Origin: Procambarus clarkii
Lineage: Eukaryota; Arthropoda; Malacostraca; Decapoda; Cambaridae
DNA: 64,000 nucleotides
Assembly (NCBI RefSeq): GCF_040958095.1
Contig: NC_091165.1
Span: forward strand, 29,964,215-30,028,214
Direction: 5' to 3'
The notes beneath the pieces were generated by a model that was given only the letters and a program-made list of their open reading frames with translations, had not been told where the DNA came from and ran no database searches. Shown one piece after another: positions 1 through 64,000 of this stretch; positions within the stretch are counted from its first letter, which is position 1; every line of letters begins with the position of its first letter. The position numbers and the translations under genes are program-made.

Positions 1-50
<50 letters not shown>
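1..50. repeat. (CA)n microsatellite, cut by window start
   Basis: Pure CA dinucleotide run that begins outside the window, so its full length is unknown. Confidence 0.97.
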
Positions 51-51
<1 letters not shown>

Positions 52-190
52 CTAACCAAGCAAAGCTTAACATCACATCTAAAAGATGATCAGAAGAGGT
101 ATCTCAAATTATTTCACTGAAAATAAAGTCAGGAAAGGTCGAAAATTCCAGTTCGACTAATTCAAAATTCCTGGAAACTTTCCTTATTAA

Positions 191-290
191 GACCTCTCAA
201 TAGCTTGGTCGATAGAGCTTCGCATGGAGTCAGCGGTTCGAGTCTCCTAGAACCCAGGTGAATAGAATCTCACTGAAAATTCCATGTGTG
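191..290 (+). mobile_element. tRNA-derived SINE remnant
   Basis: A box A-like stretch (TAGCTTGGTCGATAGAGC, 201-218) is followed about 17 bp later by a box B-like GGTTCGAGTC (235-244). That is the internal RNA polymerase III promoter layout of a tRNA head. The sequence after it does not fold as a complete tRNA, so this is a SINE head or pseudogene rather than a working tRNA gene. Confidence 0.5.
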
Positions 291-1213
291 AAGTATTGAT
301 TATAATTATGTAAGTTTATTTAAGACTATCGATAAGAAGATGGTTTAAAAACTTTTAATTTTCATTTATTTTCTCTTCTAACATTAAATTTCCAATAATA
401 TTTTGTATTAAATTTTGGGATATTGTTAAAGCTCCTTGAGAATAAAATAATGTATTATACCTTCCTAATTTATATTTTAGTCATGTTTATAAATATATAT
501 GTCTATATTAGTCATGTTAATAAAGTGATGGATTAATTATCAAAGAGGGGTAATTAGGGAGAGGGTAATTAGGGAGAGGGTAATAACCGGTTGCTAGATC
601 GTTCATAGATAAAAGAATTTAGAGGGGGGGGACGAGAGGTAAATTCCGCTTTTTAAATAGCTAAAGTTAAACAAAAAAAGAAATTTCACTTCTACAAACC
701 ACAAAACAGCCAGGCAAATTTTCCATGAAAATTTAACCAATGCCAACAAATTTAATCCAATTAATTATTGAATTTTAGGCACAGTCAAAAGGGAAGTTGA
801 CTCAAATGCCGGAAGGATTAATACACCGAGAAGTAAACCCAACTCATCGGTGTATAGTAAAGTTTACTATAGTTCTTAACTATATCCAGAAAGAAAAAAA
901 CTAAGGTATACTTTTTTGTTGATCAGTAAGCACACTTATGTCCTTAACAACCCTCCAGAATTTGATGGATCTAAAGCCCAACACTAAACCAAACTGAAAT
1001 TGTCAATTAAAATAAATTAAAAAAAATTAAGTCTCAATTAGACAAGCTCTTGACTCAGAATTATCGAAAGCCATTGTAGGTTACCCATTTGACAGGGTTA
1101 AAATATTTATAAAAACAAATTAATGTATGCTTTGTTCATGTGGTTCGATTTTTATCTAGTAATCGTGTTTTTAGATTTTAAAATTAATTCCTGTACATTT
1201 GTTATTCCAGAAT
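291..1213. other. AT-rich intergenic stretch
   Basis: No gene seen. The only internal structure is a short duplication of GGGTAATTAGGGAGA near 547-590 and a G run near 627. Confidence 0.7.
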
Positions 1214-1447
1214 AGATTGGAAGGTGAGTCTGGAGCATTCTCAACCATGGAAAGGTGAGTCTGGAGCAGTCTCAACCATGGAAAGGTGAGTTTGGGGCAT
1301 TTTCAACCATGGAAAGGTGAGTTTGGGGCATTTTCAACCATGGAAAGGTGAGTTTGGGGCATTCTCAACCATGGAAAGGTGAGTTTGGGGCATTCTCAAC
1401 CATGAAAAGATGAGTTTGGGGCAGTCTCAACCATGGAAAGATGAGTC
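1214..1447. repeat. 31-bp minisatellite, about 7.5 copies
   Basis: Units of 31 bp built on GGAAAGGTGAGTTTGGGGCA followed by TTCTCAACCAT. Units differ at a few positions (TCTGGAGCA or TTTGGGGCA; CATT or CAGT). AGGTGAGT repeats in every unit and looks like a splice donor consensus, but no exon context supports that. Confidence 0.93.
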
Positions 1448-1640
1448 CATCAGCTTCCCTTATTATCCACCAGAAGCCCTTATCATCCGCCAGTATATCA
1501 CCCGTCCGATGCCCTTATCATCCGTCAGTGGCCCTTGTCATTCGTCAACAATCTTTATCATCCGTCAGTAGATCTTGTCATCCATTTGAAGTCCTTATCA
1601 TCCGTCGCCTTACATGTAATCTTGCATCCATCATCCGGAG
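1448..1640. repeat. degenerate 20-21 bp repeat
   Basis: Recurrent CTTATCATCCGTCAGT-like units of 20-21 bp, decayed, beginning directly after the 31-bp array. The open frame at 1441-1650 is a translation of this repeat and not a gene. Confidence 0.7.
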
Positions 1641-1680
1641 CTGTTGTTAGCTGTGATTAATAACAATGACAACACTGACA

Positions 1681-1760
1681 AAATCCATTGGGGCAATGAG
1701 GTGACTCGAACCCGGGATCAGGGAACTCCCACCCCCACACCTTACCCCTGAACCATGTCT
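1681..1760 (-). mobile_element. tRNA-like SINE head
   Basis: The minus strand reads GATCCCGGGTTCGAGTC (box B, near 1702-1718) with a TTCAGGGGTAAGG box A-like region downstream on the plus strand. It is tRNA-like and most likely a SINE head fragment. Confidence 0.5.
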
Positions 1761-3533
<1,773 letters not shown>

Positions 3534-3737
3534 GGCCCAGAAAGGGCCCGGGTACAGGCCCAGAAAGGGCCCGGGTACAGGCCCAGAAAGGGCCCGGGTA
3601 CAGGCAGAGAAAGGGCCCGGGTACAGGCCCAGAAAGGGCCCGGGTACAGGCCCAGAAAGGGCCCGGGTACAGGCCCAGAAAGGGCCCGGGTACAGGCCCA
3701 GAAGGGGCCCGGGTACAGGCCCAGAAAGGGCCCGGGT
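3534..3737. repeat. GC-rich 23-bp minisatellite, about 9 copies
   Basis: Unit AGAAAGGGCCCGGGTACAGG plus CCC. Each unit carries overlapping palindromes GGGCCC and CCCGGG. It has no stop codon in any frame, and 23 is not a multiple of three, so long open frames appear in several frames on both strands (for example 3427-3798 plus and 3530-3751 minus). These are repeat translations, not genes. Confidence 0.96.
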
Positions 3738-3907
3738 ATCACAAAAGCCAAAGGATGTTTGGCTTTTGTGTTCCAGCAGATGTGGACTGCACCGCTGATA
3801 TACTTTGGGTAATTATGTAAGTGTAATTACTAAAGTTTAGTTAGAGGATGAGAGCTACTCTCGTAGTGTGTCGTGTTCATGGTACTCTTTGTCATATGAT
3901 GTTTTGC

Positions 3908-3929
3908 GTGTGTGTGTGTGTGTGTGTGT
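3908..3929. repeat. (GT)n tract at LINE 3' end
   Basis: Short GT run directly joined to the 3' end of the minus-strand LINE fragment. On the element strand it reads as an (AC)n tail. Confidence 0.9.
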
Positions 3930-4058
3930 AATCACCTAGTTGTGCTTGCGGGGGTTGAGCTTTGGCTCTTTAGTCCCGCCTCGCAATTGTAAATGAACTG
4001 GTGTACAGGTTCCTGACCCTATTGGACTCTATCATATCTACATTTGCCATTATGCATG
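3930..4058 (-). mobile_element. LINE 3' end (CR1/L2/jockey-type), 5'-truncated
   Basis: Read on the minus strand this matches the last 130 bp of the LINE at 29981-30562: GATATGATAGAG, then AGGCGGGACTAAAGAGCC, then CACAACTAGGTGA and an (AC)n tail. Only 3' UTR and the last few codons remain. It has GT/AC repeats on both sides in the same register. Confidence 0.8.

Positions 4059-4092
<34 letters not shown>
4059..4092. repeat. (GT)n microsatellite
   Basis: GT run directly abutting the 5' truncation point of the LINE fragment. Confidence 0.95.
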
Positions 4093-4095
<3 letters not shown>

Positions 4096-4144
4096 ATGTC
4101 ATAGTTATATGGGGTACCAGTCGGTGCCTGGGTCTCTCCAACAT

Positions 4145-4245
4145 TCACACACACACACACATTCTCCCCATCTCTATCCTCCCCCACACACTCCCCCCCC
4201 CCCCCCTTAAACCCCCACCCCCACACACCCACTGGGGAAGCACAG
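4145..4245. repeat. (CA)n and C-rich low-complexity tract
   Basis: A short CA run (about 4145-4160) grades into a C-rich tract with a run of about 14 C at 4192-4206. Low complexity, no coding potential. Confidence 0.85.
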
Positions 4246-4549
4246 GCGCTGTGCCTAAGCATAATCAAGGACATGCACCAATCACCGAACCGGAGCGCCA
4301 ACACAGCCCTTGTCAAACACACCTATTGGTTCTCGGAGAAGGGTGACGCCTTTTGCCATTTCTCGTAGAATTCTTTCAATGGAAGAGTGTGTTTAAGCTC
4401 CTCGTTATGAGAGAGGAAGCCAGGGGGAGGCTGAGTGTGTCGTCAGGCACCCGAGGGTATTTGGAGTTCAAAATTTTCATGCCTTGACTCCCATTATATA
4501 TGTCGATTTATTTGTTGTGGTCGCCAACCTGGGTGGGTAAATCGCTATA

Positions 4550-4672
4550 AAATTATTGCCATTCATACCGCAAACGCCTTTACAATCACCATCATCATTA
4601 CCACCGTCATTACAATCACTATCACCCTCCACCACCATCATCACTCCCTCCAACACCATCACCTATCGCTAA
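4550..4672. repeat. imperfect (ATC/ACC)n trinucleotide repeat
   Basis: Irregular mix of ATC, ACC and ACA triplets on the plus strand, giving His/Thr/Ile-rich frames with no other support. Confidence 0.75.
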
Positions 4673-4844
4673 TTTAACTATAATTAAGGCTACAAGCTTC
4701 ATAAAAAATCAGAACTGGATATTGAGTTATCCTTTAGATAATCTTGATCACCCAGACACTTCACGTCTCATGTGAGATGAGGCCAGACATGTGAGGGTGA
4801 CAATCAATCAATCTATTTATTGCCTTCTCCTCCTTCAATCATCA

Positions 4845-4920
4845 CAATCGACTTGAGAATGGTTCAGGATGGAACGAAACGTCGTCGTCCCTTCACTTTC
4901 TAGTGTGTAGTCTGGTCAAC
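4845..4920 (+). mobile_element. single copy of the GAAACG stem-motif repeat
   Basis: One arm of the repeat that forms palindromes at 27760, 45374, 45772 and 52476. It runs ACTTGAGAAT (4851-4860), a decayed 15-nt hairpin, then GAAACGTCGTCGTCC and TAGTGTGTAGTCTGGTCAAC. Probably a fragment of a Penelope-like element terminal region; that assignment is inference. Confidence 0.6.
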
Positions 4921-5050
4921 AATCAATTCATGTTTAGTGTGCAGGCAGACATGTGAGGTGAAGACAGGGATGAAGCCAGTTGAACCATCAGCTTCAATAC
5001 CATCATAAATATCATCTGTGACGTGTATAACCAGGTGAGTGAGCTTACCT

Positions 5051-5115
5051 GGCACTTGAGAATGAACCATGGAGGTTCGAAACGTTGTGTGTGCCTACCT
5101 GGCCTCAGGTGCACG
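5051..5115 (+). mobile_element. diverged copy of the GAAACG stem-motif repeat
   Basis: CTTGAGAAT (5055-5063), stem GAACC (5064-5068), loop ATGGA, stem GGTTC (5074-5078), then GAAAC (5079-5083). The stem sequence differs from the GGTCC/GGACC version but still pairs fully, while the flanking blocks are unchanged. Confidence 0.6.
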
Positions 5116-5227
5116 TCTGGCTAAGCAACAAGAACAGGTAAACAGGTAAATAATTCAGAGACGGAAAGTTTAATTATTCATTCGTGGAATCAACATCCTC
5201 TCGGAAAGGAGAAAGCATAATGTATAC

Positions 5228-5430
5228 TTGAAGGGTCCCGGTAGTACAGTCGGGTTCCTTCTCGATGCACAATCAAGAATTTTGGGTTCGAATCCCGATC
5301 GGGACAGAAATGATTGGGCTCATTTCCTAATGGGTCCTGTTCACCTAGTAGTAAATAGGTATTCAGGAGTTAGTTAGCTTGTTGTGGGGCTGCATCCTGC
5401 TACAGATTAAGTAATTCGACCTTGGAGGGG
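5228..5430 (+). mobile_element. SINE, type B
   Basis: tRNA-like head with box B GGGTTCGAATCCCGATC (about 5283-5299), then the body GGGACAGAAATGATTGGG and CACCTAGTAGTAAATAGG. The same body occurs at 19025, 45095 (minus) and 51209. Transcription by polymerase III and mobilisation by a LINE are known for such elements generally; no terminal duplication was identified. Confidence 0.7.
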
Positions 5431-6277
5431 TTAGAGGGAACCTATATAAAACCCTAACGTGTATGAATACATTCTGGCTTCCTGTCCCCCCGACACAATG
5501 AATTATTAATCATACATTATAATTGAAAATGTTTATACAGTGCTTAACAAAATGTTCCTATTCAAACTGCTGGTTGCAAACTAATTTGCAGATTAGTATG
5601 CATAAATGTAAGAGCTTTTATGTTAAGCATTGTGGGATTTGACTGCATAAAACAGCATTTTGTTTTAATAGGAAGACTTTCATTTTCGCTCGGTGAGGAA
5701 ACCAAACTCTGTTTAATAGTATTGAGATTCTTCATATGTTTTGATGAAGGTGTTCAATGCCTTCCCTGATCGCCTGCATCACATTCTCTAGCTAAAGGAA
5801 TACGAGAGAGCTGTACAATTTTCGTGGCTAAAAATATGAGTGATTGGTTTGATTAAATGTTTATGTATATCTGTAAAATAGAATTTCTTTTTGTTCGTCT
5901 CTTTGTGTGTCCGAGGTTGAAGACCAGATGCCTTGGGCTAGCCTCCTTAAGTTTTGAGGGTTCACTGATGATTGTATGGAGAGTGTCGAAGGAAGGGGGG
6001 AGACATCGGCAAACAAGCCCCAATCTTGTAAAATTCACTCAATATGAAATGTACTGCGCAAAATCCGTAGAGGTTATCGTTCGTTTAAATATTCTTGTAT
6101 TTTTATTACTCGCAAAACGAATGTTCAGATGACATATTTGTGTTCAGGGGCACAATCATTTGGTTACAATGATGAAGAGTTACAGAGTTCATAGTTACAG
6201 TGATGTGGGGATATAGGGAGAATATGTGTGGGGGTGGAGAGAGGGAGGGAGGGTGAGTGGGAGTGGAGATATATATA
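5431..6277. other. intergenic stretch, nothing recognised
   Basis: The part near 5890-5965 resembles 2305-2420 (an unclassified dispersed repeat). The rest is AT-rich and ends in purine-rich low complexity. Confidence 0.55.
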
Positions 6278-6580
6278 TATGGTCTGTGTGAGAGGAGCTA
6301 CACATGGCCTGTGTGAGAGAAGCTACACATGGTCTGTGTGAGAGGAGCTACACATGGTCTGTGTGAGAGGAGCTACACATGGTCTGTGTGAGAGGAGCTA
6401 CACATGGCCTGTGTGAGAGGAGCTACACATGGTCTGTGTGAGAGGAGCTACACATGGTCTGTGTGAGAGGAGCTACACATGGTCTGTGTGAGAGGAGCTA
6501 CACATGGCCTGTGTGAGAGGAGCTACACATGGTCTGTGTGAGAGGAGCTACACATGGTCTGTGTGAGAAGAGCTACACAT
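6278..6580. repeat. 25-bp minisatellite, about 12 copies
   Basis: Unit ACACATGGTCTGTGTGAGAG plus GAGCT. Variation is almost confined to GGTC/GGCC. Each unit contains an imperfect palindrome, ACACATGGTCTGTGTG. Confidence 0.96.
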
Positions 6581-6810
6581 GATGAAGTCTAGTGGGTTGG
6601 GAAAATGGTTCCAGTGATGCTTCTCTTTTTCTTCTGAGAAACTGTGAGCAAAATGCAACAATGCAATAATTCAAAGATACGAGGAACAGGCGGTGATGGA
6701 ATTCCGGTTTGAGAGGAAGGAAGCGCTTCGAGTGAACATTGAAAGGTAAGGGAATGGAGGCTTGGGAAAGGATCCGAGAATGTAAGGGAAAAGAGAAGCT
6801 AAGAAATGAC

Positions 6811-6813
<3 letters not shown>

Positions 6814-6874
<61 letters not shown>
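6814..6874. repeat. (GA)n microsatellite
   Basis: About 61 bp of AG dinucleotides. Confidence 0.97.
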
Positions 6875-6879
<5 letters not shown>

Positions 6880-7654
6880 CAGTATATTCCTTATTGACAG
6901 TATGTGACCAACCCTTCAAACCAGTTATTATTTCTTTATCAATATCAATATGGCGGATAGTTGCTGAGGCCAAAAATATGATCTGGATCAAGAATGAAAG
7001 AAATCCTTCTACCTACAACAAACACATTCCCGTAAAAGCTGGCATTTGAATGAACGATTTCCAAACGGGGCTTATCTCCCAGTATTTCCCCGAGTACTGA
7101 ATACAAACACTAAACCCACAAGCTGGGAAAAGGATTTTTTTTTTTAAGTGTTTGGCTGAAGGCCTATATATAAAACTTAAGACTCTAGATAACTTTTTTT
7201 TAGCGTCTAGAGGGTTATTAAGGTATCATGATTGTTTACTGACTGACTAACATGTGTACTTTAATCTGAACATATTCCAGTAAATATGGATTGATAAATG
7301 GAGTGCGCTTCTTTGAGACTCTTCCTGGGAAAAAGCATTGTAGGAGACTAGGTCTTATAACTTAGTGAAGGTAAAATATTAAATTATTATGCAATTAGCT
7401 AAGCAACAATTTTCCTAGAATCTTCAATAACGATAAAATCTAAAGTAATACAAAATTCAATATGAAAAAAAATACAAAACTCAGGTAATATTTACAGGTT
7501 TTTTCAATTAGAAGAAAAAGATTATTTTGTTTAGTGAGCTCATATGAAGAAAGGTTCAAGTCAGCAAGCTGAAAGTGAAGAACAAATTTAGCTTAAATTC
7601 TAAATAACATATTTCATGTCCAATTTTTTTTTAGACTTCTAACTCTCAGAACAG
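6875..7654. other. AT-rich intergenic stretch, nothing recognised
   Basis: No gene family or repeat recognised. It leads into the Penelope-like remnant, whose 5' boundary cannot be fixed. Confidence 0.5.
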
Positions 7655-7668
7655 CTTTAGCGTTAAGG

Positions 7669-8398
7669 TTTCCTACTGACGTCATCCAAAATTTCGTCAA
7701 ATTCTGTGTTGACTAATTCCTCTTTCAATGGTAAATATTTCTCTTTAACTTTCAGTGTTGCTATGAGTTCTCCTCTCTCTTCTGTTCTTGTTAACCTTTA
7801 TATGGAATACTTTTAAACTGTTCTTTCCACTAATGATACTCGTCGTTCTCTCTGGCTTCGTTATGTTCATATTTTATGCCACATATCTCTAGCCTTTTCC
7901 AGCTGTTCATCTCTCTAAACAATCTGGTTCCAGTCTGTTTCAAATATTTACTGAGAATATAATTTCCTACTTTCTTTTCCTAGATGTACACGTTAACAGC
8001 TTTGTGTTTGGGTTTTTTCGTTCGCCGTCTACTGTACTGTTCAGTTTTTTCGTTCGCCTGTACACAGTGTTATGTTCGTTCATTTCGTGTTCTAACCATC
8101 TATTTTCTGCCAAGAAAAGTGTTCTCGTCTTCCTCTTCCCCCGAGTCCAATGTATCATTGACCCCTCAGTTTCTTGATTCTGAAATTTATCTTTTTAACA
8201 AGGCATTCTCTCGCCTTGATTATCCCTTAAATGTTACCAACTGTGCTTATTCTGAAGCTAAAAGAGCTGCCTTAAACTTTCTTCCGACACTAAAAATACT
8301 GAACTGTGCTTTCACTTCCTATCTGAACTTAAAATTCTCCCTAATACTATCTCTCCTCTCGATATAAAACTCGCCTTTCGACAAACTCCTCGTAGTAA
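7669..8398 (+). pseudogene. Penelope-like reverse transcriptase fragment
   Basis: This encoded the polymerase that copies the element RNA into DNA at the insertion site. Visible pieces, in shifting frames: FPTDVIQNFVKFCVD (7669-7713); FNGKYFSLTF, then SVAMSSPLSSVLVNLYMEYF (7724-7813), which matches the family block GVAMGSPLSPVLANLYMEYF; WLRYVHIL (7853-7876), where the catalytic YVDD has become YVHI; FLDVHV (7977-7994); and KLAFRQT (8360s) near the end. A stop follows MEYF at 7814. Loss of the catalytic aspartates and the frameshifts show it is dead. Confidence 0.8.
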
Positions 8399-8422
8399 TT
8401 TAGTTCTCACTGTTCCTGAGTA

Positions 8423-8676
8423 GGGAGCCGGTCGGCCGAGCGGACAGCACGCTGGACTTGTGATCCTGTGGTCCTGGGTTCGATCCCAGGCGCCGGCGAG
8501 AAACAATGGGCAGAGTTTCTTTCACCATATGCCCCTGTTACCTAGCAGTAAAATAGGTACCTGGGTGTTAGTCAGCTGTCACGGGCTGCTTCCTGGGGGT
8601 GGAGGCCTGGTCGAGGACCGGGCCGCGGGGACACTAAAAAGCCCAGAAATCATCTCAAGATAACCTCAAGATAACC
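8423..8676 (+). mobile_element. SINE, type A, full length
   Basis: The tRNA-like head begins GGAGCCGGTCGGCCGAGCGG (box A region) with box B GGGTTCGATCCCAGGCGCC near 8477-8495. A body of about 170 bp follows (ACCTAGCAGTAAAATAGG, GGCCTGGTCGAGGACCGGGC). The 3' tail is a repeat of CTCAAGATAAC. A nearly identical copy lies on the minus strand at 32183-32436. It is GC-richer than its surroundings and inserted into the Penelope-like remnant, so it is the younger element. Confidence 0.88.
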
Positions 8677-8821
8677 TTCCTCTCGATTTTCAATGCCTCT
8701 GGTGTACCTTGCATTTTCCCGTTCCTCGTGTCCTCTCCAATACTCTGGTGGAACTGGCCGTACTCTTTACGACAGACCTGAAGATCACACAAAGTATCTG
8801 CACACACACAAGCAGTGCTGA
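8677..8821 (+). pseudogene. GIY-YIG endonuclease fragment of the Penelope-like element
   Basis: NASGVPC and, in another frame, QYSGGTGRTLYDRPEDHTKY (from 8738) match the second half of the GIY-YIG nuclease motif of Penelope-like elements, where family members read Y-x-G-E-T-G-R-x-L-x-x-R-L-x-x-H. The conserved Glu and Leu have become Gly and Pro, and a stop follows at 8819-8821. The nuclease would nick target DNA for priming. It continues the frame-broken element that lies before the SINE. Confidence 0.75.
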
Positions 8822-8881
8822 GGAATTTGTTCCCATTTGTCGTTAGTGTATTTAATGAACGTGAAAGTGACATAGTTTATG

Positions 8882-9200
8882 GAATTGTTTATGTAGACTT
8901 GTGTTGCTGTTGTTAAATGAGTCGCTGATTGGGAAAGTTAAAGCCCACTGCATCAAAGGCCAAGAGGGAGGAGGCTGAGAGGAGATGAGAGAGAGGGGGA
9001 GGCTGTGAGGAGGTGTGAGAGAGAGAGGGAGGGAGGGAGCTGAGGAGCTGAGAGGAGGTGAGAGAGGGGGGAAACTGACAGGAGGGAATTGAAAGGATTG
9101 AAGAAGCATATAGGAGGAGAGCGGCTGAGATCAGAAAGGAGAAACTGCAAAGAGGGAAGGGAGATGATTGAGAGTCGAGTCAGAGGGAGAGGCTGAGAGT
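8882..9200. repeat. purine-rich GAGG low-complexity tract
   Basis: From about 8966 to 9190 the plus strand is an irregular series of GAGAGG, GAGGAGGTG and similar units. Its minus-strand frames (Ser/Pro/Leu-rich) are artefacts. Confidence 0.8.
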
Positions 9201-10036
9201 CCTTAGCCTACTTTTAAGGTCCGAGGTCGAATATAAGATGTTACTATAGTGAATTCAGTGTTATTACTCTTGCGGACTGAATTTCTACAATAATCGTATT
9301 CAATTCCACATATGTTTTTTGTAGGTGTTGTGCTTTTCTACAAGTACTGTCACACAACACTTCATTGCCTTAGAGATTAATGCAAATAACCTGATTTGAA
9401 CTAAGATCATACTGAGAAAAAAACAATTACAGCTGCCCTATTTATTTAAATATACACAACCCATATCAATAATATTTTAATTTGACATAAAATCGGTTTT
9501 GAATGTTTATTTTTATATTTTGAGGGGAAAATTATAAACATTATGTAAAGTGAATAGTTTTGCATCGCTATTAAAAAATCACTTGCTGTTCATACATCGT
9601 CCAAAGCGATATATATATATAATATATCGCACATGAATTTTAATCTCCTGGCATAAGAAGCAAATTGACTTACGTTCCACTCCCTCCGTGAAGGGAATTT
9701 TAAGTGAAGCCTCGCAGGAAAGTTTTGGTGCATAAACTGATTAATTTTTTGATACAGTATGTATGATGTGAGATTCATGTGGGTATACATAGCCTGGTAA
9801 AGCTCTGGCCAGGCTCTGTGGTGGCCAAGGTTTGGCCCGTTTCTCGACCAAATACATTCACATGACAATCAAATTCATATATCATTAAACAGCGCTTCTT
9901 CGGGTTTGCTTTAATATATGATTAACAACTTTGCATAATAAAGTTAAGCAGAGATTATATCTTCATCCCCAAACAAGAAAGCTTTTCAGGATTCAGTGTG
10001 ATGAAGGCTGCACAGAATTTCTAACAAAATATAAGA
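9201..10036. other. AT-rich intergenic stretch, nothing recognised
   Basis: A short self-complementary GCGATATATATATATAATATATCGC occupies roughly 9606-9630. No gene recognised. Confidence 0.6.
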
Positions 10037-10205
10037 CTCACAGACTGACCATCAGATTAGCTTCCTCACAGACTGACCATCAGATTAACTTCCTCACAGA
10101 CTGACCATCAGATTAACTTCCTCACAGACTGACCATCAGATTAACTTCCTCACAGACTGACCATCAGATTAACTTCCTCACAGACTGACCATCAGATTAA
10201 CTTCC
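10037..10205. repeat. 28-bp minisatellite, about 6 copies
   Basis: Units CAGACTGACCATCAGATTAA plus CTTCCTCA. A decayed continuation with CAGACTGACC/CAGACAGAC words runs to about 10380. Confidence 0.94.
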
Positions 10206-10403
10206 ACACAAACAGACTTACAGACACAAAGCCTCACCGTCGGTTTTACAGACACTTTGATTGACCTTCTGACTTCTAGATATTCTGACTGACGGTCAGA
10301 GTAGCAGACACTCAGACTGACCATCAGAATAACAGATATGCACACTGACAATCAGACAGACACAGACTGGCTATCAGAGAAACATACGCACACACGCACA
10401 TAT

Positions 10404-10404
<1 letters not shown>

Positions 10405-10466
<62 letters not shown>
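10405..10466. repeat. (CA)n microsatellite
   Basis: Pure CA run of about 62 bp following an interrupted CA leader. Confidence 0.97.
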
Positions 10467-10469
<3 letters not shown>

Positions 10470-10689
10470 TGACTATCAGTCTCCCCCAAACAAAATGCCA
10501 AACTCGAATTTCCATTTATATCCCCCAAAACATTTTTTGTATATTTTTTCACAACATTGTTACGTCAATCCCAAGTGCTTGATTTGCATTTCCATTTTTA
10601 ATTCCGAACAGAAACACTGCACATAGTTGTGTAGTTAGGAAGCAAAACTAGATGTGTCAGCCCCCCAGCGATGTCAAACTCACTTGCTG

Positions 10690-10815
10690 AGCGTGTGAAT
10701 GATGTTCATTGATTGTGATTAATGTGATTGATGTTCATTGATTGTGAATGATGTTCATTGATTGTGATTAATGTGATTGATGTTCATTGATTGTGATTAA
10801 TGTCATTGATATTCA
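10690..10815. repeat. short TGATGTTCATTGATTG repeat
   Basis: Alternating ATGATGTTCATTGATTG and TGATTAATG words, about five cycles, irregular spacing. Confidence 0.8.
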
Positions 10816-11299
10816 TTATCAAATCAAATTCATTATCGCCGTCACTTTCCTGAGTCAACTTGAGTCATTGCTCAACAAACACGCTTTCTTCTCATCATGT
10901 GAATATTTTCTTGATTCGGAATTAATGTTTAATGAGGGGAAAATACTTTTTCTTTATTAATTAAGCTATGGTATAAAAAAATAGTCGATTTTTTGTTACA
11001 AATTTTCGAACTGTATCGTCCCCTCGGGCTCTGTACTATTTCACATTCAGACTTAGGGGCACTGTTTGGATACAGGAAAACGCAACCATGTAACAAAAGC
11101 TGTGAATTCACGCTGATTACAGTTCAAAAATCTATAAACTACAGTCGGTTCCCAGTTCAGTGTTTATATCTTGAAAACCTTAACTTAAAGCTAGGTTATC
11201 GGTTAACTAAGATAACAGATTCAATTTATTACTAGAAATTTTAATCTATGTATCCTAGTTAACCGAGCTTAGCCTATTTAACATATTTTATTAATAAGA
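10816..11299. other. intergenic stretch, nothing recognised
   Basis: AT-rich, no repeat or gene recognised. Confidence 0.6.
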
Positions 11300-11583
11300 T
11301 AAAAGGACAACACTAGGAGACCCACAGATTAATAAACTAGGAGATCCACAGACTAATACATTAGGACATTCATAGACTAATACACTAGAACACCCACAGA
11401 CTAATACACTAGAACACCCACAGACTAATACACTAGAACACCCACAGACTTATACACCAGGAGACCCACAGAAATTCCCACAGACTAATACACCAGACCC
11501 CCACTGACTAATACCCTATGGCACCCACAGACTAATACCCTATGGCACCCACAGACTAATACCCTATGGCACCCACAGACACA
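11300..11583. repeat. 24-bp minisatellite, about 11 copies
   Basis: Units like CCCACAGACTAATACACTAG plus AACA. Two sub-variants occur in blocks: ACACTAGAACA in the middle and ACCCTATGGCA at the 3' end. Confidence 0.92.
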
Positions 11584-12214
11584 TGGATACAATTACAAAA
11601 TCGCTTGGATCACTTCATCATGCTAAAAAAAAGTAAATTTATATTAAAATATCAAAGTCTGTTTTTTTTTACCTTTACACAAATGGGGTAAATGAGCAGA
11701 CGACTAATTAATGTTAGTAGGCAGAGAGCTTTTCCTTCCCATACCTCATGGTAAACTTTACCCTACTAGTTTCCCCTGGAATATGGTTTACCGGTAGTTA
11801 CTAAATTACTGATGGATAAACAGAGGCGAACAGTTACGGATTGGCGCCCAGTCAATCCTTCCTAGCTAGGCTCCATTACATTAATATTTATTCCGATAAA
11901 AACACATGACTTATGGTACTTAAGTTTTGAACGTGGATTGAACGCCTGAAGATAGCAATACAATGTTTCTTAGGAATGTAAGAGTTTAACATTTTCATGA
12001 ATTCTTTTTATAAACCTTTAAGTTGGTCTGTTTGCAAATACCTGCACCTGTAGTCGGGTTAGAGACCTCTACTTTCAAAGATCCAGATCTTGTGGCTATA
12101 ACTTGATCGGTAAGGTTATTGCTAGCCGCAGCTCGCAGGCTCAGAAAATTTCCATTAAAACTATAATGATCCGGCAATTCTTGAAGGAACTTTAAGTTCC
12201 TGTAAGTTCCTGCA
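11584..12214. other. intergenic stretch, nothing recognised
   Basis: No gene or repeat family recognised. Confidence 0.6.
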
Positions 12215-12447
12215 ATCTCATGACTTCTGATTGCGTCACGTGACCTCTGATTGCTTCACATATCCTCTGATTGCGTCACGTGAGCTCTAATTGCGTCACG
12301 TGAGCTCTAATTGCGTCACATGACCTCTGATTGCGTCACGTGACCTCTGATTGCTTCACATGACCTCTAATTGCGTCACATGACCTCTGTTTGCTTCACA
12401 TGACCCCTGATTGCGTCACATGACCTCTGATTGTGTTGCCTGATCTC
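12215..12447. repeat. 20-bp minisatellite carrying TGCGTCAC motifs
   Basis: About 11 units of TGACCTCTGATTGCGTCACG. Several unit junctions create TCACGTGA, an E-box core, next to a CRE/AP-1-like TGCGTCA. Variants replace CGTCAC with CTTCAC. Confidence 0.94.
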
Positions 12448-12644
12448 TGAATGTAGTGCTTTACCAGTCACTTAATGCACCAACGTAAAAATGTAACCCG
12501 ATTCGATACATTAATAACAGCGAAAACCTTTTTCACGCTTTATGGACTAATACGCATTATCCTCTTATATATTATGTGTTATAGAGGGGGTTCCGGACCC
12601 CCCCCCCACCCCCCATGACTGAGACCTCTTGTTTGCTCGTTAAT

Positions 12645-12740
12645 CATATTAAAACCACGCTATAATATGGACGTTGTATTAGAGCCACGATATAATAGGA
12701 CGTATTAGAGCGACGATATAATACGACGTATTATAGCGTA
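12645..12740. repeat. short 26-bp repeat, about 3.5 copies
   Basis: Units contain GACGTATTAGAGCGACGATA and TAATA-type spacers, moderately decayed. Confidence 0.75.
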
Positions 12741-13985
12741 CGCTTCTGGATAGGCAGAACCACTGGCCAGTTCGTAGCTCGTTAAGTAACGAGAACGAGT
12801 AGGAAGAAGACGAAGGCTCGTAGGACGACGCAGGGGAAAACGTCCCTCTGGAGAGATATTATCGAAAAGTGATTCTCTGCTCGATAAGAAATTTACAGTT
12901 AATAGACCTTGATATTGCCATTTGTGTGGAAGGGGCCTGGAGAACGAGAGGGGAGAGATGAGTGGAAGGGTGAGACAAGAGGAGAGACGAGAGAGAGGGA
13001 CAGAGGAAGGGACAGACGAGGGAAAATAGGATGAAGGAATAGGCAGGTGAAGGGATGAGACAATCTAGGATAAATTTTTTTTAAGATACTTTAAAAAGGA
13101 GATTAAAATATAACGAGATAGGAAAATGAAAATAAATTTCTTGTAGTATTTTTCGAGATATAAAGAAAACAAAACATATATAAGACAGTAAAGAAAGGAG
13201 GAAGAAAAACAGAGAACAAAGAATTTGAATAAGTAGAACACGCATAATTGATGTAAAGAAATAATGGCATTAAAATAAAATAAAAAATAAAGGGAAAATT
13301 TATGGTGACATTCATAATTAACAAATATTTATGTCAATAACTGCTGAAGAACTTAATAAAGATTTTAATTCAATCAATACTGAACAATTTAATTAAGATA
13401 ACTGTCAATTATTGAGATTAAAGCACAGATGCATTATATAAGGATGGAGTTTGATCTAATAATAAAAATAATTATATCACATTATATTTGAAAATAAATG
13501 ATTTAAATCAATGATTTCAATTTTGCTAGAAAAACTTTAACATTATTTATGCAAATGTTATTAACATTGGAAATCAATGATGCAAATGATAAAAAAAAAT
13601 TATGCAATGATGCAAATCAACCGTTTAATGCAACAATTCATCTTACCCCCCCCCCCTCCCCCTTCCCATATTCCATTGTTTTGCAACCTTATCCTGCAAT
13701 TGTCAACTCTCGAAACCCAATTCACAGGCAACTGGATATTGCAAGTTGTTGTTGAAGTCGTGTGCAACGCGCTAAGTTTTAGTTTAGATAATTTATTATG
13801 CACCCCATACCCATCTTGTGGGCGGTAGTGGGAAGGGTTACAGAGGCACATAATGGGCTCAGGAACTAAGCAGGACAAATAAGCATTCTTAATCAATCAC
13901 CCCTTTTTTTTTTACTCTCCTATTAAACGTAGTAACGTTAAACAGCGTGTTTGCTACTTCTTTATATTATATTTTATTATGCAGC
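12741..13985. other. AT-rich intergenic stretch
   Basis: Purine-rich from 12930 to 13060, then strongly AT-rich. A C-rich run sits at 13648-13667. Repeated ATGATGCAAAT words near 13550-13620. No gene recognised. Confidence 0.6.
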
Positions 13986-13989
13986 AGGA

Positions 13990-14500
13990 AACAGCGGGTC
14001 AGATCTCTGGTGAGATTGACATTGTAAATCTCTGATGATGATGTAAATATTGTAAATCTCTGGTAAGATTGACATTGCAAATCTCTGATGATGATGTAAA
14101 TATTGTAAATCTCTGGTAACATCGACATTGCAAATATCTGATGATGATGTAAACATTGTAAATCTCTGGTAACATCGACATTGCAAGTCTCTGATGATGA
14201 TGTAAATATTGTAAATCTCTGGTAAGATTGACATTGCAAATCTCTGATGATGATGTAAATATTGTAAATCTCTGGTAACATCGACATTGTAAATCTCTGA
14301 TCAGATCGACATTGCAAATGTCTGATGATGAAAACATTGTAAATCTCTGGTAAGATCGGCATTGTAAATCTTTGAGGATGTAAACATTGTAAATCTCTGC
14401 TAAGATAGACATTGTAAATCTCTGGTAAGATAGACATTGTAAATTTCTGATAATGTAAACATTGTAAATCTCTGGTAAGATCGACATTGTAAATCCCTCC
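13990..14500. repeat. 53-bp higher-order tandem array
   Basis: Two related half-units alternate: CATTGTAAATCTCTGGTAAG-type and CATTGCAAATCTCTGATGAT-type, giving a 53-bp period (starts at 14051, 14104, 14157, 14210). Downstream units lose the second half. Because 53 is not a multiple of three, three long minus-strand frames stay open (13967-14487); they are not genes. Confidence 0.94.
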
Positions 14501-14944
14501 CTGAGGCCTCAGGATGCTACAAACAACATTCTAAAAAAGATTTACAAAGCGGTCGAAGAGTAATGTTCAAAACTACTGAACATTACAAGGATGTGACACA
14601 AAGATGTCTGCAAGAACTCCTGCAATATTACCGTTGCAAATAAATTAGCCTCTGAGACATCGATCCTCCCAACCCCCAAAAAATATCATGATTCTGGACC
14701 CCTGCAAAGGACCCATAGGTGAGCACATGGTGATGAGTTCCCTGCTCTCCTGTGTCTAGTCTTCCCTCTCTCTTTCTTCCCTCTCCCTAAGCACCTCCTC
14801 CAAAGCCAGAACCACCAAACTCTCCGAAAGCCTGGCGTCACTCTTCTCAAGCAACTGGCAAGTCTGTGTGCAAGGCGACAGCTGTCGGCCCACATGCCTG
14901 CAAGTTTTCCAACTTCTTCAGATAAAGGCAGAAAATGTGCAAGA
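14501..14944. other. intergenic stretch, nothing recognised
   Basis: No repeat or gene family recognised. A minus-strand frame at 14686-14952 has no recognisable domain. Confidence 0.55.
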
Positions 14945-15345
14945 TTGCACATATCACTGTGGGATTACAGCAAGCAGGGGCACCTATTTTTTTCACTGGA
15001 ATTACATCAGGCACTGAACATATCACACTGGGATTACACCAAACAGTGAACACACCACACTGGGATTACACCAGGCATTGAACATATCACACTGGGATTA
15101 CACCAAACAGTGAACATACCACACTGGGATTACACCAGGCATTGAACATATCACACTGGGATTACACCAAACAGTGAACACACCACACTGGGATTACACC
15201 AGGCATTGAACATATCACACTGGGATTACACCATACAGTGAACATACCACACTGGGATTACACCAGGCATTGAACACACCACACTGGGATTACACCAGGC
15301 ATTGAACATATCACACTGGGATTACACCAAGCAGTGCACATTTTT
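14945..15345. repeat. 32-bp minisatellite, about 12 copies
   Basis: Units CACACTGGGATTACACCAGG plus CATTGAACATAT. Two variants, CAGGCATTGAACATAT and CAAACAGTGAACACAC, tend to alternate and so suggest a 64-bp higher-order unit. Confidence 0.95.
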
Positions 15346-15499
15346 CCCTGTGCCTCTGCAAATTCTTTCAATTTATAAATTTAGAGCATTAGCTGTAAAA
15401 ATATGTTGAGAAGAGTAAGAAATAGATCGCCATTGTGCCTGTGACAGGAAAAAGACCCTGGTAGGTAGCTACCTATGGATCAACTGTCGTTCATTGATC

Positions 15500-15675
15500 A
15501 TAAAAAATATGTTAATAATAATTAATAATAATTAATAATTAATAATTTTTATTTAGGCAAAGGTACATACATAAAGAGATTTTACAAAGTTTGTTGGCTT
15601 TATAGATAGGAGCTAGTACATACAATGCCTAAAGCCACTATTTCGCAAAGCGTTTCGGGCAGTGATTAAATAAAA
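15500..15675 (-). repeat. dispersed repeat with CCCGAAACGC core
   Basis: On the minus strand it reads GCCCGAAACGCTTTGCG, then TAGTGGCTTTAGGCATTGTA and an AAATAAA-type AT tail made of ATTAATA units (15512-15545). It is the same family as 48864-49000. It probably represents the 3' end of a retroelement, a view based on its poly(A)-signal-like tail. Confidence 0.65.
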
Positions 15676-17255
15676 CTGTAGAAGACTTTCTTTCTCATTC
15701 GGGGCTTTCTTTATTAGCATACGAATTGCTGGTATAAAAGCAGCAAGCATTCACCAAAGGGTGAATATATCAAGTATATCCGTACTCTTTGGTACTATTA
15801 TCATATATGATATACGGGAAATTATGTCGTTGCCTTACTCGTCCTGCTAACACCAACAGCCTCACTGATCAGATCATCAACCAGGAAACCTCACCTGCAC
15901 CCCTCTGGAACCCCTGCAAGGAAATACAATCAACAATTGTATTATGGGTTCAATGGTTCAATCGTCAGATCAACCTGTTCTCTCTCAACTAATAGGCCGG
16001 GTTTTTTTTAACGTTATATCGACTAACGTTACAAACGCCGCTTATTATGAACAGGTGCAGCTCACAGATATCTACGTTTTCTGCGCATCGGACTCAATAA
16101 GTTAGGTAAGTTACCTAGGTTCGAACGTTTCTGGTTAGGTTAATAGGTCGGATTTTTGACGGAGTAGCCAATCAAGTGAGAACGGGATTTGACGATTGTG
16201 TTAGACCAGAAAAGTTCGAAAATAGACAACCCACCTTACCGAACCTGCACCGTAGCGGCACTGTAGAAGACCGTAGCGGCACTGTAGAAGGCAGCAGTGA
16301 CAACAGGAGACAACGGGACATTAACAATGACCGTAACGCAATTAATTTCGATGCCAACGAAGGGTAAAACAAGGTTAAATTTCCAAACACGTCTGACAAC
16401 TCCAATATTCGTGTTCAACATTTCTGTTATGAATGCAGTTGGTGTCGAGTCAGTTCCCTGTCAGAGCTACTTGGCAAATTTTATGGCAAATACATTTTTT
16501 GTTTGGCTTATCACTGCATTGCTATTCTATAATGCGTTTGTTTCATATTTTGTCTATTTTTATGATTTACGAAAGAAAGACAAAATAAAGTGAAGCCAAA
16601 TAATAACATTTATTCTTAGGAATCTTAGAACATATGTTGTCTTTAACACAGACTGTTATGTTGTCTTTAGAACATATGTTGTCTTTAATATGTGTTTTGA
16701 TGTTAGTTGAGATCTATGTAGATGTATAATTGGATCTACATGTATACATGTATATGTGTCGCTATACAGGTTAGTCTGTCCTGCAGTCAGACTATCCTCA
16801 GCCCGCCCTACCATCTATCCCTAGGTCTATCTACCCCAATTGCCTAACCAGAAACATACGAACCCAAACATTCTAACCCAAGCATCCCACCTAACCTCTC
16901 GAGGGCCGCAGTAATGAAAAAAATCATATTTAACAGCATTTATTTTCACCAGTTCGTCGTTTTTTTAATCACGATGTGAGCAGAACATCATATTAAAGTA
17001 AGTTAGGTAAACAAGGATGTCTTGTTTAACATCCTCGTTTACTTTAGAGAAGCTGAGTTGTTTGCCTCTTCAAACCTCGACCACGCATACCTGTGTTTAC
17101 ACTCAAACACACTCACACACTTTTTTATGTGTATAGTGAAGTGGTGATATACGTACATATACACGGCAGAAATACGTACATGTCTACACACATCTTTATG
17201 TCCCCCCATGGGTACGCATGCACCAATTTTACGACAGGTAAGATCAAATAGTAAC
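15676..17255. other. intergenic stretch with minor duplications
   Basis: Contains a 20-bp direct duplication CCGTAGCGGCACTGTAGAAG (16250-16289) and a repeated AGAACATATGTTGTCTTTAA (16627-16690). A frame at 16297-16593 has a hydrophobic C-terminal half but matches no family I know. Confidence 0.5.
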
Positions 17256-17500
17256 ACCTAGACACGTATTCATCAGGCAGTCACGCAACCACATCCCGAA
17301 ACCTATGCATCTTTCCTCGATTATGTCGGGGCTTTTGTTTACCTTTGTAAAACAGTTTACATGTTTCGAAACTTCACATCCCATTCCTATTATTGGCCTA
17401 GACACCTTTGTAGCACTTCACAACTCTTAAAGTGTTTAATAAATGGCAACAAAGTCGCCACGATTGAGGAGTGATGCACACGTAAGTGCTTGATTAATCC
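17256..17500. mobile_element. diverged MITE copy, same family as 17681-17940
   Basis: The pieces ACCTATGCATCTTTCCTCGAT, GCTTTTGTTTACCTTTGTAA and, inverted, TGTTTAATAAATGGCAACAA with CACGATTGAGGAGTGATG follow the order of the MITE at 17681. The termini are too decayed to define. Confidence 0.6.
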
Positions 17501-17680
17501 TGCTTTAGAGGATTAATCTAGTTGCAGCAAACAAGTTCTTACGGAGAAGATATGAAGTGACTGTCGACCCGGAAGACACGTGAGCCTCGCTCGGGAGAAC
17601 AAACAATTATTTTATTGCAGGAAATAACTCGACCAATAATGTGGTCGAGTAGAGATAAGTCAACCACACACGGAAGAGCT

Positions 17681-17940
17681 GGGGCCAGATTCACGAAGCA
17701 GTTACGCCAGCACTTACGAACCTGTCCATCTTTTCTCAATCTTTGGCGGCTTTGTTTACATTTATTAAACAGTTAATGAGCTCCGAAGCACCAGGAGGCT
17801 GTTTATAACAATAACAACAGTTGATTGGTAAGTTTTCATGCTTGTAAACTGTTTAATAAATGTAACCAAAGCCGTCAAAGATTGAGGAAAGATGTACACG
17901 TTCGTAAGTACTTGCGCAACTGCTTCGTGAATCTGGCCCC
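17681..17940. mobile_element. 260-bp MITE with long terminal inverted repeats
   Basis: Starts GGGGCCAGATTCACGAAGCA and ends with its exact reverse complement. The inverted arms extend about 95 bp at roughly 90 percent identity, to AATAAACAGTT. No coding sequence, so a non-autonomous DNA element or foldback element. A target duplication is unclear: CTG flanks both sides only if one terminal G is given to the host. Confidence 0.88.
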
Positions 17941-18061
17941 TGGTGTGTAAGTACTGGACCTGGTCACGTCCAGTTGATATAAGGACCCAAATAGAGCTGG
18001 GTCCTGTATCTCAGTAATCTACGTCCTAGAATAACACTCAAGGGATCCAGGTTGAGTGCTG

Positions 18062-18125
18062 GAACTAGACGGAAACTGTTGGGCATGTTTTTTCATTCAC
18101 CTGAGGCCTTCTTTATGTGATAGTG
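18062..18125 (+). mobile_element. short SINE type B fragment
   Basis: GACGGAAACTGTTGGGCATG, then CATTCACCTGAGGCCTT, matches the middle of the type B SINE body. Confidence 0.45.
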
Positions 18126-18715
18126 TTCATATCCAATCCAGCAAATTTAAATTTGTTCACCGCCATATATACCTCTGAAATGTATATATAGTAAATCTTG
18201 TATGGAGAAATATGTTTATATAAGGGAGATATATAATGTGTCTCTTTTTTTCTCCTGTAAAAAACTAAGTTTGCTCTTATTCAATACCGAGTTATTCTTG
18301 CATGGTCGTTACCTGATAACCCTCGCTTGTCTGGTCATCGACGCCCGGGGGGAGAGGGGGGGGAACTGCCTGCAGGTGAGAGAGGGGGGAGAGAGTAGTG
18401 AGTGTCTGAAATTTTGTTTATCTTCCACTACAGACGAGGCCATTCATTTAGATGGTAACCAGCTTATCTACATTCTTTTCTGTCCTCCATGGATGGGATT
18501 GGAGTTGTTGTTGTTGTTATAGATTCAGCTACTCGGAACAAGTTCCAAGTAGCAGGGGCTATGGTGAACCCGTAGTGGACTTACCTGGCACAGGAGCGGT
18601 GCTGTGAGTGGGATTGGAGATCTGTTCGCCTGTATATTGTGTAGTGGGTTAGTGAGGTGTGGGTGAGGGGTGAGGGGGGAGGGAGGGAAGGGTGACGGGG
18701 AGGGAGGGGAGGGAA
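18126..18715. other. intergenic stretch, nothing recognised
   Basis: G-rich near 18340-18395 and 18655-18715. The frame at 18202-18522 matches no known family. Confidence 0.55.
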
Positions 18716-18782
18716 GAAGAGTGAAGGAGAGTGAAGGAGAGTGAAGGAGAGTGAAGGAGAGTGAAGGAGAGTGAAGGAGAGG
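18716..18782. repeat. 10-bp repeat GAGTGAAGGA
   Basis: Six perfect units at the end of a longer G/A-rich tract. Confidence 0.94.
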
Positions 18783-19024
18783 AGGGGCTAGTTGAAGAAG
18801 GGACTTAAACACACAATCTCTTTCTCCATCCTTCAATATCCATAAAATAAATGAGTAGATTGTCTCGTTGACGTCCGTGGTGAAGGAGATAATTGGTCAT
18901 TACACAGCAAGATAATTAGTCTGTAACACAGAATGTGGAGTAATTATCAGGGGAAAGCGTCTAGCCAATATGACTTAAATCCTTAGATGGATTTAATTGA
19001 CATGAGAACAATTATAGCTGGCTC

Positions 19025-19200
19025 CTGTTGCAAAATATCCTAGGCTCACAAACAAGGCACCCGAGTTCAAGCCAGACAAGACAGAAACGGTTGGACACGC
19101 TTCATCTCACCTGATGCCTCTTTTCACCTTGGAGTTAAATATAGGGACCGGGCGTTATATCCAGTTGTGGGTCGCATTCTAGAGAAGGTCCGGAGATGGC
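19025..19200 (+). mobile_element. SINE type B, diverged
   Basis: Box B-like GAGTTCAAGCC (19062-19072), then GACAGAAACGGTTGGACACG and CATCTCACCTGATGCCTC. Head and body are in the same order as at 5228. Confidence 0.6.
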
Positions 19201-19239
19201 CTTGAGTGACCTTGATAAGTTTAAGTACAATGAAATGAG

Positions 19240-19395
19240 ATATGAGACCTTCTTGCAGGTCGGCGTTCAATCCCCCGACCGTCCAAGTGATCGCCCACAA
19301 TTCCTCTCCTCCGTGTTATCCTAAATCCTTACCTCTTCCAAGTGCTAAATCGTCGTAATGATATAGTGCTTTTATGCTGATAACTACCTTACCTT
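19240..19395 (+). mobile_element. SINE type C, diverged
   Basis: TTGCAGGTCGGCGTTCAATC (box B-like), CCCGACCGTCCAAGTGATCG, and downstream CCTAAATCCTTACCTCTTCC. It matches copies at 26295, 42690, 50950 and 58330. It directly follows a type B copy. Confidence 0.6.
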
Positions 19396-19404
19396 ATCCT
19401 GAAC

Positions 19405-19470
19405 CCATGGGGGATCGAACCCCGACTCTTCAAGAAGTGAGGCCACCCCTGCTACCGAGCAGTTCAAGTT
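19405..19470 (-). mobile_element. tRNA-like SINE head
   Basis: The minus strand reads TCGGGGTTCGATCCCCC (box B) preceded by a TGCTCGGTAGCAGGGGTGG box A-like region. It is head to tail with the type C copy beside it. Confidence 0.5.
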
Positions 19471-19707
19471 AAAAGAGATTACACTATCATTCTCAGGTTG
19501 ACTCACTGTAAACACAGGCTCGACGCGTGTCCTCACTTCATTCTTAACTTCTCATGCTCAATGATTATATTTTGACTTCTGTCATGTATCATACAAATCA
19601 CTTTCTTGAAGCTGGTCATATCATTAGGCTTCATATCTTCACGCTTGTAATGATTGATTTTTGAGTTACGTTTCTCTGAGGATTATCTAATCATCACGAA
19701 ATGAATG

Positions 19708-19743
19708 AATTCCCATGACTGAACTGTTTCAGTCATGGGAATT
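19708..19743. other. perfect 16-bp stem hairpin
   Basis: AATTCCCATGACTGAA (19708-19723), loop CTGT, and the exact complement at 19728-19743. Function unknown; could be a relic of a short palindromic element. Confidence 0.9.
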
Positions 19744-19784
19744 TTGTTTCTCCTACAACAAGGGTAGTAGGGGAAGAAAAGATT

Positions 19785-19883
19785 AAAGTGTTCAGTGAGA
19801 ATCCACAAGATCTTCTCTGAAAGCTCTTTGTTTTCTTCTTCGAGAATGTGGGTCCCTGCAATTGAACCAAAGGTGATACCCCT
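19785..19883 (+). repeat. unclassified dispersed repeat
   Basis: TTGTTTTCTTCTTCGAGAAT, GTGGGTCCCTGCAATTGAAC and AAAGGTGATACCCC match 47575-47640 piecewise. Origin unknown. It is followed by an AT microsatellite. Confidence 0.55.
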
Positions 19884-19887
19884 ATAT

Positions 19888-19973
<86 letters not shown>

Positions 19974-19974
19974 G
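19884..19974. repeat. (AT)n microsatellite
   Basis: AT tract, slightly interrupted at both ends. Confidence 0.95.
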
Positions 19975-20721
19975 ATATCAACTGTAGTATGTACACAACA
20001 GTCTGTCAATGGTCAGATTAAATTTTCGTGTCTGAAACGTTATAGTCCGTGACACGCTGGGGTGGGGGGGGGGAGGAGGACATGACATGTAGATGCGTTC
20101 GTCGCCAAGTCGTTCATAAAGAACCAAAGATGAAGGTTGGGAGTGTATTTAACATATAATACAGTGTTAGTTTGTTTGTTCGGGTCACCCCCGGGCATCC
20201 CAGATCTGTCTGTTTTTGTGTCTGTCTTCCAGTCTCACAATGTCACTCATGTAGAGTATTTATAATACACATGATAACATGTAAGTTTAGTTGTTTGATA
20301 CTGAAACAACACGAGCATCAAGTCACATATTAAAATGTTCGTGCGAGGAAATAATTGCATAGGGAAATTTTGCAATACACAAAGCCAGAGAATATAGCTT
20401 AAACACCAATTTTCATTGTGATTATTTTCCGTCAGACCTCGCCCTGTGCAGTTGGTCTCGCTGCTCGGCTGTAAGACCGGCTTACGGTTTTAAATGTTCA
20501 CATATTTTCGCGAATAGATGAGCCCATGAACGTGGAAATAATTTTAATTTATTGAGTCACTTCAGCTCAGGTGATATTTCTGAGAGTAGGGAATTAAGGC
20601 GATCAGTCATGAACATCACGTTTTTGGCCCAGTCTCTCAAGCTTCTTACGAAAAGAAGATTCTTCGTCAGCGAATGTTAAGAGGATTATTGAAAACAATA
20701 TTTATAAGTTAGGGTATTTAG

Positions 20722-20725
<4 letters not shown>
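19975..20725. other. intergenic stretch, nothing recognised
   Basis: No gene or known repeat recognised. A G run occurs at 20064-20073. Confidence 0.55.

Positions 20726-20816
<91 letters not shown>
20726..20816. repeat. (AT)n microsatellite, left flank of the foldback element
   Basis: About 91 bp of AT ending exactly at the foldback terminus. Confidence 0.96.
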
Positions 20817-20819
<3 letters not shown>

Positions 20820-21205
20820 GTACCTAGTAGCCAGAACGCACTTCTCAGCCTACTATGCAAGGCTCGATTTGCCTAATAAGCCAAGTTTTGATGAACTACT
20901 GCTTTTTCGACTACCTAACCTACCTAACCAAACCTAACCTAACATTTTCGGCTACCTAACCTAACCTAACCTATAAAGATAGGTTAGGTTAGGTTAGGTA
21001 GGGTTGGTTAGGTTCGGTCATATATCTATGTTAATTTTAACTCCAATAAAAAAAAATTGACCTCATACATAATGAAATGGGTAGCTTTATCATTTCATAA
21101 GAAAAAAAATAGAGAAAATATATTAATTCAGGAAAACTTGGCTTATTAGGCAAATCGGGCCTTGCATAGTAGGCTGAGAAGTGCGTTCTGGCTACTAGGT
21201 ACGAC
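20817..21205. mobile_element. foldback element with 73-bp termini and telomere-like core
   Basis: Terminal inverted repeats at 20817-20889 and 21133-21205 differ at one position (GGCTCG versus GGCCCG). TA repeats flank both ends, which fits insertion at TA. Inside lies a nested perfect hairpin with 23-bp arms (20952-20974 and 979-1001 of the 20/21 kb) built from CCTAA/TTAGG pentamers with an AAAG loop. No coding sequence. The terminal repeat is one I recall as abundant in decapods. Confidence 0.9.
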
Positions 21206-21254
21206 ATATATATATATGCGAACAAGCCTGAATGGTCCCCAGGACAATATGCAA

Positions 21255-21464
<210 letters not shown>

Positions 21465-21465
<1 letters not shown>

Positions 21466-22244
21466 CCTTGCAGGGCCACCTTCACTGCTTGTTTATCTTC
21501 AACAACTCGTTGATTTATGCAAGTTAACGTGCACAGCATTTCATATTTATTTATTCTAGTTAAAACTAACGAAAAAGACATTTGTTTTGTTAGGCATTTA
21601 GCCCCATTATAGGTTTATCACGTGATGTGATGGAACAGGTAGAAAGGTTCGTAGAACGACAGGCAGATAGTCATAGGGAGGAAGGTCAAGTAAGTTGATC
21701 CTGTCAAACTGGCAATGTCATAGGAGTGACAGGATCAAACTGGCAATGTCATAGGACTTGGCCAGGCTTCAGCTGGCTAAGTCCACCTGAGAATACCTCC
21801 AACTGCCCTCAGTCTAACTTGGTTAACTTCCCATGCTGACCCGCTGCACCTGAGCTAAGCTCCTGCTGGACAGGCACCTGATATTTCTCGTCCTACTCAC
21901 CTGCAAATACTCTAGATATATTACACTATTTCCCCGTAGGTACTTGATAGGTTTTGTATTATTCACCTGCAGATATCTGTTCTCTCATGTTCATTTTTAC
22001 CGGCATAATTAAAATTCTAATGAGCATGAGAGGAAAAATAGGTGTAAAACATCGTATTTTTTATTAAATCTTTCGTATCGTCACTAATGAACTTTTAGAA
22101 CTTCGTGTGTGTGTGTGTTCGGTGAAATTATGGAACATGATTTTCAATACAGAATTAAATGTCGTCGCATGGTTTACTTTCTTGTTTTATTCATGTTCGG
22201 ATTCATATTCATTCATGTCCATGCACCCACGCACCCCCCTGTTT
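21465..22244. other. intergenic stretch
   Basis: A direct duplication AAACTGGCAATGTCATAGGA occurs at 21703-21723 and 21734-21753. Nothing else recognised. Confidence 0.55.
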
Positions 22245-22392
22245 ATGAGTGAAAAAAGTTTTACACATGACTCACAACTGATGACGTTCGAACACTTCGG
22301 GAACAAGTGCTTCGCTGACGACTTTTGTTCGAACCACAACGTTGTAAATGCTTCACCCACGTACTACAAATAATAAAATAATCGCCAACAGA
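22245..22392 (+). repeat. dispersed segment joined to a telomere-like tract
   Basis: ACTGATGACGTTCGAACACT through CACCCACGTACTACAAATAA leads directly into CCTAA repeats. I recall this arrangement as recurrent in decapods but cannot name the element. Confidence 0.5.
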
Positions 22393-22510
22393 ACCTAAAC
22401 ACCTAACCTAACCTAACCTAAACACCTAACCTAACCTAACCTAACCTAACCTAACCTAAACACCTAACCTAACCTAACCTAACCTAACCTAACCTAACCT
22501 AACCTAACCA
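22393..22510. repeat. internal telomere-like (CCTAA)n tract
   Basis: About 20 CCTAA pentamers, broken by three ACACCTAA insertions. The complement TTAGG is the usual arthropod telomere repeat. Non-telomeric sequence continues on both sides, so it is interstitial. Confidence 0.93.
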
Positions 22511-22569
22511 ACGCCAAAATGCTAATATATAACAATTTTAATATATATTTGCGAAAATTCGTATTTTGA

Positions 22570-22790
22570 ATGAACAGCATGAACATCTTCAAGAGGAAAG
22601 TAGATTTATTCCTCCAAGGAGTGCCGGACCAACCGGGCTGTGGTGGGTATGTGGGCCTGCGGGCCGCTCCTAGCAACAGCATAGTGGACCAAACTCTCAC
22701 AAGTCAAGCCTGGCCTCGGGCCGGGCTTGGGGAGTAGAAGAACTCCCAGAACCCCATCAACCAGGTATCAACCAGCATGTTAAAGTTGAT
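22570..22790 (+). pseudogene. LINE ORF2 C-terminal end
   Basis: Translation from 22570 gives MNSMNIFKRKVDLFLQGVPD, QPGCGGYVGLRAAPSN and SIVDQ, ending in a stop at 22735-22737. This is the conserved C-terminal tail of a jockey/CR1-type non-LTR retrotransposon polyprotein, after the reverse transcriptase. A stop lies just upstream at 22567-22569 and the reverse transcriptase itself is missing, so it is a 5'-truncated copy. It differs from the LINE at 29981, so at least two LINE families are present. Confidence 0.75.
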
Positions 22791-23494
22791 GAATGCGTCT
22801 TTGGGGTCGACCGCTGGATGGAATGGTCTTGGTCTGAGGATAGGTTGGAGTGTGAGAGAGTCGGAAGGAAGTGAAAAAAAAACAGCAGTAGAGTCGGAAG
22901 GGGTGAATCCCGTGAAGTCTTCTGGAAACTTATCGCGAAAACATCGTCACTGGTGATTCATATTGAATCACATCAACATATTTGTTGCAGATTTCGTGAG
23001 ATTTAATATTTTTCTCATTGCAGTCAGCATTTTTCTTTCCTTCGTCACGGGTATATTTTCATCGAAAATAAGTTGCAGAATTTCTTTCTTTCTGTATGAT
23101 ATGTCTATCATAATATAAATATATATATATTCCATCACTCGCAACAGAAGTTGGCAGTTTTGATAAAGTATTGATAAAGAAAAATAAAGATTAAAGTATC
23201 AAAAGATATTGTAACGACTCAGCTTTGCCAATGGGAGTAGTGATTTTTATTTAAAAGATGATCACGCAGCATACAGCATTTCATACGTGTTTAACTGTAA
23301 GAAATGATAAACTTTGTACGAAGATATTTTCTTTCTTTGAATTCTGAACAACGCTGTGAGTAATTCAAGATGACTATCATCATGTCCCGACCCTTCTTAG
23401 CTGGATAGTTCAATAGCTTTGAACAACTTTAAAAAAAAAATGCCTTGCGGTTATGTACAAGGTGAATGTCTATGAACAAGATCAATGTCTAAGT
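22791..23494. other. intergenic stretch, nothing recognised
   Basis: AT-rich with no recognised feature. Confidence 0.6.
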
Positions 23495-23705
23495 AAGGTT
23501 TGGTTTGATTAGTTTAGGTTAGGATTGAGTATGCTAGTTTAGGATTGAGTATGCTAGATTAGGATTGAGTATGCTAGGCTAGGATTGAGTATGCTAGATT
23601 AGGATAGGATAGGCTAGGCTAGGTTGGGCTAGGTTAGGCTAGGCTAGGTTGGGCTAGGCTAGGTTGGGCTAGGTTAGGCTAGGCTAGGTTAGGCTAGGCT
23701 AGACT
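23495..23705. repeat. degenerate (TTAGG/CTAGG)n repeat
   Basis: Starts as a 20-bp unit GATTGAGTATGCTAGATTAG and passes into GGCTA/GGTTA pentamers. It may be a decayed telomere-like tract; that is inference. Confidence 0.8.
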
Positions 23706-24654
23706 TAATAAGGCTAGACTTATTCATACTGTAATTATTCATAATTAAAGTATGCTCTCCCCAGGAACGTGGTTGTGTCATCCTAGCCAGAATACGCTTA
23801 GGGTGTCTGGGGAAATTTCTGAGAGTACATAATTGCATAAGGTAAAAGAATCATATATACAGATAAATAACATCTAACTCTATTGCATTATCACAGTAAT
23901 AAAATAACCCTGTTCTTGTACATAGTTTATTCATCAAAGAATCCTTGAGAACAGACACATTTATGATGGTTTAGCAGCTTGTATTCTACCTAAATTTATC
24001 ATAACTACTCACCAAATAATAATTATACAAACATTTTTAACTATATCATATTTTAGTCAGTATTGCAATAGGCGACTCTGATAGTCCTGGATGTTCTCTC
24101 TTTAAATACCACATGAATAAAATAAACAAACATTTGCCATTTGACTGGACAGCCAATCAGTGCGTCCATTCCCTCCATCACCCGCTGTTGTGTGGGGGGG
24201 GGGGGGGGAGGTCTACACTCTCCTGTGTTCAATCCCCTCATACTGACACACTTTATCTACTTAAAAACTTAAAAAAGCTGTCAAACAAATAGATCACACA
24301 AGGTCTACTCGTTTAAGATCTTAAAAAGATTTTTAAGTTTTTAAAATGACTGATATACCTGAATCTATATTGATTGGTTTTGTCCAATAACCGTATACAA
24401 TCTTATCAAATATAGCAATTTTAATCTTTGGCAAGCTTGGCGTATACCATATAGCGCATACCTCTAACTTGGTATATCAAATGAACTCGTAACATCAACA
24501 ATCATTTGGCCTGCCCCTAACTGGTTACTTCTGGCGAAGCAGCTGCCTCTCCCAGCAGCTACTTCTCTCAGTAGCTGTTTCTCCTAGCAGCTGCTTCTCC
24601 CAGCAGTCAGTGTATCAAGCAGCAGAAGCGACAAACTTCCTTCATATGACTGCT
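23706..24654. other. intergenic stretch
   Basis: A G run of about 16 lies at 24193-24209. A short series of CAGCAGCTGCTTCTCCCAG-like words at 24538-24605. No gene recognised. Confidence 0.55.
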
Positions 24655-24835
24655 ACCAATATATATATATTAGTAGCAGTCTTTCTTGTAGTTTTATGTA
24701 ATTGAAATATGACAGAAAGCGTGAGATCGATGCTTCTAGCACGGTTCTTCTTTATAGTTCTTATGTTCTTCATTTTAAAAGGAAGTTGAAATATTAACTC
24801 CCCAAAATTCAGTGTACAGTTTTTTTTATGGCGTT
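24655..24835 (-). mobile_element. diverged Penelope-like terminal fragment
   Basis: Read on the minus strand it follows the 3' region of the element at 36129-36660: TGAATTTTGGGGAG, GAACCGTGCTAGAAGCAT, TTTCTGTCATATTT, AGAAAGACTGCTACTAATAT. Identity is moderate. It ends in the same short TA run. Confidence 0.7.
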
Positions 24836-25232
24836 GATATAGGAGATGCGTTACATTCACCTCTCGACATTTTAACAAAGGGTGAGTAGAAGTGAATATA
24901 ATCTATAGCTGGTGCAACCGGAATGTATAACCGAGAGTGAGAGGACTTAGTTAAAGTGTATCTCTAATCTAAGTATTGTTAGATTAGTAGCATTGACTAA
25001 TAGACCTATTGCAGCTTACCTATTTCCTATGTTCCAGTGTTGGCTGGTGCAGTATGTCGTATGTTTTACTTTGTTCTCGAAGATGTTTTAACTAGGCGTT
25101 AGCCGGCTGTTGATTGGTCGTTGAGTTTGAGTCATTAAGATTGTTGAGAAGGCCTGATGTGTAGTGCTCCGCATGTGACTAATCCTCTATTGTCGTTGTA
25201 TCTGTCGATTATTTCAGTGATGTTTGTCAGAA
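24836..25232. other. intergenic stretch, nothing recognised
   Basis: No recognised feature. Confidence 0.6.
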
Positions 25233-25865
25233 TATCTAGTTATATCACTAGAACACACGTTCTATATATCTAGATAATCTAGTTATATCACTAGAACACA
25301 CGTTTTATATATCTAGATAATCTAGTTATATCACTAGAACACACGTTCTATATATCTAGATAATCTAGTTATATCACTAGAACACACGTTCTATATATCT
25401 AGATAATCTAGTTATATCACTAGAATACACGTTTTATATATCTAGATAATCTAGTTATATCACTAGAACACACGTTCTATATATCTAGATAATCTAGTTA
25501 TATCACTAGAACACACGTTCTATATATCTAGATAATCTAGTTATATCACTAGAACACACGTTCTATATATCTAGATAATCTAGTTATATCACTAGAACAC
25601 ACGTTCTATATATCTAGATAATCTAGTTATATCACTAGAACACACGTTCTATATATCTAGATAATCTAGTTATATCACTAGAACACACGTTCTATATATC
25701 TAGATAATCTAGTTATATCATTAGAACACACGTTCTATATATCTAGATAATCTAGTTATATCACTAGAACACACGTTCTATATATCTAGATAATCTAGTT
25801 ATATCACTAGAACACACGTTCTATATATCTAGATAATCTAGTTATATCACTAGAACACACGTTCC
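25233..25865. repeat. 43-bp tandem array, about 14.7 near-identical copies
   Basis: Unit TCTAGTTATATCACTAGAAC, ACACGTTCTATATATCTAGA, TAA. Only a few substitutions across all copies. Each unit contains the odd palindrome CTAGATAATCTAG. Homogeneity indicates recent amplification or ongoing gene conversion. Confidence 0.97.
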
Positions 25866-26294
25866 TTGATCGAGTAATCCTTTGCAATCCAATGTAATCC
25901 AATGCACATTTTTGCTATGTGTGCATAGTCAGGCGCCTTGAAATAGATGTTGTTCCTTTATATTGAGATAGATGGGGCTGGCAGTCCCCAAGTGGGCCTG
26001 TGAAGGCATAGAGAACATTCGTCTCTTTCAAGACGTTCCGCTTGGCGTCTGGAGAGTTTTTCACGAGCAAGTATAGTATAGCATCACTCAGCACCAATTC
26101 CCCTCTCAAGTCCCCCTTTCCTTTGATTTAATCTCGGTGCCAAATCTGTATATGTAAGCGATATCTTTCCTATGATCGCCTCTACTTTGCATAATTGGAT
26201 ATTTAGCAGTTTAAGTATTTTCAAACTGCTGCCTCAGAAATGATTTTTTTTTTTAAATGCTAATTTGAGATTTACTTTCGTTTCGAGTGTCTGT
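25866..26294. other. intergenic stretch, nothing recognised
   Basis: No recognised feature; the minus frame at 25915-26109 has no family match. Confidence 0.55.
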
Positions 26295-26435
26295 CTCAAC
26301 ATCCCAGGACCATGGATTGGATGGAAGGACGGAATGGTACCCAATCACTTGGACAGTCGAGGATTGAACGTCGACCTGCTTGTAGCGACCAAGCTGGTCG
26401 ATAGATCTCTCTACCGACTAGCCCAAATTTTTGGG
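26295..26435 (-). mobile_element. SINE type C
   Basis: The plus strand shows GGAATGGTACCCAATCACTT, GGACAGTCGAGGATTGAACG (box B complement) and CGACCTGCTTG, ending with a box A-like complement at CTCTACCGACTAGCCC. Confidence 0.65.
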
Positions 26436-27169
26436 TTATGTGTTTTTATTCTTGCAACTATATAGGCCTATAAGTCTGCAATAGCACTATCCTGCAGATC
26501 AACAACAGCAAGAACATTCATCCCCTGTAGGCTGGATATTTTAAAATCTGAAAAAAAATCAAAATTTTTTTTTATACAATTTACGTAAGACAATTTATTT
26601 AAAAATGTTGATTCAACACGCTATTTGTAGGCTTAATGAGGACGATGTATGCATACTTGTGTAATGAATGCGTTTTATGTACGTTGGAAAGCAAGTCTTG
26701 TATAATTGAAGCTCACTGTATATATATTGCTTCAAAACTAACGCTCTAGTTGAAGCTCAGTATTCAAGAAGATATATTAGTCTAGTGGTCGTTGAGAGAT
26801 AGTGAGGGATGGTGATGAAACTAACGCTTCGATGCCTTAAGTATAGTGAAGTATGGAGTTGATCAATGTACTTCTTTCCCACGAGTATAGTGAAGCATGG
26901 TATTGATCAAGCATGGTGAAAGTGAGGCATGTTGAGAAGCTGCATGGTGATAGTGAAGCTGTTGCTTATGGTGATCACCACCACAAGTAACAACTGCTGT
27001 ACAACCACTAAATAAGAACAGCTGTTGAGATAATTTGAATAACAACAACTGAATTATTCATTAAAAAACAATGAAAAAATTATTTAGCCACCTGTTATTG
27101 ACAACAGCTGTAGAACCACTACTTTTCGATATAATCTGTAGAGCCACAAAATTAGATTAGCAGCTCAAG
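26436..27169. other. intergenic stretch with minor repeats
   Basis: AGTATAGTGAAGCATGG-like words recur at 26838-26960. No gene recognised. Confidence 0.55.
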
Positions 27170-27533
27170 AATACAGAATAATTCAGGTCTCAACTACAGG
27201 TCTCAACTAACAACTACAGAATAATTCAGGTCTCAACTACAGGTCTCAACTAACAACTACAGAATAATTCAGGTCTCAACTACAGGTCTCAACTAACAAC
27301 TACAGAATAATTCAGGTCTCAACTACAGGTCTCAACTAACAACTACAGAATAATTCAGGTCTCAACTACAGGTCTCAACTAACAACTACAGAATAATTCA
27401 GGTCTCAACTACAGGTCTCAACTAACAACTACAGAATAATTCAGGTCTCAACTACAGGTCTCAACTAACAACTACAGAATAATTCAGGTCTCAACTACAG
27501 GTCTCAACTAACAACTACAGAATAATTCAGGTC
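27170..27533. repeat. second 43-bp tandem array, about 8.4 copies
   Basis: Unit AACTAACAACTACAGAATAA, TTCAGGTCTCAACTACAGGT, CTC. Copies are practically identical. Internally CAACTACAG and GGTCTCAAC are each present twice per unit. It is unrelated in sequence to the 43-bp array at 25233 despite the equal period. Confidence 0.97.
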
Positions 27534-27654
27534 CCTTTTAGCCAGGTGATAGGTTAATAGTGTAAAGAGGAGGGAAAGAAATACTAATCCACACGCAGCA
27601 GCTTAAAAAATACTTTTTTAAAGCAAGAATATGGAAACAATTTGCAGTAATAGC

Positions 27655-27745
27655 ATTATATACAACTATATAGTACTATATAAAACCTCATGCAACTATA
27701 TAGTACTATATAAAACCTCATGCAACTATATAGCACCATATTCAA
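27655..27745. repeat. 30-bp repeat, about 3 copies
   Basis: Unit CAACTATATAGTACTATATA plus AAACCTCATG, the last copy degraded. Confidence 0.9.
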
Positions 27746-27759
27746 CACAAGCTGATAAT

Positions 27760-27936
27760 GTTGACCAGACCACACACTAGAAGGTGAAGGGACGACGACG
27801 TTTCGGTCCGTCCTGGACCATTCTCAATCGACTTGAGAATGGTCCAGGACGGACCGAAACGTCGTCGTCCTTTCAACTTCTAGTGTGTGGTCTGGTCAAC
27901 ATACTTCAGCCACGTTATTGTGACTCATCGCCTGCA
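27760..27936. mobile_element. palindrome of the GAAACG stem-motif repeat
   Basis: Arms 27760-27827 and 27833-27900 are 68 bp each with a 5-bp spacer and only a few mismatches, no net indel. Each arm runs from the GTTGACCAGACCACACACTA end, through GTTTCGGTCC, to CATTCTCAA. The right arm continues with ACTTCAGCCACGTTATTGTG to 27936. Similar palindromes lie at 45374, 45772 and 52476. Assignment to Penelope-like termini is inference. Confidence 0.85.
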
Positions 27937-28304
27937 AGCTGATAATAATTCAGAACGGACCAAAACGTCGTTAATTCCTTTATTGTCAAATGTGTGAGTT
28001 TGTTGTGTTCAATGCAACACTTCTCCTCTGCAATAAAGTCTGCAACACACTTGCCCCTTCACATCAGACTGAGACCAAGAGTCGCTTGCAGGTTCCAAAC
28101 CATGTTTCAGCAAGATGTTATCTCGCTAAACCGTTTAATCTCAAGTACTCTCAGAGAGGTGTATTTCACAGTATATATTTCACCGAGTTTAATTTAATTC
28201 TGTAACTTTCTGGGATTATAGTATGCTTGAAGGCAAGTACCATTGTAGAACGTTGATTGAATTAAGATCGTGGGAGTTGATAGGCATTATACCTTCACAC
28301 CTAA
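27937..28304. other. intergenic stretch
   Basis: It begins with a decayed GGACCAAAACGTCG copy (27957-27970). Two overlapping frames at 27990-28205 match nothing known. Confidence 0.5.
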
Positions 28305-28559
28305 GTTACCCTAACCTTACCTAACCTAACTTTACCTAACTTAACCTTACCTATTTTAACCTAACCTTACCTATCATAACCTTACCCAACCTAACCTATG
28401 CTAATGAAATTTAACCAAATTTAATCTAACCTTACGAATCCTAATCTAACCTAACTTAAGTTACTAACAAACCAAACCTTACCTAACCTAACCTTAATAA
28501 ACCTAACCTAACCTAACCTAACCTAACCTAACCTAACCTAACCTAACCTAACCTAACCA
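28305..28559. repeat. internal telomere-like (CCTAA)n tract
   Basis: Decayed CCTTA/CCTAA pentamers from 28305, becoming about eleven perfect CCTAA units at 28500-28558. It is asymmetric: decayed at one end and pure at the other. Confidence 0.92.
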
Positions 28560-28810
28560 GCCCTCATTGTGTGCTTGGTGTTGTAGTTATAACAGTCACA
28601 TAAAAATCACATTTATCTCAAAATACAACTCTTGTATAAGGGAGAAAAGTAGAACGTATAAAAATAAATGGAGAGAGAGAGAGAGACGAACAGACAGACA
28701 TACAGAACAGATATGCACAAATCTACCTCTTCCACATAAGCTGTATCCCCAAGAAAATTATTTGTAGATAAATTTTTCTTAGAAATATAAATATTTGTGT
28801 TTTATATTTT

Positions 28811-28843
28811 CACAATCACCAGCAGCGATTGGTGGTGATTGTG
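28811..28843. other. 11-bp stem hairpin
   Basis: CACAATCACCA and its complement TGGTGATTGTG. An overlapping alternative stem uses GATTGGTGGTGATGT-like and ACATCACCACCAATC. Function unknown. Confidence 0.7.
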
Positions 28844-29960
28844 AAACATCACCACCAATCACTGTAAAGATGTACCAATCAATTACTCACGTGACAAACG
28901 GAGTTTATATGCGCTTAAACGCGTTGAAAGCGCTGTGAGATTATATATATCGCGCTCATGTCTCCCGCAACGCATACTCGATTAATGGTAATTAAATGGA
29001 GAGACAGAGCTAGAAATATTCAACTCTGCAATATATAAATCCTGCAATATAAATCACGCTGAATAGGATTTTAAAAAGGATCATAATTGAAACACAGGGA
29101 TTTACCAGTTTTTGCCTAGCCAACACCATGTTGTTTTATGTTTTCTGCAGTGAATCATAATCCCACATGAGCTGTTTGGTTCGGTTTTATCATCTGCAAT
29201 TGAAATCCAAACTTAATACCTGTTATTTGTGGTCTGTGTCTATGCTCTTTTTAAATGTGTTCGTTGGTGTACACACATAATATTAGTTATTTAATATTAG
29301 TAATATTTACAATTTATTTACCAATAAGGCTCTGGGGGGGACTCAGAGCCTTATTGCATTTTATTATTTATAAAACTCGTTAGTGTGATTTTCTGAGTGT
29401 TAGTTATGTATTTGTGCTGGCAGGAAGTCGGCTTTATCTCTTGGGGTCCTGCCTCTTAGCGTTCACTTATCTGTTTGTCTCTAATCCATCTGGATTTTGT
29501 CGTATCAATCTCTGATGCCTTGTAAGGTGTCTATAACCTCTACTTAACCCTCTGGCTAATTTGATCTTGTTTACTTTTGTTTCAATTATATCCGTATAGC
29601 TCATTGGTGTTATTATAGGTACCATCCCTCGTGTTCCCTCGTGTTCCCTCGTGTTCCTTGTTTGTTAAATATGGTCTGTTTACAGTCACTGCCCTCAGAT
29701 AATTAAATAGCGGAAACGTGTTAAGAAATTATAAAACTTTCCAGGAATTCGAGAGATCAGATAGACAGTTCTACTTAAGAGTAACAAGAAAAGACACAGA
29801 TGGAGATCAAGTACCGCGGTGAGCCACAGAGATGCTTGAATGTATAATTCCTCACTCTCATGAGAAATGAAATGTAGATAATAGAATGAAATTGCGATTG
29901 GAGTAGAAGAAAAAAGGTTACTTAGCAAGCACATTGGTCGTCTGGAGGTTCAGCATCCCT
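28844..29960. other. intergenic stretch with one perfect hairpin
   Basis: CAATAAGGCTCTG (29322-29334) pairs exactly with 29344-29356 around a GGGGGGACT loop. GTTCCCTCGT is repeated three times at 29631-29658. No gene recognised. Confidence 0.55.
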
Positions 29961-29980
29961 ACACACACACACACACACAC
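29961..29980. repeat. (AC)n tract at LINE 5' junction
   Basis: Ten AC units directly upstream of the truncated LINE start. Confidence 0.93.
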
Positions 29981-30559
29981 ATTCAGAAACTTGTGTAAAG
30001 AATCATTCAGAACTTTGTATACCACATATGTCAGGCCAATCCTGGAGTATGCAGCCCCAGCATGGAGTCCATATCTAGTCAAGGATAAGACTAAACTGGA
30101 AAAGGTTCAAAGGTTTGCCACCAGACTAGTACCCGAGCTGAGAGGTATGAGCTACGAGGAGAGACTACGGGAATTAAACCTCACTTCGCTGGAAGACAGA
30201 AGAGTTAGGGGGGACATGATCACCACATTCAAGATTCTGAAGGGGGATTGATAGGGTAGATAAAGACAGTCTATTTAACACAAGGGGAACACGCACAAGG
30301 GGACACAGGTGGAAACTGAGTGCCCAAATGAGCCACAGAGATATTAGAAAGAACTTTTTTAGTGTCAGAGTGGTTGACAAATGGAATGCATTAGGGGGTG
30401 ATGTGGTGGAGGCTCACTCCATACACAGTTTCAAGTGTAGATATGACAGAGCCCGATAGGCTCAGGAATCTGTACACCTGTTGATTGACGGTTGAGAGGC
30501 GGGACCAAAGAGCCAGAGCTCAACCCCCGCAAACACAACTAGGTGAGTACAACTAGGTG

Positions 30560-30562
<3 letters not shown>
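29981..30562 (+). mobile_element. LINE 3' end (CR1/L2/jockey-type)
   Basis: Reverse transcriptase thumb and C-terminal part. SFRTLYTTYVRPILEYAAPA, WSPYLVKD, KLEKVQRFATRLVPELRGMS and NLTSLEDRRVRGDMITTFKI lie in one frame to a stop at 30251. A shifted frame then carries NFFSVRVVDKWNALGGDVVE and ends with a stop at 30457-30459. About 100 bp of 3' UTR follow, ending in two copies of AACTAGGTGAGTAC. The element lacks its 5' part, including the catalytic motifs. It is bounded by (AC)n on both sides. Confidence 0.88.
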
Positions 30563-30656
<94 letters not shown>

Positions 30657-30665
30657 ACACACACA

Positions 30666-30744
<79 letters not shown>

Positions 30745-30756
30745 ACATACACACAT

Positions 30757-30826
<70 letters not shown>

Positions 30827-30838
30827 ACATACACACAT

Positions 30839-30919
<81 letters not shown>
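30563..30919. repeat. (AC)n microsatellite, 357 bp, with internal duplication
   Basis: AC tract interrupted by T at 30740, 748, 756, 762, 764 and again at 30822, 830, 838, 844, 846. Each pair is exactly 82 bp apart, showing a segmental duplication within the microsatellite. Confidence 0.96.
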
Positions 30920-30922
<3 letters not shown>

Positions 30923-32182
30923 GTCAAGGGGGACATAAAATTCCATCACACACCCCCAAGAGATACAAGAGCATTGGCTACAGGAAAGCATTACAGCTGA
31001 AGACAAAGAGGCGAACAGCATGCAGCATAAACAGGCACAGTATGAACAATGAACAATACACTGAACCCTCATGGCTACCTGTCGATATCGAATCAATGTT
31101 CCACCTCCGGAACTTCTACCTGATCATTCATACCAGCCATTCCCACATTCTCTCATCCCAGTGATACCAAAATACTTTTTCCCCATATATTAATCACTCT
31201 TATATGTTACGTTTTCCTGTATTTCATGTTTTGTTTTGTCTTAAAAAGGTTGGGATACTTTCTATAAGTTATTTGGCTTTTTTGAATAGTTCAATTAAGT
31301 AATTGGCCACTACATGTAAACATTGGATAAAATAAGTCACAAGAATTGGAGACATCACTGAAAATGGATTTAAACAAATTATTACGGGTGTCGGTAATCA
31401 GAGGTGTTGGAAATCAGAGAAGTGTAAGTTATCAGAAATATCAGAGGTGCTAGTTATCAAAAGTGTTGTAAGACAGAACAAGGTTATCAGAGCTATCAGT
31501 AGTCAGAACAAAGAGTCACTTATCTGAAGTGAGGATAAACAAAGGTATCAGTTCTCAGAAGTTGTAGTAATCAGAACAAAAGTCGGTAATCAGAGTAGAC
31601 AGTAATCAGACCAGAATTAAACAGACTCGAAACAGAAATTCTCCATTTGGAGAGGGTGGCAAATAGGAATACATATGCTGTATTCAGTGTTTAAAAACCA
31701 ATCATTGTGAATCTGAAACACGTTAGATACAGAACTTGAGAGTTATTAAAATCGGGAAATAACTTAACAGCCAGTGATAATCCAACAGTGGATGTATTAT
31801 CAAACAGTCTGGTGAGTTTCAGCAGAGACGCAACGTTATATTGAAGATTCTAAAATGTAATTTCGCTCTGAAGAGTATTGTGTCGATGGAATAATTAGCG
31901 AACACAGAATATTGGAAACTGGAGAAGCGTCCTTGAGAATAGCGGTCAGAGTTCTCTTCTCTGGCAGAATATGGTACTGAAGAGGATTGAGTAGAGGTTT
32001 GTTAAGCAAAGGAATTAAACAAGGTTAATATATCTGAGCCTAATTGGTTTGCGTAGCTCAGCCAGTACTATAACAAAGGGAGGAGCATTTTTTTCAATGT
32101 TTTAAAACAAACATTGGCTTCTCTACTCATATATTGTTAAGTTTATTTCTTCATTTATAATATTCGAGACACCGGCTAACAC
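30920..32182. other. intergenic stretch with a degenerate ATCAGA repeat
   Basis: From about 31380 to 31625 the words GTTATCAGA, GGTGTTGGAAATCAGA and AGTCAGAACAAAG recur at irregular spacing, a decayed short tandem repeat. Nothing else recognised. Confidence 0.6.
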
Positions 32183-32436
32183 CTATCTTGAGATTATCTT
32201 GAGATGATTTCGGGGCTTTTTTTTAGTGTCCCCGCGGCCCGGTCCTCGACCAGGCCTCCACCCCCAGGAAGCAGCCCGTGACAGCTGACTAACACCCAGG
32301 TACCTATTTTACTGCTAGGTAACAGGGGCATAGGGTGAATGAAACTCTGCCCATTGTTTCTCGCCGGCGCCTGGGATCGAATCCAGGACCACAGGATCAC
32401 AAGTCCAGCGTGCTGTCCGCTCGGCCGACCGGCTCC
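32183..32436 (-). mobile_element. SINE type A, full length
   Basis: Reverse complement of the copy at 8423-8676 with few differences. The tRNA-like head lies at 32360-32436, the tail TATCTTGAGATTATCTTGAG at 32183-32202. Confidence 0.88.
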
Positions 32437-32459
32437 AAATCCTAATTTCTTTACTAACT

Positions 32460-32645
32460 CGATGAGAGGAGTGATTGTGAAGGATATAGCAGAGGTGGTG
32501 AAGGATATAACAGCAATGGTGATGAAGAATGTGACAGGAATAGGATAGAAGAATTTAGCAGGATCGGTGGGTGAAGGATATTGCAAGAATTGTGATGTAT
32601 GATACGGCATGGTCGTTGGTGAGGAACATGACAAGAATGGCGACT
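32460..32645. repeat. degenerate 27-bp repeat
   Basis: GTGAAGGATATAACAGCAATG-like units, about six, diverged. Confidence 0.65.
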
Positions 32646-32670
32646 TTTCCTATCAGAGAGAGATCCTTAC

Positions 32671-32912
32671 AAATGCAATTTAGTAGCCTTTAGAGTCGAA
32701 CTGCATGAAACGTCTTCTGAGATTTCAGGAAAATGCAAAATACTCATCTTTTCCTGGTTCATCGTAGTTACCTTGTCATAAATCATGATACTCTGAAACA
32801 GGTCTTGTCTTCCTTAAAACCACATTGGCCTCTGGAATCATGGTTTGCAACATCTAAGATGAGTTACTAATGGTATCCTAATGGTCTTCTCCAGTACATT
32901 GCAGGAAATACA

Positions 32913-32914
<2 letters not shown>
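32671..32914 (-). pseudogene. LINE reverse transcriptase fragment
   Basis: The minus strand encodes ISCNVLEKTIRIPLVTHLRC, then FQRPMW, and after that IMIYDKVTTMNQEK and MSILHFPEISEDVS. These align with the reverse transcriptase blocks VLEK...QHGFR, DxITxLLNxG and VDVIYLDFSKAFDKV of CR1/L2-type LINEs. Two in-frame stops and the changed LDFSKAFD block (LHFPEISED) show it is dead. It abuts a (GT)n tract at its 5' side. Confidence 0.75.

Positions 32915-32916
<2 letters not shown>

Positions 32917-32987
<71 letters not shown>
32917..32987. repeat. (GT)n microsatellite
   Basis: About 71 bp of TG adjoining the LINE fragment. Confidence 0.96.
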
Positions 32988-32990
<3 letters not shown>

Positions 32991-33207
32991 GTTGCTCTGA
33001 CGGTTAGGGCTTCTTGCATCTCTCTTCTTGTCTTCAGGTATTGCAAATATTTTTGCTGGTTAATTCAGCTATTAAATATCAAATAATATGTCGCAATGAA
33101 TCTTTTATCTTGAATAAGATTTTGCATCTACTTATTCATCTTGAGTAAAATGACTCATCCGTTTTGTAAAAGCTCTGGTCTAACCAATATTGTCCTTTGA
33201 TGGTTGA

Positions 33208-33338
33208 TTATATATGGTAAACATTCGACCTCCTCGTATGTAAACATTCGACCTCCTCGTATGTAAACATTCGACCTCCTCGTATGTAAACATTCGACCT
33301 CCTCGTATGTAAACATTCGACCTCCTCGTATGTAAACC
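33208..33338. repeat. 23-bp minisatellite, about 5.7 perfect copies
   Basis: Unit GTAAACATTCGACCTCCTCG plus TAT, identical in all copies, so a recent expansion. Confidence 0.97.
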
Positions 33339-34487
33339 AAACTTACCGGGATTTTTGCTCTTTATTTGGACTCTGTAAATAAATGGATTTAACTTTTTAC
33401 AACGGAGGTTTAAGGCGGAAATATGAAAATGTTTAAAAGTAGTCATTTGAAGAGCCTGTCTATTTCTGACATTTTTGAGAGATAGCATGACTGGTGAGAT
33501 AACCGTTGTCGTGAAGAGATAAAATGGCAGGTGAGACAAATGTTCTCGTGTAGAGATAACAGAACAAGTGTACCGGCTGCTATCACGAAGATATAACAGA
33601 ACAGGCGGGGACCAATTAACTGTTCTGACTGAGAGACTGCATAACAGGCATATCAACTGTCCTCTTGGAGAGACACCTGTGGATCCATGCATATGTAACC
33701 TCAACCACCAGCAGCAGCAGTCATCAATTATTCATCGTTGATGTCACCATCAATACCAGTTATTGAGTAAGACAATATTAAACTGATTTCTATTAATTTT
33801 TACCATTTTATGTAAAGTGAATCCACGTGATTTTGCGTCCTTGGCAAGTGGTTAATATCTTGGTGCACCGAAGGGGCTTTAATTCAAAAGTAAAGCATAT
33901 AACATTCAATAGACTATAATAGACATAATAGACGAATTCAATAGACATATTAAACATTATAATGTAAAGCTGGAATATTGGCTGTCTCTCTAGCTGATGT
34001 AGTCAGTGGGGGTGTATGGGGTCAGGTTTGTTCATTGGGTGTTTGTGTGTTTGTTTATTGTGGTGAAGTGGTGTGGTGGTGAGTTTGTTCACTGTGGTGG
34101 AGTTGTGTGTGTTTGTTCCTTGTTGTGGAGAATTGTTGTTTTCATGACGTTAATGAATACAACTGTTTGGTGATAGTCAAGCAAGAAATTTGGGGGTTTT
34201 CTTAAGAGAGCAGAACTATAGTTCAGAAGCCTTTTCTGAGTGACGTCTTGAGTGACAGCAACTTCAACACCTCACAACAACACCTCATCACGTTTACAAC
34301 CGCCTCACAAGAACACCTCATCACGTTAACAACCGCCTCACAACAGTATTATCTCTCAGCAACCTTGAGCCACTTAGCACAGCCAGCTCACCTCACCACA
34401 GAACACAATCTTACACCTCAACCACTAATTCACCTCAAGGCAAAACATTAGTTAACACATTACACCAACAACATCACTTCCAACATC

Positions 34488-34491
<4 letters not shown>
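33339..34491. other. intergenic stretch with a short duplication
   Basis: ACACCTCATCACGTTAACAA units duplicated at 34278-34340. GAGATAACAGAACA-like words recur at 33490-33610. No gene recognised. Confidence 0.55.

Positions 34492-34573
<82 letters not shown>
34492..34573. repeat. (GT)n microsatellite
   Basis: 82 bp pure TG. Confidence 0.97.
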
Positions 34574-34574
<1 letters not shown>

Positions 34575-35566
34575 GGCCTGGGTAGTGAGGCTGGTTGCGT
34601 GCCTCGACCAGACCACTCTGGGTACTGGTCGACAGTTCATCCCTCTCACTCACTCCGGTCTGCTTTAAGCTGACTGGCTGGTGGCATGGGAGAATGGGGG
34701 GGGTGGGGGAGTAGGTCCTGGACTGTGGAGGCCAGAGTTTAGGTGGAAGCTTTAAGGACACTGGAGTTTATGGATGGTGCCTCTGAGGGCCCCCCTAGGA
34801 GAAGACGAATATTCAGGGAGACTGTGATATATGACTCGGAAACTCTGGTAGCCTTAAGTAAAAGTTTGCGGACTTAAGGAAAACTTATACTAAAGGATGG
34901 TGACTTGCGTAGATCAGACCTCTGTGGTGCTGGTGGCTCACAAAGTTGAGAAATATGAATGTTAACTTATTGAAACTGATATATATGAATTGTGATTTAT
35001 ATTCAGTCAAAATTTAGAAGATATTCTGTTTTGGTAAGCCTGGAAGTGGTCTTTAAATAGTTATAATTATAAATAATAATGTACACACACACACATAAAA
35101 ACATGACTAGTATCCATAAACAGTCAGAAATATGCTCAACCTGCTTCAGTAATATACGCTATAGCGTACCCAATCTAGAATGGCAGAGTAATAAAAAATA
35201 TGCCATTTGCATAATTATCTCTTTATGCAAATGCTGAACATATTTATAATCTAAATATCCGGACACATCATAGTTGTGTGTCCATGCATCACACTCATCA
35301 TAGAAACTAGCTCCTCAAAGGCTCTCAGGCTAGCCAACTGAGAGAATTCCATCAAGGAGAAGATTACCTCTGCTACGGTTGAGGAAGCATCATTCTCCCG
35401 TGGGAGAGTGTGGCTTCAAGCAACGAGAGTGACTTGATATGCAGCTTGAATCTCACTCTACTATCCATCTTAAACTTCTCTCTTAAGGCCAGCCTCCACA
35501 TGCCAACCCTGAATGGAAAGCAAGTTTCTTGGTGTTGGACGTTGCAATATTATAGCTTTCCTTAAA
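34574..35566. other. intergenic stretch, nothing recognised
   Basis: G run near 34696-34712. No gene or repeat family recognised. Confidence 0.55.
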
Positions 35567-35579
35567 TATATATATATAT

Positions 35580-36111
35580 ATATTTTATTAAATATGACCG
35601 AAAAAGTAAGATTAATAATTCTAACACGAATTTTCTCAATCTTTCGTACATTATGCTTCACTGTTGGAGGTAAATCAAAAATCACTTCTCCAAAATTCAT
35701 TTTTATTTCTAGTCTGACGCGACACGGGCGCGTTTCGTAAAACTTATTACATTTTCAAAGACTTCACAAATACACAACTGATTAGAACTTGCGTTTCCCT
35801 GATTTTATATCTACATTTGAGTGAGGTGGGAAGGGTGATGTGGCATTACATTTGAGTAAGGTGGGAAGGATGATGTGGCATTAGAGGATATTAATAGGGT
35901 ATTAAAAGTATCAACACAAGACAGAACACGAAACAATGGATATTGAATAGAAGTGTTTGTAGAAAGCCTATTGGTCCATATTTCTTGATGCTTCTATATT
36001 GGAGCGGAGTCTTGAGGTGGGTAGAATATAGTTGTGCAATAATTGGCTGTTGATTGCTGGTGCTGACTTCTTGATGTGTAGTGCCTCGCAAACGTCGAGC
36101 CGCCTGCTATC
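35580..36111 (-). mobile_element. 5'-truncated Penelope-like element, left arm of palindrome
   Basis: Left copy of a head-to-head pair; positions 35580-36088 pair with 36128-36636 with no indel. It contains the C-terminal end of the GIY-YIG endonuclease frame and about 390 bp of terminal region, including the TTTGAAAAT - GTAA/TTAC - GAAACG motif (35732-35759) and the AAACGCGCCCGTGTCGCGTC block. It ends in a (TA)n run at 35567-35582. Confidence 0.85.
35968..36111 (-). pseudogene. GIY-YIG endonuclease C-terminus (left copy)
   Basis: 47 codons plus stop: DSRRLDVCEALHIKKSAPAI, then NSQLLHNYILPTSRLR. The pattern RRxxxCEALHIKKxxPAIN is the end of the GIY-YIG nuclease domain in Penelope-like elements, where the glutamate of EA-hIKK is a conserved active-site residue. 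All upstream coding sequence is missing. Confidence 0.72.
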
Positions 36112-36128
36112 GCTAGCCGCCTGCTATC

Positions 36129-36248
36129 GAGGCACTACACATCAAGAAGTCAACACCAGCAATCAACAGCCAATTATTGCACAACTATATTCTACCCACC
36201 TCAAGACTCCGCTCCAATATAGAAGCATCAAGAAATATGGACCAATAG
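36129..36248 (+). pseudogene. GIY-YIG endonuclease C-terminus (right copy)
   Basis: EALHIKKSTPAINSQLLHNY, then ILPTSRLR, and the same stop. One residue differs from the left copy (Ala to Thr after KKS). A stop at 36114-36116 and the junction sequence close the frame upstream. Confidence 0.7.
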
Positions 36249-36660
36249 GCTTTCTACAAACACTTCTATTCAATATCCATTGTTTCGTGTTCTGTCTTGT
36301 GTTGATACTTTTAATACCCTATTAATATCCTCTAATGCCACATCATCCTTCCCACCTTACTCAAATGTAATGCCACATCACCCTTCCCACCTCACTCAAA
36401 TGTAGATATAAAATCAGGGAAACGCAAGTTCTAATCAGTTGTGTATTTGTGAAGTCTTTGAAAATGTAATAAGTTTTACGAAACGCGCCCGTGTCGCGTC
36501 AGACTAGAAATAAAAATGAATTTTGGAGAAGTGATTTTTGATTTACCTCCAACAGTGAAGCATAATGTACGAAAGATTGAGAAAATTCGTGTTAGAATTA
36601 TTAATCTTACTTTTTCGGTCATATTTAATAAAATATGTCTACAGGAAAGACTGCTACCAA
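36129..36660 (+). mobile_element. 5'-truncated Penelope-like element, right arm of palindrome
   Basis: Right copy, over 99 percent identical to the left arm by eye. The motif lies at 36457-36484 and the GCGCCCGTGTCGCG block at 36485-36499. The tail AGGAAAGACTGCTACC (36642-36658) is followed by a TA run. It extends about 24 bp further than the left arm at this end before the TA tract. Truncated about 20 codons later than the left copy. Confidence 0.85.
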
Positions 36661-36668
36661 AATATACT

Positions 36669-36696
36669 AATATATATATATATATATATATATATA
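36669..36696. repeat. (TA)n tract at Penelope-like 3' end
   Basis: Short TA run directly after the element, mirrored by the one at 35567-35582. Confidence 0.93.
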
Positions 36697-36699
36697 ACT

Positions 36700-36800
36700 G
36701 AAAACTTCCCACCCCAGAAGGATTCGAACCCAGACAGCTAAGAACACTATGCACCTTGGCATTCCTGGTATCTTAACCGCTAAACCACACTGACTGTACA
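36700..36800 (-). mobile_element. tRNA-derived SINE head
   Basis: The minus strand has box A GTGGTTTAGCGGTTAAGAT and box B GGGTTCGAATCCTTCTGG, about 40 bp apart, followed by GGTGGGAAGTTTTCAG. It is a tRNA-like fold by spacing, but the flanking body marks it as SINE-derived. Confidence 0.6.
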
Positions 36801-37489
36801 AAAATGTTGGTAATCGTGAGACTATTTACCCAATATCCGACAGCACTCGGTGGTTAACTTGGGCATAGATATTCCATCGAATCACCTCACTTGATGGGGT
36901 CATATGAGCAACACAAATGTGAACAATCTTGAATAGTTCCCAATAAAATATCATGAAAATCAATAAAATTGATTATCAAAGGCCTGTGAGAGACTCAAAG
37001 GCAGTACATATATTACATAAAAGCCAAACAAGTGTTGTATCACAATGTATTTTAACAAAAACTGCCCCCCCAAAAAATGTAAATAAACTGTAAATTGATC
37101 TCTTATTCTCAGTCATGCAGAAAAATGTTTTAAAGAGTATCAAGAGCTTCTCGCGGAACCACTAAGAGCTAAGAGTGTACAACTTCACGTATTAATTGAC
37201 ACGGCTCTCAACCAATAAAACTACAGCAGTCTATCTAAACAACCAATAATAACTAACTATAACAACATCCGCTGTTATATTTCGAAAGTATATTTGGATT
37301 TAAAGATGCCTTCACGTGAAACAAACGTTAGTGATATGCTTTTGATGAGTATTTTCCTTCGTCTTGGTGATTCATTTAAAAAGCCACAGATGGTCTCTTT
37401 TCTCAAGGTGGTAGGGTAATTAGTCGGCGTCGTTAAGTTAGGTGAGTATTAAGGTTCTTAACTGGTTAGGTGAGACACACATGACGCTT
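36801..37489. other. intergenic stretch, nothing recognised
   Basis: AT-rich, no recognised feature. Confidence 0.6.
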
Positions 37490-37805
37490 GAGATATGGTG
37501 AGAACAGGCTTGATGTACATGGCACTTGGGGGGATAGTAGAAGAGATGGTGATGCTGGTGATGCTGGTAGAGGTGGTGGTGATGCTTAGAGGAGATGATA
37601 GTGGTTTTGAGGGTGTGGTAGCGGTGGTGGTGTTGATGGTGTGCGGGGTTGTAATTGTGGTAGCAGTGGTGGTGATGATGGTGTGGGGGGGTTGTAATTG
37701 TGGTAGCGGTGGTGGTGATGATGGTGTGGGGGGTTGTAATTGTGGTAGCAGTGGTGGTGATGATGGTGTGGGGGGGTTGTAATTGTGGTAGTGGTGGTGG
37801 AGGGA
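37490..37805. repeat. GGT/GAT-rich tract with 41-42 bp units
   Basis: About four units of TTGTAATTGTGGTAGCAGTG followed by GTGGTGATGATGGTGTGGGG at 37640-37800, preceded by irregular GGTGATGCT words. His/Pro or Gly/Val-rich frames are artefacts. Confidence 0.9.
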
Positions 37806-37971
37806 GGACAGCAGCGTGGCTCACCACACATAACTCACCGCCGCTGTGAGATATATGCCGAGAACCACAGCTAAAACACAGGTGTTGAGATGATGAATGC
37901 TGGAAGATGAAGCCTCGGAACACACGCTTAATTTATGCACTCTCTTCTTGCGCGCGCGCACACACTCACAA

Positions 37972-37992
37972 ACACACACACACACACACACA
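37972..37992. repeat. (AC)n tract at LINE 5' junction
   Basis: Ten AC units directly before the LINE 3' fragment. Confidence 0.9.
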
Positions 37993-38049
37993 CCATGGCG
38001 GGATCCAAGAGTCAATGTTCGATCCTGCAGACACAATTAGGTGAGTACA
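37993..38049 (+). mobile_element. very short LINE 3' fragment in (AC)n
   Basis: GGCGGGATCCAAGAGTCAAT and GACACAATTAGGTGAGTAC match the last 55 bp of the LINE at 29981-30562 (GGCGGGACCAAAGAGCCAGA ... AACTAGGTGAGTAC). (AC)n lies on both sides. Confidence 0.7.
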
Positions 38050-38061
38050 AACACACACACA

Positions 38062-38160
<99 letters not shown>

Positions 38161-38170
38161 ACACACACAC
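38050..38170. repeat. (AC)n microsatellite
   Basis: About 120 bp AC, with a GT and a TC interruption. Confidence 0.96.
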
Positions 38171-38707
<537 letters not shown>

Positions 38708-38844
38708 TGTATGGGTGTGTGCTATATGTATTTACCACTTATGCCTGTATGATCGAGCTGTTAGCTCTTGGGCCCCGCCTTTCTAACTGTCGGTTGTCTA
38801 ATATACCAATTCCCGACCTATTTTTCTTCTATCATATTTACTAC

Positions 38845-39008
38845 AAGGTATGTCAGGTATCTTGCTACTTTTGTAAGGTATCTTGCCAGTTATGTCAGGT
38901 ATATTTATTGTGAGCTGTGTCAGGTATCTAGGCAGCTATGGCAGGTATCCTACCAGTTGATAGATATCTAGACAGCTGTGTCAGGTATGATGCCAGTTAT
39001 GTCTGGTT
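38845..39008. repeat. degenerate TGTCAGGTATCTTGCCAGTTA repeat
   Basis: About eight diverged units of roughly 20 bp, with spacing changes. Confidence 0.75.
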
Positions 39009-39319
39009 ATATCGTTATACCCATCACCCTCTGTGTCCACGATATCACGTCTCGTGTGCTATTCTGGTATCATGTCAACACAACACTGAGCGTTCTACCA
39101 GCGATAGACATGACCCGTATTGCTGAGAAACCAACAACAATATTACCTAATCAACAATTTAGTAGACTTCAAGACTAGCTGGTGTGAGGGGGGGGAGCAG
39201 ATTTGCCTACTCTAGGCCTACTGGTCTAGTGTAGGCTAATAGGCCCTCTGATGTGATGCTCGTTAACTCTTGTGATATTTTGTCATACCGAATAATGTCA
39301 TAACAGTGGGATTGAGAAG

Positions 39320-39405
39320 AGGCTGTGGCAGTGATGTTCGGCGTTCGGACACTGGTCATAGGGGTTGGGGTTCGAATCCTTGGTTTTTGGTGAAGGATAT
39401 GACAG
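39320..39405 (+). mobile_element. tRNA-like SINE head
   Basis: GGCGTTCGGACACTGGTC (degraded box A side) and GGGGTTCGAATCCTTGG (box B, 39366-39382). A TGGTGAAGGATATGACAGC body is followed by a (CT)n tail. Confidence 0.5.
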
Positions 39406-39421
39406 CTTGGAAAAAAATCAT

Positions 39422-39447
<26 letters not shown>
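39422..39447. repeat. (CT)n tract
   Basis: Short CT run acting as the tail of the SINE-like segment. Confidence 0.93.
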
Positions 39448-39454
<7 letters not shown>

Positions 39455-39649
39455 CTTGAAAGCGTCATATGACAAAGAGTACCGGGAAGACGGGACACCA
39501 CAAGCGTAGTTCTCATTTTGTAACTACCATTAGGTAATTTCACACACACACATGCAGTTATTGTGCTTATAGTGACCCAGAACAATTAATTTTATAGCAG
39601 TAAAAACACACACAAAAAAAAATTAATTTAAGTTGCCCCATTGACTAAT

Positions 39650-39765
39650 TGACTTTTCTTATTCAAGTTCAAGTTCAAGTATGTTTATTGAGATAAGCAA
39701 GAAATACATCTCAAAGGGATAGAGTAGCTTAGGCTATTTCTACCCCCCTTCTTTTCTTATGGGTG
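39650..39765. repeat. dispersed repeat with TTCAAG leader
   Basis: Three TTCAAG hexamers, then TATGTTTATTGAGATAAGCA, AATACATCTCAAAGGGATAG and AGTAGCTTAGGCTATTTCTA. I recall this as a common decapod dispersed repeat. On the minus strand it has an AATAAA-type end, suggesting a retroelement 3' terminus. Confidence 0.6.
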
Positions 39766-39788
39766 TAGCCTATCATGTAGTATTATAC

Positions 39789-39811
39789 TATTGTACTATA
39801 GTAGTACAATA
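39789..39811. other. 10-bp stem hairpin
   Basis: TATTGTACTA, loop TAG, then TAGTACAATA, inside a TACTAT-rich stretch. Confidence 0.8.
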
Positions 39812-40039
39812 CTATATGTATTGTACTATTGTATAGTAGCTTATGAGCGCACATCAGTGACGCTTTCAATAATGTACAACTTAGAAAGTTTTTCATTTCG
39901 ACTGGTACACAGGTTGACAGCAAGTTACAGCAGACAGGAAAACTATTTACTGTATTCTCACTGTAATCTGAATAAAAAACGACGCTGAAATCTTTTAAGC
40001 TTTCAGCTCCTACGGCTGTAGCGATACAAGGACTGATAC

Positions 40040-40265
40040 AGTAATTTAAGCGCTAAAGACACATCAATTTATTTAAAAAAAAATACAGTCATTTATTCGA
40101 AAAAGTCTATGATTTATATGCTAAAAATACAACAAATTATGCGCAACACAAACAACAATTCATGCGCTAAAAATACAGAAATTTATGCGCTAAATATACA
40201 ACAATTCATACTCAAAATATACAGCAAATAATTCGTAAAAGAGACAACAGTTTATACGTCAAATC
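40040..40265. repeat. degenerate 23-bp ATGCGCTAAAAATACA repeat
   Basis: About eight diverged units ATTTATGCGCTAAAAATACA with CAA-rich ends. Confidence 0.75.
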
Positions 40266-40650
40266 CTCATTACAATCATTGAAGTTTTACTGAAGAACTT
40301 TGTAACATTCTCAAGAACACATCAAGAAACCCCCGAAGAGATGAGGTTGAAGTGTCGGAACATAGAGCAGTAAGTGGCACAGAGGAACAGAATAAGTGTC
40401 TGAGAAGAGAGGAGAGAAGTGCAGACAAACATACTCTTCTAGCTGTGGCTGAGCGAGGCTGAACAATCTCGCTCCAAGAAGAGAAAATCTCCTTAAACGA
40501 GATGAGTGTCAATCACGTTGATAGGGAATTGATTACCCTCAAGGAGACAATCAGAGTGATGGACGACTCAGAGACCGGCTCTGATCGCTTATTCTGAGTG
40601 TGAACAGATGGTGACAGGAGTGGCGGACTTGGGGGTGAGCTGATTTTGAT

Positions 40651-40652
<2 letters not shown>
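40266..40652. other. intergenic stretch, nothing recognised
   Basis: No recognised feature. Confidence 0.6.

Positions 40653-40692
<40 letters not shown>
40653..40692. repeat. (GA)n microsatellite
   Basis: About 40 bp GA. Confidence 0.95.
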
Positions 40693-42189
<1,497 letters not shown>

Positions 42190-42540
42190 CAGGTTTTGAA
42201 CCCTCGGGCCCTCGCAAGCTGAATTGTCCAGTCAGAACGTCGATATATTGTCCAGTGAGATTGATGTTTAGAAGTCGTATTGTTCAGTTAGACCTATGGT
42301 CCACGCGTTTAATTGTCCAATGAGATCATGCCGCTCAAACTGAATTGTTAAGTGAGACCGTAGTGTAAAAGTCGAATTGACCAGTTAGAGTACTCGGGCT
42401 TAATTGACTAAATCCTACCCATGAAACACAAGGTGAATTGTCCAATGAGACCCTGAAACATAACCTGAACTGTCCAATGGAGTCAATGGTACTTAAGCTA
42501 AATTATCCAATGAGAATAATCATTTAAGAGCCGAAGGGAT
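42190..42540. repeat. degenerate GAATTGTCCAATGAGACC repeat
   Basis: About nine diverged units, 35-42 bp apart. The most conserved part is AATTGTCCAATGAGA, so CCAAT recurs through the array. Confidence 0.8.
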
Positions 42541-42689
42541 CAGCTGACCCATTACAACAGCTGGTAAAACTCTCAGTTATTAGTTCAAAGCAATTAACAT
42601 TTTTATCATAAAGTTTGGACCACCTGGACCACTTTTATAAACTTTAAAATACTACAGCTAAAATGTTGTTGAATACCAATTAGTGAGAA

Positions 42690-42870
42690 AGGCAAGGAAA
42701 GGGAATTGTCAAGAGAAAGTTCCAAGCCATTCTGGATCAGGATAAGGATCTGAGATGAAACTAGGAGGGGGGGGGGGAAATGGTGAGCAACCACTTGGAC
42801 GGTCGGGGATTGAACGCCGACCTGCATGAAAACGAGGCCGCCCCCCCTACCGTCCAGCCATAGTAGTTGG
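42690..42870 (-). mobile_element. SINE type C
   Basis: The plus strand shows CAGGATAAGGATCTGAGATG, then GAGCAACCACTTGGACGGTC and GGGGATTGAACGCCGACCTG (box B complement), with the tRNA-like 5' side at CTACCGTCCAGCC. Confidence 0.75.
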
Positions 42871-43104
42871 GCCAATTAGTGAGAACGATTTAGGGTACTG
42901 AAACAGATCACTCACCTGACGCATTTTGTGAACCTCTGCTTACATGATCAATAGATTACACCTCCCAGCTTACACTGGCTCAAGGATCGGGGGCACATTC
43001 ACTAATTGATCAGTAATCCCGCCAGCATAGCATTTAAACGTTGTCTGTAAACTGTGGGTGGAAATAAACAACATTACGATACGCGTTACGCAGGTCACAA
43101 GAGC
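42871..43104. other. intergenic stretch
   Basis: Nothing recognised. Confidence 0.55.
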
Positions 43105-43752
43105 ACGACTGGCCACAAACAAACCAAAGCCACAAACAAACCAAAACAACAAACAAGCCAAAGCCACAAACAAACCAAAGCAACAAACAAGCCAAAGCAA
43201 CAAACAAGCCAAAGCAACAAACAAACCAAAGCCACAAACAAACCAAAGCCACAAACAAACCAGACCAACAAACAAACCAGAGCAACAAACAAACCAGACC
43301 AACAAACAAACCAAAGCACAAACAAACCAAAGCAACAAACAAGCCAAAGCAACAAACAAGCCAAAGTCAACAAACAAACCAAAGCAACAAACAAACCAAA
43401 GTCAACAAACAAACCAAAGCAACAAAGAAGCCAAAGCAACAAACAAACCAAAGCAACAAACAAACCAAAGCAACAAACAAACCAAAGCAACAAACAAACC
43501 AAAGCAACAAACAAACCAAAGCAACAAACAAACCAAAGCAACACACAAACCAAAGCAACAAACAAGCCAAAGCCACAAACAAACCAAAGCCACAAACAAA
43601 CCAGACCAACAAACAAACCAGAGCAACAAACAAACCAGACCAACAAACAAACCAGAGCAACAAACAAACCAGACCAACAAACAAACCAAAGCACAAACAA
43701 ACCAAAGCAACAAACAAGCCAAAGCAACAAACAAGCCAAAGCCAACAAACGT
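43105..43752. repeat. 17-bp minisatellite, about 38 copies
   Basis: Unit AAACCAAAGCAACAAAC and variants (GCCAAAGC, CAGACCAAC, CAGAGCAAC). Blocks of variants recur in the same order (near 43235-43370 and 43575-43735), so a segment of the array was duplicated. No stop in any frame and a period not divisible by three explain the 233-244 residue frames on both strands. Confidence 0.96.
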
Positions 43753-45094
43753 AACATGACAGAGACGACGTTTCGGCCCCGTCGTTGAGCCGCCCTTGTC
43801 AAATCGGGACGAGTTAATAGGCACTTAAGATCAAGTCGTTTGCTAGTTTAAGTTCCGTCTGCCACTTCTCAGTTCTAAAGTTAACTAAAGGTTCAGATCA
43901 CGCCAATAATACCGCTCTTAAAAGACGTTGAACGCCCCCAAAAATAGCATACAATTTTTATTTAACCTATTTAATCTAAGTCGAGAATTTTGAACACCGG
44001 TGAACTGATTGATTCATCAATAACACAAGATGACATTTGAGTAGACTAACCACCCTTGAATGTATCTTAAATGATCTTAGGGTGCCATCTATTAGGTCCT
44101 AATAGGGGTCCCACGGTGAGTCTCTATGGAGATTCTTATGAGGGTTCCTCTTAGCGCCCTCTGGGGGCTCCAAGAGGATCTGGGACCTCCCGGAGGGCCT
44201 TTTCCACCATGAAGTATATGAGGAGAGCCTTTCGCTGCTCAAGAAGGTAACGTAAAGTACATAACGGTGTATATCAAACTGAATAGGACGGTGATTTAAT
44301 AACATACAATTTGCATCGCGTCGTATAGGCTATTGATCAATTAAACTATTGTCTCACTAGGGCAGCGTAGTTTTGTTGCTCGATAAGACGGAGATACGTC
44401 TTACTTTGCAAGACGTCTCTGGTCCTTAAGCTGATGCAAGCCGTTCATTTTTCATCGATTGAGCAATACCTAAATTGGGCTGTCCGAGCGCTAGACATAT
44501 ATATGTGAGCTGATAAAGATGGTTGGATGACGAACAAGGCCATTGAGCCGCTTCTGTGCTTGGATAATGACCAAACTTGTGAGGGGGGGGGGGGTCGACC
44601 CCGGGAGAGTTCCGATACAAGGTAACAAATGACTCAAGTTATGACAGGGGTCCGTTGCCCTCTGTTGTCTCCTCTGTCACTGTTGTTCAACGGTAATGTT
44701 AATGTAATAATGATAGTAGGGACAATAATGGTAATAATATTAACAATGATAATGATAAGTGTCTTATTATTTAACAGTTGGTTACTGTATATTGAAATTA
44801 ATCTTTTGTGAATATTTAATTTATATTCACGTAGCTATGGACCTTTGATATGTATGCAGTTGACTTTGAGAATGTATTTGCAGAAATATATATTTTAAAA
44901 CATGAGAAAATGTTACGCAATTCGAAGAGGGATGATTCATTCATTTTGGATTCATCCCATGTCTGGCCTGAATTTTCAGAGAATATCTAGTGTTATAAAT
45001 AATATGAAGTGTTCGACATCTGTATAATTCATTTAGTGAGGGACAGGAAGAATGTGAATCTGTATATGTATACTTTAGGCTTGTAACGAGGTTC
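43753..45094. other. intergenic stretch
   Basis: GACGACGTTTCGGCCCCGTC at 43765-43784 may be a decayed GAAACG motif copy. Irregular AATGATAATG words at 44690-44770; G run at 44584-44593. No gene recognised. Confidence 0.5.
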
Positions 45095-45297
45095 CCTTAA
45101 GGTTGAACTACTGACCTTCCCTCAGGATTCAACCCTTCAACCCCCCCACAACAGCTGCCTAACTCCCGGGTATCTATTTACTGTAGGTGAACAGATGTAT
45201 TAGGTGAAAGGAACCACTTTTGTCCCTCCGGAGAATTGAGCCATGGATTCTCGATTGTGTCAAGAACGAAGCCAACTGTACTACGAGACCCCCTCCT
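45095..45297 (-). mobile_element. SINE type B
   Basis: Minus orientation: tail side TTAAGGTTGAACTACTGACC, body GGTATCTATTTACTGTAGGTG, head TCTCGATTGTGTCAAGAACG with box B complement GAATTGAGCCA near 45233. Confidence 0.65.
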
Positions 45298-45336
45298 AAA
45301 TAAGTATGATTCAATACACGAATATCAAGGATCAAT

Positions 45337-45543
45337 ATGCAGGCGATGAGTCACAATAACGTGGCTGAAGTATGTTGACCAGACCACACACTAGAAGGTG
45401 AAAGGGACGACGACGTTTCGGTCCGTCCTGGACCATTCTCAAGTCGATTGTCCATGGACCATTCTCACAATTGACTTGAGAATGATCTCGGACGGACCGA
45501 AACGCCGTCGTTCCTTCACTTTCTAGTGTGTGGTCTGGTCAAC
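45337..45543. mobile_element. palindrome of the GAAACG stem-motif repeat
   Basis: Left flank GCGATGAGTCACAATAACGT, then an inverted pair 45374-45543 with an irregular centre. The right arm carries GATCTCGGACGGACC, a decayed version of the stem, before GAAACGCCGTCG. Confidence 0.82.
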
Positions 45544-45612
45544 ATCAAGGATGTGAAACGTGATATTGCTACGGTGTTAATGATGTTGTGAGCCTTGATG
45601 ACCACACTCGGT

Positions 45613-45667
45613 GTCCTGCAAGCCTCTCCTTGACCGCGACGAGCGGTCAAGGAGAGGCCTGCAGGAC
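45613..45667. other. 25-bp stem hairpin
   Basis: GTCCTGCA, mismatch, GCCTCTCCTTGACCGC pairs with its complement around a GACGA loop; one mismatch in 25 positions. Origin unknown. Confidence 0.9.
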
Positions 45668-45669
45668 TA

Positions 45670-45699
45670 CCTCAGCCTGTCAAGTCTGACAGGCTGAGG
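45670..45699. other. 13-bp perfect stem hairpin
   Basis: CCTCAGCCTGTCA, loop AGTC, TGACAGGCTGAGG. It lies two bases after the 25-bp hairpin. Confidence 0.92.
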
Positions 45700-45771
45700 A
45701 ATGGACATGCTCTCGTCTCTATCTCATATCAACTAATAGGTGGTCCAGACCTGGGCATTACACTAATGGTT

Positions 45772-45964
45772 GTTGACCAGACCACACACTAGAAGTTGAA
45801 GGGACGATGACGTTTCGGTCCGTCCTGGACCATTCTCAAGTCGATTGTGAAAGTCAAGTCGACGTTTCGGTCCAGGACGGACCGAAACGTCGTCGTCCCT
45901 TCACCTTCTAGTGTGTGGTCTGGTCAACATACTTCAGCCACGTTATTGTGACTCATCGCCTGCA
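45772..45964. mobile_element. palindrome of the GAAACG stem-motif repeat
   Basis: Inverted arms meet near 45850. The centre has an extra GTCGACGTTTCGGTCCAGGA piece, so the centre itself was rearranged. The right flank runs through CTTCAGCCACGTTATTGTGA to 45964. Confidence 0.82.
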
Positions 45965-46526
<562 letters not shown>

Positions 46527-47544
46527 ATTTTTTTAAGAGAGAGGATCAAGCACTTAATGTTATTGTATGCTGAGCCAAGATAAAAAAAAAAAGCAATTAC
46601 GCTGATCTGCGGTTAGATTTTGAGTATAAGAACTAGCTGCACTTACCAAAGATGTAATGGCTTCTCCGGCTTGTAATGTTTATGCTTTTCTACACGGAAC
46701 TTTAAAGTATCGTAAGGTGGCACCTCTGATCTGATCTTATGGTCTCAGATGATGCTCGTATCTCTGATCTCGTCTCCTGATCTTAGATGATGCTGGTACT
46801 TCTGATCCGATCTTGTGAACTGGGGATTTTGGTACCTCTCGTCTCGATTCCTAGGTTTCAGGGCTTGTATTTGGGCGTCTTCACACTAAGCATTCCTGCC
46901 ACATTCATACTGAAGTATTTTAAAGTATTAGAGAATTACTTTTATTGTCAATAAGTCGATGGATCAAAATATTGTTGTGGCAATGCCTCTTTTTTTCTAG
47001 GATTATTAAAAAAAATATTTGGACTGGTTAAGGCATTACCACCGAGTGTATAATAACCTTAGAAATTATGATATTGTACGGAATAGTCTAATAAAACGGG
47101 TGACAAAACTACTTTGTTCTCCCCTTTGTGGGATTTCTAGTAACAACATCTATATTATCGTACAATTAAGAGATTTTCTGAATACCATAAACGTGAAAGT
47201 TATTCGTGTTCTATGTTCTCGTAAGCTCTGTGCAACCATAATAACTTAGCTCTTACACGTGATAATTGCCTTACCTTACTACTCTATAGATATTTTATTG
47301 AAATACTCTGGTTACGACAGTATGATGAAATAAATCTCACATCACATATGTTACAGGAGACGGCAGTGAACATTAATTTTAAATGACCCTCATTTAAATG
47401 ATTTTAAATGAACATTAATGACCCCCTCCTTATTATCATTCAAAGCGTGAAGCTCATGTTTCGTCCCTTTAAAACAATAAAACATTTATATAAAACTATA
47501 TTATCCCACTATTTATTCTTGGCCAAACGGACATAAACCTACGT
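46527..47544. other. intergenic stretch
   Basis: CTGATCT/GATGCT words recur at 46725-46840. A TTTTAAATGA inverted cluster at 47375-47415. No gene recognised. Confidence 0.55.
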
Positions 47545-47660
47545 TAGTGAGGAGGGACCTACAACATTCCTTCTAATTGTTCTTGTCTTCTTCTCCGAGG
47601 TTATGGGTCCCTTTTCAAGCTGGAGGTAGTACCCTCCTTTTATGCCTAATCTAGATGGGG
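47545..47660 (+). repeat. unclassified dispersed repeat
   Basis: TTGTCTTCTTCTCCGAGGTT, ATGGGTCCCTTTTCAAGCTG and GAGGTAGTACCCTCC match 19825-19880 in order. Both copies precede a TA microsatellite at some distance. Confidence 0.55.
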
Positions 47661-47873
47661 GGACACGTCGATGACTGGGCCGACCCCTATTATGTATATA
47701 TCAGAAAACACTATGGGACTCGGAGGCCATCATTTCATCTCCACCTACTTGATAGGGGGTCGCCGTGGGAGCCGACATTTCCTCTTAAAACCAGGCAATA
47801 GGGGTGGACCCTTACTCAGCATTCACAGTCCCTTAATACCCAGCAGTCACCCTGCAAAGTTTAATGAGGATAT

Positions 47874-47982
<109 letters not shown>

Positions 47983-48092
47983 TTCTAGTAATACATTACA
48001 TGTTTTGTGTTAGCCAGGAAACAAGGGCAGGGTAGGCCCTCATCTTCTGCATCTCTCACATTTCCCCCTCATTACGGGGCTTCCCACCGGTC

Positions 48093-48193
<101 letters not shown>

Positions 48194-48863
48194 TACAGAC
48201 AGACAGACAGAGAGAATGCTTTTGTTTTCCTCTTTGTTACGGTACAAGCATTAATGACGCTTCATGCTGAGCATTAACCTGTCCACATTGCGTGTTTCAG
48301 TATATCAGAACAGTTGATATCATGTAGTTTTCCTGATAATGATTTGTACTGGTTGTTACTGGTATGGCTTCTGTTTCTGAGTCTGACTGCGGTAACCGGG
48401 CCGCTTGTTGGTTGATAAGTGTCAGACCTGGCGTTAGGACCCACTGTATTGGTTGATAGGTGTCAACAAGGGTTTGCCTCCTTCAGACTGTCCCGTGTGG
48501 CTGGTGATACGAATCAAATCAGCGAAGAGAACGTTTTCCCCTGTGACTTTCTAGCACATGATATTTTCCTGAAATTAACTCAGCCCCAAGACCGGTTCTA
48601 ATATACGACCAGCGAAACGATGCTGGCGTCAGGAATTTCATCTTTTCGCTCTGCAATATAATTTGCAACGTAATATCCAATTTTCGCCATTAACATTTTG
48701 AACCGCGAGTTGTGACCCCAAATTAGGCCTGAAGCAGTTGTTCTACCTGATTGCTTGGAGTTTAGAATGCTCCTGCAGGTGATTCCACAATATGTTTAAT
48801 TACAATAGTTCAAATTGTTCAGGTATCTCAACTATTTCTCATGTATTATTATCATATTATCAT
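48194..48863. other. intergenic stretch, nothing recognised
   Basis: A frame at 48419-48601 matches no known family. Confidence 0.55.
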
Positions 48864-49000
48864 GCCCGAAACGCTTTGCGTAATAGTGGCTTTAGGCATT
48901 GTATGTACTAGCTCTACCTATAAGTCAAACAATCCTTGTAAATATTTATTGTATGTATGTACCTTACCTAAATAAAATTGCATTGTATTGTATTGTATTT
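48864..49000 (+). repeat. dispersed repeat with CCCGAAACGC core
   Basis: GCCCGAAACGCTTTGCGTAA, TAGTGGCTTTAGGCATTGTA, TGTACTAGCTCTACC, then TACCTAAATAAAATTGC and a (TTGTA)n tail. The AATAAA signal and short tandem tail suggest a retroelement 3' end. Partner copy at 15500-15675 (minus). Confidence 0.68.
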
Positions 49001-49102
49001 TATCATGATGGTCGATCCGAACGTTGTTGACTCTGGGTTTCAGCTATCAAGGTGTTGTCCTGTGTTAAACTATATGTTCACTATGTGGGGAAATAGTTTT
49101 GG

Positions 49103-49370
49103 GTGTACTTACTTAGTTGTGCTTATCTAGTTGTGCTTGCAGGAGTTGAGCTCTGGCTCTTTGGTCCCGCCTCTCAACTGTCAATTAACTGATGTACAGA
49201 TTCCTGAGGCTACTGGGCTCTATCATATCTACATTTGAAACTGTGTATGGAGTCAGCCTCCACCACATCACTGCCTCTTGTTAACTACTCTGACACTGAA
49301 AAAGTTCTTTCTAGCGTCCCTGTGGCGCATTTGTGTACTCAGTCTCCAACTGTGACCCTTTGTTCGTGTG
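49103..49370 (-). mobile_element. LINE 3' end, same family as 29981-30562
   Basis: On the minus strand it carries the end of the coding frame (GCTAGAAAGAACTTTTTCAG, GTGATGTGGTGGAGGCTGAC) and the 3' UTR with AGGCGGGACCAAAGAGCCAG and two decayed AACTAGGTGAGTAC tails. No (AC)n tail remains at this copy. Confidence 0.85.
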
Positions 49371-49476
49371 TATTCACCTAGTATTCACCAAGTTGTGCTT
49401 GCGGGGGTTTGAGCTTTGCTCTTTCGGCCCATCTCTCAACTGACAATCAGCTGTTACTAACTACTAATTTTTTTTC

Positions 49477-49479
<3 letters not shown>
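49371..49479 (-). mobile_element. second short LINE 3' end in tandem
   Basis: ACCAAGTTGTGCTTGCGGGG, GTTTGAGCTTTGCTC and GGCCCATCTCTCAACTGACA match the same 3' UTR on the minus strand. It directly adjoins the larger fragment. Confidence 0.72.

Positions 49480-49562
<83 letters not shown>
49480..49562. repeat. (CA)n microsatellite
   Basis: About 83 bp CA between a LINE end and a SINE tail. Confidence 0.97.
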
Positions 49563-49564
<2 letters not shown>

Positions 49565-49733
49565 AAGCAGCTCGTAACAGATCTCTAACTCCCTGGTACC
49601 TATTTACGGCTAGGTAACAGGGGCATTCAGGGTGAAAGAAACTTTGCTCATTTGTTACTGCCTGGTCCGGGAATCGAACCCGGACAACAGAATTACGAGT
49701 CCTGCGCGCTGTCCACTCAGCTACCAGACCCCC
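49563..49733 (-). mobile_element. SINE with type A body and a different tRNA-like head
   Basis: Body GGAAGCAGCTCGTAACAG, GGTACCTATTTACGGCTAGG and TAACAGGGGCATTCAGGGTG is as in type A. The head (49660-49731, minus) reads GTCTGGTAGCTGAGTGGACA with box B CCGGGTTCGATTCCCGG, a perfect 5-bp T stem and a near-perfect acceptor stem. It differs from the head at 8423. Confidence 0.8.
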
Positions 49734-49738
49734 TAAGT

Positions 49739-49757
49739 GTGTGTGTGTGTGTGTGTA

Positions 49758-49839
<82 letters not shown>
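49739..49839. repeat. (GT)n microsatellite
   Basis: About 100 bp TG with several GC or AT interruptions. Confidence 0.96.
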
Positions 49840-49841
<2 letters not shown>

Positions 49842-50949
49842 TTTAATATTGTGTTGTATTTAGCCCTGGGTAAGGCGATTTATCATCAGAATTTTTAGAT
49901 AAATCTCTCGTGGCAATTTATTACCCAGAATAGATACATTGTACTTGATTCTGCTTCCCAATGTTCTGTTTATCACGGCTTGTTTACCTCCTGATGTGTC
50001 TAAAATTATGTTTATCAGAAAGCGTTCAACGTAATTTACCAAACCACCAGAGTATGAAATTTGTTCACACACAAAAATTAGCATATAGCACAAACATAGA
50101 TGGAAATTGTATATGAAAAGGCACCACAAGGAAGTAACTTAAAATTGGGATGGAAATGGTGTGTCATAGTTTCTCTGAAACATACATGTGTTCGTTCCCA
50201 TTCCATTCCTTTGACATTTTCTTCTAGGTACATCACACTATTAATAAATCAAATTAAATAAGTAATTCATTAACTGTTGTACATTAATAGTTCACAGAAA
50301 GTGACAATGCGTTATTTATACAAGAGTATAATATTCATTATTCTAGCATTATTCTAGCATAATACTAGAATAACACGAAATCATTATAAATTGTGCTCTG
50401 CAATATTGCATAAATAGATTCAAAATATGAAATATAATATTTGAAATGAATTAGTATACTAAGCAACATTGGGTAATATTATACCTACATAACACATGGA
50501 AATATATCAACAACATCGGTTTTTGCAATGAAGGTAAACTTTACTGCCTAGTATCAATAAAATCACAATCTGATTGGTTGCAATTTGTAATAATATTCGA
50601 ATGTTCTGTGGAGAGTTTGGTACACATGAACTATCCTGATAGGCTCATACTATCATGGAAAGGAGACAGTCTTAAGCCTGATTACATGAACTAGTATACT
50701 ATTCATAATTCTTTCTTTAAAAAATTAAAATGTGAAAAAATATAGACGTGAATCGATTTTTTTTCAAGATTCAAAATTAACATAAACAAATATATACATC
50801 ACAAGGAAGATAACAGTAATTACTTTACAATATTATAACCAATTATGAAAATAAATCTGAAACTCATCTTTCCTGTTTGTGACCTGCACGATGCTATTAT
50901 TAAGTTTTAGTAAATATTAAACAAAATATTACATATGCTCTAATAGGTT
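49840..50949. other. AT-rich intergenic stretch
   Basis: ATTATTCTAGCATTATTCTAG near 50339 is a short inverted/direct repeat. No gene recognised. Confidence 0.6.
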
Positions 50950-51130
50950 TAACAGGACGATAGAGTGACGGTCTCACTTCTTGCGGGTCGGTGTTCAATC
51001 CCCGATCGTGCAAGTGGTTGGGTACCATTCCTACCCTTCTGTCCCAACCCAAATCCTTATCCTGACCCCTTCCCAGTGCTATGTAGCCACAATGGCTTAG
51101 TGTTTTCTTCTGATAATCTCCTCGCCTCTA
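50950..51130 (+). mobile_element. SINE type C
   Basis: Box A-like CAGGACGATAGAGTGACGG, box B GGTGTTCAATCCCCGATCG, then GTGGTTGGGTACCATTCC, AAATCCTTATCCTGACCC and TTCCCAGTGCTATGTAG. The best-preserved type C copy in the window. Confidence 0.78.
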
Positions 51131-51208
51131 TAATATTCCTCTCGAATTGAAAGTAAGTAAAAAATGTATTGAAATAAAGCTCTTTGTATCGTATTAATTT
51201 AGGACCTC

Positions 51209-51335
51209 GAAGTACAATTAGCTTCTTTATCGACTCACACTCTGGGATCCCGGGTTCTATTTCCAGGCGGGACAGAAATGGTTGGGCACGTTTCCTTTGA
51301 CCTAATGCATCTGTTCACCTAACAGTAAATAGGTA
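51209..51335 (+). mobile_element. SINE type B
   Basis: GGGATCCCGGGTTCTATTTC (box B variant), then GGCGGGACAGAAATGGTTGG, GCACGTTTCC and CACCTAACAGTAAATAGG. Confidence 0.7.
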
Positions 51336-51339
51336 TATC

Positions 51340-51570
51340 TTCAGATCTTGAGATGGTTTCGGGGCTTAGCATTATGTGCATCAGACTTATCAAAAGTGAA
51401 TCGCAAAATCATAAAATAACCTCTTCAGTCTTATTGGGGTTATTTCTTAACCACTCTCTAAGGCCTATAACTAATTCTCCAACATTACAGCCCACAACAG
51501 TCTCCTTGGTCCCTATTTTACTGCTCGGCGAACAGAGGCATCTGGTGTAAGAATTAATTTCACCATGACA
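51340..51570 (-). mobile_element. partial SINE type A
   Basis: Tail side TCTTGAGATGGTTTCGGGGC (51347-51366) and middle CCCTATTTTACTGCTCGGCG (51510-51529) match type A in minus orientation. The part between is not recognisable, so it is heavily diverged or replaced. Confidence 0.55.
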
Positions 51571-51944
51571 AATGTTAATTAATTCTTCCTTGCCACAGTT
51601 TTCTCTCTCTCTCTCTGTCTCCATATTTTATCTTCAAATATATTCTCTCCCTCTCGCATTGCTGTTGCATTTCTCTGCTCTGCAATTTTCATCTGCATTC
51701 CACAGCTCGTCGCATGCAATGTATTTTCTTCCGTTGGTGAAGCGGTACAGAATTTGTCTTCCACTGAGAATTTAATTGTTCTGTCTTCCTCTCCCGAGTC
51801 TAGCAGACATTATGTCCGCTATTGTATTCATTTCTCCCCAACACGACGTATAAGAACGACGCAGAAACGACGTTACGGCAACTTAAAGAAAACGCTGTGG
51901 TCATGCAGACAGAAATCATAATAGCGTGATATATCAGATGAATA
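51571..51944. other. intergenic stretch, nothing recognised
   Basis: Pyrimidine-rich near 51600-51660. No gene recognised. Confidence 0.55.
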
Positions 51945-52035
51945 AATCCCCAAGGGCTGTTATGAGGGCTCGAACGCACGTCCGGGATGATCCCCGACGT
52001 ACGGGATGTATGCAGTAGTAGTGTTGGTTTAACGT
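51945..52035 (-). mobile_element. tRNA-like SINE head, same family as 53711
   Basis: AATCCCCAAGGGCTGTTATG, AGGGCTCGAACGCACGTCC and GGGATGATCCCC match the 53711 element in order; box B complement at GGCTCGAACG. Confidence 0.6.
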
Positions 52036-52094
52036 TTAAGTAACGCTAATCTCCACTACTGTACCCACTAAGTATATGACGTGTCCAGAATTTA

Positions 52095-52340
52095 TCAATA
52101 ATATTTACGTTATCCCCTTTACGAAACCTGTACATCTTTCCTCGATCATGGCGGCTTATAGTCACTATTTTACTAAATGAGCTTCGAAACGTCACAACCC
52201 AATGTTGTTATTGTAATAAACAACTTCGTAGTAGTTTGGAACTCCTGAACTGTTTCATTGCGACAAATTAAGCCGCAATGTTTGAAGAAAGATGAAGAGG
52301 TTTCGTAAGGGAACACTTAATTGCTTGATGAATCAAAGGA
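52095..52340. mobile_element. diverged MITE copy, same family as 17681-17940
   Basis: ACGAAACCTGTACATCTTTC, CTCGATCATGGCGGCTTATA, then inverted ACTGTTTCATTGCGACAAAT and GAAGAAAGATGAAGAGG. Ends are decayed. Confidence 0.6.
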
Positions 52341-52439
52341 CAAGCCGAAACCTCATCACTGCGAGATATAATTAAGAAATATAATGAATATTACTGAATA
52401 TAATGATGGTCATCGTGTAAAAAACAATTATTATACGTG

Positions 52440-52619
52440 TGCAGACGATGAGTCACAATAACGTAGCTGAAGTAAGTTGCCCAGACCACACTCTAGAAGG
52501 TGAAGGGACGACGACGTTACGGTCCGTCCTGGACCATTCTCAAGTCCGGATTTGAGAATGGTCCAGGACGGACCGAAACGTCGTCGTCCCTTCACTTTCT
52601 AGTGTGTGATCTGGTCAAC
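52440..52619. mobile_element. palindrome of the GAAACG stem-motif repeat
   Basis: Left flank GACGATGAGTCACAATAACG, inverted arms 52476-52547 and 52549-52619 approximately. The right arm has TTTGAGAAT, GGTCC-AGGAC-GGACC and GAAACGTCG intact. Confidence 0.83.
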
Positions 52620-52764
52620 AGTTATTATACATCTCTTCTTTCGTTCATGTGCATTAAAAGCAATAATATTGACGAGTTACATTTTATTATATTAAAAAAT
52701 ACTAGTTAAGAGGAAATTGGATCGCCAATTAAATTTATTTTGATCACGTAATATGGTTGAAGAA
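52620..52764. other. AT-rich spacer
   Basis: Nothing recognised. Confidence 0.55.
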
Positions 52765-53065
52765 AAGAGAGAATATCTCAAGCAAGAAAAGCTGACTAGG
52801 AACAGAAAATGAGAATATTTCTAACAAGAAAATGGAACTCGAATAGAAAACGAGAATATTTCAAGCAAGAAATGCTTACTGGAACAGAAAACGAGAATAT
52901 TTCTAACAAGAAAGTGGTACTGGAACAGAAAACGAGAATGCATCAAGCATGAACAATGTACGGAACAGAAAACGAGAATAATTCAAGCAAGAAAATGGTA
53001 TTGGAATAGAAAATTGAAATTCATCATGCAAGAAAAGGAACTGGAACAGAAAACGGGATTTTTTC
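52765..53065. repeat. degenerate 40-bp GGAACAGAAAACGAGAATA repeat
   Basis: About seven units with TTCAAGCAAGAAAATGGTAC between copies of GGAACAGAAAACGAGAAT. The Phe/Leu-rich minus frame at 52903-53088 is its translation. Confidence 0.85.
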
Positions 53066-53710
53066 AATAGAATAAGAATGTCTATCAAATTGACGAAAAA
53101 AAAAATACCGTTTTAAACACGGTGATTTAGTATCATTTAATAAAAACATTCAAGAATACAATACAAAAAATACAAAAAAACAGGTTACACAATAGACAAA
53201 AATCTCATGATTTTTTGAATCATGAGATGATGCTGGTCTTGACTCATTGACTGACATGCACAAAATTGTTCATACCATGCCATTATAGACGCAACTAATT
53301 GCTAACAAATTCGAATGAGTTTACACTGGTCGTTCAATAGATTACCGACCAATACATAGATTCAGAGAACATACATAATTACAGCTGTCATGTTGTCGGA
53401 GCGGTATATTAATTTGCAAGATGAATTATATCAAATTAGTAATAATAATTGATTTCAACAAATAATAGTCGAGGTGGTATTGGAAAATAGGTTATAGCTC
53501 GTTATATGAATATGTTGCGTACACACGATGTATATTACCAATTATTACGTGACATTTTATTTTAAATTTTGATTTAGAAGGGTGTTTTTTGCATGTGATT
53601 TATATATATATCCTTACAGAATGTGGGTGGAGTGTACAGCCGTATTTCTAATAATTTCTTTGGAATTACCTTCATATTTTTCGCCCAATTCTCTAGTTCA
53701 TTAGGAATGC
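53066..53710. other. AT-rich intergenic stretch
   Basis: An 11-bp stem ATCTCATGATT/AATCATGAGAT near 53201-53228. No gene recognised. Confidence 0.55.
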
Positions 53711-53825
53711 GAACAAATCCACAAGGGCCGTGACGAGGATTCGAACCTGCGTCCGGGATCATCCCAGACACTGCCTTAATCGACTGAGCTATCGAATCCT
53801 CGTCACGGCCCTTGTGGATTTGTTC
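53711..53825 (-). mobile_element. tRNA-derived SINE head with its 3' half duplicated head to head
   Basis: On the minus strand the tRNA-like part reads TAGCTCAGTCGATTAAGG (box A) and GCAGGTTCGAATCCTCGTCA (box B). The 33 bp from box B outward (53711-53743) recur in perfect inverted form at 53793-53825, replacing the expected tRNA 5' end. The spacer is 49 bp. Confidence 0.8.
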
Positions 53826-54726
53826 ATTTGATGCATTACGTTAGTGTGATCTCTGTGTGTGATTAAGAATGCGACTTTATATTTGCTTAAGATGTTTGTG
53901 TGTCTTGAGTCGGTCTCGAGCAAGATAGAGAACATGGGAGGGTGTATTGAGAGTGTATACACCTGGTGTATTTAGACCTCTGAACTTTGGTGCTGTGTTC
54001 TACATTGTATTATAGATCTGAAGGCTTTTTATATTTTGTTACGAAATAATGGAATTATTTTTTTTAAGTAATCTCAAAATGCGATTTGGATCTCAATTAG
54101 CATTCAAGTATTCTATTGCCATTGGGCTGAATTCAAACACATTACTCAGGATTGTTCTATGCATTCGTGTAGAGACTTTCAGACTTCAACAAATCTTTTA
54201 ATGTACTATAACAAGCTTCATGAATCAAGTCTACAACCACTTTTTTATTTTGTATTCAGAATATCAATAATATTATCCATGACAATTGAAAAACAGAACA
54301 TGTAAAGCTATCACACGTTTTTCTCTGTTTTTCCTAAACACGAAAGCTGAAAAGGATTATTTTCCTCGACCCGTTCACATGACAGGCACAGATATCGGTG
54401 TGATAACACAGGTAATCGAAGGATCAGCCTCTCATTAATATTAATCTGATTATCGAGGCTCAGGTAATATGATTTAAGTTCGCATTGGAGACAAATTATT
54501 TAATCGGGTACTTGGTTACTGATCCACAGAGCTTAATACGGATTATGTGAGAATGTTAGAAGAGCTGGGGAGGTGGAGAGGAGACTTATTTCTCCGTGGA
54601 GAAATAAGGTAGAGAGGAGACTCTTATTTCTTCATCAGAGTAAAGTAGAATGAAGATCTTATTTTTCACATGTGGTTATTCTGCATACTTGGATCAGTGT
54701 TTTTGTGATCATTGTTGCGTATATAT

Positions 54727-54728
<2 letters not shown>
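53826..54728. other. intergenic stretch, nothing recognised
   Basis: Near 54595-54650 GTAGAGAGGAGACTCTTATTT-like words repeat. No gene recognised. Confidence 0.55.

Positions 54729-54784
<56 letters not shown>
54729..54784. repeat. (GT)n microsatellite
   Basis: About 55 bp TG. Confidence 0.96.
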
Positions 54785-54785
<1 letters not shown>

Positions 54786-55033
54786 TCAAACGAAGAGACT
54801 TGGAGACACAGTGAACTTAAGCCTTGCACAGACCGGTGGACCAGCTTTAAGGCTTGCCAGAATCCGGGAACGGGTTTGTGGACTAATTGGAAAGCTTGAT
54901 GGGTTTCCCATCGATCCTTTTCAGGATTTACACTGTTATAGAAATTTGCGTGTGGCGTCCTTGCAACAGAATGCCTTACACTGATAAACGTAAAATTCAT
55001 TCAAGTACTTTTGAGTTGGCTGTTCAGAAGACA

Positions 55034-55534
<501 letters not shown>

Positions 55535-55626
<92 letters not shown>
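55535..55626. repeat. (CT)n microsatellite
   Basis: About 92 bp TC. Confidence 0.97.
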
Positions 55627-55628
<2 letters not shown>

Positions 55629-56316
55629 CACCCCACACACTGGTGACGTCACTGGTTAGGTATCCAGTTAATTGTTGTCTTACAATTGTTATATCCTATA
55701 ATAATTATTATCACTTAATTAACAAATTTAAATAGCTGTGAAAAGTTAACTTTTTTGGTACATTAGTGTTGCAACAAAATGTCACAAGCAGGATTGGTGT
55801 ACTGAACACCAGAGATGATATTAAGTGAGCGGAGCTTCTGACTGATCCCCTTCCTATGATTGGCTGCTGTCGTGAATGTCAACAAAGAGTGTCTACCAAT
55901 GAGAGGGAAGCGCGGGAATGCTTCCTGCAGCGCAGCAACCCGCCCTAAGAGGTGCTGTTGGCCCGATGATAGTACAATGTTCTGCCAACAGATGGCATCA
56001 GCTGTATCTTTAGTGCTGCCGCTAACCTAACCTGTCGATGGTGTAATTTTCTGCGGATAGATGGCATCACCTGTACAATATTACGCCTAAATTCACCATT
56101 AAACACTGATGTACGATCCCCCGTGGCTTATGATAAGGTTAAATAAAGGGGGGGGGGAGGTATTTTAACCTTACGTTACGTATTTAACGTAATACCTTGT
56201 AGGTACTACGTACCTGGAGTTCTGTAATTACTTTACTCACTCTTCTGGATATTGTCATATTGCATCCTCCTAAAATTTGTGATTGAAGAAGACCTTTCCA
56301 ATCAGTTTTTTTTATA

Positions 56317-56320
<4 letters not shown>
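55627..56320. other. intergenic stretch with a GC-richer island
   Basis: 55835-55960 is GC-richer than the surroundings, with GATTGGCTG and ACCAATGAG (inverted CCAAT-type boxes) and GCGCGGG. A roughly 27-bp block TTCTGC..ATAGATGGCATCA is present twice (55979 and 56049). No transcript structure can be inferred. Confidence 0.4.

Positions 56321-56401
<81 letters not shown>
56321..56401. repeat. (CT)n passing into (TCTA)n
   Basis: CT run to about 56385, then four TCTA units. Confidence 0.95.
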
Positions 56402-56402
<1 letters not shown>

Positions 56403-57889
56403 GTTCTAATTCTATCTATTCTTCTATCTACCTTTATATTTATCTATCCATTCCATGCACTCCCAATTTCATTAAGTCTTACAATTCAGAAGGTTCTAAG
56501 GAGGGGCCTCCTTGGATTAGAGAAAGTCTTAAGATAATATGGTCCATCTGGAGACCAACATCTGACAGGTTCCAGTGTTTGTATGGGTTCCTGCAGCTGT
56601 ATTAACGCCCTCACGGAATTCTAACTACAACATTCTGCATTAATTAATCGCTGAATAATTCGATAAGCGCTTTGGTTGAACGGAGGATGACGGGAGTGGC
56701 GTGGTTGTGGTGTGGGTGATGGGGTCCTTATTGTGGGTGGATGAGGTGTGGATGTAGATCTTCCTTGTGGGTGGTTGTGGTGTGGATGTTGGTCGTCCTT
56801 GTGGCTGTCATATATCCTCACCGATAGAGATTGACAAAAATAATCTCCCTCTATTAATTCTATTACTATTGAATGTGCACTTTTGCTATGGCATAACTTT
56901 AAATCATTTAATATTCCCGATCGAATGTGTTTACAGAATCTTGTTTTTTTTTTGTTTTGCTAGAAGCTCTGAGGATTTTATTTTTATTTGGTCCTATCAT
57001 TATTTCTCTACAGTCCTTTACCACTTCCAATTTATTTGTTTCCTCGGGTATCGTTCCCGCATTTTCGCACAGACACTCGGGCCAGTGTGTGTGTGTTTGT
57101 TTGTTTGTTTTTGATGGCCAGCAAACTCAAAAGATTTTATCTTTGGGTTTGTGAGAAAGCATAGGGGGGGGGGTGGAGGGGGCGGGAGGGTTGGGGGGTT
57201 TTGGAAGGGTTCCCGTTCTTACTTCACATGTGGTGAGGTGAGAGAATCAGTTTCTGAGAGATATTTAGTTTTCTCATAAACCACCTTACACATATGAAAC
57301 GAAAATGGCGTCGTTACGTCTTGTTATGGATTGTAATGACTGTCATCTTCACGTGATATCGTGATATATTACGTGATATTGTGGTATTGTGATATATCAT
57401 GACATGATATATATATATTTAATGATATCCGTATCACAGACCATATGCTATCGTTTCATAAGACCAGCGATGGGCCGAAACGCTATTACTAATTTTATAC
57501 CTCCCTGGATGGGTCAGGTTATACAAGGTCGAGTCCCATTATTGTGACCAATTCTTAGCAATATTGTTGCTACTCGGACCTTTATTGTGTTTTTTTTTGT
57601 CTTGTTAGGTCACTGACAATTCACCTTAATTGCTAATAAAAGTCTAAATACAAGGCATTTATCTTAACCGCACCAATTAATTATTTTATTACTAACAAGT
57701 GTATGATAAGCTAACAGCATTCTCTTGGATTATATGTCACGTTTGGCATTTAAAGTCTCAAAAATAATAGAATAGAGAAAAATTATAAAGAGTGGGATCA
57801 TTTCGTTTTAAAGAGAAGGGGTCCCATGAGAATACTGTTTCTACTCAGCACACGGAGAAAAGGCACATTGTTTTAGTAATAGGTCAACA
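56402..57889. other. intergenic stretch
   Basis: GTGTGGATG/GTGGTTGTGG words at 56695-56800; G-rich at 57165-57205; GTGATAT words at 57340-57420; GGGCCGAAACGC at 57473-57484 may be another isolated GAAACG motif. No gene recognised. Confidence 0.5.
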
Positions 57890-57985
57890 TGCGTAAAGGG
57901 AGCCTTTGGGAGTACAATGATGGAGCCTTTTGGGGTATACAATGAGGGAGCTTAGGGAGTACAATGAGATGGTGGCTCTGAGGAT
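57890..57985. repeat. short GGGAGTACAATGA repeat
   Basis: Three irregular units with GGAGCCTTTGGG spacers. Confidence 0.75.
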
Positions 57986-58329
57986 AAATGAATTTCCGAG
58001 GGAACAGTAAGGGGTGAATACAGCGTTGAGAGAAAGAATTTATGTCTGTTATTGTGTGGACGCCCAAGCTTAAGGCGAGTTATTTATTCTGGAGTGAGAG
58101 CGGGAATTTTGTCCCTCGCTGCGATGACGTACTTTCTAATGTTCTTACCTGCAATTGCCCAGTATTGCAGGCGGTCAGTTGCAATTGATCACTGATCATA
58201 CTGGCGATGTTGCAAGAGTGTGTCAGGTGGAAGAATGTGTCTTGCAGCGTGTCGTGAGTGTGTGTGTGACACATGTCATATGTGTTTATGTATCCATTAT
58301 TTGTGTGTGTGTATTTTGTGTTTACTATT
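57986..58329. other. intergenic stretch, nothing recognised
   Basis: GT-rich near 58255-58330. No gene recognised. Confidence 0.55.
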
Positions 58330-58490
58330 TGTGGTTGTAGGACTGAAGGGAAGGGAGCTTTTAGGGAGAAAGCGCCAAGCTATTACGACTGTATGGTTCT
58401 TGGAAGGGGGTCAGGATAAGGATTTGGGATGGGAAGGAATGGTGCCCAACCACTTGGATGGTCGGGGGTTGAATGTCGACCTGTAGGGCT
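58330..58490 (-). mobile_element. SINE type C
   Basis: Plus strand AGGGAGAAAGCGCCAAGCTA, GGGGTCAGGATAAGGATTTG, GGTGCCCAACCACTTGGATG and GTCGGGGGTTGAATGTCGAC; the tRNA 5' side is missing. Confidence 0.75.
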
Positions 58491-58616
58491 GAGATGTTTG
58501 CTCTTGGACCCCAGTCTTTGTTCAAGTAAATGAACTTAAACAATGTTTGAAGTTGACCCCTGCCTTTGTAGCTGTGGGTTGTCTAATGAACTGCCTCCCG
58601 CCCTCCTGTACACAAA

Positions 58617-58645
58617 CACATAGACACATAATATGTGTCTATGTG
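58617..58645. other. 13-bp perfect stem hairpin
   Basis: CACATAGACACAT, loop AAT, ATGTGTCTATGTG. It lies in an ACAC/TGTG-biased stretch, so it may be a chance fold of simple sequence. Confidence 0.85.
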
Positions 58646-58860
58646 CCTATGTGTCTGTGTCATGCTGGTTTAATGTTTTCGTCTGGAAATTTCAGCTCCT
58701 TTATTCTAACATCATCCCTCAGTGAGAATCTTTTCTCATCTCCCTTTTCCATCACGTGCTGTCAGGTCTAGTCAATACTAATGTCATCGGGACCAACACC
58801 AGGTCCAACAGGGTGTCTGACAGCCCACCGGATTTCTCTATTATATTCTTTCCTGCGGTT

Positions 58861-58867
<7 letters not shown>

Positions 58868-58942
<75 letters not shown>
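58868..58942. repeat. (CT)n microsatellite
   Basis: About 75 bp TC. Confidence 0.97.
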
Positions 58943-58945
<3 letters not shown>

Positions 58946-59261
58946 CTCCCTCTTATATTTCTCATTCGCATCCTGTTATTCCTCTTTCGTTACTTATGGT
59001 CTATTTAATCTGAGGATCTTATCAATTCTGTTATGATGGTCCGCTTCCAGACAGTTTTCACGATCGGATAAAACTGAAAATTTGAAGTGATTGACGCTCG
59101 TTTCGTGTGAATTCTTCCTCATTCTGGTTTCCCAATTCACTATACAGTGAATACTCAACATTACCCTCCTGTAATTGTCACGCTACACAGGAGTAACCTG
59201 AATTAAAACTAAGAGACTCAAAGGTATTTAAAGGCATAATTTCTTGAACGAAACAACTTTA
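58943..59261. other. intergenic stretch, nothing recognised
   Basis: No recognised feature. Confidence 0.6.
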
Positions 59262-59612
59262 CAGAGGTTTAACCTGTGTTGTTACACCTTACACAGGTGT
59301 AACCTGTGTTGTTACACCTTACAGAGGTTTAACCTGTGTTGTTACACCTTACACAGGTGTAACCTGTGTTGTTACACCTTACACAGGTGTAACCTGTGTT
59401 GTTACACCTTACACAGGTGTAACCTGTGTTGTTACACCTTACACAGGTGTAACCTGTGTTGTTACACCTTACAGAGGTTTAACCTGTGTTGTTACACCTT
59501 ACACAGGTGTAACCTGTGTTGTTACACCTTACACAGGTGTAACCTGTGTTGTTACACCTTACACAGGTGTAACCTGTGTTGTTACACCTTACACAGGTGT
59601 AACCTGTCGTTA
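59262..59612. repeat. 30-bp minisatellite, about 11.7 copies
   Basis: Unit GTTACACCTTACACAGGTGT plus AACCTGTGTT; three units have AGAGGTTT instead of ACAGGTGT. Each unit carries GTTACACC/GGTGTAAC as an inverted pair. The period is divisible by three, so one plus frame (59244-59624) reads as a ten-residue Cys-rich repeat. No other evidence supports coding. Confidence 0.96.
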
Positions 59613-60442
<830 letters not shown>

Positions 60443-60604
60443 TGATCACGTGGTGGACGTCTGAATGTTTCGTTCATTCGTGGGACTTTTCAGTTAGGAA
60501 ACCTGTGTTTCTTAATGGAAGTTTGATCAGTTGTTGATGTGGGAATTAGGTCTTAGGTCTTCCTCTTTCCCTCCTTCCTCTCTCCCTCCTCCTCTCTTTC
60601 TCCT

Positions 60605-60608
<4 letters not shown>

Positions 60609-60690
<82 letters not shown>
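60609..60690. repeat. (CT)n microsatellite
   Basis: About 82 bp TC between CT-rich flanks. Confidence 0.97.
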
Positions 60691-60694
<4 letters not shown>

Positions 60695-60884
60695 CTCCCT
60701 TATCTCCCTTATCTCCCTCTCCCCTGCTGTAGATATTGTAAAACAAATAAAGCAGTAATTCTCGTAAATACACATGTTTGGAATTAAAGAAAGTCTAAAT
60801 GACATGATTTGGTAAAAGACCGAGTTATTAAACACAATTTTCATAGGGGAAAGAACTGTCAAAATATATGGACTCCACGGAACT

Positions 60885-61100
60885 CTCTCGTGGATCTCCC
60901 AGTGGTCCATGGATCTCCTAGTGGTCCATGGATCTCCTAGGGGGGTCCATAGATCTCCGATGGGTTCATGGATTTCCCAGTGGTCCATGGATCTCCTAGT
61001 GCTCCATGGATCTCCTAGTGGTCCATGGATCTCCCAGTGGTCCATGGAACTCCCAGTGGTCCATGGATCTCCTAGTCCTCCATGGATCTCCTAGGGGTCT
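60885..61100. repeat. 19-bp minisatellite, about 11 copies
   Basis: Unit GGTCCATGGATCTCCTAGT, with CCCAGT and GTGCTCC variants and a shifted unit near 60940-60960. Confidence 0.93.
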
Positions 61101-61301
61101 CTCTCTGCTCTCAGGCACACACGGAATTATGTAGTTTTCCTCGTTGACTTAAACTATTTACCTTATGTAAATATATTTAATTTAACTTGATAGAATTTTT
61201 CATAACTATTCGCAACATTTTTGCCGGACGAGAGCGAGCCTGCGGCAGTGGGTGCTGGCCCTCGCCACTGCAGGTGCAGGTGGTAGTGAAGGTTCTGGCA
61301 G

Positions 61302-61302
<1 letters not shown>

Positions 61303-61389
<87 letters not shown>
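61303..61389. repeat. (GA)n microsatellite
   Basis: About 87 bp AG. Confidence 0.97.
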
Positions 61390-61392
<3 letters not shown>

Positions 61393-61487
61393 CCCTGCTG
61401 CAGCTTTACACACTAAGGGGGCCGCCAGGATCCAGAAATTTTACATCCTAGGATCCAGAATGTTTACATTTCCCCTTGGGTTGGGAA

Positions 61488-61590
61488 GTTTTGGAGCTCG
61501 TAAACTGTTTAATAAATGTCAACAAAGCCGCTATGGCGAACGAAAGCTGCACAGGTTTCGTAAATGCTTGGCGAACCTTGGCGTACTGTA
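61488..61590. mobile_element. half of a MITE, same family as 17681-17940
   Basis: GGAGCTCGTAAACTGTTTAA, TAAATGTCAACAAAGCCGC and GCACAGGTTTCGTAAATGCT correspond to the right half of that MITE. Confidence 0.6.
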
Positions 61591-61936
61591 CTGAGTATAC
61601 CGGTTAAGCAGCTGCAACCTAGGAGGTATACCCACAGAGGCCCTCCCCAACCCCTTCCGCTTACCGGCCTGAGAAGGTCTGGGAAAGTCCCTTCCCATCT
61701 TAGCCTCGCCCAACCAGCGCTGCGTGGGTGAATTTACAGCTGCTGTGGAAATATTGACACGTTTTACCGGTTGTAACGTCGTTATGGTAGGCTGTAATTT
61801 GACGTGAAAACGGTACGGTGGTGAACATCTTTACGGATTAAATATGTACCTGGGAATTGAGGGTTCGAGTCCTGGGAGGATTGCCTGGGCGTCAACTTTT
61901 AATTGTTTGATTGGTTCGCCTTAACAACAGCCTCCA
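61591..61936. other. intergenic stretch with a tRNA-like box B
   Basis: GAGGGTTCGAGTCCTGGGAG at 61860-61879 is a good box B, but no convincing box A lies at the right distance, so only a possible SINE trace. Confidence 0.45.
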
Positions 61937-63710
61937 GGTAGGACCTCCAGGTGATGTTCCAGCAACAAGCAGGACCTCCAGGTGACGTTCCAGCTACAAG
62001 CAGTACCTCCAGGTGATGTTCCAGCTACAAGCAGTACCTCCAGGTGATGTTCCAGCTACAAGCAGTACCTCCAGGTGATGTTCCAGCTACAAGCAGTACC
62101 TCCAGGTGATGTTCCAGCTACAGGCAGGACCTCCAGGTGATGTTCCAGCTACAGGCAGGACCTCCAGGTGATGTTCCAGCTACAGGCAGGACCTCCAGGT
62201 GATGTTCCAGCAACAGGCAGGACCTGCAGGTGATGTTCCGGCTACAGGCAGGACCTCCAGGTGATGTTCCAGCAACAGGCAGGACCTCCAGGTGATGTTC
62301 CAGCTACAGGTAGTACCTCCAGGTGATGTTCCAGCTACAAGCAAGACCTCCAGGTGATGTTCCAGCTACAGGTAGGACCTCCAGGTGATGTTCCAGCTAC
62401 AGGTAGGACCTCCAGGTGATGTTCCAGCTACAGGTAGGACCTCCAGGTGATGTTCCAGCTACAGGCAGTACCTCCAGGTGATGTTCCAGCTACAAGCAAG
62501 ACCTCCAGGTGATGTTCCAGCTACAGGCAGGACCTCCAGGTGATGTTCCAGCAACAGGCAGGACCTCCAGGTGATGTTCCAGCTACAGGCAGGACCTCCA
62601 GGTGATGTTCCAGCAACAGGCAGGACCTCCAGGTGATGTTCCAGCTACAAGCAAGACCTCCAGGTGATGTTCCAGCTACAAGCAGGACCTCCAGGTGATG
62701 TTCCAGCAACAGGCAGGACCTCCAGGTGATGTTCCAGCTACAGGCAGGACCTCCAGGTGATGTTCCGGCTACAAGCAGGACCTCCAGGTGATGTTCCAGC
62801 TACAGGCAGGACCTCCAGGTGATGTTCCAGCAACAGGCAGGACCTCCAGGTGATGTTCCAGCTACAAGCAGTACCTCCAGGTGATGTTCCAGCTACAAGC
62901 AGGACCTCCAGGTGATGTTCCAGCTACAAGCAGGACCTCCAGGTGATGTTCCAGCTACAGGCAGGACCTCCAGGTGATGTTCCAGCTACAGGTAGGACTT
63001 CCAGGTGATGTTGCAGCTACAGGCAGGACCTCCAGGTGATGTTCCAGCTACAAGCAGGACCTCCAGGTGATGTTCCAGCTACAAGCAGGACCTCCAGGTG
63101 ATGTTCCAGCTACAGGCAGGACCTCCAGGTGATGTTCCAGCTACAGGCAGGACCTCCAGGTGATGTTCCGGCTACAAGCAGGACCTCCAGGTGATGTTCC
63201 AGCAACAGGCAGGACCTCCAGGTGATGTTCCAGCTACAAGCAGGACCTCCAGGTGATGTTCCAGCAACAGGCAGGACCTACAGGTGATGTTCCAGCTACA
63301 AGCAGTACCTCCAGGTGATGTTCCAGCTACAAGCAAGACCTCCAGGTGATGTTCCAGCAACAGGCAGGACCTCCAGGTGATGTTCCAGCTACAAGCAAGA
63401 CCTCCAGGTGATGTTCCAGCTACAGGCAGGACCTCCAGGTGATGTTCCAGCTACAAGCAAGACCTCCAGGTGATGTTCCAGCTACAGGCAGGACCTCCAG
63501 GTGATGTTCCAGCTACAAGCAAGACCTCCAGGTGATGTTCCAGCTACAGGCAGAACCTCCAGGTGATGTTCCAGCTACAGGCAGGACCTCCAGGTGATGT
63601 TCCAGCTACAGGCAGGACCTCCAGGTGATGTTCCAGCTACAGGCAGGACCTCCAGGTGATGTTCCAGCTACAAGCAAGACCTCCAGGTGATGTTCCAGCT
63701 ACAGGCAACA
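61937..63710. repeat. 31-bp minisatellite, about 57 copies
   Basis: Unit GGACCTCCAGGTGATGTTCC plus AGCTACAGGCA. The core ACCTCCAGGTGATGTTCCAG is almost invariant; the junction varies among GCTACAGGCAGG, GCTACAAGCAGG, GCTACAAGCAAG, GCTACAAGCAGT, GCAACAGGCAGG and GCTACAGGTAGG. Minus-strand Leu/Glu/His frames are repeat translations. Confidence 0.97.
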
Positions 63711-64000
63711 GGTTACTCATGTTACTTGCTCGTCTCCCCATCACTCTCACCCCCACCTGACCCTCCCCATGGCGCCTCTACCGTGAAATTGACTCTAAAT
63801 TTATCCTCCAAGTTCCTGAGCAAATACTGGACGATTTCTCTATATATTTTATCTTGGTACCTGTGAAAAATTACATAGATCTGTCTATCAGAAAGACTCT
63901 CATTTCTCTCTCTCTTTATCTATCTACATATCTAACTGTCTATCTTCATGTCATCTTTTTATTATATTCATTGCTTGCTTTCTTCTGCCAAAAAAATGTT
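63711..64000. other. intergenic stretch at window end
   Basis: Pyrimidine-rich TCTCTCTTTATCTATCTA at 63905-63945. No gene recognised. Confidence 0.6.

Follow-up and report, generated by a model that had tools for sequence, protein, structure and literature searches.

We found that the window contains a near-perfect palindrome made of two head-to-head copies of a Penelope-like element (PLE). It quite probably represents a single insertion in which both target strands primed cDNA synthesis, probably on the same RNA from two start sites, and the two cDNAs were then joined. The window, which is the whole stretch of 64,000 nucleotides analysed here, corresponds to positions 29964215-30028214 of contig C16 in the 4.03-Gb genome of Procambarus clarkii. 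The first-pass annotation had proposed two 5'-truncated, head-to-head PLE copies from a single event, and this origin is supported as the most likely one.

The two arms of the palindrome were aligned exactly. Positions 35580-36088 and 36128-36636 are ungapped inverted copies with a coordinate sum of 72216, and 508 of 509 nucleotides are identical, which agrees with the earlier description (no indel and about one substitution). The sole mismatch lies at arm position 484 (36063 versus 36153). A repeat search extended the pair to 514 nt (35575-36088 and 36128-36641, 99% identity), with TA-rich outermost bases. For an inverted repeat of 509 nt with one mismatch, a chance origin is excluded. As shown in Table 1, each arm is a 5'-truncated PLE, with the 5' ends facing inward and the 3' ends facing outward into (TA)n. 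Element positions refer to L044, a full-length copy elsewhere in the genome, of which nucleotides 1018-4094 were numbered as reference positions 1-3077. As had been described, each arm carries the element 3' region and the GIY-YIG frame end; the frame end was read by eye, and translated relatives end alike. The 39-nt spacer had been described as holding two copies of AGCCGCCTGCTATCG. Both copies are present, but the left PLE copy reaches to 36114 and thereby takes up about 25 nt of the spacer, and the true filler is about 13 nt. The second AGCCGCCTGCTATCG (36115-36129) consists of the filler plus 36128-36129 and thus overlaps the right arm by 2 nt.

Table 1. Features of the palindrome, in window coordinates.
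Feature	Position	Strand	Basis
Left (TA)n target sequence, directly outside left arm	35566-35579		Sequence
Left arm, PLE copy; 5' truncation at about reference 2526, tail-less 3' end at reference 3042	35580-36114	-	Alignment to reference
GIY-YIG frame C-terminal end, left arm (EALHIKK..NMDQ, stop)	35968-36087	-	By eye as mirror of right arm; translations of relatives end alike
First AGCCGCCTGCTATCG, element sequence within left copy	36098-36112		Sequence comparison
13-nt filler at joint, repeats left-arm sequence	36115-36127		13-nt match to left flank, p=0.000 in 300 shuffles
Right arm, PLE copy; 5' truncation at about reference 2552, tailed 3' end at reference 3077	36128-36671	+	Alignment to reference
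GIY-YIG frame C-terminal end with stop, right arm	36129-36248	+	By eye; compared with translations of relatives
35-nt 3' tail, right arm only	36637-36671	+	Arm and reference alignments
Right (TA)n target sequence	36672-36696		Sequence

An assembly or hairpin-read artefact was considered and is disfavoured. A hairpin read would be expected to carry mirrored flanks as well, and the window palindrome has unlike outer ends and unlike flanks; the other junctions examined also differ among themselves.

Several other features were seen in the window. Adjoining the right TA array, positions 36697-36800 by eye resemble a tRNA-derived SINE on the minus strand with A- and B-box-like stretches. ARAGORN found 0 tRNAs in the right flank of the palindrome, and the tRNA-like boxes were seen only by eye. 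Similar SINE-like flanks lie beside the TA arrays of L020, L025, and L055. Two minus-strand fragments at 24664-24811 and 25922-26067 align to the L044 reference with 71% and 76% identity, respectively, and are probably older copies of a related PLE family. Positions 33217-33337 consist of a 23-nt unit (GTAAACATTCGACCTCCTCGTAT) in perfect tandem copies.

L044 carries an uninterrupted ORF of 821 codons, from an ATG at reference 207 to a stop at 2672. The ORF weakly matched Pfam RVT_1 (E 1.1e-6, 28.9 bits, slightly below the curated cut-off of 29.6) and, C-terminal to it, GIY-YIG (E 0.0046, 17.7 bits, below the cut-off of 22.6). The reverse transcriptase (RT) domain of a canonical PLE was therefore found on this related copy, and the window arms hold only the 3' end. 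The pseudo-LTR is a 364-nt direct repeat in L044. It contains the ATG and so the start of the ORF, and tandem or partial tandem copies were found. Among the matches listed, the spacing of same-strand neighbours up to 4 kb apart was 2715 nt in 3 of 7 cases and 2715-2770 nt in 6 of 7. Judged from its sequence, the anatomy of L044 (ORF, pseudo-LTR, and tandem spacing) is that of a PLE. The hammerhead ribozyme is not carried by all PLEs. Rfam gave no hammerhead match in L044 and L068 at the gathering score, and none for window positions 35000-37200 when E values up to 5 were allowed; a partial motif was seen only by eye. The short palindromes L052, L061, and L073 break at nearly the same place, at most about 15 nt from the ATG and, by eye, shortly after a partial hammerhead-like motif. 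In L029, the sequence before position 1057, which abuts a PLE copy at its 5' end, resembles by eye the RT of another PLE family; this joint is perhaps a template jump.

We examined how copies of the family are arranged in the genome. A 51-nt motif near the family 3' end, which occurs twice per full-length copy, had 62,287 genome-wide matches at up to 3 mismatches (31,366 + 30,921). The exact-match lists for this motif and for both types of 3' end comprise the first matches, all on contig C1. Among the matches listed, the first 100 exact motif matches on C1 gave 21 head-to-head, 6 tail-to-tail, and 7 tandem neighbours within 4 kb. Exact TA-flanked 3' ends (C1 1.37-27.35 Mb, 88 tail-less and 95 tailed) gave 41 outward-facing, 8 inward-facing, and 7 same-strand neighbours within 6 kb, again among the matches listed; the 4-kb and 6-kb neighbour lists overlap. 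These counts do not support a special status for the window structure, since head-to-head neighbours outnumber every other arrangement in both samples. Head-to-head PLE pairs are common in this large genome, and the window pair is unexceptional. TA was present on both sides in 31 of the 32 head-to-head pairs examined; the exception, L004, runs into a tandem unit. The layout of two-sided target-primed reverse transcription, with outward 3' ends at the target and joined 5' ends, was thus found in both the window and its relatives. Single copies also exist, with the 5' end in TA (L008 and L036) or in other DNA (L009, L015, L021, L029, and L042).

Copies of the family end at two positions that are only 35 nt apart, reference 3042 (tail-less, +121 nt from the ATG) and reference 3077 (tailed, +156). 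At up to 3 mismatches, 23,895 tail-less and 26,288 tailed TA-flanked ends were found genome-wide. We then read both outer ends of head-to-head pairs. One end of each type was present in 31 of 33 pairs (binomial 7e-8 against random choice), including the window, in which the left arm is tail-less and the right arm tailed. Both ends were tailed in L065 and apparently tail-less in the first pair of L040. Among the one-tail pairs, the tailed arm was the left one in 16 and the right one in 15. When neighbours were paired by position, without reading the sequence, 36 of 41 pairs had one end of each type, 2 were tail-less on both sides, and 3 tailed on both sides (among the matches listed). Three of these 36 pairs cluster at 24.98 Mb in an apparent local repeat, and several pairs are common to the sequence-read and positional samples.

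The 33 pairs were derived from 46 junctions (45 plus pair C10, L016/L017). Twelve were set aside because an outer end was unreadable or no plain pair was present (L005 second, L007, L012, L014, L018, L022, L023, L037 third, L043, L062, L064, and L067), and L004, whose left copy runs into a tandem unit, was dropped from the remaining 34. Eleven loci were skipped as duplicates or parts of others (L001, L031, L002, L003, L045, L016, L017, L030, L039, L027, and L057), and L076 and L078-L080 were omitted as duplicates. L071-L077 were chosen for shortness and for having one end of each type; they were excluded from the tail count and are biased to similar arms. Ends were assigned manually, including cases in which the alignment fell a few nt short (L005, L006, L038, L046, and L061). 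Arms internal to the pseudo-LTR were placed on 3' coordinates by adding 2715, and contig coordinates were used to obtain the left arm of L046 from L007. The right arms of L032 and L035 are interrupted or rearranged. All pair statistics concern one genome and one element family with hand-assigned ends, and some pairs may be unrecognised duplicates.

Truncation points were compared between partner arms. They lie within 30 nt of each other in 13 of the 31 one-tail pairs; in 20,000 shuffles of partners, there were 1.3 such pairs on average and never more than 7. These near-symmetric pairs are truncated at many positions, from about 1624 to 2926. The longer arm is tail-less in 8 and tailed in 10 of the remaining 18 pairs. 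When six short pairs, which are biased to similar arms, were added, 17 of 37 pairs fell within 40 nt. Among near-symmetric pairs differing by at least 10 nt, the tail-less arm was longer in 7 of 7. With the added pairs (38-pair set including L004), this became 9 of 9 (sign test 0.004), although L052, L061, and L073 may not be independent. Random trimming does not account for the longer tail-less arm, and we have no firm explanation of the tendency.

Two separate RNAs could also serve a two-sided insertion, in which case the target or the protein, rather than a shared RNA, would fix the choice of start site. Such an origin would account for one tail per pair and for unequal arms. It gives no account of truncation points coinciding at many positions in 13 of 31 pairs, and we consider it unlikely.

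The median identity between partner arms is 99.4% (30 pairs, including L004), versus 92.7% in 900 non-partner comparisons, and the observed mean was reached by none of 5000 shuffles. In the sets including L004, the partner was the best match of the left arm in 12 of 31 pairs and, when right arms alone were ranked, came first in 16 of 30. The near identity of the window arms had been taken as an argument for a single event. We dropped it as proof, because other copies are equally close: over 544 nt, the right arms of the window palindrome and of L037a show no difference, compared with 508 of 509 identical nt between the window arms. The first-pass annotation had named arms closer to other genomic copies than to each other as grounds against its reading, and this is what we found. 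The comparison with L037a has little weight in either direction, since a number of young copies hardly differ from one another.

Fillers at the joints were compared with nearby arm sequence at 25 hand-chosen junctions, of which 3 were too short. Fillers of at least 7 nt matched better than shuffled fillers at 15 of the 22 joints tested. The repeated sequence is direct in the window (13 nt) and both direct and inverted in L069 and L055. The remaining seven fillers had no flank match (L037, L046, L053, L068, L072, L077, and C10). Gaps of at least 7 nt at L005 second, L007, L023, L037 third, L040 first, and L043 lay outside this test. In L068, 165 nt (895-1059) between the arms of the PLE palindrome were identified by Rfam as 28S rRNA, antisense on the plus strand (eukaryotic large-subunit rRNA, 896-1097, minus strand, 218 bits). 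This orientation would fit a reverse transcript running on from the left, tail-less arm.

Some of these joints recall self-priming, in which a single cDNA folds back at its 3' end and copies itself into the second arm. For the head-to-head Penelope copies of a bdelloid rotifer, a previous report proposed that self-priming took place on an antisense template (PMC3846280, considered here in part). The near-perfect palindromes with short loops (13 of 31), the inverted fillers at several joints, and the palindromic 8-mer at the centre of L020 are in line with it. The perfect L020 centre was found at 7 exact places and at 1 with a mismatch, some of them perhaps produced by duplication. However, self-priming as we understand it predicts two ends of the same type and a second arm that does not exceed its template in length, and neither holds generally. 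All 13 near-symmetric pairs with both outer ends read have one end of each type. In the 18 unequal pairs the longer arm is tail-less in 8 and tailed in 10, and neither arm can in general be the template of the other because either may be longer. No mirrored target flank was apparent in the flanks examined, which are mostly TA only. Self-priming is therefore disfavoured, and we regard it as quite unlikely.

It is very improbable that two related copies inserted independently into one TA array. TA arrays are the common target, and 8 inward-facing neighbours within 6 kb exist among the matches listed. However, independent insertions predict about equal outward and inward pairs with random tails, whereas 41 to 8 and 36 of 41 were observed among the matches listed, and they would not give abutting 5' ends with matched truncation. 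Copying of the whole palindrome from another locus as a mobile foldback element is likewise highly improbable, since the window joint (searched at up to 3 mismatches) and the L053 joint each occur once in 4.03 Gb, even though the L069 joint recurs at 4 exact places, all on contig C1 (L069, L078, L079, and L080; 13.66-16.08 Mb), and at 2 places with 2 mismatches (C14 and C38), L075 and L076 share a joint, and L035 and L039 share a layout. L069, L078, and L080 have a common left flank of 7-13 nt beyond the TA, so that the L069-type palindrome was probably duplicated along with its surroundings.

Four features are together expected if both strands prime on one RNA, each from one of the two start sites, and the products are then joined: 3' ends that face outward into the target, a single tail in almost every pair read, truncation points that match in two fifths of the pairs, and a remainder that is unequal in either direction. 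According to this preferred model, the target would be a (TA)n array, both strands of which are cut by the element endonuclease. Each exposed 3' end would prime reverse transcription of the element RNA, one cDNA beginning at the tailed start site (+156 from the ATG) and the other at the tail-less site (+121). Both cDNAs would probably be templated by the same RNA molecule and run toward its 5' end, stopping at most 26 nt apart in the window. The facing cDNA ends may then have been joined via a 2-nt (CG) overlap and the 13-nt templated filler, by microhomology-mediated (polymerase-theta-like) end joining or by an RT template jump. The sequence itself shows the anatomy, the outward 3' ends in TA, the tail states, the matched truncation in 13 of 31 pairs, and the flank-like fillers, whereas we infer the double-strand cleavage, the order of the cDNAs, a single RNA as their common template, and the joining enzyme. 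Any target-site duplication would be masked by the (TA)n that borders the pair, and cleavage of both strands is therefore not directly visible. Of the mechanisms suggested earlier, twin priming lies near the preferred model and template switching may explain the filler, whereas a self-primed foldback is disfavoured.

Previous reports provide points of comparison, each considered here in part. In Adineta vaga, the head-to-head inverted arrangement of Penelope copies was the most frequently observed, a 31-bp tail was optional on one inverted pseudo-LTR, and palindromes at an inverted joint as well as microhomology at a 5' junction were described (PMC3846280). The layout, the tail on one inverted pseudo-LTR, and the palindromic joints are thus already published for that species, and the present pairs resemble it in all three. 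They differ in that the A. vaga set is low in copy number, includes some target duplications of 8-10 bp, and was explained by self-priming, whereas here there are tens of thousands of copies in a TA target, tail states were counted, and a two-sided model is preferred. The purified PLE protein PAc (Poseidon, from Anolis carolinensis) cuts and extends both strands in vitro; its two RT start sites correspond to the tail, and it is predicted to form a dimer (PMC11167929). The present family shares with it an RT, followed here by a putative GIY-YIG domain, a pseudo-LTR, a tail between two RT start sites, and an AT-rich target. For PAc, the start site was reported without apparent strand difference, which fits the balance of 16 to 15 between left and right tailed arms. 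The main PAc start lies 111-118 bp into the ORF, compared with ends at +121 and +156 here. It was reported as non-homologous to the cut DNA, whereas both ends here lie, by eye, at AT-rich stretches resembling the TA target. Head-to-head insertions are not discussed in the part of PMC11167929 covered, and its main text uses the term 'inverted' once, of a blocked oligonucleotide.

L1 twin priming likewise makes two opposite cDNAs that are primed by both target strands and joined mid-way (PMC12016303, considered in part). The inverted L1 cDNA starts internally, whereas in the window pair and the tabulated pairs both arms begin close to the 3' end, at one or other of two fixed sites separated by 35 nt (3042 and 3077), and repeat the same sequence, so that L1-type internal priming was not seen in them. 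Fillers copied from the flanks, direct or inverted, are a likeness to polymerase-theta-mediated end joining (PMC5068794, also in part); judged from the filler sequence, RT template jumping may also fit here, above all for the 28S filler of L068. The tail count, its link to two-sided priming, and the use of one RNA were not found in the open-access literature searched; subscription papers, including some classical Penelope work, were outside the search.

We tentatively propose a more specific form of the preferred model, which is possible but less secure than two-sided insertion itself. A PLE dimer may use one RNA twice, each protomer cutting one strand and starting a cDNA at its own site, 35 nt apart. 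Pairs would then commonly be born head-to-head with exactly one tail. Near-perfect palindromes would result when both polymerases reach the same RNA 5' end, and the tail-less one, being in the lead, would stop as much as 34 nt beyond the other.

There is no settled view of PLE insertion or of the reason for the high frequency of inverted copies. Two published proposals, self-priming and an internal start in which both strands are extended, predict different 3' ends, and counting can separate them in this genome, where the copies number in the tens of thousands and the TA target is uniform. If the one-RNA reading is true, PLEs would use a type of target-primed reverse transcription in which a single event commonly yields two cDNAs, and this would explain the origin of PLE palindromes and inverted pseudo-LTRs.
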